Of a stretch of DNA of 64,000 bases, positions 1 through 64,000 are shown piece after piece. A program made the translations under genes and the position numbers. Source of the stretch: Myxococcales bacterium. GTDB taxonomy: Bacteria > Myxococcota_A > Polyangia > Polyangiales > Houyiibacteriaceae. The stretch is taken from NCBI GenBank assembly GCA_029863605.1, contig JAOTVB010000009.1, positions 87,588 to 151,587 of the forward strand. The letters are read 5' to 3'. A model generated the notes under the pieces. The model saw only the letters and a list, made by a program, of their open reading frames with translations, ran no database searches and was not told the origin of the DNA. Numbering within the stretch: the stretch's first letter is position 1; every line of letters starts with the position of its first letter.

Positions 1-788
1 GGGTGGGTCATCTTGTACGTCCAGTCTTCGCTCAGGAGGCGCTCACCGTCCCAAAGACCGCCGTCGAGGATCAACAGACCGAGGCGCGCCATGTCCCGTG
101 CGGTGGTGCTCCACCCGAAGGCGAAGTTCTTGTCGGGGTCATTCCCATTCCAGTCGGATTGCCGCATTCCGAGGGGCTCGAACAAGAAGCGCTCCAGAAA
201 CTCGTGGACGCTCGACCCGAGCGCGGGGTCTTGGGCGATCGCGGTGGCAACGACGTCGTTGAGGCGATTGATCTGCGTCTCGCCGATGATGTCGTACGTA
301 AAGTCGAGCTCGGGTGAGCTCAAGTCCTCGTTGTGCCCCACCATTCCCAGTACATGCCCGACTTGGGCGTCCTGATTGAAGGTGAAGGAGTCGAGCCAGT
401 GGTCGACCCGGTCGGTGTCTGCTAGCGGCCCGGTTTTTCGACCTGTGCGTTCGAGGTCTCTCGTCCTGTAAGCCGCCGCGCCCGTGAGCACCGCTGCAAG
501 GGTTTTGGCCGCCGAAAACACGATCTCCGCCTCGTCGACACCACCCGGATAGAGATTCGTCGGGTAGTACTCATGGCAGAGCTTTCCATACCGCACGACC
601 GCGTACGCCCGATCGATCTCGGCATTTGCCTGCTCGAGCAAGTCCGGATCGAGGCCGCACTCGTCAGCGACCTGTGCCGTCGGAACCAATGTCCACGCTT
701 CTTGCCCCGGGCCTCTCGGAGCGCTGTCGGTGCTGCCATCCGAGCACCCGAGCAGGATGGAAATGACCAGCAATAAGAAAACACGCAT
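1..788 (-). CDS. Serine hydrolase lipoprotein, beta-lactamase class C-like (3' end outside window)
   Basis: About 262 codons are visible and the C-terminus runs off the left edge. The ATG at 788 starts a lipoprotein signal with lipobox ILLGC (Cys15). Residues near 97 read FSAAKTL, which fits the SxxK nucleophile motif of class C beta-lactamase/DD-peptidase (Beta-lactamase, PF00144) proteins. The later stretch with EFLERFLFEPLGM and FGWSTTARDMARLGLLIL is typical of this family. It is probably an exported, membrane-anchored esterase or peptidase-like enzyme; the substrate cannot be inferred. The Ser-Lys pair and family layout are visible. The Tyr and C-terminal motifs cannot be judged because most of that part is missing. 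Confidence 0.8.
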   Translation of the reverse strand, partial: MRVFLLLVISILLGCSDGSTDSAPRGPGQEAWTLVPTAQVADECGLDPDLLEQANAEIDRAYAVVRYGKLCHEYYPTNLYPGGVDEAEIVFSAAKTLAAVLTGAAAYRTRDLERTGRKTGPLADTDRVDHWLDSFTFNQDAQVGHVLGMVGHNEDLSSPELDFTYDIIGETQINRLNDVVATAIAQDPALGSSVHEFLERFLFEPLGMRQSDWNGNDPDKNFAFGWSTTARDMARLGLLILDGGLWDGERLLSEDWTYKMTH

Positions 789-899
789 GGGCCGGAGGGT
801 GTGCGAATTCGTGCGTGCGGGCAAGGGTTCGCGTTCCCGATGTCCGTGTTCGGCTAGGGGTTGTTGGTGGACGGGACCCGGTGATATTGTCGTCCTCTT

Positions 900-1745
900 A
901 TGGCTTGTAATACTCGACCGCGCGGGTTCGCTTGCTGTGTTGTGCTGTTGCTGGCCTCCGCGTGCGGGGAGGGGGTCCCTTCGGATCCCGGCGGCGTCCC
1001 TTCTGCCATCGCCGTCACTGTGCTCGTCCCTTCCGGTTTGGACACGCCACCCGAGACCGGGCTCGCAGCACTGACAACATCGATCGAATACACGGTCGAC
1101 TGTCTCTCTCGGGAAGCGGTCACGAGTGAGGGGACCCTCGAGCGCACAGCCGAGTTCGAGGGAGCGGAGGGCCGGACCGCCGTCTGGAAGGGGTTGGTGG
1201 AGCTCGTGCCAGGTTCCTGCACCATCCGGCTGCTCGCACGTGATGACGGCGGAGAGCTGATTTGCTACTCGAGTGAGTCGTTGAACATCGAGTTCGATGT
1301 GCCGTCCGAGCTGTATCTCGAACTTCCGTGTTCCCGCTACTACGGTTGCTCCACGACCCCGCTTCCGGATTCGGCGCGTGCAGAGAAGAACTTCTGCGCG
1401 CTGGTGGGGGTCATCCTGTCGGCCGAGACGCCCGCGGCGCTCGAAGACGTGCAAAGCATCCGCTACGTGATGAGCGGACCAGAGTTCGGCGGGACACACG
1501 AAGGTTCACTCCTTTTCTCCGGCCCGAGCACGGCAGACTTTGGGGGAGGCCCTGTCCCAACCGATATCTGGGACACCGCCATCGAAGAAGTGATCGCTTC
1601 GCAACCGTACATCCTGGAGCTTACAGCGCTCGACTCTCAAGGCGAGCCCGTGTGCGCTGTGGAGAAGCGACTCGACATCGTGCCGGATGCAGTGGCCCAA
1701 ATCTACGTTGCCATGCCGTGCACCGATGGGGTGACCTCGCCATGA
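900..1745 (+). CDS. Lipoprotein of unknown function (first of tandem paralogues)
   Basis: 281 aa. The N-terminus is a short signal peptide ending in LLLASAC (Cys22), so export and lipidation are likely. The mature part has two similar beta-rich halves, each ending in a charged stretch such as LTALDSQGEPVCAVEK. Cysteines recur at segment ends, suggesting disulfides in the periplasm or at the cell surface. It shares order and wording with the next gene (VPSG, EGTLE, AVWKG.VEL, FSGPSTADFGGGPV against FAGPGAADLGGGRV). Its stop codon overlaps the start of that gene (ATGA), so the two are translated as a pair. I do not recognise a named domain. Confidence 0.75.
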   Translation: MACNTRPRGFACCVVLLLASACGEGVPSDPGGVPSAIAVTVLVPSGLDTPPETGLAALTTSIEYTVDCLSREAVTSEGTLERTAEFEGAEGRTAVWKGLVELVPGSCTIRLLARDDGGELICYSSESLNIEFDVPSELYLELPCSRYYGCSTTPLPDSARAEKNFCALVGVILSAETPAALEDVQSIRYVMSGPEFGGTHEGSLLFSGPSTADFGGGPVPTDIWDTAIEEVIASQPYILELTALDSQGEPVCAVEKRLDIVPDAVAQIYVAMPCTDGVTSP

Positions 1746-2590
1746 CTTGGACGACTCGAGGCTTCCCGTCCGCCCTGTGTGCACTCTTGGTGGCTTCCGC
1801 TTGCGGCGACCCAGACGCCGATCTTCGCGGGACCACCGTCACCGTGTTCGTGCCCTCAGGTCCAAACGCCACGGTCAGCGACGACTTCGCGCTGACCTGG
1901 TCGCTCGAATACATCATTGTTTGCGGTTCGGGACTTGTTGGAGCCTCGGGTGAGGCCGTGACTTTCGAAGGGACGCTTGAGCAGGCCGAGGCGTTCAAAC
2001 TGGGGGAGGATGGCCTGAGTGCCGTCTGGAAAGGCCGGGTCGAGCTCCCCGCAGGGCCTTGCACGATTCAGCTACGTCTGCGCGACGCCGACGGGGAGGT
2101 CATCTGTACTGGCACTCAAGAACTGACCATCGAGCCTGAAACCCCGAACGAGGCATATGTCAGCTTAGTATGCAATGGGAGCTGCCCGACGATTCCGCTT
2201 CCGGATTCGGAAGCGGCACCCAAATTGTCCTGCGCACCGGTTGGAGGCGTCCTCTTGTCGGCCGAAACCCCCGCCGATCTAGAAACGGTGCAGAGCATTG
2301 ACTACGTGATGACCCAGGCAACCGAGGGCTTCCTCGACGGCTATGTTCCCGAACCCTACGAGGGTTCACTCGTCTTCGCGGGCCCCGGCGCAGCAGACTT
2401 GGGGGGAGGCCGCGTGGTCACCGACGTTTGGGAAGCCACTGTCGGGGTCGTGATCGCAGACAATCAGTATGTTCTCGAGCTGACTGCGCTCGATGCCGAG
2501 GGCGAGCCCATCTGTTCCGCCGGGAAGACCGTGCAGGTGGTCGCCAATAGCATCGCCCAGATCCACATCATCCTCCCTTGCAGCAATTGA
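1742..2590 (+). CDS. Lipoprotein of unknown function (second of tandem paralogues)
   Basis: 282 aa. The ATG at 1742 overlaps the stop of the preceding lipoprotein. The open frame extends upstream, but only this start places a signal peptide with lipobox LLVASAC at the N-terminus. The mature protein aligns with its upstream neighbour through most of its length, including the AVWKG.VELP block, the GGVLLSAETPADLETVQSIDYVM block and a C-terminal ELTALDAEGEPICSAGK block. The pair therefore arose by gene duplication and probably acts together at the cell envelope. No catalytic motif was seen. Confidence 0.75.
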   Translation: MTWTTRGFPSALCALLVASACGDPDADLRGTTVTVFVPSGPNATVSDDFALTWSLEYIIVCGSGLVGASGEAVTFEGTLEQAEAFKLGEDGLSAVWKGRVELPAGPCTIQLRLRDADGEVICTGTQELTIEPETPNEAYVSLVCNGSCPTIPLPDSEAAPKLSCAPVGGVLLSAETPADLETVQSIDYVMTQATEGFLDGYVPEPYEGSLVFAGPGAADLGGGRVVTDVWEATVGVVIADNQYVLELTALDAEGEPICSAGKTVQVVANSIAQIHIILPCSN

Positions 2591-2698
2591 CGAGTGACGG
2601 TTGTGTTTGCCTGATTTGACTGGTCGACAACGGCGTGAGTTCTGCGAAGTTTCGATTCGCCAAACGAGAGGCTCGGAGGGATGACACGAGGATGACTT

Positions 2699-4372
2699 AT
2701 GACGCTGCGTGAGGCGCATCTCGGGCGGATGCGCGACCGATCGTTCGATACGTTGGTCGTTGGGGGCGGCATCAATGGGGCGGTGACGGCGGCGTCGCTT
2801 GCTGGCAGGGGTGCTTCGGTGGCGCTCATCGACCGCGGTGATTTCGCGAGCTTCACGAGTGAGACGTCGTCGAATCTCGTGTGGGGTGGGTTCAAGTACC
2901 TGGAGGGCTACGAGCTCTATCTGGTGTGGAAGCTATGCCGTTCCCGCAATCGGCTTTTCAAGGCATACCCCGACAACATCAAGGAGATTGGGTTCTACGC
3001 GGCGCTCGATAGGAAGGGCCCGTACCCGCCGTGGTTCGCGGCGTTGGGGGCCCTTGCGTATTGGATCATCGGCCTGTTCGGCACGCGTCATCCGCGTCTC
3101 CTGAGCCAGAACAAGATCGAGACCGAAGAACCAGCGATCGACACCGATACGGTGCGCGGCGGTATCGAGTACTACGACGGGATTTTGGTCGACAACGACG
3201 CGCGCTTCGTTTTCTCGTTCGTGCGTTCGGCCATCGAGGCCGGCGCCGCAGTGGCAAACTACGTCGAGCTCGTTTCCGCAGAGCGTGACGGCGACCACTG
3301 GAAAGCCAGGCTCCGTGATGTCGATACCGATGAAGAATTCACGACCGCCGCGCGCACGATTGTCAACGCGACCGGTCCCTTCGTGGACGCGTTGAACGCC
3401 GAGTGGGGAGTCAAGACCGAACATCGAATCGTCTATTCGAAAGGCATTCACCTCATCGTTCCGCGCCTCACCACCCGACACCACCATAAGGTGCTTGCGT
3501 TTTTCGACGACACCGAACGGCTGTTCTATGTCATTCCCATGGGTCGGCGTTCGGTCATCGGTACCACCGACACCCGCGTCGACACGCCCTTCACCGAGGT
3601 GATGGACGACGACATCGAGTTCTTGCTCGAACAGATCAACGCGCGGATGGACCTCGAGACGCCTCTGAAGAAGGCAGACATCATCTCCTCGCGCTCCGGT
3701 GTCCGTCCGCTCGTCGTGAGCACCGAAGGGAGCGACCAAACCGACGTCGACTGGACCAAGCTCAGCCGTAAGCACGTGGTCGAGGTCGATCGCGAGCAGC
3801 ACGTGGTCAGCATTTTCGGAGGCAAGCTCACCGACTGCCTCAATGTTGGCGAAGAGGTGGCCGATGAAATCGAGCGCCTCGGCATCCCCCTCGAAAAGGA
3901 TCTTCACAACTGGTACGGCGAGCCGGCACCGGCGACACGCAAGGAGTTCTATCGCCAGGCTCGGCTGATGCGGCTCGACGCGCTTCGGGAGAAGCCCGAT
4001 ACCGAGCCACTCACCGATCGGCTATGGCGGCGATACGGGCGTCGCGCCTTCGACATGCTCGAGGATATCCGTCGCAACCCCGCAATGGCGGAAGACATCA
4101 TGGGCTCGGCCGACTATCTCCGGGCCGAGCTCTACTCGGCAGCCGAGTCCGAGATGATCACTAAGCTCGAGGACTTCATGCGGCGGCGCTCGAAGATCGA
4201 GCTCGTGGTTCGCGACGAGGCCATCGAAAGCTCCCCCGGCCTTCGTGAGGTTGCGCAGATCCTCTTCGGCGACGATGCCGAGCGCCGCCTCGCCGAGTAC
4301 TTCGGCGGAAAGATCCCGGAGGCTTCTCGAAGTCGAGGCGAGGGTTCCCTCCGTGATCGGACCGTGGGATAG
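2699..4372 (+). CDS. glpD: FAD-dependent glycerol-3-phosphate dehydrogenase
   Basis: 557 aa, the usual GlpD length. The N-terminus has the dinucleotide-binding motif VVGGGINGAVTAASLAGRG followed by ETSSNLVWGGFKYLE, the flavin/substrate-binding block of the GlpD family. A C-terminal alpha-helical DAO_C-like region follows the FGGKLTDCLNVGEEV motif. The enzyme oxidises glycerol-3-phosphate to dihydroxyacetone phosphate at the membrane and feeds electrons to quinone. GAGG precedes the ATG by about 7 nt. No glpK or glpF lies next to it, so regulation with glycerol uptake is not visible here. Confidence 0.9.
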   Translation: MTLREAHLGRMRDRSFDTLVVGGGINGAVTAASLAGRGASVALIDRGDFASFTSETSSNLVWGGFKYLEGYELYLVWKLCRSRNRLFKAYPDNIKEIGFYAALDRKGPYPPWFAALGALAYWIIGLFGTRHPRLLSQNKIETEEPAIDTDTVRGGIEYYDGILVDNDARFVFSFVRSAIEAGAAVANYVELVSAERDGDHWKARLRDVDTDEEFTTAARTIVNATGPFVDALNAEWGVKTEHRIVYSKGIHLIVPRLTTRHHHKVLAFFDDTERLFYVIPMGRRSVIGTTDTRVDTPFTEVMDDDIEFLLEQINARMDLETPLKKADIISSRSGVRPLVVSTEGSDQTDVDWTKLSRKHVVEVDREQHVVSIFGGKLTDCLNVGEEVADEIERLGIPLEKDLHNWYGEPAPATRKEFYRQARLMRLDALREKPDTEPLTDRLWRRYGRRAFDMLEDIRRNPAMAEDIMGSADYLRAELYSAAESEMITKLEDFMRRRSKIELVVRDEAIESSPGLREVAQILFGDDAERRLAEYFGGKIPEASRSRGEGSLRDRTVG

Positions 4373-4414
4373 GATCGGGCTCGCGAAGCACCGGTTTGGT
4401 GCTACGGTCGGTCC

Positions 4415-4909
4415 GTGGCGCGATTCGAGTATGTCAAAACACGACGCGAAGACGTCGCGAAGATCCCCGAGAAGTATGAGAAGCTCGTTCGGCTCGGGGC
4501 GAAGCTATTCGCGAAGGTGAACGTCGCCGTCTACAAGATGAGCGGCGGCCGCTTGATGAACAAAGGCCCAGAAAACGAGCCGATCTGTTTGGTGACGATG
4601 ACCGGACGCAAGACCGGCAAGAAGCGGGAGATCCCGCTGATGCACGTCCCGCACGGGGACCAGAAGATCCTGGTCGCATCGCTTGGTGGCATCTCCAAAA
4701 ATCCGGTTTGGTATTACAATCTCAAAGCCACACCTGACATCACGATCACCGCAGATGGGGTCAGCCGTGCGTACCGCGCCCGCGAGGTCGGCCCCGACGA
4801 AAAGGCAACGCTATGGCCGGTCATCGTGGACGCCTACCCACCCTACGACGAATACCAGGCCCGCACGGACCGCGACATCCCGGTCTTCGTCTGCGATCCG
4901 GTGGGCTAA
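4415..4909 (+). CDS. Nitroreductase/deazaflavin-dependent oxidoreductase family protein (DUF385, Ddn-like)
   Basis: 164 aa from a GTG start; no in-frame ATG lies nearby. The core LVTMTGRKTGKKREIPLMHV, then LVASLGGISKNPVWYYNLK and a C-terminal PVFVCDPVG, is the signature of the F420H2-dependent nitroreductase (Ddn) family. Members bind deazaflavin F420 or related cofactors in a split beta-barrel and reduce varied substrates. It lies 42 nt downstream of glpD and could be co-transcribed. The F420 link is known from the family; cofactor use in this organism is inferred, weakly supported by a luciferase-like oxidoreductase at 47.8 kb. Confidence 0.85.
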   Translation: MARFEYVKTRREDVAKIPEKYEKLVRLGAKLFAKVNVAVYKMSGGRLMNKGPENEPICLVTMTGRKTGKKREIPLMHVPHGDQKILVASLGGISKNPVWYYNLKATPDITITADGVSRAYRAREVGPDEKATLWPVIVDAYPPYDEYQARTDRDIPVFVCDPVG

Positions 4910-4910
4910 C

Positions 4911-4931
4911 AAAGGGGACTGTCCGCTTTTT
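4911..4931. repeat. Imperfect palindrome followed by a T run (REP-like or terminator-like)
   Basis: Directly after the nitroreductase stop, AAAGGGGAC and GTCCGCTTT form arms around a single T, with one mismatch, and the sequence runs into six T residues. It could be a weak terminator or a remnant of a dispersed palindromic element. I saw no second copy in this window. Confidence 0.3.
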
Positions 4932-5049
4932 TGGGCTGCTATCGAAAGGACGACGCGGTGAGCTCGATGTCGGCCTTCGACCACGCCGCTTCGAAATGGG
5001 CTTTGACCTGGGCTGCCGCCGCACGTTTGCCTTGGGCTCCTAGCGCTCC

Positions 5050-6120
5050 ATGAGTCATAAACGCGATGCGATGGGCGGACAATCGAGCGTCGGCCAACGA
5101 GTTCGGGATGCGGCCGACCGGGTCAGTGCGTGGATTGCCGACATGCAAGCGCGCGTAGGTCGCGTTTCGGCGCGGGTGCCTTCGCCGGTGCGCAGAGGTC
5201 TTCGAGGCGCGTTTTCGTTGGCCTTCTTCATCGCGATCGGCTGGATTCTGTATGGCCAGCTCGAGGAGCTCGATTGGCCTGAGGTCTTGCGTTCTTTGCC
5301 GACCTCGCCGTGGTTCTATGTCTGCTTTCTCGCGCGGTACATGATCCTACCGGTCACCGAACTGCTCTGTTACTCGGCGGTTTGGGCGATGAACCTCTTT
5401 CGGCACTTCGGCGCATTTCTGATCAAGCGCATTTTGAACGCGTCGTTCGCGGGTGCATCGGGCGACGTCTACTTCCTGTTGTGGGCCGTTCGAACGCTGC
5501 GAGTGACATACAGGCGAGCATTTTCCGCCGTAAAAGACGTGACCCTACTGTCGGGCGCGGCCGCGAACGGGGTAGCCGTCGTGGTGCTCGGCGCATACCT
5601 CGCGTTTGGCGATTGGAAGGTCTTCGAGGGCTTACAACCCAGAGTGCTCGCATTGATCATCGGGGCCACGATTGCGGGTGCCGTACTGAGCCTGTTGGTC
5701 ATCGTGTTTCGCGGGAAGATCCTCGGAGTCAACACGAGGGTGATGTGGCGCATCATCGGCTATCACGGGGTCCGTGCCGCGGGGAGCATCGTGTTGTTGG
5801 GATTGCAATGGTGGGCGGGCATACCCGAGTCGGGCTTCGCGATTTGGATCAACTTGCTCATCATCGACCTGCTGATCGCGCGCGCCCCGTTCATTCCGGC
5901 ACGGGAGTTCCTGTTCCTCTCGATCGCGCTGGCACTTGCCGGTACGGTCGACGCGCCCGAGACCCAAGTAAAGGCGATGTTCTTGGCCGACACGGCACTC
6001 CTTCAGATCGCGCTGGTGCCTTCGCTCATCGCGGGGGCGTTGTGGCGCGCGAAGCCACACCCGCTACCCATTGATCCCGAGGACGACACGCCGGGGGAGC
6101 AGCCTGCTGCAACATCCTGA
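5050..6120 (+). CDS. Polytopic inner-membrane protein, possibly LPG synthase/flippase TM-like
   Basis: 356 aa. A basic, amphipathic N-terminal 55 residues precede about seven or eight hydrophobic segments (for example FSLAFFIAIGWILYG, FYVCFLARYMILPVTELL, ANGVAVVVLGAYLAFG, LLIIDLLIA and the C-terminal ALLQIALVPSLIAGALW). The spacing, together with a central GASGDVYFLL stretch, resembles the UPF0104/MprF-type transmembrane family, but the match is by feel only. It ends 15 nt before the convergent asparagine synthase gene. No enzymatic motif was recognised. Confidence 0.6.
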   Translation: MSHKRDAMGGQSSVGQRVRDAADRVSAWIADMQARVGRVSARVPSPVRRGLRGAFSLAFFIAIGWILYGQLEELDWPEVLRSLPTSPWFYVCFLARYMILPVTELLCYSAVWAMNLFRHFGAFLIKRILNASFAGASGDVYFLLWAVRTLRVTYRRAFSAVKDVTLLSGAAANGVAVVVLGAYLAFGDWKVFEGLQPRVLALIIGATIAGAVLSLLVIVFRGKILGVNTRVMWRIIGYHGVRAAGSIVLLGLQWWAGIPESGFAIWINLLIIDLLIARAPFIPAREFLFLSIALALAGTVDAPETQVKAMFLADTALLQIALVPSLIAGALWRAKPHPLPIDPEDDTPGEQPAATS

Positions 6121-6135
6121 TCGGTGCTCGACCGC

Positions 6136-8007
6136 TCAGTTGTCGACGCACTCGCGATACCAGAGCTCGAGGATCATCATCGACCAAATCTGGAAACCGC
6201 GTGGCTCTCCGCGCTGGTGGCGGGCCAACATGTCCTGTACTGCGGTCGCATCCAGAATACCGCGCTCGCGAGCGGTTTGATCGAGAAGAACGTCGCGCGA
6301 GAGCGGGGCGAGGTCTTGCCGCATCCAGCGGTCGATCGGGAGCCCGAAGCCCTGCTTCGATCGTTTCAAGATACGGCGTGGCAAGAGCTCCTCGGCCACC
6401 CGCCGCAACAAGAACTTCGTGGTGACGCCTCGGATCTTCATCGACCCGGGAAGCGATGCCGCAAAGCGCATGACCTCCTGGTCGACCAACGGACAGCGCA
6501 CTTCGAGGGAGTGCGCCATCGAGGCGATGTCGACCTTGGTCAGGATGTTGTCCGACAGATACGTTCGGATGTCGACGTCGATCACGCGGTTGACCGCATC
6601 TTGCGCGGTCGAGGTCTCGAACAGTCGCTCGAATTCTGCGGCGACCTGGTCGCGTGCGAAACGCTCCCGCATCGCCCGGCTGTAAATCGCCATGCGGTCC
6701 TTGTGCGGAATCGGCGAGCTGAGTCCCAGGAACCGCACGTACTCGGGCTGCATGATGCGCTCGCCGTAGTCGCGTACTTCCTGGGCCTGCGGGGTTGGCA
6801 GATGACTGAGCATGCCGGCGACGAGCCGTGGCAGCGGCCATGGAAGCCGCCGAATCGCGCGCGCAGTGCGAGAGTGCGTGTAGCGGCGGTACCCACCGAA
6901 GGCCTCGTCGCCTCCGTCGCCGCTCAGGGCGACCGTTACCCCCGTGCGCGTGTACTGGCAGAGGTACCACGTAGGTAGCGCGGAGCTGTCAGCAAAGGGC
7001 TCACCGTAGTGGCGGACGAGCTCGGGAACGACGGACGCCATGTCGGGCTCGACGACCATTTCGTGGTGATCGGTTCCATACCGCTCGGCGACCATCTTGG
7101 CGTATGGGAGCTCGCTGCGGTCTTTGCTCGTGAAACCGACCGAGAACGTCTTGACCGGTTGAGAGGATTGACGCGCCATCAAGGCCACGATCAGCGACGA
7201 GTCGAGGCCCCCCGAAAGAAACGCCCCTAGAGGAACGTCGGACATCAAGCGAACGCGCACCGATTCCTCGAGGAGGTTGCGAAGCTCTTCGGTGAGCTCC
7301 CCGACGGTTCCCTTGCGTGGCTCGTCGAAGCGCAGCGCAAAGTAGGGCTCCGGGGCGTGGCTGACGCCGTTCTCGCAGACCAGGCGGTGCCCGGCGGGAA
7401 GCTTCTTAACGCCCTCGAACGCCGTCATGGGCGCGGGCACGTATTGCAAGCACATGAAGGCGTCGACTGCATCGAGATCCGGCCGCTTCTCGAAGTGCTT
7501 CGACGCGACCAACCCTCCGAGCTCAGAGGCGAACACCAAGCCCCGCGGTCCGATGTGGTAATACAACGGCTTCTTACCGAACCGATCGCGGGCGAGTATC
7601 AGGCGCCCCCGCGGTCGGTCCCAGAGTGCAAGTGCGAACATGCCTCGCAGGTGGTCGAGAAAGTCGACACCGTGCTCTTCGTAAAGATGCAGCACCACCT
7701 CGGAGTCCGAGCGCGACTTGAAGCCGTGCCCCCGTTGCTCGAGCTCCTTGCGCAGCTCGATGAAGTTGTAGATCTCGCCGTTGACGACCACGGAGATCGT
7801 ATCGTCCTCGTTGGTCATCGGCTGCGCGGCTTCTGGCCTGAGGTCGATGATCGACAATCGGCGATGACCGAGCACGCAGGGGCCATCGCTGCGCAGGCCA
7901 TGGTCATCGGGACCGCGGTGCACCATCGCGTCGCACATGCGACGAACCGCGTCGGTGTCTGGTGCGGCCTGCTGATCGACTGCTAACAATCCCGCAATGC
8001 CGCACAC
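6136..8007 (-). CDS. asnB: Asparagine synthase (glutamine-hydrolysing)
   Basis: 623 aa. The start gives MCGIAG, so Cys2 is the N-terminal nucleophile of the class II glutamine amidotransferase domain, followed by the HRGPDD and NGEIYN substrate loops. The second half is the ATP-pyrophosphatase synthase domain with SGGLDSS at about residue 265 and LSGDGGDEAFGGY. The enzyme makes asparagine from aspartate, ATP and glutamine. Paralogues of this length also occur in polysaccharide clusters as amidotransferases of uncertain substrate. A degraded glycosyltransferase gene starts about 100 nt away on the other strand, so a former surface-glycan role is possible. Confidence 0.93.
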   Translation of the reverse strand: MCGIAGLLAVDQQAAPDTDAVRRMCDAMVHRGPDDHGLRSDGPCVLGHRRLSIIDLRPEAAQPMTNEDDTISVVVNGEIYNFIELRKELEQRGHGFKSRSDSEVVLHLYEEHGVDFLDHLRGMFALALWDRPRGRLILARDRFGKKPLYYHIGPRGLVFASELGGLVASKHFEKRPDLDAVDAFMCLQYVPAPMTAFEGVKKLPAGHRLVCENGVSHAPEPYFALRFDEPRKGTVGELTEELRNLLEESVRVRLMSDVPLGAFLSGGLDSSLIVALMARQSSQPVKTFSVGFTSKDRSELPYAKMVAERYGTDHHEMVVEPDMASVVPELVRHYGEPFADSSALPTWYLCQYTRTGVTVALSGDGGDEAFGGYRRYTHSRTARAIRRLPWPLPRLVAGMLSHLPTPQAQEVRDYGERIMQPEYVRFLGLSSPIPHKDRMAIYSRAMRERFARDQVAAEFERLFETSTAQDAVNRVIDVDIRTYLSDNILTKVDIASMAHSLEVRCPLVDQEVMRFAASLPGSMKIRGVTTKFLLRRVAEELLPRRILKRSKQGFGLPIDRWMRQDLAPLSRDVLLDQTARERGILDATAVQDMLARHQRGEPRGFQIWSMMILELWYRECVDN

Positions 8008-8104
8008 GTCACAAAGTCCCTTTTCGAGCCCGAAGTGAGCCGGAGCGTTGGGGATGCTCTCTCGTCGGTCAAGCGCCCGCAGGTTGCTGGAGGCACTTCC
8101 ATGA

Positions 8105-9002
8105 TCTGACCTCGGAGCGGTATCCGAGATTCTGGCGGTGCCTGCGTGGGTTCGCTATCTGAAACGATCCCGGCCACGTTGTGCAATGTCGATGGTACAC
8201 ACGGCGAACTTCGTTTCGGGCATCGGCACGTATCGCGCACCCGAAGTCCCGGTCATCGTGAACCTGCGGATTGCGTTGCGATGCGATCCGGAAGCGCAAT
8301 GGTGGAATCGTGGGCGTCTCGCAAGGAGTCGCCGACGAGGCCGCCGAAGTCTTCGACATGCCGCCAACCAAGGTGGTCGCGATCCTAAACCCTCCGCAAT
8401 CGCGGGACGTTTCCTTCGAGATCGATCCGAAGCACGCGCCCCTGTTCGAAAGACCGGTGGTCCTCGGGATCGGGCGTCTCGCTCCCCAAAAAGACTTCGA
8501 GATGTTGCTCCAGGCGTTCGCGACAGTGAGCGCGGGTCGGGATTTGCACCTGGTCATTTTGGGGGAGGGTCGCGAGCGCGGGTCACTTCAGGCGACGGCG
8601 CATGCACTCGGCCTCTCCGAGCGCGTCTTTTTTCCGGGTTTCGTAGGCAATCCGCAAGCTTACCTTCGGCGCGCCCGCGTCTTCGCGCTTTCATCACGCA
8701 ACGAAGGGTTCCCGGGCGCCCTGATCGAGGCCATGGAAGCCGGTACCGCGATCGTCTCGACGGACTGTAACTTCGGTCCACGCGAGATCCTCGACGACGA
8801 GCGGTTCGGGCGCCTCGTCCCGGTCGGAGACGCCGAACGTCTTGGAGAGGCCCTCGACGCCGAGCTCGATGCGCTCGACGTCGGCCTCGATGCGCGCCGT
8901 GCCGAACGTGCGAGCTGGTTGCGTCGCTTCGACCCAGAGAGGATCATCAGTCGCTACCTCGAAGTGGTCCGAGAGGTGATCCCAACGGCACAGAGCTTGT
9001 AG
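8105..9002 (+). pseudogene. Glycosyltransferase family 4 remnant (truncated and frameshifted)
   Basis: Two frames together encode pieces of a GT4 (GT-B fold) enzyme. From 8105, just after an in-frame TGA at 8102, one frame encodes part of the N-terminal domain (SEILAVPAWVRYLKRSRP and PVIVNLRIALR). From about 8271 a different frame encodes the C-terminal domain, with GVSQGVADEA, PVVLGIGRLAPQKDF, LVILGEGRERG and EGFPGALIEAMEAG containing the donor-binding glutamates. The first ~60 residues and a linker between the two parts are missing. The C-terminal frame alone is a clean 243-codon ORF from TTG and may be annotated as a gene, but it lacks the acceptor domain. Confidence 0.7.
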
Positions 9003-9029
9003 CCTTGCGGCGAAGCGCTAGAGATCGAC

Positions 9030-9905
9030 ATGTTGGAGCATTACAAGACGATATTTCTGCGGTCTTTTGGGGAATACGGGCGATACCTCTGGAATGACAT
9101 CTCCGAGCCCAGCTGGCACAGCTACTTCTACGGGCTGATCCTGGTTTCGGTGGTCGTCTATGCGCTCGAGCTCCTGTTTCCGTGGCGAAAGAACCAACCG
9201 CGTATTCGCAAAGACTTCTGGCTCGATGGCTTCTACATGTTCTTCAACTTCTTTCTGTTCTGGCTCGTGGCCTACAACGCCGTGTCGAATGTCGTCGTCG
9301 AGGCTTTCGCCGACCTGCGTCGCTCGATCGGGCTCGAGAGCCTCGCCTGGATCGACGTCTCCGTGCTGCCGATCACGCTTCAGTTGTTGCTCATGTTCGT
9401 GTTGCGCGACTTCATCCAATACTGGACGCATCGGTTACTCCACCGAGTCCCGCGGCTTTGGGACTTCCACAAGGTGCATCACTCGGTAGAGCAGATGGGT
9501 TTCTCGGCCCATCTTCGTTACCACTGGATGGAGACCATCGTTTACCGAACCATCGAGTACCTACCGCTCGCGATGATCGGTTTCGGCATCCAAGAGTTTT
9601 TCGCGATCAACATGATCGCCCTCGCGATCGGGCACATCAATCACGCGAATTTTCGACCGCCGATCGGGCCGCTCCGCTACGTTTTCAACTCGCCTCAGAT
9701 GCACATCTGGCACCATGCCAAAGAGATGCCGAGGCGCTACGGCGCAAACTACGGCCTGAGCCTCAGCGTTTGGGACTGGCTATTTGGGACGGTGTACTGG
9801 CCGGGCTCGGGGCGCGACATCCCGCTCGGCTTCGCCCACGTGGAGGAGTACCCGGATCACTTCCTCACCCAAATGATCTTCCCGTTCAAACACGAGCGCG
9901 AGTGA
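9030..9905 (+). CDS. Sterol desaturase / fatty acid hydroxylase family membrane protein
   Basis: 291 aa. Hydrophobic segments in the first 130 residues are followed by the histidine clusters of the diiron FA_hydroxylase family: HRLLHRVPRLWDFHKVHHS, then HINHAN and MHIWHHAKE. These bind two irons in an integral-membrane oxygenase that hydroxylates or desaturates sterols, fatty acids or carotenoids. It is convergent with the P450 at 9911, five bases apart, so the two share a location but not a transcript. The substrate is unknown. Confidence 0.9.
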   Translation: MLEHYKTIFLRSFGEYGRYLWNDISEPSWHSYFYGLILVSVVVYALELLFPWRKNQPRIRKDFWLDGFYMFFNFFLFWLVAYNAVSNVVVEAFADLRRSIGLESLAWIDVSVLPITLQLLLMFVLRDFIQYWTHRLLHRVPRLWDFHKVHHSVEQMGFSAHLRYHWMETIVYRTIEYLPLAMIGFGIQEFFAINMIALAIGHINHANFRPPIGPLRYVFNSPQMHIWHHAKEMPRRYGANYGLSLSVWDWLFGTVYWPGSGRDIPLGFAHVEEYPDHFLTQMIFPFKHERE

Positions 9906-9910
9906 TCGGC

Positions 9911-11278
9911 TCAGGAACGCGGGACAAGCTTCATCGGAAGGCTGTCTACGGGCTTGCTGAATGGAAAGTACTGGAGCTTTGCTGGGAAGTAGTCTCGTTT
10001 CGCGAACTCCATTCGATAGTTGCCGACCATTTCCGCAAACGTCTGCATGAAAAGAAGCCTCGCGAAGTGCATCCCAATGCATTTGTGGGCGCCGCCCCCG
10101 AAAGGAATCCACATGAAGTTGTGGTTTCGGTGCTCATTCACCTCTTCGCTAAAGCGCGTCGGGTCGAAGGTGTTCGGGTCGCGCCAGAATTCTTCGAGGC
10201 GATGGATGTATGCCCCTGGCACGCAGACCATCGTGTCGGCGGGAACGCGAACGCCGTCGAACTCACATTCGCGAATGGTTCGTCGTAAGAACATCGAGAC
10301 AGGCGGATGCATCCGCAGCGTTTCGTAAAACACTCCCACCATTTCTTTCATCTCGTGAAAGAACGCCTCGTAACTAAAGGGCTGGTCAGAGCACGCTACG
10401 TCTTCAGCCAGGCGGGCTTGGAGGTCATCGTCGTTGCATAGGTAGTACGCTGCCATGGTTGCGGCGCTCGTGGTCGTGTCGTGCGCGGCGAGCATCAGGA
10501 ACACCATGTGATCCGCGATGTCTTCGTCGTCGTAGTAGCTGCCGTCTTCGGTCTTTGCCCTGCAAAAATGTGCAAATACGTCTCGGTCCGCTGACGCGCG
10601 CTTTTCCTCGATCAGGCCCATGAAGAACCCCTTGAGATACTGACGTCCACGCAACCCTCGATGATAGAGAAGGCCGGGTATCTTGAGGCGCACTATGCCG
10701 AGGGCGCCCTCCATCATGTCGGTAAAAGCCTTGTTCATCGTCTTGACCGTCATCTCGGAGTCGTCCACCCAACAGAACACGTCGAACGCGATATCGAGCA
10801 GGAGGCGCTTGACCTCTTCGTAGAACAGAAACGTGTCTTGCAAAGCCCAGCGCTCGACCGCGTGCTTCACGATGCTTTGAATCCGTGTGACGTACTCGCG
10901 CATCGCATCCGGCTTGAACGAGGTCTGCATGATCCCGCGATGCAATCGATGTTCTTCGAAGTCGCGCATGACCAAGCCGCCTTCGAAGAATTCGGCCATG
11001 ACCGACTCCCAGCCCTTCTTGATCGAAAAGTTCTTCTCACGGTCGAGCAGGACCCGCTGCACGTAGTCCGGGTGTAGAAGCAGGACGCATTTGTTTCCCG
11101 TGATCGAGATCCGACTGATCGCGCCGTACTTTTCGTAATGCCGAGCGAACATCTCGTGTGGGTTTCGGAACATGTCGAGAGTCTTGCCGACCAGAGGCCA
11201 GCCATACTCCCCGTCGAGGTGGCTGAGATCTCGATTCGCGGGGCGCTGGTCGTAGGGAAGTCGTTCGATTGTGTCCAA
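9911..11278 (-). CDS. Cytochrome P450
   Basis: 455 aa from a TTG start; an in-frame TAG lies only 12 nt upstream, and AGGCGG about 11 nt upstream can serve as ribosome-binding site. The I-helix reads LAAHDTTTS, the K-helix ExxR is ETLR, and the haem loop is FGGGAHKCIG with the proximal Cys at residue 400. There is no N-terminal membrane anchor, so it is probably soluble. The FGGGxHKCIG form is shared with CYP51/CYP26-like P450s, which act on sterols and terpenoids; the neighbouring sterol-desaturase-like gene fits such a role. A promoter motif shared with the second P450 gene lies 73 nt upstream. Confidence 0.92.
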   Translation of the reverse strand: MDTIERLPYDQRPANRDLSHLDGEYGWPLVGKTLDMFRNPHEMFARHYEKYGAISRISITGNKCVLLLHPDYVQRVLLDREKNFSIKKGWESVMAEFFEGGLVMRDFEEHRLHRGIMQTSFKPDAMREYVTRIQSIVKHAVERWALQDTFLFYEEVKRLLLDIAFDVFCWVDDSEMTVKTMNKAFTDMMEGALGIVRLKIPGLLYHRGLRGRQYLKGFFMGLIEEKRASADRDVFAHFCRAKTEDGSYYDDEDIADHMVFLMLAAHDTTTSAATMAAYYLCNDDDLQARLAEDVACSDQPFSYEAFFHEMKEMVGVFYETLRMHPPVSMFLRRTIRECEFDGVRVPADTMVCVPGAYIHRLEEFWRDPNTFDPTRFSEEVNEHRNHNFMWIPFGGGAHKCIGMHFARLLFMQTFAEMVGNYRMEFAKRDYFPAKLQYFPFSKPVDSLPMKLVPRS

Positions 11279-11350
11279 AATGATGACCGCCTATCCCGGG
11301 CCCAGAGGCCTGATGGGCCTTCATTCATGCCGCAGGCGGCCCAAGCTTAC

Positions 11351-11368
11351 AATACTAACTGTAAAGTT
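11351..11368 (-). promoter_or_regulatory. Putative regulatory motif upstream of the first P450 gene
   Basis: On the minus strand this reads AACTTTACAGTTAGTATT. It matches 13 of the first 15 positions of AAGTTTACACTTAGTTAA found directly before the second P450 gene (24770-24787). The plus strand also contains TTACA and TGTAA as inverted arms, eight bases apart (11348-11365). It is probably a regulator-binding site common to both genes. The regulator is not identified. Confidence 0.4.
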
Positions 11369-11443
11369 GTTACGCCGTTGTGGCGAGAGGTCCGGGGCGC
11401 GACTCCGTCCAGGGGTCGCCGACGGCCGCGCCAATCCTGCCGT

Positions 11444-12823
11444 TTACGGGGCGATCGGGTGTGCGGAGTCCCCGCGGTCGACCGCCGGAAGGTAAATGCT
11501 CACCGTGGTCCCTTGGTTGAGCCGCGTTTGCATCTGGACGAAACCCCCGCTCGATTGTGCGAAGGCGTCGACGGCCGCAAGACCCAATCCTGTCCCCTGG
11601 CCGGCCTCTTTCGTCGTGAAGAAGGGCTCGAAGGCGCGCGCAGCGACGTCGCTGTCCATCCCCGTCCCGGTGTCCCTGACCTCGAATGCGACGAATGACT
11701 TCGAGTCTTGCTTCTCCTGGCGTAACTGCACCTCCAAGGATCCCCCGTTTGGCATGCTGTCTCGCGCATTGATGGCGAGGTTGAGCAGAGCCTTCTGGAG
11801 CTCTGCTGGATCCACGTAAACGACGGTATTGTCCGGCAGTGGAGTGACTCCGAGCCTGATCTCGGGAGGCAACGCGTGTTCCAGCATCAGCGCTGTCGAC
11901 GACGCGATCTCGTTCGCTGAGACGTACTTGGGCTGCAGCGGGGTTTTTCGCGCGAACGTGAGAAGCTGGTGGATCATCTTGCCGGCGCCATGGGCGGCAT
12001 CTTCAATCTGTTTCGCTACTTCCTTCACTTCCGACGGAGTGAAGTTCTTCGTGCGAAGAAGCTCCGCTCTCGACGAGACGACCGTCAGCGTGTTGTTGAA
12101 GTCATGTGCGACGCCACCCGCAAGATGGCCCAGTGCTTCGATCTTCTGGTTGTGTCCAAGAAGCGACTCGGCGTCGCGTCGTTGACGCTCCGCATCGTCG
12201 CGCAATTGCATCGCACCCCTCAGGTTCTCGACGAGCTCGACCTGGTCTTGCAGATATTGGTCCAGTTGACTCGTGAACACGCTCACGCTCGCCACCGCAA
12301 CGCCGCAAAACAGCGCAAAGAGCACGGTGACGCGCACCCAATTAACGAAGTCAGTGGGGTCGTAAAAAGTGGTCGTCCCGACAGCCAAGACGCCGCTCGA
12401 CAACAGAGCCCCAACAGCCAGTAGCGTCGCGAGATTTCCGGCAAGGGCTATCCAGGTGGCCCGACGACCGAAAAACACGGAAGCGAGCACGTTCTGAGAC
12501 GCCAAGATGAGAACGGGAGCGGCGAGGTAGCCCACTGCAACCAAGAAAAAAGCGCCCATTAGGTAAAGAAGCACCAGGAAACCAAGAACGCGAAGTCTGT
12601 AAGCTAGCCGTCTAGCTGCGAGCAATACGATGAACCAGCCGTAAAAAAACACCGCAACTCCCACGATTGCCCATGCCTCGTGGTCGATCGCATCGATGAC
12701 GGTTCGCACCAACGCCAAGACGCCCACGACGACTGCTACGAGCAACGACGCGTTGAGCATCCGCTGACGAAGTATGTGTGCCTCGCCTAGGACATCGTGT
12801 TTCGCGGAAGTAACGTTTTCCAA
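11444..12823 (-). CDS. Membrane-bound sensor histidine kinase
   Basis: 459 aa from the TTG at 12823, chosen because AGGGG lies 7 nt upstream. The frame extends to an ATG at 12955, but that adds 44 residues of unlikely composition. Five or six transmembrane segments fill the first ~190 residues, followed by a coiled-coil linker. The HisKA H-box is AHDFNNTL. The ATPase domain has the N-box LNLAINARDSMPNGG, G1 box DTGTGMDSD, F-box FEPFFTTKEAGQG and G2 box GTGLGL. HDFNN-type kinases usually partner with response regulators fused or nearby; none is visible, so this is an orphan kinase here. The signal is unknown. Confidence 0.88.
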   Translation of the reverse strand: MENVTSAKHDVLGEAHILRQRMLNASLLVAVVVGVLALVRTVIDAIDHEAWAIVGVAVFFYGWFIVLLAARRLAYRLRVLGFLVLLYLMGAFFLVAVGYLAAPVLILASQNVLASVFFGRRATWIALAGNLATLLAVGALLSSGVLAVGTTTFYDPTDFVNWVRVTVLFALFCGVAVASVSVFTSQLDQYLQDQVELVENLRGAMQLRDDAERQRRDAESLLGHNQKIEALGHLAGGVAHDFNNTLTVVSSRAELLRTKNFTPSEVKEVAKQIEDAAHGAGKMIHQLLTFARKTPLQPKYVSANEIASSTALMLEHALPPEIRLGVTPLPDNTVVYVDPAELQKALLNLAINARDSMPNGGSLEVQLRQEKQDSKSFVAFEVRDTGTGMDSDVAARAFEPFFTTKEAGQGTGLGLAAVDAFAQSSGGFVQMQTRLNQGTTVSIYLPAVDRGDSAHPIAP

Positions 12824-13095
12824 AAAGCCACCCCTAAGCCGAAAGCAAACCCTCGGCGGTCGGGCACGCAGACCACCCAAGAACGATGTCAAAGGTCCTC
12901 TCGATGTCAGGCATCCCAAGGCTACCGCCGGCCAAAGTAAGACGGCAAGCGCCATCTGAGCGGGGTGAGGTGCCGCGCCGATCCGTCCGAGTGTCCGAGG
13001 CGATGGCCCCCTGAGCCCCCGAGATCACAAGGATTTACGGCCAAGATACAATCATGCTTGCAGTTTGGCGTGCCCTGCTATTTTTATCTGGGTCG

Positions 13096-15126
13096 ATGGC
13101 CGAATACGGGACAGCCGACATTCACAACGTCCTACTCGCCGGCCGGCGGTCTACGGGCAAGACCACACTCGCTGAGGCATTGCTGTTCAGGGCCGGTGAA
13201 ATCACTCGCCAGGGGACAATCGAGTCGGGCACATGTGCGAGTGACTTCGAAAAGGAAGAGCGAGATCATCAGCACTCGGTGTATTCGGCGCTTCTTCACG
13301 CCACACATCAAGGAAGACGAATCAACATTCTCGATCTCCCTGGAGCGCCAGACCTCGTCGGGCAAGCGATTGCATGTCTTCCCGCCGCCGAGACGATGGT
13401 GCTCGTGATGGACCCCGAGATTGGAGTCGACAGCATGAGTCGGCGGCTCGTGAAGTTGGCGCACGAGCTCGATCTACCTATAGCCATCGTCGCGAATCGA
13501 ATCAGCGAATGCGTTTCCAGCCTCGCCCCTTTTCTCAGCGAGTTGAAAGAGATCTTCGGTCGCGGCTGTCTCCCGATCAATCTACCTGCGGACAACGGGA
13601 GCGCGGTGGTGGATTGCCTGCTGAACGGCGCGGGGGAAAGTGACCTCGGCCCCGTCGGGGGCTTTCATACCGAGCTGCTGGATCAAATCGTCGAGATCGA
13701 CGATGACCTGATGGAGCGATACCTCGAAGGTGAGGAGCCGAACTACGAGGCGCTTCACGAACCGTTCGAGCGTGCGATGGACCAAGGCCACGTCGTGCCA
13801 ATCTGCTTTACCGATGCCGTGAGCGGAGCCGGAGTCGAGGCGCTGCTCGATGTCATCGTGCGGCACTTCCCGAGCCCGCCGGAGGGCAATCCCCGCCCTT
13901 TTTTCATTGGAGAAGGAGAGGACGAGGCCCCGTTCCGGTACGAGGACGACCCCGGCAAACCACTCCTCGCCCACGTGTTTCACGTCACCACCGACCCCTA
14001 CCTGGGCAAGCTCTGCTTCTTCCGCGTGTACCAGGGTACGATCAAAAGCGGCGAGCAGGTGTTGATCGGCGAGGGCAAGAGGCCAATTAGGCTGAGCCAC
14101 ATCTTTCAGCTTCAGGGCAAGGAACGCACTGAAACCAAGGAGATCATCGCAGGCGACATGGGTGCCGTCGCCAAGATCGACGACCTTCATCTCGGCGATG
14201 TCTTGCACGACGATCATTTACTCGATCACGTACACCACAAATCACTCCCGTATCCGGCCCCGCTGCACGCGCTAGCCGTCGTGCCCAAGACTCGCGGAGA
14301 TGAAACCAAGATTGCAGAAGTGCTCGCGCGGATTCGAGAAGAAGACCCCACGTTCGCCGCCGACTTCGATCCTGACACGCACGAGCTCATCATCCACGGC
14401 CTAGGCCAGATGCATTTGAACCTCGTGCTCGAACGGATCAAGAATGACGGGGTCGACGTCGAAGCCAAGCCACCAAAGATCGCGTATCGCGAGACCATTC
14501 TCGGCCGTGCCGAAGGTCACTATCGCCACAAGAAGCAAAGTGGAGGCGCAGGTCAGTTCGGCGAGGTGTATCTACGCGTCGAGCCGTTGGAACGGGGTGC
14601 GGGGTTCGAGTTTGTCGACAAGATCGTCGGCGGGGTCATCCCGAAAGGGTTCATGACCGCCATCGAGAAGGGCATTCGGGACATCATGCGGCAGGGGATC
14701 GCCGCTGGTTATCCCGTAGAAGACGTCCGGGTGACCGTCTACGACGGTAAGACGCACTCGGTCGACAGCAAGGAGATCGCCTTCAAGACCGCCGGGAAGT
14801 TCGCCTTCAAGGACGCATTCCTCAAGGCCAATCCGGCCATCCTCGAGCCGATCGTCAGCATCGAAGTCACCACGCCGGGCGATACCGTCGGATCGATCAC
14901 CGGGGATCTCTCGAGCCGCCGTGGCAAGGTCTACGGGACGGACGTGATGGGCAGCGGAACGACGGTGGTCAAGGCCTCCGTGCCGCTCGCTGAAGTGATG
15001 GAATACGAGCCTGCTCTCAAAAGCATGACGAAGGGGCGGGGAAGTTACACGATGGAGCTCAGTCACTACGACCCCGTACCGGCCCGGGTGGCAGAAGAGC
15101 TGGCCTCCAAGTTCAACGGGTCCTGA
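13096..15126 (+). CDS. EF-G-like translational GTPase, divergent paralogue (class II type)
   Basis: 676 aa. The ATG at 13096 is preferred to a TTG/ATG-like upstream start because related proteins begin a few residues before the TADIHNV strand. The order G domain, domain II, III, IV, V is kept, including GGAGQFGEVYLRVEP and VIPKGFMTAIEKG of domain IV. The P-loop AGRRSTGKTT is intact. The G3 motif is DLPGAPD, lacking the histidine of the canonical DTPGHVD, and the G4 position reads ANRIS instead of NKxD. Such paralogues often do not replace the housekeeping translocase. It lies 3 nt upstream of the SDR gene. The start is the main uncertainty. Confidence 0.85.
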   Translation: MAEYGTADIHNVLLAGRRSTGKTTLAEALLFRAGEITRQGTIESGTCASDFEKEERDHQHSVYSALLHATHQGRRINILDLPGAPDLVGQAIACLPAAETMVLVMDPEIGVDSMSRRLVKLAHELDLPIAIVANRISECVSSLAPFLSELKEIFGRGCLPINLPADNGSAVVDCLLNGAGESDLGPVGGFHTELLDQIVEIDDDLMERYLEGEEPNYEALHEPFERAMDQGHVVPICFTDAVSGAGVEALLDVIVRHFPSPPEGNPRPFFIGEGEDEAPFRYEDDPGKPLLAHVFHVTTDPYLGKLCFFRVYQGTIKSGEQVLIGEGKRPIRLSHIFQLQGKERTETKEIIAGDMGAVAKIDDLHLGDVLHDDHLLDHVHHKSLPYPAPLHALAVVPKTRGDETKIAEVLARIREEDPTFAADFDPDTHELIIHGLGQMHLNLVLERIKNDGVDVEAKPPKIAYRETILGRAEGHYRHKKQSGGAGQFGEVYLRVEPLERGAGFEFVDKIVGGVIPKGFMTAIEKGIRDIMRQGIAAGYPVEDVRVTVYDGKTHSVDSKEIAFKTAGKFAFKDAFLKANPAILEPIVSIEVTTPGDTVGSITGDLSSRRGKVYGTDVMGSGTTVVKASVPLAEVMEYEPALKSMTKGRGSYTMELSHYDPVPARVAEELASKFNGS

Positions 15127-15129
15127 GCG

Positions 15130-16131
15130 ATGAGGGCGTTCGTGACCGGATCGACCGGGCTCTTGGGCAACAACCTCGTGCGGCAGCTTCTTGCGGAGGG
15201 GCATGAAGTCGTCGGGCTGACGCGCTCGGCTGAGAAGTTCGAGCGTATGTTGGGGGACACCGCCGCCGCCCCGGCGGTTGGGGACATCGAAGACATCGAT
15301 GGATTTGCCGAGCAGCTCACCGGCTGCGACGTCGTCTTTCACACTGCGGCGTACTTTCGTGAGTATTACGGGAAGGGCGATCATCTGGCGAAGCTCGAAG
15401 CGATCAATGTCACCGCGACGCTCGAGTTGATGGCGGCGTCAGATGCCCGAGGGGTCGAGACCTTCGTCCATACCAGCTCGGCGGGCACGATCGGCAAACG
15501 CGAAAACGGTGAACCCGGCGACGAAGAGACCCCTCCGTCCCCGGCGCAGCTCCGCAACCTCTACTTCAAGAGTAAAGTCGATGGGGACGCCAAGATCCGT
15601 GCGTATCAACCACCCAACGGGATGGCGGTCATTCAAATCCTGCCGGGATGGATGTGGGGGCCGGGTGACGCCGGCCCGACCGGTGCGGGCCAAATCGTTT
15701 TCGATTTTCTAGATGGGAAGTTTCCAGCCGTGCCCGACGGCGGCTCGACCTTGGCCGACGCACGGGACGTCGCAGCCGCCATGGTGCGTGCCGTGGGCAA
15801 GCCGGACGGGGAACGTTTCATCGTCGGTGGACGGTACCATTCGCTTCGCGAAGTGGTGGACCTGATCGCGCGTGAAACCGGCAGACCCGCGCCCAAAGCC
15901 GACTTGCCTTCGTGGTTGGCGATTGGCTATGCGCACCTGAGTGAAGCCTGGGCGTCGCTCACCGGTGGTAGGGCAGCCGCCAACCTCGCCGGCGTGCGAA
16001 CGATGTCGGAGAAACACAACGTCAGCTCGGCTAAGGCGGAGCGCGAGCTCGGCGCCAGCTTCCGACCGCTCGGCGACACGATTCACGACGTCATCGCTTG
16101 GTACGACCGACACGGCATGCTGCCGCAATAG
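15130..16131 (+). CDS. NAD(P)-dependent epimerase/dehydratase family protein (extended SDR)
   Basis: 333 aa. The N-terminal Rossmann motif TGSTGLLGNNL matches the TGxxGxxG of extended short-chain dehydrogenases. HTSSAGTIG provides the catalytic Ser region and YFKSK the YxxxK pair. The GWMWGPGDAGPTGAG substrate-side loop resembles the dihydroflavonol reductase / 3-beta-hydroxysteroid dehydrogenase-like branch rather than sugar epimerases. It starts 3 nt after the EF-G-like stop and is likely co-transcribed with it. The substrate is not known; a sterol or lipid substrate is only a guess. Confidence 0.87.
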   Translation: MRAFVTGSTGLLGNNLVRQLLAEGHEVVGLTRSAEKFERMLGDTAAAPAVGDIEDIDGFAEQLTGCDVVFHTAAYFREYYGKGDHLAKLEAINVTATLELMAASDARGVETFVHTSSAGTIGKRENGEPGDEETPPSPAQLRNLYFKSKVDGDAKIRAYQPPNGMAVIQILPGWMWGPGDAGPTGAGQIVFDFLDGKFPAVPDGGSTLADARDVAAAMVRAVGKPDGERFIVGGRYHSLREVVDLIARETGRPAPKADLPSWLAIGYAHLSEAWASLTGGRAAANLAGVRTMSEKHNVSSAKAERELGASFRPLGDTIHDVIAWYDRHGMLPQ

Positions 16132-16139
16132 CGCGTGCT

Positions 16140-17099
16140 TCAGCGATACGACGCTTCGAGAGCATCAATGAAAGCGTCCAGCTGATCGTCGGGGAGGGCG
16201 TTGATGCCGGCTGCCGCTCCGCGTCCACCACCTGTCTGGAACTTCCGGCAGAGCTCGTCGGCACCCTGCTTGTTCTCGAGCGGTGCGCGTACGCTCACCA
16301 GATAGGTGCCGTCGGCGCGTTCGGTGAGCACCGCGTGAGCTCGGCCCGGCCACGTGTTGGCCAGGTCGTTGCTGTAGACGCCCGAGACCCGACGCGCCCA
16401 GGGCTCATCGGGCAGAATGAACACGGCGGTCTTATCGGATGCTCGAACCGGTTTCACCGCTCCAGCCAGAGCCATGTCGTTTCGATACCCGGACTCCAAC
16501 TTCTCGAAAGTCTCAGGCGCTCCTTCGATGAACGCGAAGGGCGTCGGATACGGACGCACGAGCTCGTACAGATCGGCGGGAGTGAAATGCAGATCCTGTA
16601 GGGAAGAACCGTAGCCATTGTAGTTGATGCAGATTCCGAGCCTCTCCAGAAGCGTGACGCGTTCTTCGGAGAGGCCGAGGGGCTTGGCATGCGCTCTGGC
16701 GCTCGCCTTCAGGTTGTCCCCAAAAGCACCGGTGACCGCCCACTCGACATACCTTCCTCGTAGATACCCGTTCACGAGGAGGCTCGTGCACATGTTTGGA
16801 TCCGTATCGATGATCGTGGTGAGCCTGTCGTCGGCGGGGATGTCACCTGCGAAGTGATGATCGACGTAGAAGATCTCGGCACCAGCGCGAAGCGCCTCGA
16901 CGACCCCTTGACGGTTCTTGTCGAAGCTCAAGTCGAGCACCGTCATCTGGTCCCCTTCCGCTATCTCGGCCTTTGCGACCAGGGCAATGTCGCGTTTTAC
17001 CCCGGTGACGAGGGTGCTCTCAATAGGCTCGGCATTGCGGAGTTGTGTAAGCGCGCAGATCCCATCGGCGTCCCCGTTGAAGATATCGATGTAGGCCAT
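16140..17099 (-). CDS. DHH family phosphoesterase
   Basis: 319 aa. The ATG at 17099 was chosen over upstream starts because GAGGAG lies 6 nt before it. The N-terminus IFNGDADGIC carries the first aspartates, DLSFDKN a further one, and YVDHHFAGD is the DHH motif binding divalent metal. The C-terminal DHHA1-like domain has GGGRGAAAGI where GGGHxxAAG is usual. These proteins cleave phosphodiesters in short RNA, pAp or cyclic dinucleotide products in the cytoplasm. It is convergent with the SDR gene and divergent from the EF-G gene. The substrate is unassigned. Confidence 0.85.
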   Translation of the reverse strand: MAYIDIFNGDADGICALTQLRNAEPIESTLVTGVKRDIALVAKAEIAEGDQMTVLDLSFDKNRQGVVEALRAGAEIFYVDHHFAGDIPADDRLTTIIDTDPNMCTSLLVNGYLRGRYVEWAVTGAFGDNLKASARAHAKPLGLSEERVTLLERLGICINYNGYGSSLQDLHFTPADLYELVRPYPTPFAFIEGAPETFEKLESGYRNDMALAGAVKPVRASDKTAVFILPDEPWARRVSGVYSNDLANTWPGRAHAVLTERADGTYLVSVRAPLENKQGADELCRKFQTGGGRGAAAGINALPDDQLDAFIDALEASYR

Positions 17100-17221
17100 G
17101 GGTGCTCCTCGAGGGCGTGTTTCTGCACAGAATTCGGTCCGCCTGCTATCCGTAGGTTGCGCGCCCCTGAATTCGCGGCTAGCCGGCGGGTGGCAAATCG
17201 AGCTGACACACGAGCACAACG

Positions 17222-19312
17222 ATGAAAGACCTTAGCAAATATCGAAACATCGGCATCTTCGCACACGTGGATGCCGGCAAGACCACGACCACGGAGCGCA
17301 TCCTCAAACTCACGGGAAAGATCCATAAGATCGGCGAGGTGCACGACGGCGCGGCCACGACCGACTTCATGGAGCAGGAGCAAGAGCGCGGGATCACGAT
17401 CCAATCCGCTGCGACGACCTGCTTTTGGGACGACCACCAGCTCAACATCATCGATACACCAGGACACGTCGACTTTACGATCGAGGTCTACCGTTCGCTG
17501 AAGGTGCTCGACGGCGGGGTCGGAGTTTTTTGCGGCTCGGGCGGCGTGGAGCCTCAGTCGGAGACCAACTGGCGCTATGCCAACGACTCCAAGGTCGCAC
17601 GCCTGATTTTCGTCAACAAGCTGGATCGCTTGGGCGCCGATTTCTATCGTGTCGTCGACCAAGTCGAGTCAGTGCTGGACGCGAAGCCCCTGGTGATGGT
17701 GTTGCCGATCGGTGTGGAGGCGGAGTTCGCAGGCGTCGTCGATTTGCTAACCCGGAAAGCCTACGTTTGGGACGACTCGGGTAACCCAGAAAACTTCGAG
17801 GTCCAAGAGGTCCCCGAGGACATGAGGGAGCTCGTCGAGAAGTACCGCTTCGAGCTCATCGAGACCGCCGTCGAACAAGACGACGACGCGATGGAGCAGT
17901 ACCTCGAGGGCACCGAGCCCGACCTCGACACGATCAAGGCCTGTATTCGCAAAGGCACGCGGGAGCTCGCGTTCTTCCCAACCTTCTGCGGCTCGGCTTT
18001 CAAAAACAAGGGGGTGCAGCAGGTGCTCGATGGCATCGTTGCGTATCTTCCGGATCCAACCGAGGTTCCGGCGCAGCCCGAAATCGACCTCGAGGGCCAC
18101 GAGACCGGCGAGTTCGCTGTGGTCGATGCGACCAAGCCAGTCCGCGCCCTTGCGTTCAAGATCATGGAGGATCGATTCGGGGCGCTCACCTTCGTGCGCA
18201 TTTACTCCGGCACAATCAACAAGGGCGACACGCTGGTAGACACCGCGACTGGCAAGACCGAGCGCATCGGTCGTATGGTTGAGATGCACGCGAACGACCG
18301 CACCATCGTGGACTCGGTGCAGGCTGGCGACATCGTCGCGATGATCGGTCTGAAAAACGTTCGCACCGGGCACACGCTGGCAGATCCCAAGACGCCGGCG
18401 ACGCTCGAGCCGATGGTGTTCCCGGATCCCGTCATTTCGATTGCGGTGAGCACGAAGGACAAGGCAGCCAGCGAGAAGCTCAGCACGGCGCTTGGCAAGA
18501 TGGTTGCGGAGGACCCGTCGTTTCACGTCGAAGTCGATCAGGAGTCCGGCGAGACGATTCTCAAAGGGATGGGCGAGCTCCACCTCGACATCAAGGTCGA
18601 CATCCTTCGTCGAAGCCACGGCGTCGACGTCAACGTCGGAGCGCCGCAGGTCGCCTATCGCGAGACGGTCACTCAGGGCGTCGACGACAGCTACACGCAC
18701 AAGAAGCAGACCGGCGGCTCCGGTCAGTTTGCCAAGATCGACTATCGCATCGAGCCCGCCGAGCCTGGCGAAGGTTTCGTATTCGAGTCGAAGATCATCG
18801 GCGGTAAGATTCCCAAGGAGTTCATTCCGGCCGTCGAGAAGGGCTTCAAGCTGATGAAGGAGACGGGACCGCTCTGCGGTTTCCCGCTGCTCGACTTCAA
18901 GGTGGTCTTGACGGACGGGGCGTTTCATCCGGTCGACTCCTCGCAATTGGCATTCGAGACGGCGGCGAAGGCGGCTTTTCGGCAGAGCATGTCGAAAGCG
19001 GGTCCGCAGCTCCTCGAGCCGATCATGAAGGTCGACGTCTTCGTTCCCGACGCCAACGTGGGCGATGTCATCGGTGATCTCAACCGTCGACGCGGCATGG
19101 TCAACGCGCAGGAGAAGGGACATACCAACGTTCGTGTCAAGGCCGACGTCCCTCTGAGCGAGATGTTTGGTTACATCGGCGATCTCCGTTCGGCAACGTC
19201 GGGTCGAGGCCAGTTCTCGATGGAGTTCAGCAACTACGCCCCGGTACCGCGCAACATTCTCGAGAAGGTTCAGGCAGAGGTTGCCGAGCGCGAGGCCGCC
19301 AAGAGAAAATAG
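17222..19312 (+). CDS. fusA: Elongation factor G
   Basis: 696 aa with all canonical GTPase motifs: [13 protein letters not shown] (P-loop), ERGITI (switch I), DTPGHVDF with the catalytic histidine, and NKLD. Domains II to V follow in order, including [10 protein letters not shown] and [11 protein letters not shown]. It catalyses GTP-driven translocation of tRNA and mRNA on the ribosome, or ribosome recycling in lineages with two factors. It is not in a str operon (no rpsL, rpsG or tuf nearby), so it may be the second of two full-length EF-Gs, as found in spirochaetes, planctomycetes and deltaproteobacteria. A closely placed divergent paralogue lies at 13.1 kb. Confidence 0.93.
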
Positions 19313-19316
19313 CCGG

Positions 19317-20147
19317 TTACTCGAAGCACTCCCAACCGTCCTTAGCCATCTCGGCGCATTCGAGCGGCACAGGCGTCTCTGAGCTCACGGATTCGAACCA
19401 AGCGATATTGGGGCCGATCAGCGTTCCGTGGAAAGTCGCCTTGTCGCGGGTCGGGCCGCTATAGACGGCAAATGCGTGGGGAACATCCTGCGCCTCGAAC
19501 ATCAGGGGCGCACCCGAATCGCCGTAGCACAATGCGTCAGTTCGGCCGTCGAGCCGGACGGAAAAGGCATTGCCGAAAATCGGTCCATCGAACGATCGAA
19601 GAACAAAGCCGTCATATCGCTTCTTGGGTCCGAGCTCTTCGGTGCATCTACCGGTGTCCGGGTCTGGCGTGCGGCCGAAGCCCAGCGCGAACAGGTTCGC
19701 CTCCTCGAAATAGAGCGCCTCGAACGTCCGAACCGTACCGCTCAAGCGTGCGCGATGTCGTGCATCCAGCGCTTCATCCAAAAGAGCAACAAGGCCGATG
19801 TCGTGCCAACGGTGAGATATGTGTCCGAGCCCTTTGTAGTCTGGGTGAAGAATGAGCTCTGCAGTCCCCTCATAGATGACCGAGGGTTCGCCAGTGGCTT
19901 GTTGACGGATGACGAGTCGATCACCATCGGCGTCTGACGATAGGGATATCGCCCGCTCGACGCAGTGACCAGCGGTGAGTATCCAATGTTCGCTCAAGAT
20001 GCTGCCGCTGCACATGTGGCCCGTCGCGAAGTCGATCCCCACCACCCATTCGACTTCGTCGCTGAAATGAGGCGCATCGGAAGCAACGTCCCCACACCCC
20101 GCCAGGAACCCACAAGCAACGATCGCCTCGATGATTCTGCTCTTCAT
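19317..20147 (-). CDS. Trypsin-like serine protease (S1 family), lipoprotein
   Basis: 276 aa. The ATG at 20147 yields a lipoprotein signal with lipobox FLAGC (Cys15), better than the earlier in-frame start. The catalytic triad is visible: His in LTAGHCVE, Asp in WHDIGLVAL and Ser in CYGDSGAPL. Cysteine pairs around His and Ser fit the chymotrypsin fold. It is likely exported and anchored to a membrane, degrading proteins outside the cytoplasm. It is convergent with fusA, 4 nt from its stop. No propeptide beyond the short N-terminal segment is evident. Confidence 0.88.
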   Translation of the reverse strand: MKSRIIEAIVACGFLAGCGDVASDAPHFSDEVEWVVGIDFATGHMCSGSILSEHWILTAGHCVERAISLSSDADGDRLVIRQQATGEPSVIYEGTAELILHPDYKGLGHISHRWHDIGLVALLDEALDARHRARLSGTVRTFEALYFEEANLFALGFGRTPDPDTGRCTEELGPKKRYDGFVLRSFDGPIFGNAFSVRLDGRTDALCYGDSGAPLMFEAQDVPHAFAVYSGPTRDKATFHGTLIGPNIAWFESVSSETPVPLECAEMAKDGWECFE

Positions 20148-20351
20148 ATCGCCGTCGTCGAATGGAGCAGCAAGAACCACGCCAGCGGGGCCGCTGCCAA
20201 ACCGACGTCATTTCGGAGCTTTGTGGTTCCGCAGGGAGTGCCGGAGAGGCACACGCCGTATACCCATAGCGACATCAGCCTGTGGCGGGCTCCCACGCTT
20301 TCATCTATCGGTCGTTCTGACTAGACTCAATCGGCTCGCAGTGGGTTGAGA

Positions 20352-20639
20352 ATGAAGAAGCTGACCGACGCCGAAATCGCCGAACACATGAAGGCCCTTC
20401 CCGGGTGGGAGCTCGGCGCGGACCGCATCCTCCGCAAGTTTCGCTTCAAGGACTTCGTCGAGGCGTTCGCCTGGATGACAGGTGTCGCACTCGTAGCCGA
20501 GAGGATGAATCACCATCCGGAATGGCGGAACGTCTGGGCTACCGTCGAGGTCGAGCTCACCACCCATGACGCCGGTGGGCTTACCGAGGCTGACATGAAG
20601 TTAGCCTCCAAAATGAACGAGCTGAGTCGGCTCGATTGA
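20352..20639 (+). CDS. phhB: 4a-hydroxytetrahydrobiopterin dehydratase
   Basis: 95 aa. The ATG at 20352 is used; a TTG six bases earlier is also open. The family signature ERMNHHPEW with paired histidines and the following [21 protein letters not shown] are clear for the PCD/DCoH family. The enzyme dehydrates 4a-hydroxytetrahydropterin so that the cofactor of aromatic amino acid hydroxylases can be recycled. No phenylalanine hydroxylase lies nearby. It is followed 13 nt later by the FAD oxidoreductase and may share its transcript. Confidence 0.92.
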
Positions 20640-20652
20640 TCATGCCCCCGCG

Positions 20653-21918
20653 ATGAAGACCAACGTTCTCATCGCCGGAGGCGGGATCATCGGCTCGGCG
20701 GTAGCGTGGGCCCTCGCGGCGCGCCGAGTGTCGGACGTGACCGTAGTCGACCTCGACCTCACGGGGCTTTACGCCTCGTCCGAGCTCAACGCCGGCGGAG
20801 CCCGCGCGACCTGGTGGCAGGCCGTCAACGTGGAAACGTGCGCAGCCACGCTCGAGTTCTTTCGTGAGCATGCCGATGTGTTCTCTTTTCGCGAGCGCGG
20901 CTATCTCTGGCTGCACGGGGACTCGGCGCTATTCGAGATCGCCAAACAGAAGCTCGAGCTTCAGAACGACTTCGGCCTGGGGGTCGAGTTATTGACCCCT
21001 TTTGATGTGGTTGAACGCTTCCCGTCTCTGGATCCCGATCCGGCGCGCTTGGTGGGAGCGACGTTCTCGCCGCGCGACGGGCTCGTCAACCCTAACGCGG
21101 TACGACAATGGTACCGCCGCGAGGCTGAATCGCTCGGCGTTCGATTTCTGAACCGGCACTACGTGACCGGCGTCAACACGACGCGCCAGCCTGGCTCGAA
21201 GCGCCGCGTGAGTTGGGTGGAAGTGGCAGAGATCACGGGCCGCGATCCGACAGATCGGGAAGGAACGATCCGAGACATCCTCACGACCCACGTGGTGCCG
21301 CCGGATCGGGTTGCCGCATACGAACGCATCGAGTGCGACGTGATCGTCAACTGCTTGGGCGCATGGTCGCCGGTTTTCTCCGCCAAAGTTGGAGTCAGCG
21401 ACGTTACGGAACCGACGCGACGGCAAATCTGCATGGTCAGCGTCCAACACGAAGATGCCCAGCGCATCGAAGAGCTGCTCTCTCTAGGGATGGTGGTCGA
21501 CCCCAGCGACCTTTACTTCCATCCGGAAGGCAAGGACATTCTTGCCGGCTACTCGATCCCGGAAGAAGCACCGGGGTTCGACTTCAACTACGACGGTGAG
21601 AGGTTCTTCATGGAGCACGTTTGGCCTCGTCTGGCTCAATGCTCGTCGGTTTTCGAGCGCTCCAAGCACGTGCGCGGCTGGTCCGGGCTCTACGCGGTCA
21701 CTCCGGATCGCAGTGGAATCGCAGGACCGGTCGGCGGCTTCACCAACCTCTTCGAGGCGCATTCGTTTACCGGGCGAGGCGTGATGCAGAGCTACGGAAT
21801 CGCGACCGCCATGGCGGAATGCATCGATCTCGGCAACCCGTCTCGCGCAATTGCTTCGCTCACCCGCGACCGTTTCACCGATCGCACTCGATGGTTGGTA
21901 GAGGACCTTCACATCTAG
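20653..21918 (+). CDS. FAD-dependent oxidoreductase, DAO family
   Basis: 421 aa. The N-terminal VLIAGGGIIGSAVAWALA is a GxGxxG FAD-binding fold, and ELNAGGARATWW is the flavin-anchoring loop of the DAO superfamily (sarcosine, glycine and related amine oxidases, FOXRED1-like). The C-terminal region with GWSGLYAVTPDRSGIAGPV and SFTGRGVMQSYG completes the FAD site. It probably oxidises a secondary amine or amino acid. It follows the pterin dehydratase gene closely. An insertion around residues 180-215 is charged and unusual, but the frame is intact. Confidence 0.87.
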   Translation: MKTNVLIAGGGIIGSAVAWALAARRVSDVTVVDLDLTGLYASSELNAGGARATWWQAVNVETCAATLEFFREHADVFSFRERGYLWLHGDSALFEIAKQKLELQNDFGLGVELLTPFDVVERFPSLDPDPARLVGATFSPRDGLVNPNAVRQWYRREAESLGVRFLNRHYVTGVNTTRQPGSKRRVSWVEVAEITGRDPTDREGTIRDILTTHVVPPDRVAAYERIECDVIVNCLGAWSPVFSAKVGVSDVTEPTRRQICMVSVQHEDAQRIEELLSLGMVVDPSDLYFHPEGKDILAGYSIPEEAPGFDFNYDGERFFMEHVWPRLAQCSSVFERSKHVRGWSGLYAVTPDRSGIAGPVGGFTNLFEAHSFTGRGVMQSYGIATAMAECIDLGNPSRAIASLTRDRFTDRTRWLVEDLHI

Positions 21919-21975
21919 CGTCACGATTCGAAAACGTGCATGCCGCGACAATCGTAGAGTAGAGTGATTCGTTCA

Positions 21976-22437
21976 ATGGGCCCGAAGTACGCAATCGTGA
22001 TCGCGCTTGCTGCAGTGATCGGGTGCAATCCCGGTGGAGCGAAAGATCACGCCACGACAAGTGCCGTGAATGAAGGCCGGGCTCGCAATCCACGTGACGC
22101 CGCGGACAACACACCCGAGCAAAATAAAGAGCTGGCTCGCTACTTGATCCGCAAGAATTACCCACAGTGGAACAGCTCGAGCGAACTAAAGTGTCTTGAC
22201 GAGCTTTGGCAAAAGGAGAGCCACTGGAAACATCGTGCGGTGAACAAGCGCACGGGTGCATGCGGCATTCCGCAGGCCTACCCATGCGACAAGATGGCCG
22301 CATGGGGAGAGACTTACGGAGTCGATTATCGTCGCAATCCGTGGCCGCAGATCGCTTGGGGTTTGCAGTACATCGACAAGCGGTACCGAACCCCATGCGC
22401 AGCGTGGAAGCAATTTAGACGCGGCGGCGGTTACTAA
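21976..22437 (+). CDS. Transglycosylase-like lipoprotein
   Basis: 153 aa from the ATG at 21976, which gives a lipoprotein signal with AVIGC (Cys13); a GTG four codons earlier is the alternative. After a polar linker, the domain from about residue 60 contains [20 protein letters not shown] and [10 protein letters not shown]. This matches the transglycosylase-like fold with a catalytic glutamate in QKES found in actinobacterial muralytic proteins. It should cut peptidoglycan glycan strands in the periplasm. Its end is about 25 nt before the earliest copper ATPase start. The family is clear; activity is inferred. Confidence 0.8.
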
Positions 22438-22493
22438 CGTCATCGGGGCGAAACAGACATAGCGTGATATCCTCTGCGCGCGGTCACGCATCG

Positions 22494-24635
22494 ATGGAAG
22501 TCCCCGGCGGAAGTAGACAGTGGGTGTGTCCGATGCACCCGGAGGTAGTGAGAAGCGCGCCGGGCGACTGCCCGAAGTGCGGGATGGCGCTCGAGCCCCG
22601 GACTCTGAGTCTCGACGAGGACGAAGACGCGAATCCCGAGCTCCGGAACATGACTCGTCGCTTTTGGATTTCGCTCACGTTGACCGTCCCCCTCCTCGTC
22701 GTGGCAATGGGCGACATGCTCCCGGGGCATCCGATCTCGAACCTCATCGGTGAGCGAAACCGCGTGTGGGTCGAGCTGGCGTTGGCCACACCGGTGTGCC
22801 TCTGGTCGGCTTGGCCTTTCTATGTTCGGTTCGTCAGTTCGCTACGAAGCCGTCATACCAACATGTGGACGCTGATCGGTCTCGGCGTGGCAGCCGCATA
22901 CGGATACAGCATGGTTGCGGCAGTCTTTCCGGAGATCTTCCCGTCATCGTTTCGGCATGAGTCCGGTGAGGTTGCGGTCTATTTCGAGGCGGCCGCCACG
23001 ATCGTCACCCTGGTATTGCTAGGGCAGGTGCTCGAGCTTCGCGCTCGAAGTCGTACCGGAGCAGCGATCAAAGAGTTGCTCGGCCTGGCGCCCAAGACCG
23101 CCCGGCGCATCTCTGCCAACGGTGTCGAGGAGGATGTGTCGCTCGACGTGGTCCAGGTCGGAGACCGTCTCCGCGTCCGCCCGGGAGAGAAGGTGCCCGT
23201 CGACGGCATCGTGGTCAAAGGGACGAGCTTGGTCGACGAGTCGATGGTGAGCGGGGAGCCGGTGCCGGTTTCGAAGGGACCAGGGGACGCGGTCATCGGC
23301 GCGACTGTCAACGGGACTGGCGCGTTCTCGATGCGGGCAGAAGCGGTCGGCGCGGACACCCTGCTCTCCAGGATCGTAGCGATGGTGTCCGAGGCGCAGC
23401 GGAGTCGGGCCCCGATCCAAAAACTAGCCGATGTCGTTGCTGGCTACTTCGTTCCCGCCGTGATCGCTGCTGCCGTGCTGACTTTCATCGTATGGAGCAT
23501 CGTCGGCCCGGATCCCAAGATGGCGCATGCACTCGTGAGCGCGGTCGCCGTTTTGATCATTGCTTGCCCCTGCGCGCTCGGTCTCGCCACTCCGATGTCG
23601 ATCATGGTTGCTACGGGCAAGGGAGCGTCTGTCGGAGTGCTTTTCAAGAACGCCGAGGCGATCGAGGTCATGCGCAAGGTTGACACGCTCGTGGTCGACA
23701 AGACGGGCACACTCACGGAAGGAAAGCCGGCGCTGGTCACCACGAGGGCCATCGGCGAAATCGACGAAACCACGTTGCTGAGCTTCGCCGGAAGCCTCGA
23801 GCGGGCAAGCGAGCATCCGCTTGCAGAAGCGATCGTCACGGGCGCAACGCAACGCGGAGCAACCCTCGACTCCGTCGACCAATTCGAGTCCGTGACGGGG
23901 AGGGGGGTCGAGGGCCGCGTGCGGGGTCGGCAGGTCGTCATTGGAAATCGCTCGTTGCTCGAGGACCATCAGATCGATGTCACTCCATTGTTGGCGGACG
24001 CCGACCTTGCGCGCCGTAACGGCCAGACGGCGATGTTCGTCGCGGTTGATAGCAAGGCTGCTGGAATCCTCGGCGTTGCAGACCCGATCAAGCAGAGCAC
24101 ACCCGAAGCGATTGCGGCGCTCCACGATGCCGGTATCCGCGTCGTCATGCTCACCGGCGACAACGTGAAAACCGCCGAGATCGTTGCCGCCAAGCTGTCG
24201 ATTGACGAGGTCGTTGCAGACGTGCTCCCCGACCAAAAAGCAAAAGTCGTGAAGCAGATGCAAGACGAGGGGCACATCGTGGCAATGGCCGGCGACGGCG
24301 TCAACGATGCTCCCGCCTTGGCTCAGGCGCATGTGGGGATTGCAATGGGCACCGGCACCGATGTCGCGATGGAAAGCGCCGGGGTCACTCTCGTCAAAGG
24401 GGATCTTCGTGGCATCGTCCGTGCTCGAAGGCTCAGCGCAGCCACGATGAACAACATCCGTCAGAATCTGTTCTTCGCATTCGTCTACAATGCACTTGGG
24501 ATTCCCATTGCGGCTGGCGTGTTCTATCCTGTTTTCGGACTGCTTCTAAACCCCATGATCGCCGCCGCGGCCATGAGCTTCAGCTCTGTGTCGGTGATCT
24601 CGAACTCGCTTCGTCTGAGGCGCGTCAAGGTTTAG
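22494..24635 (+). CDS. copA: Copper-translocating P-type ATPase
   Basis: 713 aa from the ATG at 22494; a GTG at 22464 would add ten residues and neither has a good Shine-Dalgarno site. The N-terminus has a short heavy-metal-binding domain, CPMHPEV to CPKCGM, in place of HMA domains. The P1B-ATPase core follows: TGES-like SGEPVPV, the CPC motif in [18 protein letters not shown] phosphorylation site, HP locus SEHPLAEA and TGDN / [10 protein letters not shown]. It exports Cu(I) across the inner membrane. No copper regulator is adjacent. Confidence 0.92.
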
Positions 24636-24767
24636 CCACATCTCGAAGGCCCAGGGCGTGTGGTCCACGCTGGCCGATAGCGTTGGGCCGGTCTCCCCGC
24701 ACGGTGGGCCTTGGGGCCCTGCGCGAGGTTACAAATAGTTAACTTGGAGCTTGCTCGACGTCCCCAG

Positions 24768-24783
24768 CTAAGTTTACACTTAG
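24768..24783. promoter_or_regulatory. Inverted-repeat operator before the second P450 gene
   Basis: CTAAGTTTACACTTAG is a perfect 6-bp inverted repeat (CTAAGT/ACTTAG) around TTAC, ending 7 nt before the P450 ATG. A second palindrome, AGTTAACT, lies at 24737-24744. A possible -35 TTGCTC (24751) and -10 TTACAC (24774) with 17-nt spacing would place the operator over the -10. Part of the motif recurs upstream of the first P450 gene. Confidence 0.5.
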
Positions 24784-24790
24784 TTAAACA

Positions 24791-26224
24791 ATGACGAAGA
24801 GCCCCGAAAGCATGGGAGATTGGACCCCTCCCAAACCGATCCCACGCCACAAAGGGCACTGGCTGTGGGGCGGAACCTTCGACTTTCAACGGAACCCGGC
24901 CGAGTTCCTGCTCGAAGCGCACGAGAAATACGGCGACGTGTTCGTCACCCGAGTGTTGACGGGCCAGTCCTACTTCATCCGCGATCCAGAGGTGATCCAG
25001 GCGATCAACGTCACCCACGCGAAGCACATCCACAAGCCCAAGGTGGTGAAGCAGATGTGGAAGCCGTTTCTCGGGAACGGCTTGGTCCCGAACGATGGCG
25101 AGTCATGGAGACGCCAGCACAAGTTGATCATGCCGGGCTTTCACAAGCGCCGGATCGACGCCTACGCCCCCACGATGGCCGAGTACACGCGCGACATGGT
25201 GCGCGGATGGGTAGAGGGTGAGCAACGCGACTTTCGGAAAGAAATGGTTGCGCTGACTCTGCGCGTGGTGGCGAAGACGCTTTTCGACACGGACCTGGCA
25301 CATGATTCGACGACTGTGCACGACGCGATGGAACACATCGTCGAGGCGCTGATCGACCATGCGCAAACTCCGATTCCAGTGCCGCGATGGTGGCCCTCGA
25401 AGCGCAATCGCCGCATGGTCGAAGCCCTCGATGCCATGGACGGTGTCATCGCACGGCTTCTCGCAGCACGGCGTCGCGATATGAAAGACCGCGGCGACCT
25501 CATGTCGCACATGGTGTTCGCCGCCGACGAAGCGGGCGGGATGTCGGACAAACAACTTCGGGACGAGCTGATGACCCTGATCTTTGCTGGTCATGAGACC
25601 ACGGCGCACACTTTGACCTGGGCTTGGTATCTCATGGCGACCAATCTCGACAAGGTCGCAAAGGCCCAACAGGAGATCGACCAAATCCTCGGTGGAGAGC
25701 CCATTGGCGTCGAGGATCTCACCAAGCTCCCGTATCTGGAAATGTGCATCAAAGAATCGCTCCGGCGGATGCCGGCTGTATGGATCTACGGACGGGAAGC
25801 CCGGGAAGATCTTCGTTTGGGAGATTACCTCTTTCCAAAAGGCTCGATCCTCGCGGTCAGCCCATTGGCGACCGGCCGCAATGCGAAGTACTTCGACGAG
25901 CCGGAGGAGTTCCGACCCGAGCGTTGGACCCGCGACTTCGAGCGCGCGCTCCCGAGAGGCGCATACGTACCATTCGCCGCGGGGCCCCGCGTCTGCCTCG
26001 GCAAGCAGTTCGCGATGATGGAAATGCGGATCGTCCTCGGCACACTGCTTCAAAACGTCGAGATCAACATTCTCGATGGCTTCGTGCCCGACATGCTCCC
26101 CGAAATCTCGTTGAACCCTGGGGAGCGAGGCATGCCGATGAAGGTGTGTTTCCGCGACGGGGCCCCGGTGCGATCAGTGGATCGGAAGAGCGCGACCGAG
26201 ATTTCGGGCTCCTACGCGGCCTGA
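24791..26224 (+). CDS. Cytochrome P450
   Basis: 477 aa. The I-helix is FAGHETTAH, ExxR is ESLR and the haem loop FAAGPRVCLGKQFA places the axial Cys at residue 402. The FxxGPRxCxG form and length match CYP102/CYP4-like fatty acid or terpene hydroxylases. The ATG at 24791 sits just after an operator-like palindrome with no Shine-Dalgarno, so either the message is nearly leaderless or translation begins at the ATG at 24812. No redox partner is adjacent. It is unrelated in detail to the first P450 (different haem loop and N-terminus). Confidence 0.92.
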   Translation: MTKSPESMGDWTPPKPIPRHKGHWLWGGTFDFQRNPAEFLLEAHEKYGDVFVTRVLTGQSYFIRDPEVIQAINVTHAKHIHKPKVVKQMWKPFLGNGLVPNDGESWRRQHKLIMPGFHKRRIDAYAPTMAEYTRDMVRGWVEGEQRDFRKEMVALTLRVVAKTLFDTDLAHDSTTVHDAMEHIVEALIDHAQTPIPVPRWWPSKRNRRMVEALDAMDGVIARLLAARRRDMKDRGDLMSHMVFAADEAGGMSDKQLRDELMTLIFAGHETTAHTLTWAWYLMATNLDKVAKAQQEIDQILGGEPIGVEDLTKLPYLEMCIKESLRRMPAVWIYGREAREDLRLGDYLFPKGSILAVSPLATGRNAKYFDEPEEFRPERWTRDFERALPRGAYVPFAAGPRVCLGKQFAMMEMRIVLGTLLQNVEINILDGFVPDMLPEISLNPGERGMPMKVCFRDGAPVRSVDRKSATEISGSYAA

Positions 26225-26646
26225 GGCGCGGCTACGAGCCAACGAACGTCAGAGCAGGTGAGCCGTCAGCGCGAAGGTTCCGCTGATCTCTCCTCCGATC
26301 GTGCCGTTCTTGAATCTCTCACCGCCGAGCCACTGCAGTGCGAGAGCAGAGCCGCGAAACCGAGCGTCGAGATGAGCCGCGCGCCCCACCGCGCAGATAG
26401 GTATGACGTAGTGCGGGTTTGTGCTGACGTGAGGGTCATCGTACGCGTGGATCCCCCATGGGATCAATCGTGACCCTGCTGCAAAACCCGCGTGTTTACA
26501 GCGTGTTATGGTTCACCCAGAAAAAGCTCAAGCCGTTCGGGGCTCGCGATGGGCGGATCGGGGGAGCCTCGACCAGCTCGGTCATGGCGCGACTTCACAT
26601 CCTACCGCCATGGGATGGTTCGACGTCGAGTGTACCCCGGCGTTGG
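26225..26646. other. Intergenic stretch of 422 bp without a supported gene
   Basis: No convincing complete gene is seen. On the minus strand 26249-26467 an open frame of 72 codons reads into the region from a TTG, with no ATG and a stop 46 codons further upstream. Its composition (LGGERFKNGTIGGEISGTFALTAHLL split over the end) looks protein-like and may be the tail of a decayed gene. The plus-strand frame starting at 26458 is merely the upstream extension of glnS. Confidence 0.4.
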
Positions 26647-26868
26647 CTATCGGCCGCGCACCCACTGGTACAGGACGAAGCCGACTCCGGCGAGCAAGAG
26701 GATCGCCAAGACCACGAGCCACTGACGCCAGATGTCCCTAACCAAGCCGAAGGTGTCAACCGACCGGACGGACTCGGTTTGTCCACACTTCGGGCACATT
26801 GGTTGGTCGCCTCCATCCTCCACTACGAACTCGTACTCGCAATGGGCGCAGTAGTAGTCCCCCGACAT
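26647..26868 (-). CDS. Small zinc-ribbon membrane protein
   Basis: 73 aa from the ATG at 26868; the longer open frame upstream is antisense to glnS and is not used. Residues 7-10 (CAHC) and 25-28 (CPKC) make a two-pair zinc ribbon of FmdB/rubredoxin-like type, and residues 49-70 form one transmembrane helix (WLVVLAILLLAGVGFVLYQW). The zinc ribbon would lie in the cytoplasm with the helix at the C-terminus. It is divergent from glnS with 42 nt between. I do not recognise a named family. Confidence 0.65.
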   Translation of the reverse strand: MSGDYYCAHCEYEFVVEDGGDQPMCPKCGQTESVRSVDTFGLVRDIWRQWLVVLAILLLAGVGFVLYQWVRGR

Positions 26869-26910
26869 GCCGTGCAAGCATACCCGCGCCGGACGCGCTA
26901 CACCACCGCC

Positions 26911-28617
26911 ATGAAGGTCCCGAAGGACAAGGCGGAGAACCAAGAGAACGCTCCCAACTTCATCCACGATTTGGTCAAGAGAGAAGTCCAAGAGGGAAAG
27001 CACGGGGGCATCGTCGTCACGCGTTTCCCTCCCGAGCCCAACGGCTATCTCCACATCGGTCACGCCAAGTCGATCTGCCTGAACTTCACGACCGCCCAGA
27101 TCTCGAACCAAGGGCGCTGCCACCTGCGCTTCGACGACACCAATCCGGAAGCAGAAGACACCGAGTACGTCGAGTCGATTCGCGACGACGTGCGCTGGCT
27201 CGGCTTCGATTGGGGCAGCCACGAGTACTTCGCATCGGATTACTTCGAGCGGCTCTATGAGTGCGCGGTGGATCTAATTCGGCGTGGCTTGGCGTACGTC
27301 GACAGTCAGAGCCTCGAGGAGATTCGCGCGGGCCGCGGCGATTTCTACAAGCCCGGTGTCCACGGCCCATTTCGTGACCGCGGCGCCGAGGAGAATCTCG
27401 ATTTGTTCTCGCGCATGCGCGCCGGGGAGTTCGACGAAGGGGCGCATGTCCTTCGCGCAAAGATCGACATGGCGTCCAAAGACGTAAATCTCCGCGATCC
27501 GCTGATGTATCGCATTCGAAAGGTGAGCCATCACCGCACGGGAGACGATTGGTGCATTTATCCAATGTACGACTACGCGCATCCGATGTCCGATGCATTC
27601 GAAGGAATCACGCATTCGATCTGTACCTTGGAGTTTGCTCACCACAACCCCCTCTACCAATGGTTCGTGTCACACTTCGACTTCGATCCCGTCCCCCGGC
27701 AGATCGAATTCGCACGGCTGAATCTGACCTTCACGGTGATGAGCAAGAGATTGCTCAAACGACTCGTCGAGCAGGGGCACGTCGCTGGCTGGGACGATCC
27801 TCGTATGCCGACGATTGCGGGGATGCGACGGCGCGGCTACACGCCGGCTGCTCTTCGACGCTTTGCCGAACGGATTGGGGTTTCGCGTCGTGACGGCATC
27901 GTTGATGTCGGGCTTCTCGAGCATGCGCTCAGGGAGGACTTGAACGCGACCAGCCCACGGACGATGGCTGTTCTGCGCCCGCTAAAGCTCGTGATCGAAA
28001 ACTTCCCTGAGGGCGAAGAGCTCGAGCTCGACGCACCATACAACCCGAGCGATCCAAGCTTTGGCTCACGAAAGCTCCATCTGACTCGCGAGGTCTACAT
28101 CGAACGCGACGACTTCATGGAGGAGCCGATGAAGAAGTGGTTTCGACTCGCACCAGGCAAGGAAGTCCGCTTACGATACGCCGCTCTGGTAACTTGTAAC
28201 GAAGTGGTCAAAAACGATGCAGGGGAGATCGTCGAGCTCCGCTGCACGTGGGACCCCGCCTCGAAAGGCGGCAACGCCGCCGATGGGCGAAAGGTGCGCG
28301 GGACGATACACTGGGTGAGCGCCGACCACGCCGTCGGCGGGGAGGTGCGCCTCTATGACCGGCTGTTCAACGAGGAAAATCCTCTCGACGATGCACACGA
28401 GGGGGATTTCACCAATCGCATCAACCCGATGTCACTCGAAGTCATCGACGACGCAAAGCTCGAGCCAGCCCTTGCGGTGCGGGCGCCCGAAGAGCGCGTG
28501 CAGTTCGAGCGTCTCGGCTATTTCGTCGTCGATCCCGACAGCGCGCCCGATCGGCCGGTCTACAACCGAACGATCCAACTCAAAGACTCGTGGGCCAAGC
28601 TCGCGAAGAAGGCCTAG
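26911..28617 (+). CDS. glnS: Glutaminyl-tRNA synthetase
   Basis: 568 aa, close to the ~554 of E. coli. The frame is open 151 codons further upstream, but the ATG at 26911 aligns with the conserved NFIHDLV start. The HIGH motif is PPEPNGYLHIGHAKS and the KMSKS equivalent is VMSKRLLKRL. The anticodon-binding beta-barrels occupy the last 230 residues. It charges tRNA-Gln directly with glutamine, so the GatCAB route is not needed for tRNA-Gln. The desaturase gene begins 9 nt after its stop and is likely co-transcribed. Confidence 0.95.
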   Translation: MKVPKDKAENQENAPNFIHDLVKREVQEGKHGGIVVTRFPPEPNGYLHIGHAKSICLNFTTAQISNQGRCHLRFDDTNPEAEDTEYVESIRDDVRWLGFDWGSHEYFASDYFERLYECAVDLIRRGLAYVDSQSLEEIRAGRGDFYKPGVHGPFRDRGAEENLDLFSRMRAGEFDEGAHVLRAKIDMASKDVNLRDPLMYRIRKVSHHRTGDDWCIYPMYDYAHPMSDAFEGITHSICTLEFAHHNPLYQWFVSHFDFDPVPRQIEFARLNLTFTVMSKRLLKRLVEQGHVAGWDDPRMPTIAGMRRRGYTPAALRRFAERIGVSRRDGIVDVGLLEHALREDLNATSPRTMAVLRPLKLVIENFPEGEELELDAPYNPSDPSFGSRKLHLTREVYIERDDFMEEPMKKWFRLAPGKEVRLRYAALVTCNEVVKNDAGEIVELRCTWDPASKGGNAADGRKVRGTIHWVSADHAVGGEVRLYDRLFNEENPLDDAHEGDFTNRINPMSLEVIDDAKLEPALAVRAPEERVQFERLGYFVVDPDSAPDRPVYNRTIQLKDSWAKLAKKA

Positions 28618-28626
28618 CAAGCGAAT

Positions 28627-29586
28627 ATGTCCATGAACAGCTCGACCACAGACTGGCGGCAGGTGTTCACCAAAGAAGAAATCGCCGAGCTCCGTGAGCA
28701 CAGCGACTGGCAAGGTTGGCGGATGTTGATCACCGACTACGGGATGATCGCTGCAGTCATGACCTTGGTCGCCTACTATCCAAACGTCTTCACGGTCATC
28801 TTCGCACTCGTGGTGATCGGCGGCCGGCAACTCGGCCTAGCTATCGTCATGCATGAGGCTGCGCATCGGACTCTCTTCAACAACCGAAAGCTCAACGACT
28901 GGGTAGGCAACTGGCTCGCCGCTTATCCGATCTACCTCTGCGCGGATATGTACCGGTCGCACCATCTCGACCATCACGGAAAGACGTGGGGCGATACCGA
29001 TCCCGACCGCATCCTCGCAGAAGGTTTCCCGGTTTCGAAGATCAGCATGACTCGAAAGGTGCTCCGTGACTTGCTCGGAATGACCGGCCTGAAGCAGCTC
29101 ATCGGGACGAGCTATGTCGCATACAAAGTGATTGGCCGGGAGCAGGTCAACCAAGGGACACTTCCGCTTCGCCTCGACCGAGAGCGGATGATGAGAATGG
29201 TGATCGGCACTCTCGTGACCAACGGCATCCTCTTTGGCTTGCTGTGGGGACTCGGTCACCCGATGTTGTACCTTCTCTGGTTGGGCGCTTGGATGACGAC
29301 AAGCAAGCTGGTAGTTCGGCTGCGTTCGATGGCCGAGCACGCCCTCGTACCGACACCAGACCCGGGCGATCCCCTCGGGAACACCCGCACAACCCTGACC
29401 CGTTGGTGGGAGCGTCTCTTCGTTGCCCCGCACAACGTTGGGTTTCACCTCGAGCATCATCTGGTGATCACGATCCCGCAGTACAAGCTCGGGCGCTTCC
29501 ATCGGATGCTCGAGGAGCGCGGCATGCTCGACGATGCCTGCATCGAGAAGGGCTACGCTCGCGTCTTCCGCAGGATGGTCGCCTGA
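28627..29586 (+). CDS. Membrane fatty acid desaturase family protein
   Basis: 319 aa. Three histidine boxes characteristic of membrane diiron desaturases are present: HEAAH at about residue 75, HHLDHH near residue 112 and HLEHH near residue 276. Hydrophobic segments (AAVMTLVAYYPNVFTVIFALVV, LGAWMTTSK and others) fit four membrane helices. It should introduce a double bond or hydroxyl into an acyl or terpenoid chain. Its stop overlaps the start of the DUF4345 gene (TGATG), so the two are coupled. Confidence 0.9.
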   Translation: MSMNSSTTDWRQVFTKEEIAELREHSDWQGWRMLITDYGMIAAVMTLVAYYPNVFTVIFALVVIGGRQLGLAIVMHEAAHRTLFNNRKLNDWVGNWLAAYPIYLCADMYRSHHLDHHGKTWGDTDPDRILAEGFPVSKISMTRKVLRDLLGMTGLKQLIGTSYVAYKVIGREQVNQGTLPLRLDRERMMRMVIGTLVTNGILFGLLWGLGHPMLYLLWLGAWMTTSKLVVRLRSMAEHALVPTPDPGDPLGNTRTTLTRWWERLFVAPHNVGFHLEHHLVITIPQYKLGRFHRMLEERGMLDDACIEKGYARVFRRMVA

Positions 29587-29987
29587 TGCCCGAACGATAT
29601 CCGGGCTTCGTCTTGTGGGGCTGCGCGCTCGTTTTCGTCGTCATTAGCGTCGTGTTCACGCTGGTGCCCAGCGCGATGTTTGCAGACATAGGGCTCGTCG
29701 TGGCCGGCGGGTCGCCCATGACCGAGCTGCGTGCCGTTTACGGCGGTGTCCACCTCGCGATTGGTGTGTTTCTCGTGGTGTGCGCCAGTCGTGGAGCGGC
29801 CGCCCGCGAGCTTGGTCTACTCCTGAGCTTTTTGGCTTTCTCCGCATTGGCGGGCTATCGCGCCATCGGCATGGCCGTCGATGGTCAACAGGTGGCTCTG
29901 ATGTCTACGCTTCTCGTCATGGAGTCGGCCGGAGTGGTCTTCGCGCTAAGCGGCCTGCTCGTCTCTCCGCGCAGTTCTGAGAGCTGA
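29586..29987 (+). CDS. DUF4345 family membrane protein
   Basis: 133 aa. Four hydrophobic segments fill the protein: FVLWGCALVFVVISVVFTLV, the GGVHLAIGVFLVVC stretch with RAVYGG before it, LGLLLSFLAFSALAGYRAIG and LLVMESAGVVFALSGLLV. The ELRAVYGG motif after the first helix is typical of DUF4345. No function is known for the family. The start codon shares one base with the desaturase stop, implying translational coupling and perhaps a role in the same membrane. Confidence 0.8.
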   Translation: MPERYPGFVLWGCALVFVVISVVFTLVPSAMFADIGLVVAGGSPMTELRAVYGGVHLAIGVFLVVCASRGAAARELGLLLSFLAFSALAGYRAIGMAVDGQQVALMSTLLVMESAGVVFALSGLLVSPRSSES

Positions 29988-29989
29988 CC

Positions 29990-30436
29990 TCAGTCGTCGA
30001 CCGATGCGTCATCGACGCTAGGGCAGACCTCGGTAGGCCGGGTTTCCACGAATCGCGCGACGATCAGCATCGTCTCATCACCAGGGCCATCGAGGCTAGG
30101 CCGCAGATCGATCCCCCCTTCGACGATTACCAGTAATGGGGATCCGAGTGACACCTTGGAGTCCAAGTATGCCTCCTCTAGCGCGCCGTTCTCGCCTTCG
30201 TGTGCCACCAGCCAGCGCTCTCCAGTCGTACAGTCTTGGAAGGTCCCGATGGCGCCTGCGTGAGAGTAGTTGCCAGTCAAGCTCATCGTGCCCGACGGAG
30301 AGAGAGGGCGAGTCGGTTTTGCATCGGCCGCGGTCTCGACGTCCTTGCCCTTCTTACAAGCAGCCACCCCGAGCACCAACGCGAGCGTAGTCATCAGTGT
30401 GAGCGGCGCGCACGTCGCCCGATGTTTGTCCCCCAT
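29990..30436 (-). CDS. Lipoprotein with NlpE C-terminal-like domain
   Basis: 148 aa. Signal peptide with lipobox GVAAC (Cys27) and a Lys/Asp-rich linker. From about residue 48 the sequence GTMSLTGNYSHAGAIGTFQD, GERWLVAHEG, LEEAYL and LVIVEGGIDLRPSLDG, then a terminal RFVETRPTEVCP, matches the copper-homeostasis lipoprotein NlpE-like / COG3015 C-terminal domain. It may sense or relay outer-membrane stress, but no partner is nearby. It is convergent with the DUF4345 gene (2 nt) and divergent from the TPR membrane protein. Confidence 0.65.
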   Translation of the reverse strand: MGDKHRATCAPLTLMTTLALVLGVAACKKGKDVETAADAKPTRPLSPSGTMSLTGNYSHAGAIGTFQDCTTGERWLVAHEGENGALEEAYLDSKVSLGSPLLVIVEGGIDLRPSLDGPGDETMLIVARFVETRPTEVCPSVDDASVDD

Positions 30437-30540
30437 CGTCCCCCCTCGCTTCCCGCGACCCTACAATGACTATGGTTCGAGAGCCAACGAGAGACCGCAG
30501 GTAATAGAGAATCTGCGCGCACTGGGGTACATGGATAAGC

Positions 30541-32352
30541 GTGGAGACGCAGGGCGAATCGAAGGATTCGAGGGTTCAGGCGATCGCAGGTCGCTTGCAC
30601 CCGGCCTGGGTCGGGGTGCTGGGAGCGCTTCTTTATCTTCCGACCACGCGCTACGGGTTGATTCGTTACGACGATCCGTGGCTCATCCGGGACAATGCCC
30701 TTCTGCACCATTTCACCTGGGATGGCATTCGTCGCGTCTTCTTTGATCTGTCCCTCGAGCAGCGACTCCAACTCGGCGCCGAGTATCTGCCGGTGCGTGA
30801 CCTGTCCGTGATGCTCGACTTCGCGATTTGGGGCGATCGGTTCGCCGGGCACCACGTCACCCAGGTGCTTCTCTACGCCGGACTCTGCGCGCTGGCCGCG
30901 ACGCTCGTACTCCGATTGTTCGAGAAGCGAGCCTTGGCGTGGTGGGTTGGCGTGGCGTTTGCTCTTCACCCCGTCCACGTCGAAGCGGTGGCCTGGCTCT
31001 CCGAGCGCAAGGGCGTCCTCGGAGGCCTGCTCTTCTTTGGCGCAGCCTGCCTCGGGGTTCGCTACCTTCGGGTCGGTAGGGTGGCGTGGCTTGCTGGCTG
31101 TCTTCTTCTCTTCGCCGCGTCGGTGCTTGCCAAAGGTCACATGCTCGGCGGCGCCGCGGCCCTTGCAATGTGTGCCCTCTGGTGCGCTGATGCACCGTCG
31201 CAACGTCGTTGGGCGCTCGGAGCGAGTGCGGTCGTCTTGGGAGCGCTGGTGTTCGTGCCGATCTACGTGGCTGGGCAGTCAGTCGGCATGGTGCAGCCCT
31301 ATCACGGTGGGGGGTTCCTTCAGACCCTTGCGCTCTCGTGCACGGTGCACGGCAAGTACCTGTTGCTGATGATGCTCGGCGGCCCGTATTCGATCGCCTA
31401 CCCGGTAGGCGCCGACTTCGCGAACGTCGGCCTTCTCGGGCTCGGGTTGCTAGGTTTACTGGTCTTTGCGTTCTTCACGGTTCGCGCGGTCTTCCAGAGC
31501 TCTCGGCGCAGCGCAGCCAACTTCGGGCTCGGGTGGTGGCTGATCTTTCTCGCGCCCGTCAGCCACGTGGTTTTTCCTCTCCAGAACCTCCTTGCCGATC
31601 GCTATCTGCTCATCGGGAGCTGGGGCCTGTTGCTCGTGTTTGGAGTTGGCGTGGTGCGGCTTCCGTCGCGCGGCGCCTGGGTCGTCGGCCTGAGCTGGTT
31701 GGTGGCGAGCACAACCTGGAGCGTCACGCAGCTCGGCCATTGGGAGTCATCGCGCGCTCTTCGCTTGCATGCGGTCTCGGTGCATCCGTCTCACGTCGAG
31801 TCGTGGCACCGGCTTGCCTCGCAGGCCGAAGAGGAAGGCAAGTACGAGCAGGCAGAGGCCTACGTCGCGCGGGGTCTCGAGCAGGCCGGGTCCGCCACGG
31901 ATCGGTGGAGGCTCTACCATCGGCGTGCCCTCATCCTCGAAAAGCAAGGCCGTGTCGACGAAGCGATCCGCTGGATGCGCGCAGCTGCCAGTCAGCCTGC
32001 AGCGCACAAGGCCTATGCCAACCTCGGACTCTTGCTCGCGCGACGCGGAGAGATCCAAGACGGTCTCGAGCAAGTCCGTAGAGCCTGCGAGTATCAACCC
32101 CGCTCGGTACACAACCAACGGGCCCACGGAATCGTCGCGCTCGAGGCGGGTGAAGTCGACGAGGCCTGTGCTGCGTTTGCGGAAGCTCGTGCGCTCGAGC
32201 CGTTCAACGCAGACAATCACTTCAACCTGGGGCTCTGCGAGCTTCGCCGTGGTGACCAACGGGCAAGCGACAAAGCATTCGAGCAAGCCCTCGAGCTTCG
32301 CCCAAATCTCGCCGAGCAGATCGATCAGGCGAGGCGATCGGTCCTGCGATGA
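30541..32352 (+). CDS. TMTC-like GT-C membrane protein with TPR repeats
   Basis: 603 aa from a GTG start. About ten hydrophobic segments occupy residues 25-410. The first loop has IRYDDPWLIRDNALLHHFTWDG, followed by FALHPVHVEAVAWLSERKG, the pattern of TMTC/DUF1736 protein O-mannosyltransferase-like proteins. From residue 425 to the end there are five or six tetratricopeptide repeats (for example YEQAEAYVARGLEQAG and DQRASDKAFEQALELRP), which should bind partner proteins on the periplasmic or outer face. Its stop overlaps the next start (ATGA), so the pair is probably one functional unit for polysaccharide or protein glycosylation. Confidence 0.72.
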   Translation: METQGESKDSRVQAIAGRLHPAWVGVLGALLYLPTTRYGLIRYDDPWLIRDNALLHHFTWDGIRRVFFDLSLEQRLQLGAEYLPVRDLSVMLDFAIWGDRFAGHHVTQVLLYAGLCALAATLVLRLFEKRALAWWVGVAFALHPVHVEAVAWLSERKGVLGGLLFFGAACLGVRYLRVGRVAWLAGCLLLFAASVLAKGHMLGGAAALAMCALWCADAPSQRRWALGASAVVLGALVFVPIYVAGQSVGMVQPYHGGGFLQTLALSCTVHGKYLLLMMLGGPYSIAYPVGADFANVGLLGLGLLGLLVFAFFTVRAVFQSSRRSAANFGLGWWLIFLAPVSHVVFPLQNLLADRYLLIGSWGLLLVFGVGVVRLPSRGAWVVGLSWLVASTTWSVTQLGHWESSRALRLHAVSVHPSHVESWHRLASQAEEEGKYEQAEAYVARGLEQAGSATDRWRLYHRRALILEKQGRVDEAIRWMRAAASQPAAHKAYANLGLLLARRGEIQDGLEQVRRACEYQPRSVHNQRAHGIVALEAGEVDEACAAFAEARALEPFNADNHFNLGLCELRRGDQRASDKAFEQALELRPNLAEQIDQARRSVLR

Positions 32353-33887
32353 ATGGGGCCGCCACGAGTCTTCGAGCCACCGCCGGATTGGCATTTCTGA
32401 GCTTCGCCCTGCCGCTCGGTCTCGCGCTGACGGCGCCGCTTCGACCGCAGGGGGGCGACACCGTTCCGGCGAAGGTCGGTATGCACGTCCTTCAATGCGA
32501 ACGGTCCTTCGACCTTGCGGGCGCCAGCTGGCTTCGAGATCAGGTGCTCGCCGGGAAGCGTCCTTACTATGCAGTCGTCACTGCCGACCGCAGTCGCCTC
32601 GTGTCGACGTGGGGTCCCGGACCGGCCGTATGGGGCGCCTTGACCTCGCTTCCACTCGATCCCGGCTCGGTGGTCGACGATGCAACATTGGCGCGTCGCG
32701 CGCGACGGTCGGCTGCCCTTGCCGTCGCGCTTGCCAGCCTATTCGTGTTCTTGGCGATCGCGCAGCGAGCTCATCCTATCGTTGCGCTATTGGGGGCAGC
32801 GACCGCTGCGCTCTCATTCGGCGGCGCCGGCTTACTCGGACAGGCACTCTGGCAACAAACCGTCGCCTGTGTGGCGTTCACCGCGTCTTGGTTGGCGCTT
32901 GCGCGCGGCATGAGGGAATCGACGAGCGTTCTCTGGCTTGCCGCCGGGGCCGCCCTTTCTCTGACCGCCGGCTTGTTGCGGCCTGCGGACGGCGTTCTCG
33001 CGATCGCGGGCTTGGCGCTTTGTGTTCGGTCTTTGCGCCAAAGGCACCAGCCAGTCGGGATTGCGGCAGCAGCCGTCTTGGGGGCGATCGTATGTGCCGT
33101 GTTTGTCGCCTGGAACCTTCGACAGTTCGGAACGCCGTGGCCCGTCGGTCAATCGATCACGCACGCCGGGAGCGAGGGGTTGTTTCACTCCGACCTAAGG
33201 GATTTAGGCTTGGCTTTCGCCGCGCTCGTCCTGAGCCCAAGCCGGGGTCTCCTGGTGTTCGCTCCGATCGTGGTCGTTGCGATCGCTGCCGGGGCCCGCT
33301 CCACGAATCAAGTTAGATTCCTCTCGGCTGCGCTCCTCGTGCAGCTCGCGGTCTACGCCGCCTTCTACAAGTGGTGGGGAGGCGTCGCGTTTGGTCCCCG
33401 CCTTGCCGCGATCCCGACGTGGGCTTCGTGTTTTGTCCTGTTTGGCTTGGTCACCCCCACCGCGGTCTCCAGGCGACTCGCTGCGCCGGCGGCGATCCTC
33501 ACGATCGCAGTCGGTCTGATCGGCTTGTACCGCTACGACCCACGGAAATGGGATCTGCGCGTCGACGTCGACGCGCGACCCGCCGCCGTCTGGTCAATCA
33601 CGGACACCGTTGTTGCGGCCTCTCTACGCCCGCTCCCCGAAGGTTGGCCGGAGATCGTCGACAGCCCGCAGGGACCGTTCGCGTACTGCGTCGATCGAAC
33701 ATTCAGTCAGGGGCCAACCGGGAACCTCAGCGCGACCCCACCCAAAGACGGACTGACGCAGTCCGACGGGATGGTGAAATCGCCCAAGACGAGCGAGACT
33801 CCGGCAAAGTCGAGACCGAAGATGACCTCTGTGGCTTCCGGCGCGGCATTGGCCGTGACCGTCATGGGGTCGAGCTCGAGCCGATGA
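32349..33887 (+). CDS. Polytopic membrane protein, possibly a glycosyltransferase of the GT-C type
   Basis: 512 aa with about ten hydrophobic segments in residues 10-400. The first loop contains SWLRDQVLAGKRPYY and STWGPGPAVWGALT, and the loop near residue 350 has WWGGVAFGPRLAA, resembling bacterial mannosyltransferase-like membrane proteins without a clear family. The start overlaps the upstream TPR gene. The last ~60 residues read into sequence antisense to the downstream lipoprotein gene, so this stop may not be the ancestral one. Function is tentative. Confidence 0.6.
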   Translation: MNGAATSLRATAGLAFLSFALPLGLALTAPLRPQGGDTVPAKVGMHVLQCERSFDLAGASWLRDQVLAGKRPYYAVVTADRSRLVSTWGPGPAVWGALTSLPLDPGSVVDDATLARRARRSAALAVALASLFVFLAIAQRAHPIVALLGAATAALSFGGAGLLGQALWQQTVACVAFTASWLALARGMRESTSVLWLAAGAALSLTAGLLRPADGVLAIAGLALCVRSLRQRHQPVGIAAAAVLGAIVCAVFVAWNLRQFGTPWPVGQSITHAGSEGLFHSDLRDLGLAFAALVLSPSRGLLVFAPIVVVAIAAGARSTNQVRFLSAALLVQLAVYAAFYKWWGGVAFGPRLAAIPTWASCFVLFGLVTPTAVSRRLAAPAAILTIAVGLIGLYRYDPRKWDLRVDVDARPAAVWSITDTVVAASLRPLPEGWPEIVDSPQGPFAYCVDRTFSQGPTGNLSATPPKDGLTQSDGMVKSPKTSETPAKSRPKMTSVASGAALAVTVMGSSSSR

Positions 33888-34354
33888 GGCCCTGGCAGCC
33901 CGTCGTCGTCAGGGTCTGTCCGGAGGTCGAAATCGTTGATCGGAGCTTCGCCAAGCGACGCCGTCATGGTCGGAGGGTTGCCGCCGGTCACATTCGTGGT
34001 CACCGAGGCGGACGCGATGTCGATCGAGGTGATGCCCTCGTCGATCAGCGACCCAACGGACTCTTCGTCAAATGTCACGCTGGCCAAGAACGTGGCTTCG
34101 GTGGACCCCGAGCTCGAGAACGGTTTGGTGAGCTCGACGACCAGCTCGATTGGGATGCTGAGCCGCAGCGTGTCGCGCTCACAAGTCAGAACAAAGGTGC
34201 TCTGACCAACGGGGGGCTGGTTTCCCGTTCCCCCGGCACCGCCGCTGCCGCCCGCGCCACCGCCTCCAGCAGGGTTTAGGGGGCCCGCATTGGCCCCTCC
34301 GCAAGCAGCAATGGCACCGAGAGCAGCCACCAAACAAAGCTCACTCAACTTCAC
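33707..34354 (-). CDS. Lipoprotein with Gly-rich linker, unknown function
   Basis: 215 aa from the GTG at 34354, chosen because GGAG lies 11 nt upstream and the resulting N-terminus is a clean lipoprotein signal with IAACG (Cys18). A Gly/Ala linker (GGGGAGGSGGAGG) follows, a common feature of myxobacterial surface lipoproteins. The remaining sequence is a beta-rich domain with no recognised family. Its 3' 181 bp overlap the convergent membrane protein gene. A TTG nine codons upstream is the alternative start. Confidence 0.65.
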   Translation of the reverse strand: MKLSELCLVAALGAIAACGGANAGPLNPAGGGGAGGSGGAGGTGNQPPVGQSTFVLTCERDTLRLSIPIELVVELTKPFSSSGSTEATFLASVTFDEESVGSLIDEGITSIDIASASVTTNVTGGNPPTMTASLGEAPINDFDLRTDPDDDGLPGPHRLELDPMTVTANAAPEATEVIFGLDFAGVSLVLGDFTIPSDCVSPSLGGVALRFPVGP

Positions 34355-34723
34355 GATCAGATAACTCCGCAGGATGTCCAAAAGTGGCTAGTCGGCGCAG
34401 GGAACCAACGTCCACGCGAACCTTGGTCGGTTGTCCCTAGTTCGGTCAAGCCGCCAAAACAGCGCAGTCCCGCTGCACCTTGATCCCCGTCATGTGATGT
34501 GGGTCACAATCTACCCGGTGGCGAGCTGGTTTCCCGGGTCGCGCGTGTAAGGGAAAGTGGTTGGCTGTGGATGTAGAAAGATCGCACGCCTTTGAAGTGG
34601 GCAAGAGTTGCGCGAGCAAGCGACTTTGCGCTTGGCAAAACCCCTCGGTTGCTGCGATAAACAGGGTCCCCGTTTGCCTGAGTTCCCGCTCTGCGGTTGC
34701 CCGTTTACTGTGTCGGTTCGTCT
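34355..34723. other. Regulatory region upstream of the giant repeat gene (369 bp)
   Basis: No gene is supported here. It holds a CRP-type palindrome at 34493-34508 and a possible sigma-70-like promoter, TTGGCA (34632) and GATAAA (34656) with 18-nt spacing, about 62 nt before the ATG of the giant gene. The promoter call is weak. The region also serves as the 5' side of the minus-strand lipoprotein gene. Confidence 0.4.
34493..34508. promoter_or_regulatory. CRP/FNR-type binding site (TGTGA-N6-TCACA)
   Basis: TGTGATGTGGGTCACA is a perfect match to the core half-sites of the cAMP receptor protein consensus, 216 nt upstream of the giant lipoprotein start. The half-sites are symmetrical about six non-palindromic bases. 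It may control that gene, the divergent lipoprotein, or both. Distance from the proposed promoter (about 120 nt upstream of its -35) allows activation or repression by looping. Confidence 0.5.
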
Positions 34724-37700
34724 ATGGGTCCACGCTTCGTAGCTTTGGTCGCTTTAACATTCGTGCTTAGCGCGTGCGCCGCAGAAGGAGAGCAACAGCA
34801 AACCTCCGTCCGCGTTACGGTAGAGCTCTCCGCCGAAGAAATTGGCGCGGATCGGCTCGAATACATCGTCTCGCATCCGACTGAGTTGCCCGACTTCATC
34901 GTCGGTAACATCGAGGTCACCAGCGATACGACGACCTTCAGTCTCACATCCCTTCCAGTCGCCAACAACTACACGCTTTCGCTGGGCGTGTACCGCGATA
35001 CAGGCGAACGCTTCTGTGACGGGTCGGCCAACTTCGACATCGTCGATGGCGAGACGACCCTCCTGGCGATGATTTTGACCTGCTCGACGAGCATGGGCAA
35101 TCCGGGAGGCGAAATCGGCGTCAGCGTCACGTTCCAACTCAACTACTGTCCGGTCATCGAGGACGTCGACGTTGGCGCAAGCGCGTTCCTCGGTGACACG
35201 ATCGATCTCAGCGTCATGGCGACCGATCCGGACGGCACCGCCCCCCTCCAGATCAGCTGGAGCGCACCTCTCGGTTCGATCGCGAACTCGACCGCGGCGG
35301 TCGCGACCTATACCTGCGCGTCGGTAGGCCCCGATGTGATCTTGCTCAACGTGAGCGACACCGATACCGCCTGCGACCAGGACCGGCAGTTCTTGGTCAC
35401 CTGTCTTCCGAGCCCGCTGTGCGGCGACGGCGTGGCCGAACGCGAGGAGGTTTGTGACGACGGGGCCAACGACGGTGGTGAAGGCGAGTGTCTTCCGGGG
35501 TGTCTCAAAATCCAAGCTTGTGGCGACGTCATCACAGATGGGACCGAGGTCTGCGACGATGGGCAGAACGATGGTGGCGAAGGCGAGTGTCTTCCCGGTT
35601 GCACGAAGCTCCAGCTCTGCGGCGACGCAGTCACCGATGGCACCGAAGAGTGCGACGACGGGCAGAACGATGGCGTCGGTCCACTCGGATGTCTTCCGGG
35701 TTGTTTGTTCCCCGCAACTTGCGGTGATGGCATCACCGAGCCGCCCGAGGTTTGCGACGACTCGATCAACAACGGCGGCGAGCTCGAGTGCCTGAACTGC
35801 ACGAGCGTCCAGACCTGCGGCGACGGGATCAGCGAGGGCACCGAGTTCTGCGATGACGGATTCAACGACGGCGGTGAGGGCGAGTGCCTCGCGAACTGCG
35901 TCGGTTTCCAGGTCTGCGGCGACGTTCTGACGCAAGGCACCGAAGAGTGCGACGACGGCGTGAACAACGGCACCGGTCCCCTCGGCTGTCTGCCAGGTTG
36001 TCTCTCTCCCGCGAGCTGCGGCAACGGCACCGTGGAGGTTCCCGAGATCTGTGACGACGGCATCAACGACGGTGGTGAAGGCGAGTGCCTCGGCTGCCTG
36101 CTCGTCCAGAGCTGTGGCGATAGTCTGACTCAGGGCACCGAGGTCTGCGACGACGGCATCAATGATGGCGGCTCCGGCCAGTGCACTGCCGGCTGCCTCG
36201 CCATCCAGGTTTGCGGTGACGGGATCGTCAACGGAACGGAGTTCTGCGACGACGCGGTCAACAACGGTGACGAAGGCCAGTGTCTTCCAGGGTGCTTCGG
36301 TGTGCAGAGCTGCGGTGACAATGTCACCCAGGGAACCGAGCTTTGCGACGACGGGATCAACAATGGTGATCCCGGACAATGTGCTCCGGGCTGCCTCACC
36401 TTCCAAAACTGCGGTGACGGCGTGGTCGAAGGCACTGAGCTTTGCGACGACAGCTTCAACGATGGCGGCGAAGGCGAGTGTGCGCCGGGTTGCTTCACGA
36501 TCCAGACCTGCGGCGACGCGGTCACCGAGGGTACCGAGGAATGCGACGACGGCGTCAACAACGGCCTCGGTCCGCTCGGTTGTTTGGCGGGCTGCCTAGC
36601 GCCTGCAAGCTGTGGCAACGGCACGATTGAGGTTCCCGAGGCCTGCGACGACGGTTTCAACGACGGCGGCGAAGGCGAGTGTCTCTCCGGCTGCATCGGC
36701 ATCCAGAGCTGCGGCGACAATCTCCGCCAGGGCACCGAGCTTTGTGACGACGGTGTCAACGATGGTGACCCAGGCCAGTGTGCCCCGGGCTGCCTGAGCT
36801 TCGAGACCTGCGGCGACGGGGTTGCCGAGGGCAAAGAGCTTTGTGACGACGGCCTCAATGACGGTGGCGAAGGCGAGTGCGCGCCCGGTTGTGTGACGAT
36901 TCAAACCTGCGGCGACGCGGTCACCGAGGGCACCGAAGAGTGTGACGACGGCGTCAACACCGGCGTCGGTCCCCTGGGTTGTTTGGCGGGTTGTCTGTCA
37001 CCGGCTGCTTGCGGTAATGCGATCGTCGAAGTACCGGAGGTCTGTGACGACGGCACGAACGATGGCGGCGAAGGCGAGTGCCTTGCCAACTGCGTAGGCA
37101 TCCAGGTCTGCGGCGACAATCTGCGCCAAGGCACCGAGCTCTGCGACGACGGCGTCAACAACGGTGACCCAGGCCAATGCGCGCCAGGGTGTCTCACGAT
37201 TCAGACCTGCGGCGACGGCGTCACCGAGGGCACCGAGCTCTGTGATGACGGCTTCAACGACGGTGGCGAAGGCGAGTGTGCGCCGGGTTGCTTCACGATC
37301 CAGACCTGCGGCGATGCGGTCACCGAAGGCACCGAGCAGTGCGACGACGGCACCAACGACGGCACGGGTCTCCTCGGTTGTCTCCCGGGTTGTCTCGCAC
37401 CGGCGGCATGTGGCGATGGCGTGGTCGAGGCCCCCGAAGTCTGTGACGACGGCTTCAACGACGGGGGCGAGGGCGAGTGTTTGGCGGGCTGCGTCGGGAT
37501 CCAGTCGTGTGGCGACAGCCTCACCCAGGGCACCGAGCTCTGCGACGATGGGGTGAACGACGGCGGGCAGGGCCAATGCGCGCCAGGGTGTCTGACGATT
37601 CAGACCTGCGGCGACGCGGTGGTCGAGGGCACCGAGGTCTGCGATGACGGCACGAACGATGGTGGCGAGGCCCAGTGTCTCCCGGGTTGCTTCGGCATCC

Positions 37701-40700
37701 AAAGCTGCGGCGACGCGGTCACCGAAGGCACCGAGCAGTGCGATGACGGCGTCAACACCGGCCTCGGTCCGCTTGGATGTCTGCCGGGCTGTCTCTCGCC
37801 GGCCTCTTGTGGTGATGGTGTGGTCGAGCCGCCCGAGCTTTGCGATGATGGCGTCAACAACGGAGATGAGGGCCAATGTCTCCCCGGGTGCGCGAAGCTC
37901 CAGAGCTGCGGCGACAATCTGACCGAGGGTACCGAGCTCTGCGACGACGGCCTCAACGACGGCGGGCAGGGCGAGTGTGCGCCAGGGTGTCTGACGATTC
38001 AGACCTGCGGCGATGCGGTGGTCGAAGGGACCGAAGTCTGTGACGACGGCCTCAACGATGGCGGCGAGCTCGAGTGCGCACCGGGCTGCCAGAGCATCCA
38101 GACCTGTGGCGACGCGGTGACCGAAGGCACCGAGCAGTGTGACGACGGCGTCAACAACGGCACGGGTCTCCTCGGTTGTCTCCCGGGTTGTCTCGCGCCG
38201 GCAGCCTGCGGCGACGGGGTGGTCGAAGCCCCCGAAGTCTGTGACGACGGGATCAACGACGGTGGCGAAGGCGAGTGCTTGGCTGGCTGCGTCGGGATCC
38301 AGTCGTGTGGCGATGCGCTTACGCAGGGTACCGAGCTTTGTGACGACGGGATCAACAACGGGGATCCGGGCCAATGCGCGCCAGGCTGCTTGACGATTCA
38401 GACCTGCGGCGATGCGGTGGTCGAGGGCACCGAGGTGTGTGACGACGGGATCAACGATGGTGGCGAGCTGCAGTGTCTGCCGGGTTGTTTCGGCATCCAA
38501 AGCTGCGGCGATGCGGTCACCGAGGGCACCGAGCAGTGCGATGATGGCGTCAACACCGGCCTCGGTCCGCTTGGATGTCTGCCGGGCTGCCTGTCGCCCG
38601 CGAATTGCGGCAACGCGATCATCGAGCCGCCCGAGGTGTGTGACGACGGGATCAACAATGGTGACGAAGGTCAGTGCCTCCCCGGGTGCGCCAAGCTCCA
38701 GAGCTGCGGGGACAATCTGACCGAGGGTACCGAGCTTTGCGACGATGGCCTCAACGACGGCGGGCAGGGCGAGTGTGCGCCAGGGTGTCTGACGATTCAG
38801 ACCTGCGGCGATGCGGTGGTCGAAGGGACCGAAGTCTGTGACGACGGCCTCAACGATGGCGGCGAGCTCGAGTGCGCACCGGGCTGCCAGAGCATCCAGA
38901 CCTGTGGCGACGCGGTGACCGAAGGCACCGAGCAGTGTGACGACGGCGTCAACAACGGCACGGGTCTCCTCGGTTGTCTCCCGGGTTGTCTCGCGCCGGC
39001 AGCGTGTGGCAATGGCACGGTCGAGGTGCCGGAGGTTTGCGACGATGGCATCAACGACGGCGGCGAGGCGGAGTGTCTCCCCGGCTGCACCGGCCTTCAG
39101 AGCTGCGGCGACAACCTCACCCAGGGCACCGAGCTTTGCGACGACGGGGTGAACGACGGCGGTCAGGGCCAGTGTGCGCCAGGCTGTCTCAGCATCCAAA
39201 CCTGCGGTGACGGCGTGTCTGAGGGCACCGAGGTCTGCGACGACGGAATCAACGACGGCGGTGAAGGCCAGTGCGTAGCCGGTTGCCAAAGCATCCAGAC
39301 CTGTGGCGATGCGGTGACCGAGGGCACCGAAGCATGTGACGATGGTGTCAACGACGGCACCGGTCTCCTTGGCTGTCTCCCGGGTTGCGCCGCACCAGCC
39401 TCTTGCGGTGACAGCGTCGTGGAGCCTCCCGAGGTGTGCGATGACGGCTTCAACGACGGTGGCGAGGGTGAGTGCGTCAACTGTGTCTTGGTCCAAACCT
39501 GCGGCGACAGCGTGAAGCAAGGCACCGAGGCTTGTGACGACGGTATCAACGACGGTGGGTTTGGCGAATGCGTGCCTGGCTGCCTCAGCTTCCAGATCTG
39601 TGGCGATGGCACCGCCAACGGCACCGAGGTGTGTGACGACGGAACGAATAATGGCGGCGAGGCCGAGTGCCTCCCGGGTTGTCTCGGTATCCAAAGCTGT
39701 GGCGACGGCGTCACCGAGGGCAGCGAAGCCTGCGACGACGCGGTCAACGATGGCACCGGTCCGCTCGGTTGCCTTGCGGGCTGCACACCACCGGCAAGCT
39801 GCGGTGACGGCGTGGTCGAAGGTCTCGAGCTCTGCGATGACGGCTCCAACGATGGCGGCGAGGGCGAGTGCCTCGGCTGCACCGTGATCCAGACCTGCGG
39901 TGACGCGATCACCGAGGGTACGGAGCAGTGCGACGACGGAGTGAACAACGGTACCGGACCCCTCGGCTGTCTCGCCGGCTGCACGGCCGCTGCCAACTGC
40001 GGCAACGGCATTGTCGAGGTTCCCGAGGTCTGCGACGACGGCTTCAACGACGGCGGCGAAGCCCAGTGTCTCCCGGGCTGCACCGGTCTTCAGAGCTGCG
40101 GCGACAACATCACGCAGGGCACGGAATTCTGCGATGACGGCCTCAATGACGGCGGCCCCGGAGAGTGCGTGGCGGGTTGTTTGAGCCTCCAGAACTGCGG
40201 CGACGGCGTGACCAACGGCACCGAGGTCTGTGACGACGGCTTCAACGACGGCGGTGATAATGAATGCTTGGCAGGTTGCACTCGGATCCAGGTCTGCGGT
40301 GACGCGGTCACCGAGGGCACCGAAGCCTGCGATGACGGCGTGAACAACGGCACCGGGCCCGGCCTCTGTCTCCCGGGTTGTGCTCCGCCCGCAAACTGCG
40401 GTGATAGCGTCGTCGAACCGCCTGAGGTCTGCGATGACGGCTTCAACGACGGCGGCGACCTCGAGTGCTTCGCATGCACGGTCATCCAGACCTGTGGCAA
40501 CGCCGTCACCGAGGGTACCGAGGCCTGTGACGACGGCGTGAATGACGGCACCGGCCCGTTGCTCTGCCTCGCCGGTTGCCAGCCGCCCTCGGTTTGTGGG
40601 GACAGCGTGGTCGAGGGGCTCGAAGCCTGCGACGACGGGGTCAACGATGGCGGCGAGGGCGAGTGCCTTGCCGGTTGCGGCGGCCTCCAAGTTTGTGGTG

Positions 40701-42577
40701 ACGTCGCCATCAACGGCACCGAGGTGTGCGATGACGGCGTCAACGACGGCGGCGAGGGCGAGTGCATCGCGGGTTGCGTGGCCATCCAAAGCTGTGGCGA
40801 CGCAGTGACGAACGGGACCGAGGCCTGCGACGACGGCGTCAACAACGGCACGGGCCCGCTCAACTGCCTGCCCGGATGCACCGCGCCCGCAAGCTGTGGC
40901 GACGCTACCGTGGAGCCACCCGAGGTCTGCGACGACGGAATCAACGACGGCGGTGATCTCGAGTGTCTACCGGGTTGCACTGGTGTCCAGACTTGCGGTG
41001 ACACCCTGGTCCAAGGGACCGAGGTCTGTGACGACGGCGTCAACGACGGTGGTCCAGGGCAGTGCGTGGCTGGCTGCCTAGGCATTCAGGTTTGCGGCGA
41101 TGGCGTGCCCAATGGTACCGAGGTCTGCGACGACGGCATCAACGACGGAGGCGAGGGCGAGTGTCTCGGTGGTTGTCAAAGGATCCAGATTTGCGGCGAC
41201 AACATCACCGAAGGCACCGAGCTTTGCGACGACGGCGTCAACGATGGCACGGGCCCACGGCTCTGTCTGCCGGGCTGCGATGCACCTGCGGCTTGCGGCG
41301 ATAGCGTCGTCGAGGGGCTTGAGGTCTGCGATGACGGGGTCAACGACGGCGGCGACGGCGAGTGTTTTGGTTGTAGCTTGATTCAAGTCTGCGGTGACGG
41401 GGTAGTCGAAGGCTCCGAGGTCTGTGACGACACCGTCAACGACGGTGGCCCGGGAGAATGCCTACCTGGCTGCGAAAGCGTCCAGACCTGCGGCGACGGT
41501 GTCGCGAATGGCACCGAGGTCTGCGACGATGGCACCAACGACGGCGGTGAGAACCAGTGCCTAGCTGGATGCAACAAGATTCAGCGCTGCGGCGACGGCG
41601 CGGCCGATGGCACCGAAGCCTGTGACGACGGCATCAACGACGGCGGCAATGGCGAGTGCCTGACCTGCGCCTTCATTCAAAGCTGTGGCGATGCCAACAT
41701 CGAAGGCACCGAGCAGTGCGACGATGGCCTCAACAACGGAACAGGGCCACTCGGTTGTCTCGCGGGCTGCCTGTCACCGGTGCCGGCCTGCGGCGATCTG
41801 GTAGTAGTCCTGCCTGAGATCTGTGACGATGGTATCAATACCGGTGGCGAGGCGCTCTGCTGGTGGTGCTTCACGACGCAGTCATGCGGCGATGGCTTCA
41901 TCCAGGGCACCGAAGAGTGCGACGACGGTGTGAATGATGGCACCGGTCCGCTCGGCTGCCTGGCCGGCTGTTTCCGACCTCCCTTCTGCGGCAACGGCGT
42001 GCTCGAGGCGACCGAGGTTTGCGACGACGGCGTCAACGATGGCGGCCCGGGGCAGTGCGTCGCCGGCTGCCTCGCCATTCAGGTTTGTGGCGACGGAATC
42101 ACCAACGGTAACGAGGTTTGTGACGACGGCATCAATGACGGTGGCGAAGGCGAGTGTTTTGCTTGTTTCTTCATACAGATCTGCGGCGACGGTCTCACCA
42201 TGGGTACCGAAATTTGTGATGACGGCCAGAACGACGGCTTTGGTCCGCTCGGCTGTCTGCCCGGCTGTGCGGCACCTGCTGTTTGCGGGGATAGCGTGGT
42301 GGAGCCACCCGAGGCCTGCGACGACGGCATCAATCTCGGCGGTGAAGGGCTGTGTATCCCGGGTTGTAGCGCCATTCAGAGTTGCGGCGATTTGGTGACC
42401 AACGGCACCGAGGTCTGCGACGACGGCATCAACGACGGCGGCGAGGGCGAGTGTCTGAGCTGCACCCGTATCCAAACCTGTGGCGACGCCGTCACCGAGG
42501 GCACCGAGCAGTGCGACGACGGCGTCAACGATGGAACGGGCCCGCTCGGCTGTCTGCCCGGCTGTCTCTCACCCTAG
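34724..42577 (+). CDS. Giant surface lipoprotein with 72 cysteine-rich DUF4215 repeats
   Basis: 2617 aa. The ATG at 34724 gives a lipoprotein signal with LSAC (Cys17); a TTG nine codons earlier is unlikely. Residues ~20-135 are an uncharacterised beta-rich part, and ~140-230 contain VMATDPDG as in cadherin/PKD-type domains. From residue 233 to the end run 72 tandem repeats of 31-34 residues with the core CGDxxxxGTExCDDGxNDGG and a second Cys pair in a CxxGC motif, the 'Myxococcus cysteine-rich repeat' (DUF4215) type. Each has four cysteines, so about 288 in all. The repeats are Asp/Gly-rich and may bind calcium (inference). There is no C-terminal anchor; the protein ends at a repeat boundary. 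It probably forms a disulfide-braced, extended structure on the cell surface. Its exact role is unknown. Confidence 0.9.
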   Translation: MGPRFVALVALTFVLSACAAEGEQQQTSVRVTVELSAEEIGADRLEYIVSHPTELPDFIVGNIEVTSDTTTFSLTSLPVANNYTLSLGVYRDTGERFCDGSANFDIVDGETTLLAMILTCSTSMGNPGGEIGVSVTFQLNYCPVIEDVDVGASAFLGDTIDLSVMATDPDGTAPLQISWSAPLGSIANSTAAVATYTCASVGPDVILLNVSDTDTACDQDRQFLVTCLPSPLCGDGVAEREEVCDDGANDGGEGECLPGCLKIQACGDVITDGTEVCDDGQNDGGEGECLPGCTKLQLCGDAVTDGTEECDDGQNDGVGPLGCLPGCLFPATCGDGITEPPEVCDDSINNGGELECLNCTSVQTCGDGISEGTEFCDDGFNDGGEGECLANCVGFQVCGDVLTQGTEECDDGVNNGTGPLGCLPGCLSPASCGNGTVEVPEICDDGINDGGEGECLGCLLVQSCGDSLTQGTEVCDDGINDGGSGQCTAGCLAIQVCGDGIVNGTEFCDDAVNNGDEGQCLPGCFGVQSCGDNVTQGTELCDDGINNGDPGQCAPGCLTFQNCGDGVVEGTELCDDSFNDGGEGECAPGCFTIQTCGDAVTEGTEECDDGVNNGLGPLGCLAGCLAPASCGNGTIEVPEACDDGFNDGGEGECLSGCIGIQSCGDNLRQGTELCDDGVNDGDPGQCAPGCLSFETCGDGVAEGKELCDDGLNDGGEGECAPGCVTIQTCGDAVTEGTEECDDGVNTGVGPLGCLAGCLSPAACGNAIVEVPEVCDDGTNDGGEGECLANCVGIQVCGDNLRQGTELCDDGVNNGDPGQCAPGCLTIQTCGDGVTEGTELCDDGFNDGGEGECAPGCFTIQTCGDAVTEGTEQCDDGTNDGTGLLGCLPGCLAPAACGDGVVEAPEVCDDGFNDGGEGECLAGCVGIQSCGDSLTQGTELCDDGVNDGGQGQCAPGCLTIQTCGDAVVEGTEVCDDGTNDGGEAQCLPGCFGIQSCGDAVTEGTEQCDDGVNTGLGPLGCLPGCLSPASCGDGVVEPPELCDDGVNNGDEGQCLPGCAKLQSCGDNLTEGTELCDDGLNDGGQGECAPGCLTIQTCGDAVVEGTEVCDDGLNDGGELECAPGCQSIQTCGDAVTEGTEQCDDGVNNGTGLLGCLPGCLAPAACGDGVVEAPEVCDDGINDGGEGECLAGCVGIQSCGDALTQGTELCDDGINNGDPGQCAPGCLTIQTCGDAVVEGTEVCDDGINDGGELQCLPGCFGIQSCGDAVTEGTEQCDDGVNTGLGPLGCLPGCLSPANCGNAIIEPPEVCDDGINNGDEGQCLPGCAKLQSCGDNLTEGTELCDDGLNDGGQGECAPGCLTIQTCGDAVVEGTEVCDDGLNDGGELECAPGCQSIQTCGDAVTEGTEQCDDGVNNGTGLLGCLPGCLAPAACGNGTVEVPEVCDDGINDGGEAECLPGCTGLQSCGDNLTQGTELCDDGVNDGGQGQCAPGCLSIQTCGDGVSEGTEVCDDGINDGGEGQCVAGCQSIQTCGDAVTEGTEACDDGVNDGTGLLGCLPGCAAPASCGDSVVEPPEVCDDGFNDGGEGECVNCVLVQTCGDSVKQGTEACDDGINDGGFGECVPGCLSFQICGDGTANGTEVCDDGTNNGGEAECLPGCLGIQSCGDGVTEGSEACDDAVNDGTGPLGCLAGCTPPASCGDGVVEGLELCDDGSNDGGEGECLGCTVIQTCGDAITEGTEQCDDGVNNGTGPLGCLAGCTAAANCGNGIVEVPEVCDDGFNDGGEAQCLPGCTGLQSCGDNITQGTEFCDDGLNDGGPGECVAGCLSLQNCGDGVTNGTEVCDDGFNDGGDNECLAGCTRIQVCGDAVTEGTEACDDGVNNGTGPGLCLPGCAPPANCGDSVVEPPEVCDDGFNDGGDLECFACTVIQTCGNAVTEGTEACDDGVNDGTGPLLCLAGCQPPSVCGDSVVEGLEACDDGVNDGGEGECLAGCGGLQVCGDVAINGTEVCDDGVNDGGEGECIAGCVAIQSCGDAVTNGTEACDDGVNNGTGPLNCLPGCTAPASCGDATVEPPEVCDDGINDGGDLECLPGCTGVQTCGDTLVQGTEVCDDGVNDGGPGQCVAGCLGIQVCGDGVPNGTEVCDDGINDGGEGECLGGCQRIQICGDNITEGTELCDDGVNDGTGPRLCLPGCDAPAACGDSVVEGLEVCDDGVNDGGDGECFGCSLIQVCGDGVVEGSEVCDDTVNDGGPGECLPGCESVQTCGDGVANGTEVCDDGTNDGGENQCLAGCNKIQRCGDGAADGTEACDDGINDGGNGECLTCAFIQSCGDANIEGTEQCDDGLNNGTGPLGCLAGCLSPVPACGDLVVVLPEICDDGINTGGEALCWWCFTTQSCGDGFIQGTEECDDGVNDGTGPLGCLAGCFRPPFCGNGVLEATEVCDDGVNDGGPGQCVAGCLAIQVCGDGITNGNEVCDDGINDGGEGECFACFFIQICGDGLTMGTEICDDGQNDGFGPLGCLPGCAAPAVCGDSVVEPPEACDDGINLGGEGLCIPGCSAIQSCGDLVTNGTEVCDDGINDGGEGECLSCTRIQTCGDAVTEGTEQCDDGVNDGTGPLGCLPGCLSP
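37949..38205 (+). repeat. First copy of an exact 257-bp repeat within the giant gene
   Basis: Identical base for base to 38747-39003, offset 798 bp (266 codons, eight repeat units). It begins inside unit 26 and ends in unit 28. Flanking sequence is similar but diverged. Confidence 0.9.
38747..39003 (+). repeat. Second copy of an exact 257-bp repeat within the giant gene
   Basis: Partner of 37949-38205 at an offset of 798 bp. Covers parts of units 34-36. No mismatch seen on reading both copies. Confidence 0.9.
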
Positions 42578-42595
42578 TCAGCAGCACGTGGCGTT

Positions 42596-43741
42596 CTACG
42601 CCCGGAGGCGCTTGGACAGCTCTTCGTGCCACCAGTAGATCGGCGCTTCTTCCGTGCCGCACGTCAAAAACTCGTTGGCTCCGCTCCCGATGCCCTTTTG
42701 GATCTGCTCGCAGACCCAGAGATCTTCTTTGTCGAACACGCCATTTTGGATCAGCTCGTAGTTGAGCTCCCAGTGCGCGCGCGCCTTTTCGGTCTTTGGG
42801 GCCTCGGGGATGATCAGGTCGTGCTCCCAATAGATCTCGTCGATCGACAACGGATAAACGGTGGCTCTGCTGACGAAATCTGGCTGCACGACGAAGATCG
42901 TGTTGGGGAAAAATACATACGTTGGCGTGGCGATGTCGCGGATGTTCTCGATCGCGTCGTTTTCGATCGCGTCGGAGAAGCCGCTTCGACCCACGATGGA
43001 GCGCACGTGCGGACCGGCAGCCTCGGTGAAGCTCTGGTGGTCCTGAAAGTACGGGCCGACCGTGTTCTTGTGGAGATGGCGGACGTGGTAGCCGTCGAGG
43101 AACGCCTCCATCACGATCTTCCAGTTGGTGCGCCTGGTGGCTGTGCCGCGCCGAAAGACCACATGGGTGTCCAGCTTCAGCGGTTGGAGGTCGGCTTCGA
43201 GCGGATCGAGGAAGGAGTCGAAGTCGTAGTCGTCGCCAGGAGTCGCCACGACCCAAACGAAGCCAAATCGTTCGTGGACTGGGACCGAGACGAGATTGTG
43301 CGCTTCCTTTTCGAGCGATGGGAAGAGCTCCTGCTTGGGGACGTTCACCAGCTTGCCATCGATGTCGTAGTTCCAGCCGTGATAGCGACAAAGGAAGCCC
43401 TTGCGGACCTTGCAGAACCCTTCGTCTTCGAGCAGCCGCGTCCCGCGATGGCGACACACATTGAACATCGCGCGAAGCGCACCCTCGCGATTGCGCAGGA
43501 TCATGAGCGGCGCCCCCAACGCGTCGTGGACTAGGCAGGAACCTGGCGACGCGAGCTGCGAGACGTGCGCCACGACGACCGGAAGCTCACGCAGCAGCCT
43601 TCGCTCTTCTTCGAAAAGCGCCTCATCCGTGTAGCACTTCGTCGGAATCTCGAACTCGGAGACAGGTGGCTTCAGCCGTCCTTGGTACACCGCCGTGAGC
43701 TCTCGAAGAAGGCGATCGTAAACCGGGGGGTGGGTGGACAC
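42596..43741 (-). CDS. Rieske non-haem iron oxygenase, alpha subunit
   Basis: 381 aa. The Rieske [2Fe-2S] site is CRHRG then CRYHGW at about residues 95-120. The catalytic iron ligands lie in NWKIVMEAFLDGYHVRHLH (two histidines) with an aspartate supplied later in the domain. This is the aromatic-ring-hydroxylating dioxygenase alpha type, but related enzymes demethylate glycine betaine or oxidise carnitine-like substrates. No reductase or beta subunit gene is adjacent, so electrons would come from elsewhere. It is convergent with the giant lipoprotein gene. Confidence 0.9.
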   Translation of the reverse strand: MSTHPPVYDRLLRELTAVYQGRLKPPVSEFEIPTKCYTDEALFEEERRLLRELPVVVAHVSQLASPGSCLVHDALGAPLMILRNREGALRAMFNVCRHRGTRLLEDEGFCKVRKGFLCRYHGWNYDIDGKLVNVPKQELFPSLEKEAHNLVSVPVHERFGFVWVVATPGDDYDFDSFLDPLEADLQPLKLDTHVVFRRGTATRRTNWKIVMEAFLDGYHVRHLHKNTVGPYFQDHQSFTEAAGPHVRSIVGRSGFSDAIENDAIENIRDIATPTYVFFPNTIFVVQPDFVSRATVYPLSIDEIYWEHDLIIPEAPKTEKARAHWELNYELIQNGVFDKEDLWVCEQIQKGIGSGANEFLTCGTEEAPIYWWHEELSKRLRA

Positions 43742-43906
43742 GCGATGAGAAGCTTACACCGAAGGCCGCATGCGCAAATGCGGCACCTCCCTGCACCCCG
43801 CATTTAGTGGTCTTCGAGCACATCGGGAACAGGGGGGCTTCGTGGGGCGATTTGATCGGTAGACACGCTGCTCCTCGCATGAGAGTGATAGAATAGGCAA
43901 ATCACG

Positions 43907-44983
43907 ATGACGATGGAAATGACCGAACCGAGGACCGGACCGACCCGGTCGACCAGCTACCGGTCCCAAGGTGAGCTCCCGTTGGTAATTCATGCGGACG
44001 GCAACCCTGGGGTCGAAAGTCTCGTCGCATGGCTCACCAGCCAGGCGGATCACGTACGCGAACAACTCACCCGGCATGGGGCGATCCTTTTCAGAGGCTT
44101 CGACGTCACCGAGGCGAACGACTTCGAGCGCATTGCGCGCGGGATCGATGACGGCCTTCAGAACGAGTACCTCGGGCTTTCGCCGCGTAATGCCATCACC
44201 GATTACGTGTTTACCGCGAGCGAGATTCCGAGCTTATTTCCGATCCCCGAGCACAACGAAATGAGCTTCGTCTCGAGCCCTCCAAGAAGCGTCTTCTTTT
44301 GGTGCAAGACCGAGCCTGCGGCGGGGAGCGGTGAGACGCCTCTCGTCGACATGCGGAGGGTCTACAAAGACCTCGACCCAGAAGTGAGAGAACGCTTCGA
44401 GAAGCGCGGCATCCGAATCGTGCGAAACTACCGGGCGCCGGGCCAACAGCGGCCGTGGGATCTCACGCAGCTCAAGCCATGGGTCGACATGTTTCAGACG
44501 ACCGACCGCGCGATCGTCGAAGAGAAATGCGCGAGAGAGAACTTCACACCGATTTGGGGAGACGACAACTCACTCAAGCTGCTCAGCTCGCAGCCTGCGG
44601 TCAAGGCCCACCCGAGAACCGGCGAGATGGTCTGGTTCAACCACGCCGCGGTGTTTCACACTTCGAATGGGGACGGAGAGCTTCGCCGAATCTTTCTCCT
44701 GAGGCCTTCGATCCGAAGCTTTCTCGCCTGGATCGCCGGGAAAACGTTCACCGAAGCCCAGCGGCGGCTGCGGAACCCCGATGACCTGCCGATGCATTGT
44801 ACTTACGGGGACGGGACGGTGATTCCGGATTCGGACATGGAAGCCGTGCGAGACGCGATCTGGAAGAACCTGGTGATCACGCCTTGGCAAAACGGGGATG
44901 TCCTCGCGATCGACAACGACTCCACCGGCCACGGGCGGCTGCCTTTTGTCGGGCCTCGGATGATCGCTGTCGCCTGGGCCTAG
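43907..44983 (+). CDS. TauD/TfdA-like Fe(II)/2-oxoglutarate dioxygenase
   Basis: 358 aa. The iron facial triad is suggested by HNEMSF (His-x-Glu, residues ~116-118) and the distal His in TGHGRLPF near the C-terminus, with the Arg-like 2-oxoglutarate contact in GRLPFVGPR. The order fits the TauD/clavaminate-synthase-like family, which hydroxylates small molecules. It is divergent from the Rieske oxygenase gene, 165 nt apart, so both may answer the same signal. The DUF488 gene follows within 7 nt. The substrate is unknown. Confidence 0.87.
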   Translation: MTMEMTEPRTGPTRSTSYRSQGELPLVIHADGNPGVESLVAWLTSQADHVREQLTRHGAILFRGFDVTEANDFERIARGIDDGLQNEYLGLSPRNAITDYVFTASEIPSLFPIPEHNEMSFVSSPPRSVFFWCKTEPAAGSGETPLVDMRRVYKDLDPEVRERFEKRGIRIVRNYRAPGQQRPWDLTQLKPWVDMFQTTDRAIVEEKCARENFTPIWGDDNSLKLLSSQPAVKAHPRTGEMVWFNHAAVFHTSNGDGELRRIFLLRPSIRSFLAWIAGKTFTEAQRRLRNPDDLPMHCTYGDGTVIPDSDMEAVRDAIWKNLVITPWQNGDVLAIDNDSTGHGRLPFVGPRMIAVAWA

Positions 44984-44989
44984 GGCGCG

Positions 44990-45337
44990 GTGAATGTGCA
45001 GATCAAGCGGGTCTATGACCCAGTCGAGGACGGAGACGGATTTCGCGTCCTGGTCGATCGCCTTTGGCCGCGCGGGCTTTCCCGGGAAGATGCCGCGATC
45101 GATCTATGGGTCAAAGACCTCGCACCCTCGACCGAGCTCCGTCGTTGGTTTCACAGCGATGCGGGAAACTGGACGGAATTCAAGAAGCGATATGACCGCG
45201 AGCTGTCGGCCCACGAGGACGCTGCGGTCGAGCTCCGAAAGCAGATCGGTCGACGGAAGGCGACGTTCCTCTATGCGTCGAAGGCGGTCGCCCGCAACCA
45301 CGCCCACCTGTTGAAGGCTTATCTGGAAAAGCTCTAA
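44990..45337 (+). CDS. DUF488 family protein
   Basis: 115 aa from a GTG start. The N-terminus IKRVYDPVEDGDGFRVLVDRLWPRGLSRE and the later LWVKDLAPSTELRRWF are the hallmarks of DUF488 proteins (YeaO-like), whose function is unknown. It is a small cytoplasmic protein, 6 nt downstream of the TauD-like gene, and ends with a 4-base overlap with a convergent lipoprotein gene. Confidence 0.88.
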   Translation: MNVQIKRVYDPVEDGDGFRVLVDRLWPRGLSREDAAIDLWVKDLAPSTELRRWFHSDAGNWTEFKKRYDRELSAHEDAAVELRKQIGRRKATFLYASKAVARNHAHLLKAYLEKL

Positions 45338-45801
45338 GGGACGGGGAAGCCGGCGCAGGGCTCGAACACCTCGTTGCATTGGTCGCTCACCGCAGCGATG
45401 CAACTACCGCATTCGGTTGACATGGGGTTGGTACAGTCGCTGATGCACTCTTGTAAGATACACTCGGTCACGAGGCCGATGCAGAGCCCGCAGTCCTGTG
45501 GAAGCGCAACCTCCTCTTCGAGGCATTCCGCAACGCATCGTGCGACTTCCATCAGAGCACAACCTCGGCTGCTCAGGAGACATTGGTCCGTCACGAGGGC
45601 TTCGATGTCTTCGATCCCCCCGAGTACACCGAGGTCATCGAGACAGGCATCGCCCCCAAGGCCACCCGCGCCGCCCATGCCAGCCGCGCCGGCCATGCCA
45701 CCCGCGCCGGCCATTCCCGATGTGCTCTCGCCGCATCCGATGAGGGCGATGCTCAAGCTTGCGACGCAAACCAAGGAGCCCAAGATATTGGCTCGAATCA
45801 C
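45334..45801 (-). CDS. Cysteine-rich lipoprotein, unknown function
   Basis: 155 aa from the GTG at 45801, preferred over a GTG 12 codons upstream because AGAAG precedes it. Signal peptide with ALIGC lipobox (Cys23) and a Gly/Ala/Met linker (MAGAGGMAGAAGMGG). The mature C-terminal domain has about 14 cysteines in two- and three-residue groupings (CALMEVARCVAEC, CGLCIGLVTEC), suggesting a disulfide-rich fold outside the cytoplasm. No family recognised; it belongs to the same style of surface lipoproteins as those at 0.9-2.6 and 33.7 kb. Confidence 0.65.
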   Translation of the reverse strand: MIRANILGSLVCVASLSIALIGCGESTSGMAGAGGMAGAAGMGGAGGLGGDACLDDLGVLGGIEDIEALVTDQCLLSSRGCALMEVARCVAECLEEEVALPQDCGLCIGLVTECILQECISDCTNPMSTECGSCIAAVSDQCNEVFEPCAGFPVP

Positions 45802-45920
45802 GGCCGTTCTTCTATCACATCGCAACTGACTTGGCACCGTCGACCGCTGGTTGAGGCGGGCTCGCCGTGCCGAAAACTACTTGTGACCGGGCAAACGTGG
45901 TTTCTTGAGTCCTGTTTGCC

Positions 45921-47228
45921 ATGGGTCGGCAGTCCACGTATCCACCAGCTCCACTCGCGCTCGACCTCCCGGCGCCCATTCGCGCTTCTGTCCGAGAGCT
46001 CGTCGTTCCGCAGTTCACCCGTGCGCGTCGGTCTCATCGGCGCTGGGTTCGGGTGGTCAACAAGGTGGGCGGTTCCCTCGAGCCATTCGGCCGTCCCAAC
46101 GCCGACAGGTACTGGGAGATTGCGCAACGACGGCAGCCCGATGCCGGTGACCCCACTTCGGACACGCAAGCCGCGCTTCGGGCGCTAGTCGATTCGTTGA
46201 ATGAAGACGCCGCCCTCAACTTTGTCGGCAAGATCGCGGCGCGGATCGACTGTACGCGCATGGCGACGACACATCTTCGCGTCGAGAAGGCCCTCCGGGA
46301 GACTCCAGCTATCGAGAGCGCCGAGCTGCCCACACAGGTGTTCGTTTTGGGGCTCTTTCGGAGCGGGACGACATTCCTCCATCGATTGCTCGCTCAGGAT
46401 CCGACTAGCCGGACGCTCCCTCACTGGGAAAGCTTCGATCCGGTGCACACGCCCGAGGGTCCCGAGGCCCGACAACGAAAGCTCGGGTTCACGCTGGGGC
46501 TCGCCGATGTCCTATCGCCCAACATCAAAGCGATCCATCCGATGGACGCTCATCAAACCGACGAGTGCCGAGCGCTCTTCACCAACGTCTTTCGGACGTT
46601 GCAGTTCAACGTTCAATATCGGGTTCCGGGGTACGTCGATTGGTTGCTACAACAGGACTCGCGGATCGCCTATCGACACTACCGTCGACAGCTTCAGCTG
46701 GTTCACTACCATCGGCCCTTTGGAACACGGCTCGTGCTGAAAGACCCGACGCACACGTTCTTCGTCGACACCATCCTCGAGATCTTCCCAGATGCCCGCT
46801 TCGTGTTCATTCATCGTGATCCCGTCGACACGTTGAGCTCAATTTGCAGTCTGCACGGCTACGCGCGCTCGGTCTTCAGCAGCGATGTCGATGCCGAAGC
46901 GCTCGGGCAGGAGCTTCCAGAAAGCTACATGATGTCGATGCTCGAGTCGGCGGTGGCTGCGGTGGACCGGTTGCCGGCCGATCGTATCGCCCACGTTCGG
47001 TCGTCAGATCTGAGCCGCGACCCTTTGGGGACAGTGGCCACGGCCTACCGTGACCTCGGGATGGAGCTCAGCGAGGACGCGAGCAATGCGATGCAAGTGT
47101 TCATCCGCGCGAAGCGTGACAATGCAAGTCCGCGACACATTCACGGCGCAGAGGGGTTCGGCTTGGACCCCGGCGCCATCCGCGAGCGGTTTGCACAGTA
47201 TTGCGATCGCTTCGACTTGACGGCTTGA
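45921..47228 (+). CDS. Sulfotransferase family protein
   Basis: 435 aa. The 5'-phosphosulfate-binding loop is GLFRSGTTFLHRLLAQDP at about residues 146-163, and the 3'-phosphate loop is FIHRDPVDTLSS near residue 297. These mark PAPS-dependent sulfotransferases of the Sulfotransfer_3 type. The enzyme would transfer sulfate to an alcohol on a lipid, sugar or natural product. It lies about 60 nt upstream of the thioesterase gene on the same strand. The acceptor is unknown. Confidence 0.88.
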   Translation: MGRQSTYPPAPLALDLPAPIRASVRELVVPQFTRARRSHRRWVRVVNKVGGSLEPFGRPNADRYWEIAQRRQPDAGDPTSDTQAALRALVDSLNEDAALNFVGKIAARIDCTRMATTHLRVEKALRETPAIESAELPTQVFVLGLFRSGTTFLHRLLAQDPTSRTLPHWESFDPVHTPEGPEARQRKLGFTLGLADVLSPNIKAIHPMDAHQTDECRALFTNVFRTLQFNVQYRVPGYVDWLLQQDSRIAYRHYRRQLQLVHYHRPFGTRLVLKDPTHTFFVDTILEIFPDARFVFIHRDPVDTLSSICSLHGYARSVFSSDVDAEALGQELPESYMMSMLESAVAAVDRLPADRIAHVRSSDLSRDPLGTVATAYRDLGMELSEDASNAMQVFIRAKRDNASPRHIHGAEGFGLDPGAIRERFAQYCDRFDLTA

Positions 47229-47289
47229 GCGCAACCTAGGGAACAAAAAAGAGGGATCGAAAGCTCGTCGGAAAGGGTATGCTCCTCCG

Positions 47290-47760
47290 ATGGAAGCGAA
47301 GCGACCCTCTGAGTCGTTTACCGAGATGACGGAGCTCGTCCTGCCCCAACACGCCAACGCCATTGGAACGGCATTCGGCGGGGTGATCATGAGTTGGATC
47401 GACATCTGCAGCTCGATCGCCGCAAAGCGCCACTGCGGACGTGTGTCGGTCACGGCTCGAGTCGATGCGCTCGAATTCAGAGCACCGATCAAGATCGGAG
47501 ATGTGGTTCGATTGACTGCACGCTTGAATGCGGCGTTCAAGACATCGATGGAGATCGGCGTGCGCGTCGAGCGGGAGCACGCCGAGACCGGGGAGCGCGC
47601 CCTCTGCGCCGATGCGCGGACCACGTTCGTCAACATCGGTGATGACGGCAAGCCATGTGCCGTACCACCGCTTTTGGCAGACACCGAAGAAGATCATCGC
47701 CTCGCTGCCGCGGCCGCAGATCGCCGCAAGCGCCGGCGCGCCGGAAGCGGGTCATCATGA
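47290..47760 (+). CDS. Acyl-CoA thioesterase, hotdog fold
   Basis: 156 aa. The N-terminal HANAIGTAFGGVIMSWIDIC is the YciA/BACH-type acyl-CoA hydrolase signature, with the IKIGDVVRLTARL strand of the hotdog fold after it. It hydrolyses acyl-CoA in the cytoplasm, usually as a hexamer. A basic tail (RKRRRAGSGSS) ends the protein. It precedes the luciferase-like oxidoreductase by 31 nt. Confidence 0.9.
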   Translation: MEAKRPSESFTEMTELVLPQHANAIGTAFGGVIMSWIDICSSIAAKRHCGRVSVTARVDALEFRAPIKIGDVVRLTARLNAAFKTSMEIGVRVEREHAETGERALCADARTTFVNIGDDGKPCAVPPLLADTEEDHRLAAAAADRRKRRRAGSGSS

Positions 47761-47791
47761 GCGGAGGGCGCGCCACGAGAAAGGTATAGCG

Positions 47792-48832
47792 ATGGAACGC
47801 GCGGAGAAAAACGTCCGGTTAGGAGTCACCCTGCCAATCGGCGGCGCCGGCAAGGCAGTGGAGCTCGCCAAAGGTGCCCGCGAGCTCGGTTACGAAGAAG
47901 TGTGGATGGCCGAGGTCAATGGAGGCGATTCGTACGCGTTAGCCGCGGCGGTGGCGCAGGGTGTCCCCGAAATGCGAGTTGGAACCGCCGTCGTCCCCGC
48001 ACAGACACGCACGCCGATGATGCATGCAATGGCGGCGATGACATTGAGCCAACTGACAAACGGGAACTTCATTCTGGGGATCGGCCTTTCGTCACCGAAC
48101 ATCGTCCATGATTGGGGTGGTCAACCCTACGACAAACCGCTTATGCGCATGCGCGAGCACGTCGAGGTCCTCCGACAGATGCTGACTGGTGCCAAGACGA
48201 CTTACGAGGGGAAAACCGTATCGGTCAAGGGCTTCAGGCTAGGAGGCTCTCCCGTGGGAGAGGTTCCTATCTATCTCGGAGCGCTCAACAAAGGAATGTT
48301 GCGGCTCACCGGTGCTCTGTGCGATGGCATTTGCCTCAATATGGTTCCAGAGTCGGCGCTTCCTCAGGTGCTCTACGAGGTACGCGTTGGGGCGGAAGAG
48401 GCAGGGCGCGACCCGAACACGATCGAAGTCGTTGCGCGCCTCCACGTCATGTTGGTCGACGACCCATCGATGGGGCGAAACTTGATCCGGACGGTCTTCG
48501 GCGCTTATGCGGCTACCCCGGGGTACAACAAATGCTTCGAGTGGATCGGTTTCGAGAAGGAAGCGCGACAGATTCGTGAGTCGTTTGCAAAACGCGATCG
48601 GGCAGGCGTGGCAGCGGGTGTCACCGATCGACTCTGCGATGCGATGGCCCTCGTCGGGCCCGCCGAAACGGTACGTGCGCGGGTACGCGCTTATGCCGAG
48701 GCGGGGATCGACGTTTGCGTGATCAATCCGATCGCGGATCCGTCGGCTGCGCCGGGGGTCATAAAAGAGCTCTCAGGATGCCTCGATGGTCTAAACCTGC
48801 GAAATAGTGGAGTTATTCGGGCTACCGCTTAA
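47792..48832 (+). CDS. Luciferase-like (LLM class) oxidoreductase, probably F420-dependent
   Basis: 346 aa from the ATG at 47792, which has AAAGG 9 nt upstream; the open frame continues upstream through the thioesterase in another frame but the start is clear. Sequence RLGVTLPIGG, LGYEEVWMAEVNGGDSY, GTAVVPAQTRTPMMHAM and LGIGLSSPNIV follow the TIM-barrel pattern of bacterial luciferase-like monooxygenases/F420-dependent reductases. It probably oxidises or reduces a small hydrophobic substrate with F420 or FMN. A TetR gene 38 nt downstream may control this region. Confidence 0.87.
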   Translation: MERAEKNVRLGVTLPIGGAGKAVELAKGARELGYEEVWMAEVNGGDSYALAAAVAQGVPEMRVGTAVVPAQTRTPMMHAMAAMTLSQLTNGNFILGIGLSSPNIVHDWGGQPYDKPLMRMREHVEVLRQMLTGAKTTYEGKTVSVKGFRLGGSPVGEVPIYLGALNKGMLRLTGALCDGICLNMVPESALPQVLYEVRVGAEEAGRDPNTIEVVARLHVMLVDDPSMGRNLIRTVFGAYAATPGYNKCFEWIGFEKEARQIRESFAKRDRAGVAAGVTDRLCDAMALVGPAETVRARVRAYAEAGIDVCVINPIADPSAAPGVIKELSGCLDGLNLRNSGVIRATA

Positions 48833-48836
48833 ATAC

Positions 48837-48864
48837 TTGACTGACTCGTTCAGTCACTTATAAT
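48837..48864 (+). promoter_or_regulatory. Sigma-70-like promoter of the TetR gene
   Basis: TTGACT at 48837-48842 and TATAAT at 48859-48864 with 16-nt spacing. The -10 ends 6 nt before the ATG at 48871, so transcription would start at or next to the start codon, implying a leaderless mRNA. Confidence 0.65.
48838..48856. promoter_or_regulatory. TetR-type operator, inverted repeat in the promoter
   Basis: TGACTGACTCGTTCAGTCA has perfect 7-bp arms (TGACTGA/TCAGTCA) around CTCGT. It covers the -35 box and spacer, so binding would block RNA polymerase. Such sites commonly mediate TetR-family autorepression. Confidence 0.65.
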
Positions 48865-48870
48865 CCTCTC

Positions 48871-49554
48871 ATGCCTCGCGTTCGCGACCCCGAGCGCTTT
48901 TCGCAGCTCGTCTCTGTCGCCACAGAGGTGTTCATCGAGCGGGGTTACCGCCGCACCCAGATGAAGGATGTCGCCGACGCCATGGGCGTCGCCAAGGGGA
49001 CGATCTACCTCTACGTCGAAAGCAAAGAAGCGCTTTTCGATCTGGCCGTGAGGGCGGCCAACGACGATCTTTCCGAGCCGAAGAAGCTACCGGTCGCGAC
49101 ACCAAAGCCAGGGGTGACCATCCGCTACGTCAAAGACGCCCTCGCGAGCGAAGCGCGTTTTCCCAAGCTCGAAGCGGCGCTCGGCAGGTCATGCCCGACT
49201 GACGTGTGCGCCGAGCTCGAGGGAATCGTGCGTGAGCTCTACGCCTTGATGCATCAACGCCGGGTCGCCCTCAAGCTGATCGATCGAAATGCCGCACAGT
49301 ACCCGGAGCTTGCGGCCATCTACTTCGCGATCGCCCGTCAAGCGATACCGAAGTTGCTCGAGAGGTATCTCGATGCACGACTCCCGGAAGATCGACGCGG
49401 CGGCGTGTCCTTGACGGCGATCGCACGCGGTGTCGTCGAAGTGATCGCATTCTGGGCGATCCATCGACATTGGGATCCAGCACCGACGCCCGTCGCAGAT
49501 GAGGTCTCCGAGGCTGCGGCCGTTCGGTTCGCTCTAGGAGCGCTTGGCAGATGA
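48871..49554 (+). CDS. TetR family transcriptional regulator
   Basis: 227 aa. The N-terminal helix-turn-helix is clear: FIERGYRRTQMKDVADAMGVAKGTIYLYVESKE (residues ~24-56 split here for reading). The rest is the helical ligand-binding domain with little sequence conservation. It probably represses itself from the palindrome in its own promoter and perhaps the upstream oxidoreductase. The stop overlaps the GT39 gene start (ATGA), so both are made from one transcript. Confidence 0.93.
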   Translation: MPRVRDPERFSQLVSVATEVFIERGYRRTQMKDVADAMGVAKGTIYLYVESKEALFDLAVRAANDDLSEPKKLPVATPKPGVTIRYVKDALASEARFPKLEAALGRSCPTDVCAELEGIVRELYALMHQRRVALKLIDRNAAQYPELAAIYFAIARQAIPKLLERYLDARLPEDRRGGVSLTAIARGVVEVIAFWAIHRHWDPAPTPVADEVSEAAAVRFALGALGR

Positions 49555-51107
49555 GTTACGCAACCACGAGGCGAGGGGCGATCAGCGATCGGCGAAGCCT
49601 GGCTGCCGAAGCGATCGTCGCCGCAGCTCTCGTCGCTGCGAAGCTCGGAATCCACTTGGCTTTCGCCACCCGATATGGCCGACACCGTGATGAGTACTAT
49701 TTCATCGACTGCGGGCAGCACCTCGCGTTTGGGTACGTAGATCACGCTCCTCTGGTGCCTTGGCTTGCCGGTCTATCGACGGCCCTCTTCGGCGACAACC
49801 TGTTGATGCTTCGTTTGCCCTCGATCCTCGCCGGAGCTGGAACCCTTTGGCTCACGATCCTGCTTTCCCGTCGCTTTGGCGCGAACGTGTATGGACAGGC
49901 GCTTGCCGGCTTGGCCGTCCTCTTCGCGCCCGCCTATCTCCGCATGCATGGCATGCTCGACCTTCCCGCGTTCGAGCCGTTGTTCTGGACCGTCGCGGCG
50001 CTGTTGCTGGCTGACCTGATCGACGGTGCCGATCGAAGGCGCTGGTTGCTGATCGGTGCTGTCGTGGGCCTCGGCTTGATGAACAAGCATACGATGCTCC
50101 TTTGGGGACTCGGTGTTGGAGTGGGCCTTCTCGCGACACCGCTTCGTGCAGACCTAAGGACCAGGTGGCCTTGGCTTGGGGCCGCCATTGCGTTCGTGAT
50201 CTTTACGCCCAACCTGGTGTGGCAGGCCCAACATGGATGGCCGACCCTCGAGTTCATCCAAAACATGCGTGAGACGACCCTCGCGCAAGTCCCACGCCAC
50301 CTGTTTGTTGCCGGCCAAATCCTCTACATGGGTCCGCTCGCCCTACCGATCTGGCTTTGTGGGCTCGTCTACTTCTTTAGCGACGCAGGGCAACGCTATC
50401 GTTTGCTTGGGTGGCTGTTCGTCACCGTCTTGGTCGTGCTCACCGTAATGCACGCGAAGCCCTACTATGCCGCGCCGGCGTACCCGATGGTGTTTGCAGC
50501 GGGAGGAGCATGGCTCGGCCGCCGGTTCGAGTCACGGCAAGCTCTGCGTACGGTATTCGCCGCGGCGCTGATCATCTCGAGTGTCGTCCTCGGCGCGATT
50601 ACGCTTCCTCTGTTTGCGCTTTCTCAGGTGGACGCGACCCTCGAGCGAGCTCTTGGCTGGGTCGTCCGCCCCGTCGATCTGACACACGACATGCACGACG
50701 AGCTGGGGTGGGCCGAGCAGTCCGCTGCCGTCGCGGAAGTCTTCGCAGGCCTCTCGCCGGACGAACGAGAGACCGCGACGATCTTCACTGCGAACTACGG
50801 GCAAGCTTCGGCGTTGAACCTTCACGGGCCTGTCTACGGCCTGCCGCGCGCGACCTCGGGACACATGAATCATCATCTATGGGGACCCGATCCATCGCGC
50901 CCCGGGCCGCTCGTCGTCGTTGGCCTGTCCAGCGAGGACCTTGCGATGTTGTGCGAGAGGCCCCGGGAAGCCGGTCGCATCACGAACCCAGACGCGATGG
51001 AATCGAACATTCCGATATACGTCTGCCGAGAACACGTGCCGCTCGGGATTGTATGGTCCAAGCTTGCGCGCTACCACCACGGCCGAGTCGTATACGACCC
51101 CCAGTAG
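49551..51107 (+). CDS. Glycosyltransferase family 39 membrane protein
   Basis: 518 aa with about ten membrane segments. The first loop carries RDEYYFIDCGQHLAFGYVDH, the DE-containing catalytic loop of the ArnT/PMT (GT39) family. These enzymes transfer sugars from polyprenyl or dolichyl phosphate to lipid or protein in the periplasm. A soluble C-terminal domain of about 120 residues follows. It is translationally coupled to the TetR gene, whose product may control it. Confidence 0.85.
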   Translation: MSYATTRRGAISDRRSLAAEAIVAAALVAAKLGIHLAFATRYGRHRDEYYFIDCGQHLAFGYVDHAPLVPWLAGLSTALFGDNLLMLRLPSILAGAGTLWLTILLSRRFGANVYGQALAGLAVLFAPAYLRMHGMLDLPAFEPLFWTVAALLLADLIDGADRRRWLLIGAVVGLGLMNKHTMLLWGLGVGVGLLATPLRADLRTRWPWLGAAIAFVIFTPNLVWQAQHGWPTLEFIQNMRETTLAQVPRHLFVAGQILYMGPLALPIWLCGLVYFFSDAGQRYRLLGWLFVTVLVVLTVMHAKPYYAAPAYPMVFAAGGAWLGRRFESRQALRTVFAAALIISSVVLGAITLPLFALSQVDATLERALGWVVRPVDLTHDMHDELGWAEQSAAVAEVFAGLSPDERETATIFTANYGQASALNLHGPVYGLPRATSGHMNHHLWGPDPSRPGPLVVVGLSSEDLAMLCERPREAGRITNPDAMESNIPIYVCREHVPLGIVWSKLARYHHGRVVYDPQ

Positions 51108-51112
51108 TCGAC

Positions 51113-52039
51113 TCAGCTCGCCGCTCGTGCTGGTGGGTCGCAGGGGTTGCACGAGATTCGCGAGCCGCTGCTCTCGACTTGGATGGTGGTGTGATCGATG
51201 TCGAAGCGTTCGGAAAGCAGCCTGCGTGCCGCGCTGATTACCGCCTGTGGGTCGACTGTTCCGGTGACGACGAGGTGGGTGGTCGCGACGTGCCGACCGC
51301 TGGTGAGCGACCAGATATGCAGGTCGTGCACGTCGACGACCCCAGGCTGCTCTTCGAGCGCTCCGATCACATCTTCCAGAGCGATGTGCCTCGGAACGCT
51401 TTGCATTAGCACATCGAGCGTTTCGCGAAGCAAGCCCCAAGCCGAATAGACCACCAGAGTGGTGATCAAAAGCGAAGCGATCGGGTCCGCCCACACCCAA
51501 CCGAAGATCAGAATCGAAAGGCCGGCGATGATCGCGCCTACGCTTCCCAGTGTGTCTGCCATGACGTGAAGCCAAGCGCCCCTGACGTTGAGGCTTTCGT
51601 TTTTGCCTCCGCTGAGAATTTTCAGGTTGATCAAGTTGATTGCGAGGCCGCCGGTCGCGATGCCGACCATCAAGGTCGCGTTGATTTCCTCGGGTTTCGA
51701 GAGGCGCTCCCATGCTTCGATCGCGATGAGGATCGCAACCGCAAGAAGCGCCGCGCCGTTGATGAACGCCGCGAGGATCTCGGCGCGATGGAAGCCAAAC
51801 GTGCGCGCGGTCGTTGCGGGCCGTTGCGCCCAACCCAAAGCAGCGAGTGACAACCCGAGGGCCGCGACGTCGGAGAACATATGCCCGGCGTCCGCAAGAA
51901 GGGCGAGCGAGTTGGATAGGTAACCACCGACGATCTCTGCAACCATGTAGACGGCGGTGAGCGCCAACGCGAACGCCAGGCGCTTGCGATTCCCCGCCGC
52001 CTTCGCCGCCGAACCCGCATGTGAATGGTCCTGACCCAT
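51113..52039 (-). CDS. Cation diffusion facilitator (zinc/cadmium efflux) transporter
   Basis: 308 aa. The ATG at 52039 was chosen over an upstream frame extension, with GAGG just before it. Six membrane segments; the metal-binding residues are visible in LLADAGHMFSDVAAL (helix II) and HVMADTLGSVGA (helix V). The C-terminal cytoplasmic domain (LEEQPGVVDVHDLHIWSL) is typical of CDF dimers. It exports zinc, cadmium or cobalt using the proton gradient. It is convergent with the GT39 gene. Confidence 0.92.
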   Translation of the reverse strand: MGQDHSHAGSAAKAAGNRKRLAFALALTAVYMVAEIVGGYLSNSLALLADAGHMFSDVAALGLSLAALGWAQRPATTARTFGFHRAEILAAFINGAALLAVAILIAIEAWERLSKPEEINATLMVGIATGGLAINLINLKILSGGKNESLNVRGAWLHVMADTLGSVGAIIAGLSILIFGWVWADPIASLLITTLVVYSAWGLLRETLDVLMQSVPRHIALEDVIGALEEQPGVVDVHDLHIWSLTSGRHVATTHLVVTGTVDPQAVISAARRLLSERFDIDHTTIQVESSGSRISCNPCDPPARAAS

Positions 52040-52085
52040 CGACCTCGATCGTAGCTGAAAAGAGGCCCCCATCCACCTTGCAACG

Positions 52086-53324
52086 CTAGGCGAACCATTC
52101 CTTTTGCTGTTCTTCGAGTGCTTCGTGCATCATTTGCTCGAGCGCCATCACGTGGATCCGGTAGTGCTCGGAAATTTGGGCCGAGAACCGGGACTCGTGG
52201 AAGCAGCGGACGAAGATTTCGAGACTTCTCGAGCGCTTTCGAAGCAGCATCGCCAACCGAAAGTTCAATGAGTCGTTGTCGGTGCCGAAAATGAAGACCG
52301 GGGGGTGGGCTACATTCTTGAGGAGTACATCGAGTTGGTCCCAGACCGTGGGGTCTTCGGCGTCCCCATCGACGACGTCGACCGGAAAGGTAGACTCTTG
52401 GGTCTGCATGTTGAAGGCCGCCACAGCGTTCTTGGCGGTTCTGTCGACGATGACCACCCGCTCGAGCTCATCGCTGGCCTCGCGTCGTAGGTGTTCCAGC
52501 ATAGTCTGACCGAAGCGACCAAACCCGACGAGGACGACGACGTCGCGAGCCGAGGTTTCCTTGAAGCGGGGAGCGAGATGTTGGTCGTAGAGCCGGTCCG
52601 CAGCCATGTGGTGCATGTTGAAGGCGCGGATTCGTTGACCCTCGGCGTCGCCCATCAACCGGTCCATCTCCCGCTTCATTTGAATGTCGTCGATGTGGGC
52701 GACGATCGACATCTCAGGCTCGGCTTCGAGCACGGCCCATGCCGCCTCGAGATTGACCAGGTCCTCGCCCGTCAGCAGTGCGACGCCTTTGGCACGACCT
52801 AGACCTAGGGCCTCCAATGTCGATGCGCTTCGGATATCGGCACACACGTAGGGCGCGCCGTACTGATTGCGTGCTTTCGCGAGGAGTCGCTGGCTTTCCT
52901 GCGTGTCGACCAAGAGGACACGCGGGTTCTTCTCGACCGCGTAGAGGCTTTCGAGAAAGAGCTCTCCGAGTTGGCCGACACCGACGACGATGATGTGATC
53001 ACGCAGGTTCTGTCGTTGAATCCATGCAGGCTTCAACAGGCGCAGCGCACTTTCCACCAACACGCCCGCCGTCACGAGCGGGGCGAGGAAGTATGCGAAC
53101 CAGAGCGCGATCCGCGCACCGTCGGGGCCGTCGATTGGGACGCCCAGGTCGAGCCCACCCAACACAAACAAGCCGAGCGAGTAGTAGATGTGCGTCAGGA
53201 TCCCTGCGCCAAGCACTTCCGGGCGATCTGAAACGACGACCCCGCTCCGAAACGCGTACAAGGCCAGCCCGAAAGCGGAGACCGCCAGGGCAATCCGCCA
53301 GATCCAGCCGATTCGCGAGCGCAT
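52086..53324 (-). CDS. Two-TM channel-like protein with double RCK (TrkA-N) domains
   Basis: 412 aa from the ATG at 53324 (TAGGG upstream). One membrane helix (WIWRIALAVSAFGLALYAF), a pore-like re-entrant stretch and a second helix (ALWFAYFLAPLVTAGVLVESAL) resemble a K+ channel subunit. The selectivity filter TVGYG is not present; the loop reads VLGGLDLG. Two RCK/Rossmann domains follow with GVGQLGELFLE and GFGRFGQTMLE, each binding NAD(P) or nucleotide. It could be a ligand-gated ion-flux regulator or a channel with unusual selectivity. Confidence 0.8.
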   Translation of the reverse strand: MRSRIGWIWRIALAVSAFGLALYAFRSGVVVSDRPEVLGAGILTHIYYSLGLFVLGGLDLGVPIDGPDGARIALWFAYFLAPLVTAGVLVESALRLLKPAWIQRQNLRDHIIVVGVGQLGELFLESLYAVEKNPRVLLVDTQESQRLLAKARNQYGAPYVCADIRSASTLEALGLGRAKGVALLTGEDLVNLEAAWAVLEAEPEMSIVAHIDDIQMKREMDRLMGDAEGQRIRAFNMHHMAADRLYDQHLAPRFKETSARDVVVLVGFGRFGQTMLEHLRREASDELERVVIVDRTAKNAVAAFNMQTQESTFPVDVVDGDAEDPTVWDQLDVLLKNVAHPPVFIFGTDNDSLNFRLAMLLRKRSRSLEIFVRCFHESRFSAQISEHYRIHVMALEQMMHEALEEQQKEWFA

Positions 53325-53366
53325 GAGCAACCCTATCGCAGCGTGGACAGGTCGAAAACCCTTTCG

Positions 53367-55001
53367 TTAGTCGTCATGTCCTTCGATTCCGAGCTGGTGG
53401 AGGGCCTCGGGGGTGTCTACATCGATGTTCACGGAAGCACTTTCGACGTCGACGTAACAGATCGCCGCCGCATGCGTGTGAAAGAGTGCCTTGCCGCCAA
53501 CATCGCCGGACAACTGACGAAGCTCAGGGAAGTGTCGCGAGCTCCATAGGACCGGATTTCCGCGCTTTCTGCCGAACATCGGGATGTAAATGCTGAGGTC
53601 GCCGCCTGCGCTGAAGGCATCGACCAGTCGACCGATCACGTCTGTGCTGACCCAGGGCATGTCTCCAAGGGCGATCAGGACTCCATCGACCTCGTTTCCA
53701 ATCGCCGAGACGCCGGTTCGAACCGATGAACCCATCCCTTCTTCGTAGTCAGGGTTGTGTACGAGCTCGACGTCACGGTCCCCTAGTGCGTCTCGGATCG
53801 CTTCAGGAGCATGACCCGTCACGACGAGAATCTTGTCTACCCTGCTCTCTCGAAGCGCATCGACCACGCGTGCGACCATCGGCGTCCCGTCTACGGGAAC
53901 TGTGAGCTTGTTGGCCTGGCCCATGCGGCGCGACGCCCCAGCGGCGAGAACCACCGCCACGATGTTCTTCTTGGCGTCCCTGGTGCTGCTGAGGTTTCGC
54001 GGCATGGGTCGATCGGGGATCTCTTTGAGCAGCCCGCCCACACCGAGGCCACTGATGAGCGTCGAATCGACGGACTCGCCGACCAAGAATCGCCTCAGCA
54101 CGTGATCGAACCCGCTCGGGTTGAGAGAACGTGCGCAGCCCGGCAGACCAAACACGGTGGTCTCGTCGAGCGTTCCAACCATCAACAGATTGCCGGGGTC
54201 GACGGGCATCCCCAGGTGAACGACCTCACCGCCGACCTTCTGCAACCCGGACGGGATAACATCCCCGCGATCCACGATTGCCGAGGCGCCCAGCAGCAGG
54301 ATCGGGTTGCACCCTTCTTCCTGCAGGGTTGTGATCGCTCGGGCCACCGCGTCGATCGAATGCTCGCAGCGTACTTCGCGCCGTACCTGAGAGCCAAGGG
54401 CGCTCAGGCGTGCCCGTTGTGCTCGACTCGCGCGTTCGAGCAACGATTGGCTGACACCCGGTAGCTCGGTGAGCACGAGCCCGGCGTCGAAGCGCTTGAA
54501 TGGAGCGACGCGGATGGCAGGGCCATTCGACAAGACAGCCGCCCACGCCTCGAGATCGGCTTCGGGAACAGCGAAGGGGATGACCTTGATCGTGGCGATC
54601 ATCGAGTTTGGCGCAACCCACGAGTATTCTGGCAACGTCGCAACCGTGATCGATTCGGAGATCCGGTTGCCCGCGTCGACCCGATCCCGGTCGACCATCA
54701 GCAGTCCCAGGCCAGTTGCGTGAAGATTGCATCGACCCGTGGTCGCTTGGGAGGCGGTGACCGAGGTACCTACGAGGTGCTCTGCAAGCCTCGCTGCCGC
54801 AGCGTCTTCGTGCACGTCGCCTGGCTCCAACTGAGCGACCATGACTTGGTGGTAACCTGCCTTTTTGAGTCGTTCGATAGTGCTCGTAGTGAGCACGGCG
54901 CCCTTCTTGATCGCGCCTGCCCCGTTTCCGAGTCGGAGGGTGTGCGCGAGAATCGCTCCCTCCAACTGGTCGGCATCGATGTCGACTGCGCCAAACTTCA
55001 T
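53367..55001 (-). CDS. Fused MoeA-like molybdopterin-binding and MocA-like nucleotidyltransferase protein
   Basis: 544 aa. The first ~340 residues have MoeA-like character (GASAIVDRGDVIPSGL and MVGTLDETTVFGLPG), and the last ~200 form a MobA/MocA nucleotidyltransferase: VVLAAGASRRMGQANKL, LIALGDMPWVS and GNPVLWSS. Together they should insert molybdate and attach CMP to molybdopterin for xanthine-dehydrogenase-family enzymes. That matches the cox genes downstream, which need Mo-MCD. The fusion joins two steps that are often separate genes. It is divergent from the cox operon with DUF1244 between. Confidence 0.85.
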   Translation of the reverse strand: MKFGAVDIDADQLEGAILAHTLRLGNGAGAIKKGAVLTTSTIERLKKAGYHQVMVAQLEPGDVHEDAAAARLAEHLVGTSVTASQATTGRCNLHATGLGLLMVDRDRVDAGNRISESITVATLPEYSWVAPNSMIATIKVIPFAVPEADLEAWAAVLSNGPAIRVAPFKRFDAGLVLTELPGVSQSLLERASRAQRARLSALGSQVRREVRCEHSIDAVARAITTLQEEGCNPILLLGASAIVDRGDVIPSGLQKVGGEVVHLGMPVDPGNLLMVGTLDETTVFGLPGCARSLNPSGFDHVLRRFLVGESVDSTLISGLGVGGLLKEIPDRPMPRNLSSTRDAKKNIVAVVLAAGASRRMGQANKLTVPVDGTPMVARVVDALRESRVDKILVVTGHAPEAIRDALGDRDVELVHNPDYEEGMGSSVRTGVSAIGNEVDGVLIALGDMPWVSTDVIGRLVDAFSAGGDLSIYIPMFGRKRGNPVLWSSRHFPELRQLSGDVGGKALFHTHAAAICYVDVESASVNIDVDTPEALHQLGIEGHDD

Positions 55002-55025
55002 AAACCCAAGCGCATGGCCGAGCGC

Positions 55026-55328
55026 CTACTTGTGACTCTTTTCAAACGCTGCTTGCTGCTCAGGCGTCGCATCGGTCTGGTACTTCGCTTTCCAATCGGC
55101 GTAGGGCATACCGTAGATCAGCTCCCGCGCGCCTTCTTTGTCGAGGTCGATTCCCTTGGCTTCGGCTGCTTCCTGATACCAGCGCGACAAGCAGTTTCGG
55201 CAAAATCCCGCGAGCTCCATCATCGCGATGTTCTGCACGTCCGTTCTTCCCCGGAGGTGCTCCACCAGTTGTCGAAACGCCGCGGCTTCGAGCTCCGTTC
55301 GGGTACGATCATCGATCTCCATTGCCAT
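55026..55328 (-). CDS. DUF1244 family protein
   Basis: 100 aa. The block FRQLVEHLRGRTDVQNIAMM followed by LAGFCRNCLSRWY, with the conserved Cys pair, and IYGMPYADWK is diagnostic of DUF1244. It is a small helical cytoplasmic protein of unknown function. It is 24 nt upstream of the MoeA-MocA fusion on the same strand and divergent from coxD, so it may be part of the cofactor-maturation side of this locus by position only. Confidence 0.9.
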   Translation of the reverse strand: MAMEIDDRTRTELEAAAFRQLVEHLRGRTDVQNIAMMELAGFCRNCLSRWYQEAAEAKGIDLDKEGARELIYGMPYADWKAKYQTDATPEQQAAFEKSHK

Positions 55329-55463
55329 GCACTCCCTGCTAACCGAAACCCTAGGACGTTCGCCCGCCTCTGGGAAGGCCGGAAAGCCCTTCGGTGAAGT
55401 CTATGCGGTCAGCTCGAATTCTAGATCTACCGCTCGTGACGGACGGGCAGTAGAGTCTCTGCC

Positions 55464-56321
55464 GTGAGCCTCGATTCCCTCGAAGAGGTGACCGCGGCCC
55501 TGCAGCAGCAGGGCTACGTGTCGGACCCCAGCCTTTCGATGAGCCTCTTCTTGGCGCTCAAGATGCGCCGTCCGTTGTTCCTGGAGGGGGCCCCAGGTGT
55601 CGGGAAGACCGAAGTCGCGCGGGTCTTGAGCAAGGCCTTCGATACGGAGCTCATTCGCCTGCAGTGCTACGAGGGACTCGACGTTCATCACGCGCTCTAT
55701 GAGTGGAACTACCAACGGCAACTGTTGCGCTTGCAGGCCGGGCAGAAAGAGGATCTCGGCGAGATCTACTCCGACGAGTATCTCTTGAAGCGACCGCTGT
55801 TGCAGGCCATCGATCCTGAGCGCGACAAGCCGGCAGTCTTGTTGATAGACGAGATCGACCGTGCCGACGACGAGTTCGAAAGCTTTCTCCTCGAGCTGCT
55901 TGGTGACTTTCAGGTCACGATCCCTGAGATTGGCAGGATCGAAGCGGTTCATCGGCCGATCGTCGTGCTCACCTCGAACCGTACCCGTGAGATCCACGAC
56001 GCACTCAAACGGCGCTGCATCTACTGCTGGATCGACTACCCAAGCTTCGACAAAGAGCTTGCGATCGTATCGATGAAAGTCCCCGGCCTTTCCAAGCACG
56101 TGCAGCGCCAAGCGGTAGCGATGATCCAAAAGCTGCGCCATGAAGATCTCTTGAAGCCGCCTGGCATCGCGGAGACACTCGACTGGGCAGAGGCGCTGAT
56201 GCACCTTGGCGTCTCTGAGCTCGAAACGGCCGAGGTTCAGAAAACTCTTGGCGTCGTGTTGAAGAACCAAGAAGACATTTCGGTCGTGGAAGAGCTCGTC
56301 AACGACCCGTCGTATCAGTAG
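55464..56321 (+). CDS. coxD: MoxR-type AAA+ ATPase, CO dehydrogenase maturation protein CoxD
   Basis: 285 aa from a GTG start. Walker A is GAPGVGKTE (residues ~42-50) and Walker B is LLIDEIDRADDEFE, with sensor-1 in VVLTSNRTREI. The sequence matches the CoxD branch of MoxR ATPases, needed for inserting copper and sulfur into the Mo centre of CO dehydrogenase. In known clusters coxD is next to coxE; here a gene lies between on the other strand. It overlaps that gene tail to tail by 7 nt. Confidence 0.88.
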   Translation: MSLDSLEEVTAALQQQGYVSDPSLSMSLFLALKMRRPLFLEGAPGVGKTEVARVLSKAFDTELIRLQCYEGLDVHHALYEWNYQRQLLRLQAGQKEDLGEIYSDEYLLKRPLLQAIDPERDKPAVLLIDEIDRADDEFESFLLELLGDFQVTIPEIGRIEAVHRPIVVLTSNRTREIHDALKRRCIYCWIDYPSFDKELAIVSMKVPGLSKHVQRQAVAMIQKLRHEDLLKPPGIAETLDWAEALMHLGVSELETAEVQKTLGVVLKNQEDISVVEELVNDPSYQ

Positions 56322-57769
56322 TCGCGTAGCACCGACTGCTTGACCTTCCGTCGTGCGATCGGAAGGGAGATCTTGTCGACCAGACCTCCCCGGAAATGCG
56401 TCCGGTAGCGCTCGACGGTGCGGTCGACTTCATCGCGCAAATACAACTTACCCCGGGCGACCACGGCCACGAGGGTGCCAAGGGCCTCGAGACTCTGCGT
56501 AGGGTCTTCTCGAAAAACCAGGAGGTCTGCCGGTGCGCCGTCGGTCAGTCGGCCGAGGTCAGGCATCAGGGTTTGTCCCTGTTTCCAGGTCGCCATGGCC
56601 CAGACCTCTTCCAAGGGAATGCCGGCCTGCACGAAGAGCAGCATTTCTTCTTGCAAGCTAGCACCGGGGACGACGAACGGCTGTTGCGTATCGGTTCCGA
56701 GCTGAACCTTCGCCCCTGCGTGGTAGAGCCGGACCACGAGATCGAGCTTCTTCGTCAACGCTTCCTCGAGGCTCGGTAAAAAGTCGCCGATCTCCTTCCA
56801 GTAGGGAATCCCCGACACCGGATTCCAAACGACGTCGGGAAAAATCCGTGGCAGCAAGACGACGGCACGATCGTTTTTGGCCGCCTCGTAGTCTCGATAA
56901 AGGAGCAAACGGTGAGACGACACGAGTGTCGGCGTGTTGATGATGCCGTGCTCGAGCGTCGTTTGGACAATGAGCTCGAGGCGGGCGTCGTCGACGTCTT
57001 GCCAATCCGCGATGCGGTTGAGGACGTGGTCTCTCTTGAGGCTCTCCGCTCGCGGCACGCCGAAGAAATGCTGAACATCGGGGATCAACGCCTCTTCGTA
57101 GGAAAGTTGCGAAGGCACATGACCGATCACGCGCAATCCGTGGCGTGCTGCTGCTGCCTTCAGCGCCTCGATCTTCTCGACGGACAGGTCTTCGTACGCC
57201 TTGATGCAGCTATGCCCGGCCTGCACGAGCGCGCTCGCAATGCGCTCTGCATCCTGGGGCTCGTCGACGATCTCGGTGTTGGGCCATCGGCGTGGCTCAG
57301 CGCCTGCCACGAACGGTCCGCAGCTCACGATTCGTGGCCCCGCAAACTCGCCATCTTCAATCCCTTCCCGTGCGGCCGGGACCGCGGTGCCATCCGGGTC
57401 GCCCGCGTCGCGGATCGTCGTCACGCCATGTGCCAAGAACAGCAAGGAGTAGTAGCCGCTCAGCTTGAGCGGTGTATCGGGGGGAAGATGTGCGTGCATG
57501 TCGACGAGACCTGGAAGCACGTACGTGTGACTGAGGTCGGGGAATGCCATGGCTCCACCGATTCGTTCGGAGCCCCGTTGGATACGTCCGTTCACCACCC
57601 GTAGCGTCGCTTTGGGATCGCGGCTGAGGGTGGGCTCGATGACCGTGACGTCGGTGAGGACGAAGTCGTCGGCTGCGGTCCTCGCGGATTTCGGCGGTTG
57701 GAGCTGCTGGAACACCCAACCTCCAAGCAGAGCCAGAAACAGGGCCAGACCGATCGCGACTTTCCGCAT
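56315..57769 (-). CDS. Amidohydrolase family protein, membrane-anchored or exported
   Basis: 484 aa from the ATG at 57769, which places a hydrophobic signal/anchor (VAIGLALFLALLGGWVF) at the N-terminus; an ATG 24 codons upstream is possible. The metal site motifs HAHLP (HxH), GHVPS, and LGTDTQQ near the end fit the amidohydrolase superfamily with composite N- and C-terminal beta domains (FADLLVFREDP). It should hydrolyse an amide, ester or cyclic bond. It lies between coxD and coxE in opposite orientation, so it is probably not part of the cox transcript. Confidence 0.83.
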   Translation of the reverse strand: MRKVAIGLALFLALLGGWVFQQLQPPKSARTAADDFVLTDVTVIEPTLSRDPKATLRVVNGRIQRGSERIGGAMAFPDLSHTYVLPGLVDMHAHLPPDTPLKLSGYYSLLFLAHGVTTIRDAGDPDGTAVPAAREGIEDGEFAGPRIVSCGPFVAGAEPRRWPNTEIVDEPQDAERIASALVQAGHSCIKAYEDLSVEKIEALKAAAARHGLRVIGHVPSQLSYEEALIPDVQHFFGVPRAESLKRDHVLNRIADWQDVDDARLELIVQTTLEHGIINTPTLVSSHRLLLYRDYEAAKNDRAVVLLPRIFPDVVWNPVSGIPYWKEIGDFLPSLEEALTKKLDLVVRLYHAGAKVQLGTDTQQPFVVPGASLQEEMLLFVQAGIPLEEVWAMATWKQGQTLMPDLGRLTDGAPADLLVFREDPTQSLEALGTLVAVVARGKLYLRDEVDRTVERYRTHFRGGLVDKISLPIARRKVKQSVLRDY

Positions 57770-57839
57770 GGCAGCATCGATACTCGCACGGCTCAGCGAT
57801 CCTAGGAACCGCTCATGAAAGAGGTTAACCTCTGCCTTC

Positions 57840-59018
57840 ATGCCGGGCGCCCCCTCCATGCAGTGGCGAGTCATCGAGTTCGTTCAAGAGCTCCGGGGCC
57901 TGGGTTTGCCGATCGGAGTCGACCAGGCTGTGAGCTTCGGCGAGTCGTTCACTTGGATCCAGCCTCTGAGCCGTGAGGAGCTGTACAACGCGGCGCGGGC
58001 CACTTTGGTGAACCGGCACGAGTACCTCGAAGTGTTCGATCGCGCTTTTGCCCGCTACTGGGAGCGACGGCGTGATGTGGCCGAACCACAGAAAACACCG
58101 CAGGCCCCACGGCATCGCCCCAAAGATTTTCAGCGCCCAAGCCTCGTCTCGTTCATGGCCGAAAAAGCAGCGCGACAAAGCAAGGAGATCGAGATCACCG
58201 ATCGAACCGAAACCGCTACCGAAGTCGAGTGGCTTCAGCGGAAGGACTTTTCGAAGCTCACCGAGAACGAGCTCCGCGCGGTGCGTCGAGCAGTAGCGGG
58301 CATCCGATGGGAGTTCAGCCGACGCCGAACGCACCGTCTCACGAAAGCCGATCGTGGTCGCCTGCTCGACCACCGCGAGGCTCTCCGGCGCGCGGCAAGA
58401 CTTGGAGGCACGATCGTCGAGCTTCCGCGAAAGCGCCGTAAAGAAAAGATGCGGCCGCTCGTCTTGATCGCCGACATCAGCGGCTCGATGGAGCTCTACA
58501 GTCGAATTGTGCTTCAGTTCTTTCACGGCGTCAGCCAGCAGCTCGGCAATACCGAAGCGTTCGTATTTGGCACTCGCCTGACACGTGTCACCGATGCGTT
58601 TCGGCTCAGCGACGTCGATGCCTCCCTCGATGAGGTGTCCCGGCAAGTGCTCGACTTGTCTGGAGGCACTCGGATCGCCGAGAGCCTACATACGTTCCGG
58701 CGTTTGTGGGGGCCCAAAGTGCTTCGCCGGGGTGCCGTCGTCATCGTGATTTCGGACGGATGCGAAACCGGGGATATCGAGCACTTGAGGCGTGAGGCAC
58801 AGGCGCTTCAACGCAGCTGCTACCGATTGATCTGGCTCAATCCGCGGCTAGGACAGCACCGGTACCAGCCGAAAGTTCGTGGCATGGCGGCCGTCCTGCC
58901 CTATGTGGATGACTTCTTACCGATTCATGATTTCGAGTCACTCCGGCAGCTCAGAGACCATCTAGCCAGGTTGCCGAAGCGAAAGGGAGGTTCGAGTGAA
59001 GTTAGCAGGAGATTATAG
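57840..59018 (+). CDS. coxE: VWA domain protein CoxE
   Basis: 392 aa. The von Willebrand A domain begins near residue 200 with the metal-ion-dependent adhesion motif DISGSM, followed by VFGTRLTRVT and ISDGCETGD. A charged, helical N-terminal 190 residues precede it, as in CoxE proteins. CoxE works with the CoxD ATPase in maturing the Mo-Cu cofactor of aerobic CO dehydrogenase. The coxG start lies inside its 3' end (23-nt overlap), showing coupled translation. The start at 57840 or the ATG at 57858 are both possible. Confidence 0.88.
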   Translation: MPGAPSMQWRVIEFVQELRGLGLPIGVDQAVSFGESFTWIQPLSREELYNAARATLVNRHEYLEVFDRAFARYWERRRDVAEPQKTPQAPRHRPKDFQRPSLVSFMAEKAARQSKEIEITDRTETATEVEWLQRKDFSKLTENELRAVRRAVAGIRWEFSRRRTHRLTKADRGRLLDHREALRRAARLGGTIVELPRKRRKEKMRPLVLIADISGSMELYSRIVLQFFHGVSQQLGNTEAFVFGTRLTRVTDAFRLSDVDASLDEVSRQVLDLSGGTRIAESLHTFRRLWGPKVLRRGAVVIVISDGCETGDIEHLRREAQALQRSCYRLIWLNPRLGQHRYQPKVRGMAAVLPYVDDFLPIHDFESLRQLRDHLARLPKRKGGSSEVSRRL

Positions 59019-59604
59019 GTTCGAAGCTCCGATCGCCGACGTCTGGAAGGCGTTGCTCGATCCGGTCGTCCTCGCTGCCGTCATGCCCGGGTGCGAGAAG
59101 TTGGAGCTGGTCGATGACACCTACGTAGGCGACCTCAACATCAAGGTCGGGCCCGTGCAGGGCTTATTCCATGGAAAAGTGAACCTGAGTGATGTCGAGG
59201 AGGAGAGGGGGTACACGATGAAGGTCGACGGCCGCGGCGCGCCTGGATTCGTGAAAGCCACTGCCGCGGTCAAACTCACCCCCGAGGGCGACGAAACCAA
59301 GATGGAGTACGACGCGGACGCCCAAGTTGGCGGCCGGATCGCCAGCGTCGGACAGCGCCTGATCGATGCCTCTGCGAAGGCCATCATTAAAGAGAGCCTC
59401 GAAGGTTTGAACGCCAACGTAAAAGCACGCGCGAACGTTGCTGAAGGTGAAGTCGCCGAGGTCATCAAGGCGAGCCAGACCCAATTCGCGACCAAAGTGG
59501 CGAAGGAAGTCGCCAAAGATTTGATTCCACCGCCGGCACGCGTGGCTCTCATCGTATTGGCTCTAGTCGGCGTGGGCGCGGTGATATACCTTCTCCTTCG
59601 TTAA
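58996..59604 (+). CDS. coxG: CoxG-like SRPBCC protein with C-terminal membrane anchor
   Basis: 202 aa from a GTG with GGAGG just upstream. Residues 1-150 are an SRPBCC/polyketide-cyclase fold of the CO dehydrogenase subunit G type (FEAPIADVWKALLDPVVLAAVMPGCEKLEL). The last 22 residues (RVALIVLALVGVGAVIYLLL) form a transmembrane helix, consistent with the membrane-recruiting role reported for CoxG. It overlaps coxE and is 33 nt before coxM, so the set is one operon. Confidence 0.9.
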   Translation: MKLAGDYRFEAPIADVWKALLDPVVLAAVMPGCEKLELVDDTYVGDLNIKVGPVQGLFHGKVNLSDVEEERGYTMKVDGRGAPGFVKATAAVKLTPEGDETKMEYDADAQVGGRIASVGQRLIDASAKAIIKESLEGLNANVKARANVAEGEVAEVIKASQTQFATKVAKEVAKDLIPPPARVALIVLALVGVGAVIYLLLR

Positions 59605-59637
59605 CCAGAATCACCCGCGCTAATCAGGAGAAGACCT

Positions 59638-60510
59638 GTGATACCAGCAGCGTTTGACTATCATTCTCCGCGGTCGTTGGACGAAGCATTGTCCCTGCTC
59701 AAACAGCATGCGGGCGACGCGAAGATCCTCGCCGGCGGACAGAGCCTCATTCCAGCGATGCGGTTTCGGCTGGCCATGCCGGCGATTCTGATCGACATCA
59801 ATCGCTTGAACGACCTGCGTTATGTCGAGGAGCGAGGTGACCATCTCGCCATTGGAGCGATGACGCGAGAGCACGCGCTCGAGGATTCATCGGTCGTCAG
59901 GCGATCGTATCCCCTGCTGCACGATACGGCTGTGGTGATCGCGGACCCCTTGGTGCGAAACCAGGCAACCGTGGGAGGGAACATCGCGCACGCCGATCCA
60001 GCCAACGACCACCCTGCGACGATGCTGGCATACAACGCGACGGCGGTAGCCAAAGGGCCGAAGGGAGAGCGGACCATTCCCATCGATGATTTCTTCACCG
60101 GTCTATTCGAGAACGCGATGGCCGACGACGAAATTCTCATCGAGATCCGGATTCCAAAGCCGGCCGCCAACAGTGGGGGCGCCTACACGAAGCTCGAACG
60201 CAAGGTGGGCGACTACGCGATCTCAGCTGCGGCGGTTCAACTGAGACTCGATGGAGACAAGGTTGCCGAGGCACGTATCGGTTTGACGAACGTGAGCGCC
60301 GTGCCCATGCGCGCCAAGGCGGCGGAAGCCGAGTTGGTCGGCAAGTCGATCAGCGATGCGGTCGTCGAAGCCGCGGGCAAGGCCGCTGCAGCCGAATGCG
60401 ATCCTTCGCCTGACCTGCGAGGCGGCGTCGATTACAAGCGCGACATCACCCGGGTCATGGTGAAACGCTCGATTCAGCGGGCCGTGGCGAGAGCCAAGGG
60501 AGGCAAGTGA
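59638..60510 (+). CDS. coxM: CO dehydrogenase medium subunit (FAD-binding) CoxM
   Basis: 290 aa from a GTG. FAD motifs are [13 protein letters not shown] (residues ~32-44) and [14 protein letters not shown] (~110-123), the two signatures of the CO-dehydrogenase/xanthine-dehydrogenase flavoprotein subunit. It carries electrons from the iron-sulfur subunit to the quinone pool. The stop and the next start overlap (TGATG), giving stoichiometric translation with CoxS. Confidence 0.94.
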
Positions 60511-61001
60511 TGAGTGAGCACGAAGTAACTCTGACCATCAACGGCGAGAAGGTGACTCGCTCGGTCGAGGCGCGCACTCTTCTCGTACACTTCATCCGAG
60601 AAGACTTGTCGCTCACCGGTACCCACATTGGGTGTGATACTACCAGCTGCGGCGCTTGCACGGTGCTCATCTGCGGAAAACCGATAAAGAGCTGCACGAT
60701 GTTTGCGGTGCAGGCGGACGGCGCCGAGATCGAGACGATCGAGAGCTTGGCCGCAGGCGGAGAGCTTCACCCGCTCCAAGAGGGATTTTGGGAGAAACAT
60801 GGCCTTCAATGTGGGTACTGCACGCCAGGGATGATCATGAGCGCCAAGGGTTTCTTGGCCGAGAACCCCAACCCGACCGAGGACGAGATTCGCCACGGGA
60901 TCTCGGGAAATCTGTGTCGATGCACCGGCTACAACAAGATCGTCGAAGCCATCCAGTACGCCGCCGAAAAACTTCAAGCTGCCGACGCAGGAGGTGAGTG
61001 A
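60510..61001 (+). CDS. coxS: CO dehydrogenase small subunit (two [2Fe-2S]) CoxS
   Basis: 163 aa. The plant-type [2Fe-2S] cluster ligands are in [12 protein letters not shown] with the fourth Cys in KSCTMFA, and the second cluster in QCGYCTPGM and [10 protein letters not shown]. The sequence order matches CoxS/XdhA-type small subunits. It passes electrons between the Mo centre of CoxL and the FAD of CoxM. Start and stop overlap coxM and coxL by one base each. Confidence 0.94.
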
Positions 61002-63436
61002 TGCCTCAGCTCGACGATCGTAAAGAACCCCACAGCGAGCTCGCAGAAGGTGTTTCCGCGAGGGTGCCCACCACGGACGAAGTCCAAATCAAGACTCCTG
61101 AAAAGATCTGCGGGATGGGTCACCGCAAGAAGCGCAAAGAAGACCCGCGCTTCATTCAGGGCAAGGGCAACTACGTCGACGACGTGAAGCTGCCCGGCAT
61201 GCTCTACATGGACATCGTTCGAAGCCCCTATGCCCATGCAAAGATCAACAGCATCGATGCGAGCGCTGCGCTCGAGATGGACGGTGTGCTTGCGGTCATC
61301 ACCGGTGAAGACCTCAAGGCGGCCGGCGATCTCCACTGGATGCCGACTCTGATGTCGGACACGCAGATGGTGTTGCCGATCGACAAGGTCGTCTACTATG
61401 CACAAGAGATCTGCGCGGTGATCGCGACGAGTCGTTACATCGCGGCTGATGCGATCGAGCAGGTGTACGTCGATTATGAGCCGCTCGATGCGGTCGTCGA
61501 TCCCTTCGAGGCGATGAAGGACAAAGTCATCGTTCGCGACGACAAAGAAAAGAAAACCAACCACATATGGCATTGGGAAGCAGGCGACAAAGCAGCCACC
61601 GATGCCGTCTTCAAAGACGCCGCCACGGTGGTCAAAGAAAAACTCTACATCCCGCGCATTCACGTCTCGTCGATCGAGACTTGCGGCATGGTCGCAAACT
61701 ACAACAAAGCGCGCTCGCACATGCAGATCTACATGACCTCTCAGGCGCCGCACGCCCACCGGACCGTCTTTGCGCTGGTGAGCGGCCTACCGGAGCACAA
61801 GATTCAGATCATCTCGCCGGACATCGGAGGAGGCTTCGGCGGCAAGGTACCAGTCTATCCTGGCTACGTGATCTGTGCCGTTGCCAGCTTGGTGACCGGA
61901 AAGCCGGTGAAGTGGATCGAGGACCGAAGCGAGAACCTCCAGGCCGACAGCTTCGCTCGCGACTACCACATCGAGGCCGAGATGGCTGCTGATAAGAACG
62001 GCAAGATCACCGGGCTCCGCGTGAAGACTTTGTCCGACTGCGGCGCCGCAGATGCCGCCGCCAACCCGTCGAAGTTTCCGGCCGGCCTTTACAGCATCTG
62101 CACCGGCTCTTACGACATGAAGGCAGCCCATGTCGAAGTCGACGGCGTGTACACGACCAAGCCACCTGGGGGCGTCGCCTACCGCTGCTCGTTCCGGGTC
62201 ACCGAGGCGGTTCACATGATCGAGCGCATGGCGGACATCATGGCCCACCAGCTTGGCGAAGACCCAGCAGACTACCGGCTCAAGAACTTCATTCGTCCCG
62301 ATCAGTTTCCCTACAAGTCGCCGACCGGTTGGGAGTATGACAGCGGGAACTATGAAGCGGCCTTGAAGAAGGCGATGGACATGATCGACTACCGCACGCT
62401 TCGCGAAGAGCAAAAGCAGAAGCGCGCCAAAGGCGAGCTGATGGGCATCGGCATTTCGAGCTTCACCGAGGTGGTCGGTGCAGGTCCGTCGAAGGACTAC
62501 GACATCTTGGGCATCAAGATGTTCGACTCTGCCGAAATCAGAATCCATCCCACCGGAAAGGCCATGGCGCGCTTTGGGACGAAGTCTCAGGGTCAGGGTC
62601 ACGAGACGACCTATGCTCAAATCATCGCAGAGGAGCTCGGCCTTCCTTCCGACGACATCGAGGTCGAAGAAGGCGACACCGACACCGCGCCCTACGGTCT
62701 CGGCACCTACGCGAGCCGCTCCACTCCGACGGCAGGCGCCGCCGCAGTGATGGCGTCGCGGAAGATCAAGGCCAAAGCCAAGAAAATCGCCGCGCACTTG
62801 CTCGAGGTCGGCGAAGGCGATCTCGAATGGAACATCGATCGCTTTGAAGTAAAGGGGTCACCGGACCAGGCCAAGACGATTCAAGAGATCGCGTTTGCTG
62901 CGTACACGAATCATCCGCAGGGGATGGAAGCCGGCCTCGAAGCGGTCGACTACTACGACCCGCCCAATCTGACGTTTCCGTTCGGCAGCTACATCTGCGT
63001 CGTCGACATCGACAAAGGCACCGGTGAGGTTGCGATCCGTCGCTTCGTGGCGGTCGACGACTGCGGGCACATCATCAACCCGCTCATCGTCGAGGGTCAG
63101 ATCCACGGCGGTCTCACCATGGGTCTCGCACCTGCCCTGTACGAGGAGATCGTCTACGACGAAAACGGCCAAAACCTGACCGGCACCCTGGCCGACTATC
63201 TCGTCCCGACTGCGGTGGAGTCACCCAAGTGGGAGCTCGGGAAAACCATCACCCCGTCGCCTCACCATCCCATTGGCGCCAAAGGCGTCGGCGAGTCACC
63301 CACCGTGGGCGCCCCACCTGCGATTGCCAACGCGGTGGTCGATGCGCTCTGGCACCTCGGCGTCCGGCACATCGACATCCCGATCACTCCGCCGAAGGTC
63401 TGGAAATTGCTGCGGGATAATGGGGTTACAGACTGA
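61001..63436 (+). CDS. coxL: Form I CO dehydrogenase large subunit CoxL (Mo-Cu)
   Basis: 811 aa from the ATG at 61001 with GGAGG upstream. The active-site loop reads VAYRCSFR with Cys396 (codon 62186-62188), the residue that binds copper in the Mo-S-Cu centre of Oligotropha CoxL. Form II enzymes have AYRGAGR there instead, so this is form I. SPDIGGGFGGK and, near the end, GAKGVGESPT (catalytic Glu) are the molybdopterin and substrate-site motifs. It oxidises CO to CO2 in the aerobic respiratory chain. It lies in the conserved M-S-L order. Confidence 0.95.
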   Translation: MPQLDDRKEPHSELAEGVSARVPTTDEVQIKTPEKICGMGHRKKRKEDPRFIQGKGNYVDDVKLPGMLYMDIVRSPYAHAKINSIDASAALEMDGVLAVITGEDLKAAGDLHWMPTLMSDTQMVLPIDKVVYYAQEICAVIATSRYIAADAIEQVYVDYEPLDAVVDPFEAMKDKVIVRDDKEKKTNHIWHWEAGDKAATDAVFKDAATVVKEKLYIPRIHVSSIETCGMVANYNKARSHMQIYMTSQAPHAHRTVFALVSGLPEHKIQIISPDIGGGFGGKVPVYPGYVICAVASLVTGKPVKWIEDRSENLQADSFARDYHIEAEMAADKNGKITGLRVKTLSDCGAADAAANPSKFPAGLYSICTGSYDMKAAHVEVDGVYTTKPPGGVAYRCSFRVTEAVHMIERMADIMAHQLGEDPADYRLKNFIRPDQFPYKSPTGWEYDSGNYEAALKKAMDMIDYRTLREEQKQKRAKGELMGIGISSFTEVVGAGPSKDYDILGIKMFDSAEIRIHPTGKAMARFGTKSQGQGHETTYAQIIAEELGLPSDDIEVEEGDTDTAPYGLGTYASRSTPTAGAAAVMASRKIKAKAKKIAAHLLEVGEGDLEWNIDRFEVKGSPDQAKTIQEIAFAAYTNHPQGMEAGLEAVDYYDPPNLTFPFGSYICVVDIDKGTGEVAIRRFVAVDDCGHIINPLIVEGQIHGGLTMGLAPALYEEIVYDENGQNLTGTLADYLVPTAVESPKWELGKTITPSPHHPIGAKGVGESPTVGAPPAIANAVVDALWHLGVRHIDIPITPPKVWKLLRDNGVTD

Positions 63437-63459
63437 GCCCGGGTCACTAGAATGGAGTG

Positions 63460-64000
63460 ATGGACCGCTGGTACCGGACGGCGAAGGAGCTCGAGGCCAA
63501 GGGCGAAGGCTATGTCTTGGCGACGGTCATCCGTGCGGTCGCACCCACCTCGGCAAAGCCGGGCGACAAGGCCGTGGTCACCGAGGAGGGAGTGGTGCAC
63601 GGATGGATCGGCGGAAGCTGTGCGGAGCCGACCATCAAGAAGGAAGCCGAGCTTGCGCTCTTAGATGGCGCTTGCCGCGTCGTTCAAATCACACCTGACG
63701 AGAGCCTTCCCAACGACCGGGAGGGCCTCGTCGTCGTCCCCATGACTTGCTACAGCGGTGGCGAGCTCGAGATCTACCTCGAGCCACATCGGGCGAAGCG
63801 AGAGTTGGTGGTGTTTGGCAACTCGCCGGTCGCGCAAGCGCTCGTCGAGCTCGGCGTTGCAGTGGGCTACATGATCACGGTAGTCGACACGACCGAGCGC
63901 CCTCCGCTCGAGGGCGCGACTGTGCTCACTTCCGTCGATGAGGTCGCGCTCAGGCGTCCGGAGGAAGCCGCCATCGTCGTCGCGACCCATGGGGTGTTCG
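63460..64000 (+). CDS. XdhC/CoxF family maturation protein (3' end outside window)
   Basis: About 180 codons before the right edge. VLATVIRAVAPTSAKPGDK, then GWIGGSCAEPTI with the conserved Cys, is the XdhC_CoxI signature, and a second Rossmann part begins at ELVVFGNSPVAQALVELG. These proteins bind sulfurated molybdenum cofactor and deliver it to xanthine-dehydrogenase-family enzymes. By position, 24 nt after coxL, it should serve CoxL (coxF or coxI type). The ATG at 63460 is used; a GTG lies one codon earlier. Confidence 0.88.
   Translation, partial: MDRWYRTAKELEAKGEGYVLATVIRAVAPTSAKPGDKAVVTEEGVVHGWIGGSCAEPTIKKEAELALLDGACRVVQITPDESLPNDREGLVVVPMTCYSGGELEIYLEPHRAKRELVVFGNSPVAQALVELGVAVGYMITVVDTTERPPLEGATVLTSVDEVALRRPEEAAIVVATHGVF

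Follow-up and report, generated by a model that had tools for sequence, protein, structure and literature searches.

The array gene and its lipoprotein N-terminus

The DNA analysed here, referred to as the window, is a stretch of 64,000 nucleotides that represents the end part of contig C33 from a 4.2-Mb genome assembled in 54 contigs. On its plus strand, an open frame runs from TTG 34697 or ATG 34724 to a TAG stop codon at 42575-42577. Read from ATG 34724 to the end of the stop at 42577, it encodes 2617 aa. The product begins with MGPRFVALVALTFVLSAC, a short signal peptide whose lipobox reads LSAC. The lipoprotein signal peptide MGPRFVALVALTFVLSA (34724..34774, plus strand), kept in three orthologues, would be cleaved before the lipidated cysteine, predicted to be Cys18 (34775..34777, plus strand) and followed at position +2 by Ala (not Asp). 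By inspection, LSAC at residues 15-18 matches the pattern [LVI][ASTVI][GAS]C. The cysteine aligns in all four orthologues while the residues immediately before it vary. The lipoprotein assignment made in a first-pass annotation of the sequence is thereby supported.

About 210 residues separate the signal peptide from the repeat array. They comprise a first, beta-sandwich-like domain (34802..35089, plus strand), recognised in a 29-member alignment as a module common to many lipoproteins of the genus and giving a weak fn3 match in an orthologue (E 0.016), and a second, PKD/Ig-like domain (35144..35407, plus strand). For the latter, PKD was found above the Pfam cut-off in the orthologues L040 and L041, which were aligned to the window protein; the window protein's own second domain gave no direct PKD match in Pfam. 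This two-domain lipoprotein N-terminus recurs in the genus with quite different C-terminal parts, including in three paralogues of the same genome. Since the common platform bears such unlike C-terminal parts, the array is one of the cargoes carried by a shared anchor. The same N-terminus was also observed joined to varied C-terminal parts, several of them cysteine-rich, at L042, L043, L044 and about 25 loci of related genomes. The mature protein has a mass of 256 kDa and a pI of about 4.05, and contains 295 cysteines and 496 acidic versus 22 basic residues.

Upstream lies a small lipoprotein-like gene in divergent orientation (33707-34381, minus strand). Downstream, a convergent Rieske/ring-hydroxylase gene ends 18 bp past the stop and is followed by TauD, sulfotransferase, luciferase-like and TetR genes. 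In two of the orthologue genomes (G001 and G040), the array gene is preceded by a lipoprotein gene whose product has glycine/aspartate-rich repeats and a single DUF4215 unit at its end. No operon shared across the orthologue loci that hints at function was found. The two genomes, placed in different families, share this two-gene block (L040 in G040, L041 in G001). Its array proteins are 68% identical in their N-terminal part, a closer match than that between G001 and the genome of the window. The block may reflect lateral transfer or a binning error.

The repeat array

The array (35420..42574, plus strand) consists of 72 DUF4215/TIGR02232 units with four cysteines each and the consensus CGD.V.EGTE.CDDG.NDGGEGECL.GC...Q. 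as obtained by unit parsing and by Pfam and NCBIfam scans. It is 2385 aa long, uninterrupted, and runs flush to the stop. The first-pass description of a single gene whose last 2385 residues are 72 consecutive units was exact, and unit parsing returned the same starting cysteine at 35420. The proposed DUF4215-type identity also holds: Pfam DUF4215 (PF13948) scores 336.8 bits over 16 stretches, against a gathering cut-off of 27, and NCBIfam TIGR02232 (myxo_disulf_rpt) 237.7 bits over 35 stretches, against a curated cut-off of 20.8. Unit lengths are 33 aa (42 units), 34 aa (18), 32 aa (11) and 35 aa (a single unit). All 72 units contain exactly four cysteines, in line with the disulfide-rich character noticed earlier. 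Across all units, ten positions do not vary (C1, G2, E10, C12, D13, D14, N17, G19, C24 and C28); positions 4-6, 11, 16, 21-23 and 29-33 differ between units and between species.

Units 12-44 (36509..39799, plus strand) are organised as a higher-order repeat with a four-unit period (399 bp, as also reported by TRF), in which 34-aa GTGPLG-type units occupy mostly every fourth place. Nucleotide identity in this region peaks at lags 4, 8 and 12 (0.77-0.80 versus 0.65-0.68). An exact-repeat search identified a 257-bp stretch (37949..38205, plus strand) with an identical copy 798 bp, i.e. eight units, downstream at 38747-39003. It is either a recent eight-unit duplication or an assembly-sensitive spot. 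Because of this exact repeat at eight-unit spacing, a short-read assembly could gain or lose eight-unit blocks, making the number of 72 units assembly-sensitive.

The TAG stop lies inside the last unit (GCLPGCLSP*), without a C-terminal anchor, in agreement with the first-pass reading. The MYXO-CTERM signal (TIGR03901: a C-terminal Cys motif, a TM helix and a basic tail) was not found, an NCBIfam scan of the protein returning only TIGR02232, though four other places in the source genome pass the MYXO-CTERM cut-off. An anchor hidden by a frameshift was considered and rejected: no remnant of a unit or an anchor exists 3' of the stop here or in the orthologue genome G017, and the sequence downstream of the stop is the Rieske gene of the opposite strand. 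An open frame of 1263 aa antisense to the array (36998-40789, minus strand) was likewise rejected as a gene. Synonymous-codon shuffles gave antisense frames with a mean of 712 aa and a maximum of 1363 aa, 2 of 200 reaching 1263 aa, and the counterpart in G017 measures 744 aa. This open frame is a by-product of codon use.

Orthologues, selection and array length

The N-terminal part was searched against 57 other relatives, those with names being Myxococcales/Deltaproteobacteria MAGs (JAOTYL01, SG8_38 and B10_G4, scaffold Guay4). Clear orthologues were found in three of the 57, namely G017 (90% identity), G001 and G040 (both about 48%). Their arrays contain 60, about 41 and about 53 units, respectively, with four cysteines per unit, and all of them run to the stop. 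This supplies the comparison of repeat counts among homologues that the first-pass annotation had called for. Between G017 and the window, units 1-25 and 45-63 (window numbering) pair almost one to one; the arrays differ in the middle by about six units and at the C-terminus by six. Nearly all of the ten invariant positions, the cysteine number and the unit register hold in the orthologue as well. Over 41 one-to-one units, window versus G017, dN is 0.047 and dS 0.60, giving a dN/dS of about 0.08. These sequence comparisons indicate that the array gene encodes a translated, constrained protein under purifying selection. As orthologues occur in three other genomes and purifying selection is apparent, the array is not a product of chance.

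TIGR02232 is present in 174 of the 184 genomes of the order. Inspection of the longest frames gave lipoprotein-like DUF4215 arrays of 81 units in a protein of 3862 aa (L081) and of about 78 units (L082, at least 3522 aa, the 5' end being outside the locus), both in genome G099, of 73 units in a protein of 3485 aa (L080, genome G108), and of about 60 units, counted without a resolved 5' end (L083). Many arrays of 20-46 units also occur in the order, and almost all of the arrays resemble lipoproteins and extend right up to the stop. All these examples were chosen by length (longest frames) and do not give the typical unit number. The window protein ranks with the longest and most uniform ones, but three proteins of the same order have more units (73, about 78 and 81). 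A record length is therefore rejected, and the earlier claim that 72 units are far longer than usual is not supported.

Two further sets of loci were observed in this comparison. L061 (genome G169, about 4.0-10.5 kb) encodes a 2174-aa DUF4215 lipoprotein-like protein with a fibro-slime domain (TIGR02148) inside the array. L063, L077, L078 and L088 have a signal peptide as in L061, but 23-38 units, which suggests fast length change in this group. In genome G000, two contigs break off within series of C-type-lectin-like units alternating with DUF4215 units (C49 28500-33184, L046, and C15 14500-19614, L047), which are probably one gene split by a repeat in assembly.

Known relatives and the proposed calcium link

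The closest known proteins are the Myxococcota DUF4215/TIGR02232 'cysteine-rich acidic repeat' lipoproteins (L061, L071-L073, L075-L079, L080, L081 and L084-L089), which belong to the same family and have a lipoprotein-like N-terminus and an array flush with the stop. These relatives mostly mix units of four and six cysteines, 31-48 aa long, behind a low-complexity linker, whereas all 72 units of the window protein have four cysteines and 32-35 aa and follow two Ig/PKD-like domains. A full-text literature search for DUF4215 found no paper. The window protein is an ordinary, if long and very regular, member of a widespread and unstudied class.

TraA, the outer-membrane exchange receptor of Myxococcus xanthus, is a surface protein of myxobacteria whose cysteine-rich repeats were proposed to form a rigid stalk (PMC3325183). 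It contains nine TIGR04201 repeats, a PA14 domain and a MYXO-CTERM anchor, none of which occurs in the window protein. Membership in the TraA group was rejected, the repeats being of another family and the Pfam and NCBIfam scans returning neither PA14 nor TIGR04201 at E <= 1.

A DUF4215 profile built from 90 diverse units was compared with the whole PDB and matched only pappalysin-1 (E 1.8e-5) and the start of the ADAM17 disintegrin domain (E 0.002 to 0.007). This calcium link was absent from the first-pass annotation and is new. The pappalysin-1 segment consists of residues 947-976 of a 1627-residue chain (8hgg), within domain M3 (S944-G995). Taken alone it scores 30.2 bits with DUF4215 and 50.5 bits with TIGR02232, above both cut-offs. 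For domains M1-M6 of pappalysin-1 no sequence similarity had been reported previously, and cryo-EM gave evidence of two Ca2+ in M3 (PMC9579167). Both curated models thus identify this M3 segment of pappalysin-1 (PAPP-A; PDB 8a7d, 7ufg, 8hgg) as a unit of the family. Unlike the window protein, pappalysin-1 is a human secreted metalloprotease with a single unit, without array or lipid, and this unit has two extra residues before the conserved Glu. At the level of sequence profiles, the family link of DUF4215 to M3 is shown.

In ADAM/SVMP proteins, Ca2+ site II is made by the side chains of N, E, E and D in the motif XCGN(X)3EXGEXCD; this arm reportedly owes its rigidity to disulfides and Ca2+ (PMC4885070). 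The window units resemble this shoulder in the order and spacing of C, G, N/D, E, E, C and D. The positions matching the ADAM ligands are 3 (D in 64 units, N in 8), 7 (E in 46, Q in 12, N in 9, D in 3, other in 2), 10 (E in 72) and 13 (D in 72). The full set D/N3, E/Q/N/D7, E10 and D13 is present in 70 of the 72 units, with Glu at position 7 in 46 of 72. The Gly next to the ligand Glu in the ADAM motif is replaced (EGTE versus EXGE). The similarity is weak (E 0.002, family profile), the shoulder has more disulfides and is part of a larger domain, and the likeness falls short of established homology. Pfam Disintegrin (PF00200) gave no match in the window protein and one match among 120 three-unit blocks (E 4.1). 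Searches of the PDB by phmmer with the whole protein and with the relative L086 returned only chance matches. A profile of the window units alone found no match in the PDB, so that the link to pappalysin and ADAM runs through the wider family. The window-unit profile (A7) and the family profile (A6) agree with 98.4% probability, their alignments sharing a few window units. By analogy with these domains, Ca2+ binding by the window units appears rather likely.

An AlphaFold2 model of three units, computed with 120 diverse three-unit rows, reached a pLDDT of 91.3 and a pTM of 0.66. It contains isolated bridges only, with no helices or sheets, and as a model it fits a fold held by Ca2+ and disulfides. 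A six-unit model, for which only window and orthologue rows were aligned (29 in all), was discarded (pLDDT 44.6). Foldseek searches with the PDB gave ADAM22 as sole match, which is not significant (E 8.5); nothing significant was found among viral models, nor anything with VIA-align.

Proposed mechanism and alternatives

The best explanation, which we hold to be fairly probable, is that the array is a Ca2+- and disulfide-stiffened rod of an outer-membrane lipoprotein, serving as a spacer, stalk or surface-coat fibre and not as an enzyme. The protein would be exported, lipidated and oxidised, and the source genome encodes DsbA-like proteins. A type II system, whose secretin is also encoded, may bring the lipoprotein to the surface; the MYXO-CTERM route serves other proteins of the genome and not this one. 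Attached to the N-terminal lipid and the two Ig/PKD-like domains, 72 small and similar modules would make up a tail of 2385 residues. Two disulfides, in a pairing that we infer, would close each module, which probably also contains one or more buried Ca2+ ions with a structural role. Residues 3, 7, 10 and 13 of the unit would provide the side chains of one site, in the manner of the ADAM disintegrin shoulder. Since M3 of pappalysin-1 holds two ions, a second site around D14/N17/D18 is possible, D14 and N17 being invariant. Oxidised and loaded with Ca2+, the array would project from the envelope as a stiff and very acidic rod (pI about 4). Array length is adjusted as blocks of units are added or lost, both in the homogenised central part and at the C-terminal end, the N-terminal units staying fixed. 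The 'rod or adhesin on the surface' of the first-pass annotation remains something that we infer; a rod shape is favoured to a modest degree, and a surface location seems likely to a comparable extent.

An adhesin or recognition fibre, in which the units carry multivalent ligand- or self-binding surfaces for prey, kin, particles or matrix and length provides avidity, is unlikely. The variable positions that differ between units and species would suit it, as would the giant relative with a fibro-slime domain inside its array (L061) and the example of TraA, another cysteine-rich myxobacterial surface protein, which mediates cell-cell recognition (PMC3325183). However, the strong purifying selection and homogenisation give no sign of diversifying recognition, the free end lacks a separate binding domain, and TraA has repeats of another family (TIGR04201), its binding being attributed to PA14, absent from the window protein. 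The charge and cysteine content of the mature protein would also agree with a polyanionic store that buffers Ca2+ or other metals, or keeps sulfur and acid, with no need for a stiff shape. Such a polymer would require neither a fixed cysteine number, a unit register and ten invariant positions per unit, nearly all kept in the orthologue, nor a confidently predicted three-unit structure, and storage is considered quite improbable.

The leaflet on which the lipoprotein resides is not fixed by a lipobox alone, and the sequence offers no proof of surface export. The lipoprotein could then sit on the inner leaflet of the outer membrane, its array spanning or organising the periplasm. Against this stand the length of an extended 2385-residue array, which likely far exceeds the width of the periplasm, the variation from 41 to 72 units between orthologues and the type II secretin of the genome, T2SS being able to carry some lipoproteins to the cell surface (PMC11980579); a periplasmic spacer is accordingly rated as quite improbable. 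Lastly, the true gene could be much shorter or unexpressed, as the 257-bp exact repeat could mislead a short-read assembly. An independent MAG contains the 60-unit orthologue of G017, in which no exact repeat of at least 100 bp was found, so that a very long array is real regardless of the 257-bp repeat. The perfect reading frame with its cysteines and the dN/dS of about 0.08 also make an inflated or untranslated repeat extremely improbable.

Significance

The interest of the Ca2+- and disulfide-stiffened rod lies in the calcium link, which gives the DUF4215 class a testable mechanism. With a solved human relative that has bound calcium, 'function unknown' becomes directly testable, in terms of Ca2+ binding and of rod shape. 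The broader proposal, for which the case is finely balanced, is that DUF4215 is a disulfide module that binds Ca2+, is also present in M3 of human pappalysin-1 and bears a likeness to the ADAM disintegrin shoulder. The giant arrays of Myxococcota, with 40 to more than 80 modules, would be Ca2+-stiffened rods in which each chain binds from tens to more than a hundred Ca2+ and whose length is set by block duplication, a class of surface fibre undescribed in the literature searched. If this is true, the surface fibres of Myxococcota include a calcium-dependent class that changes in length during evolution as repeat blocks are gained or lost.
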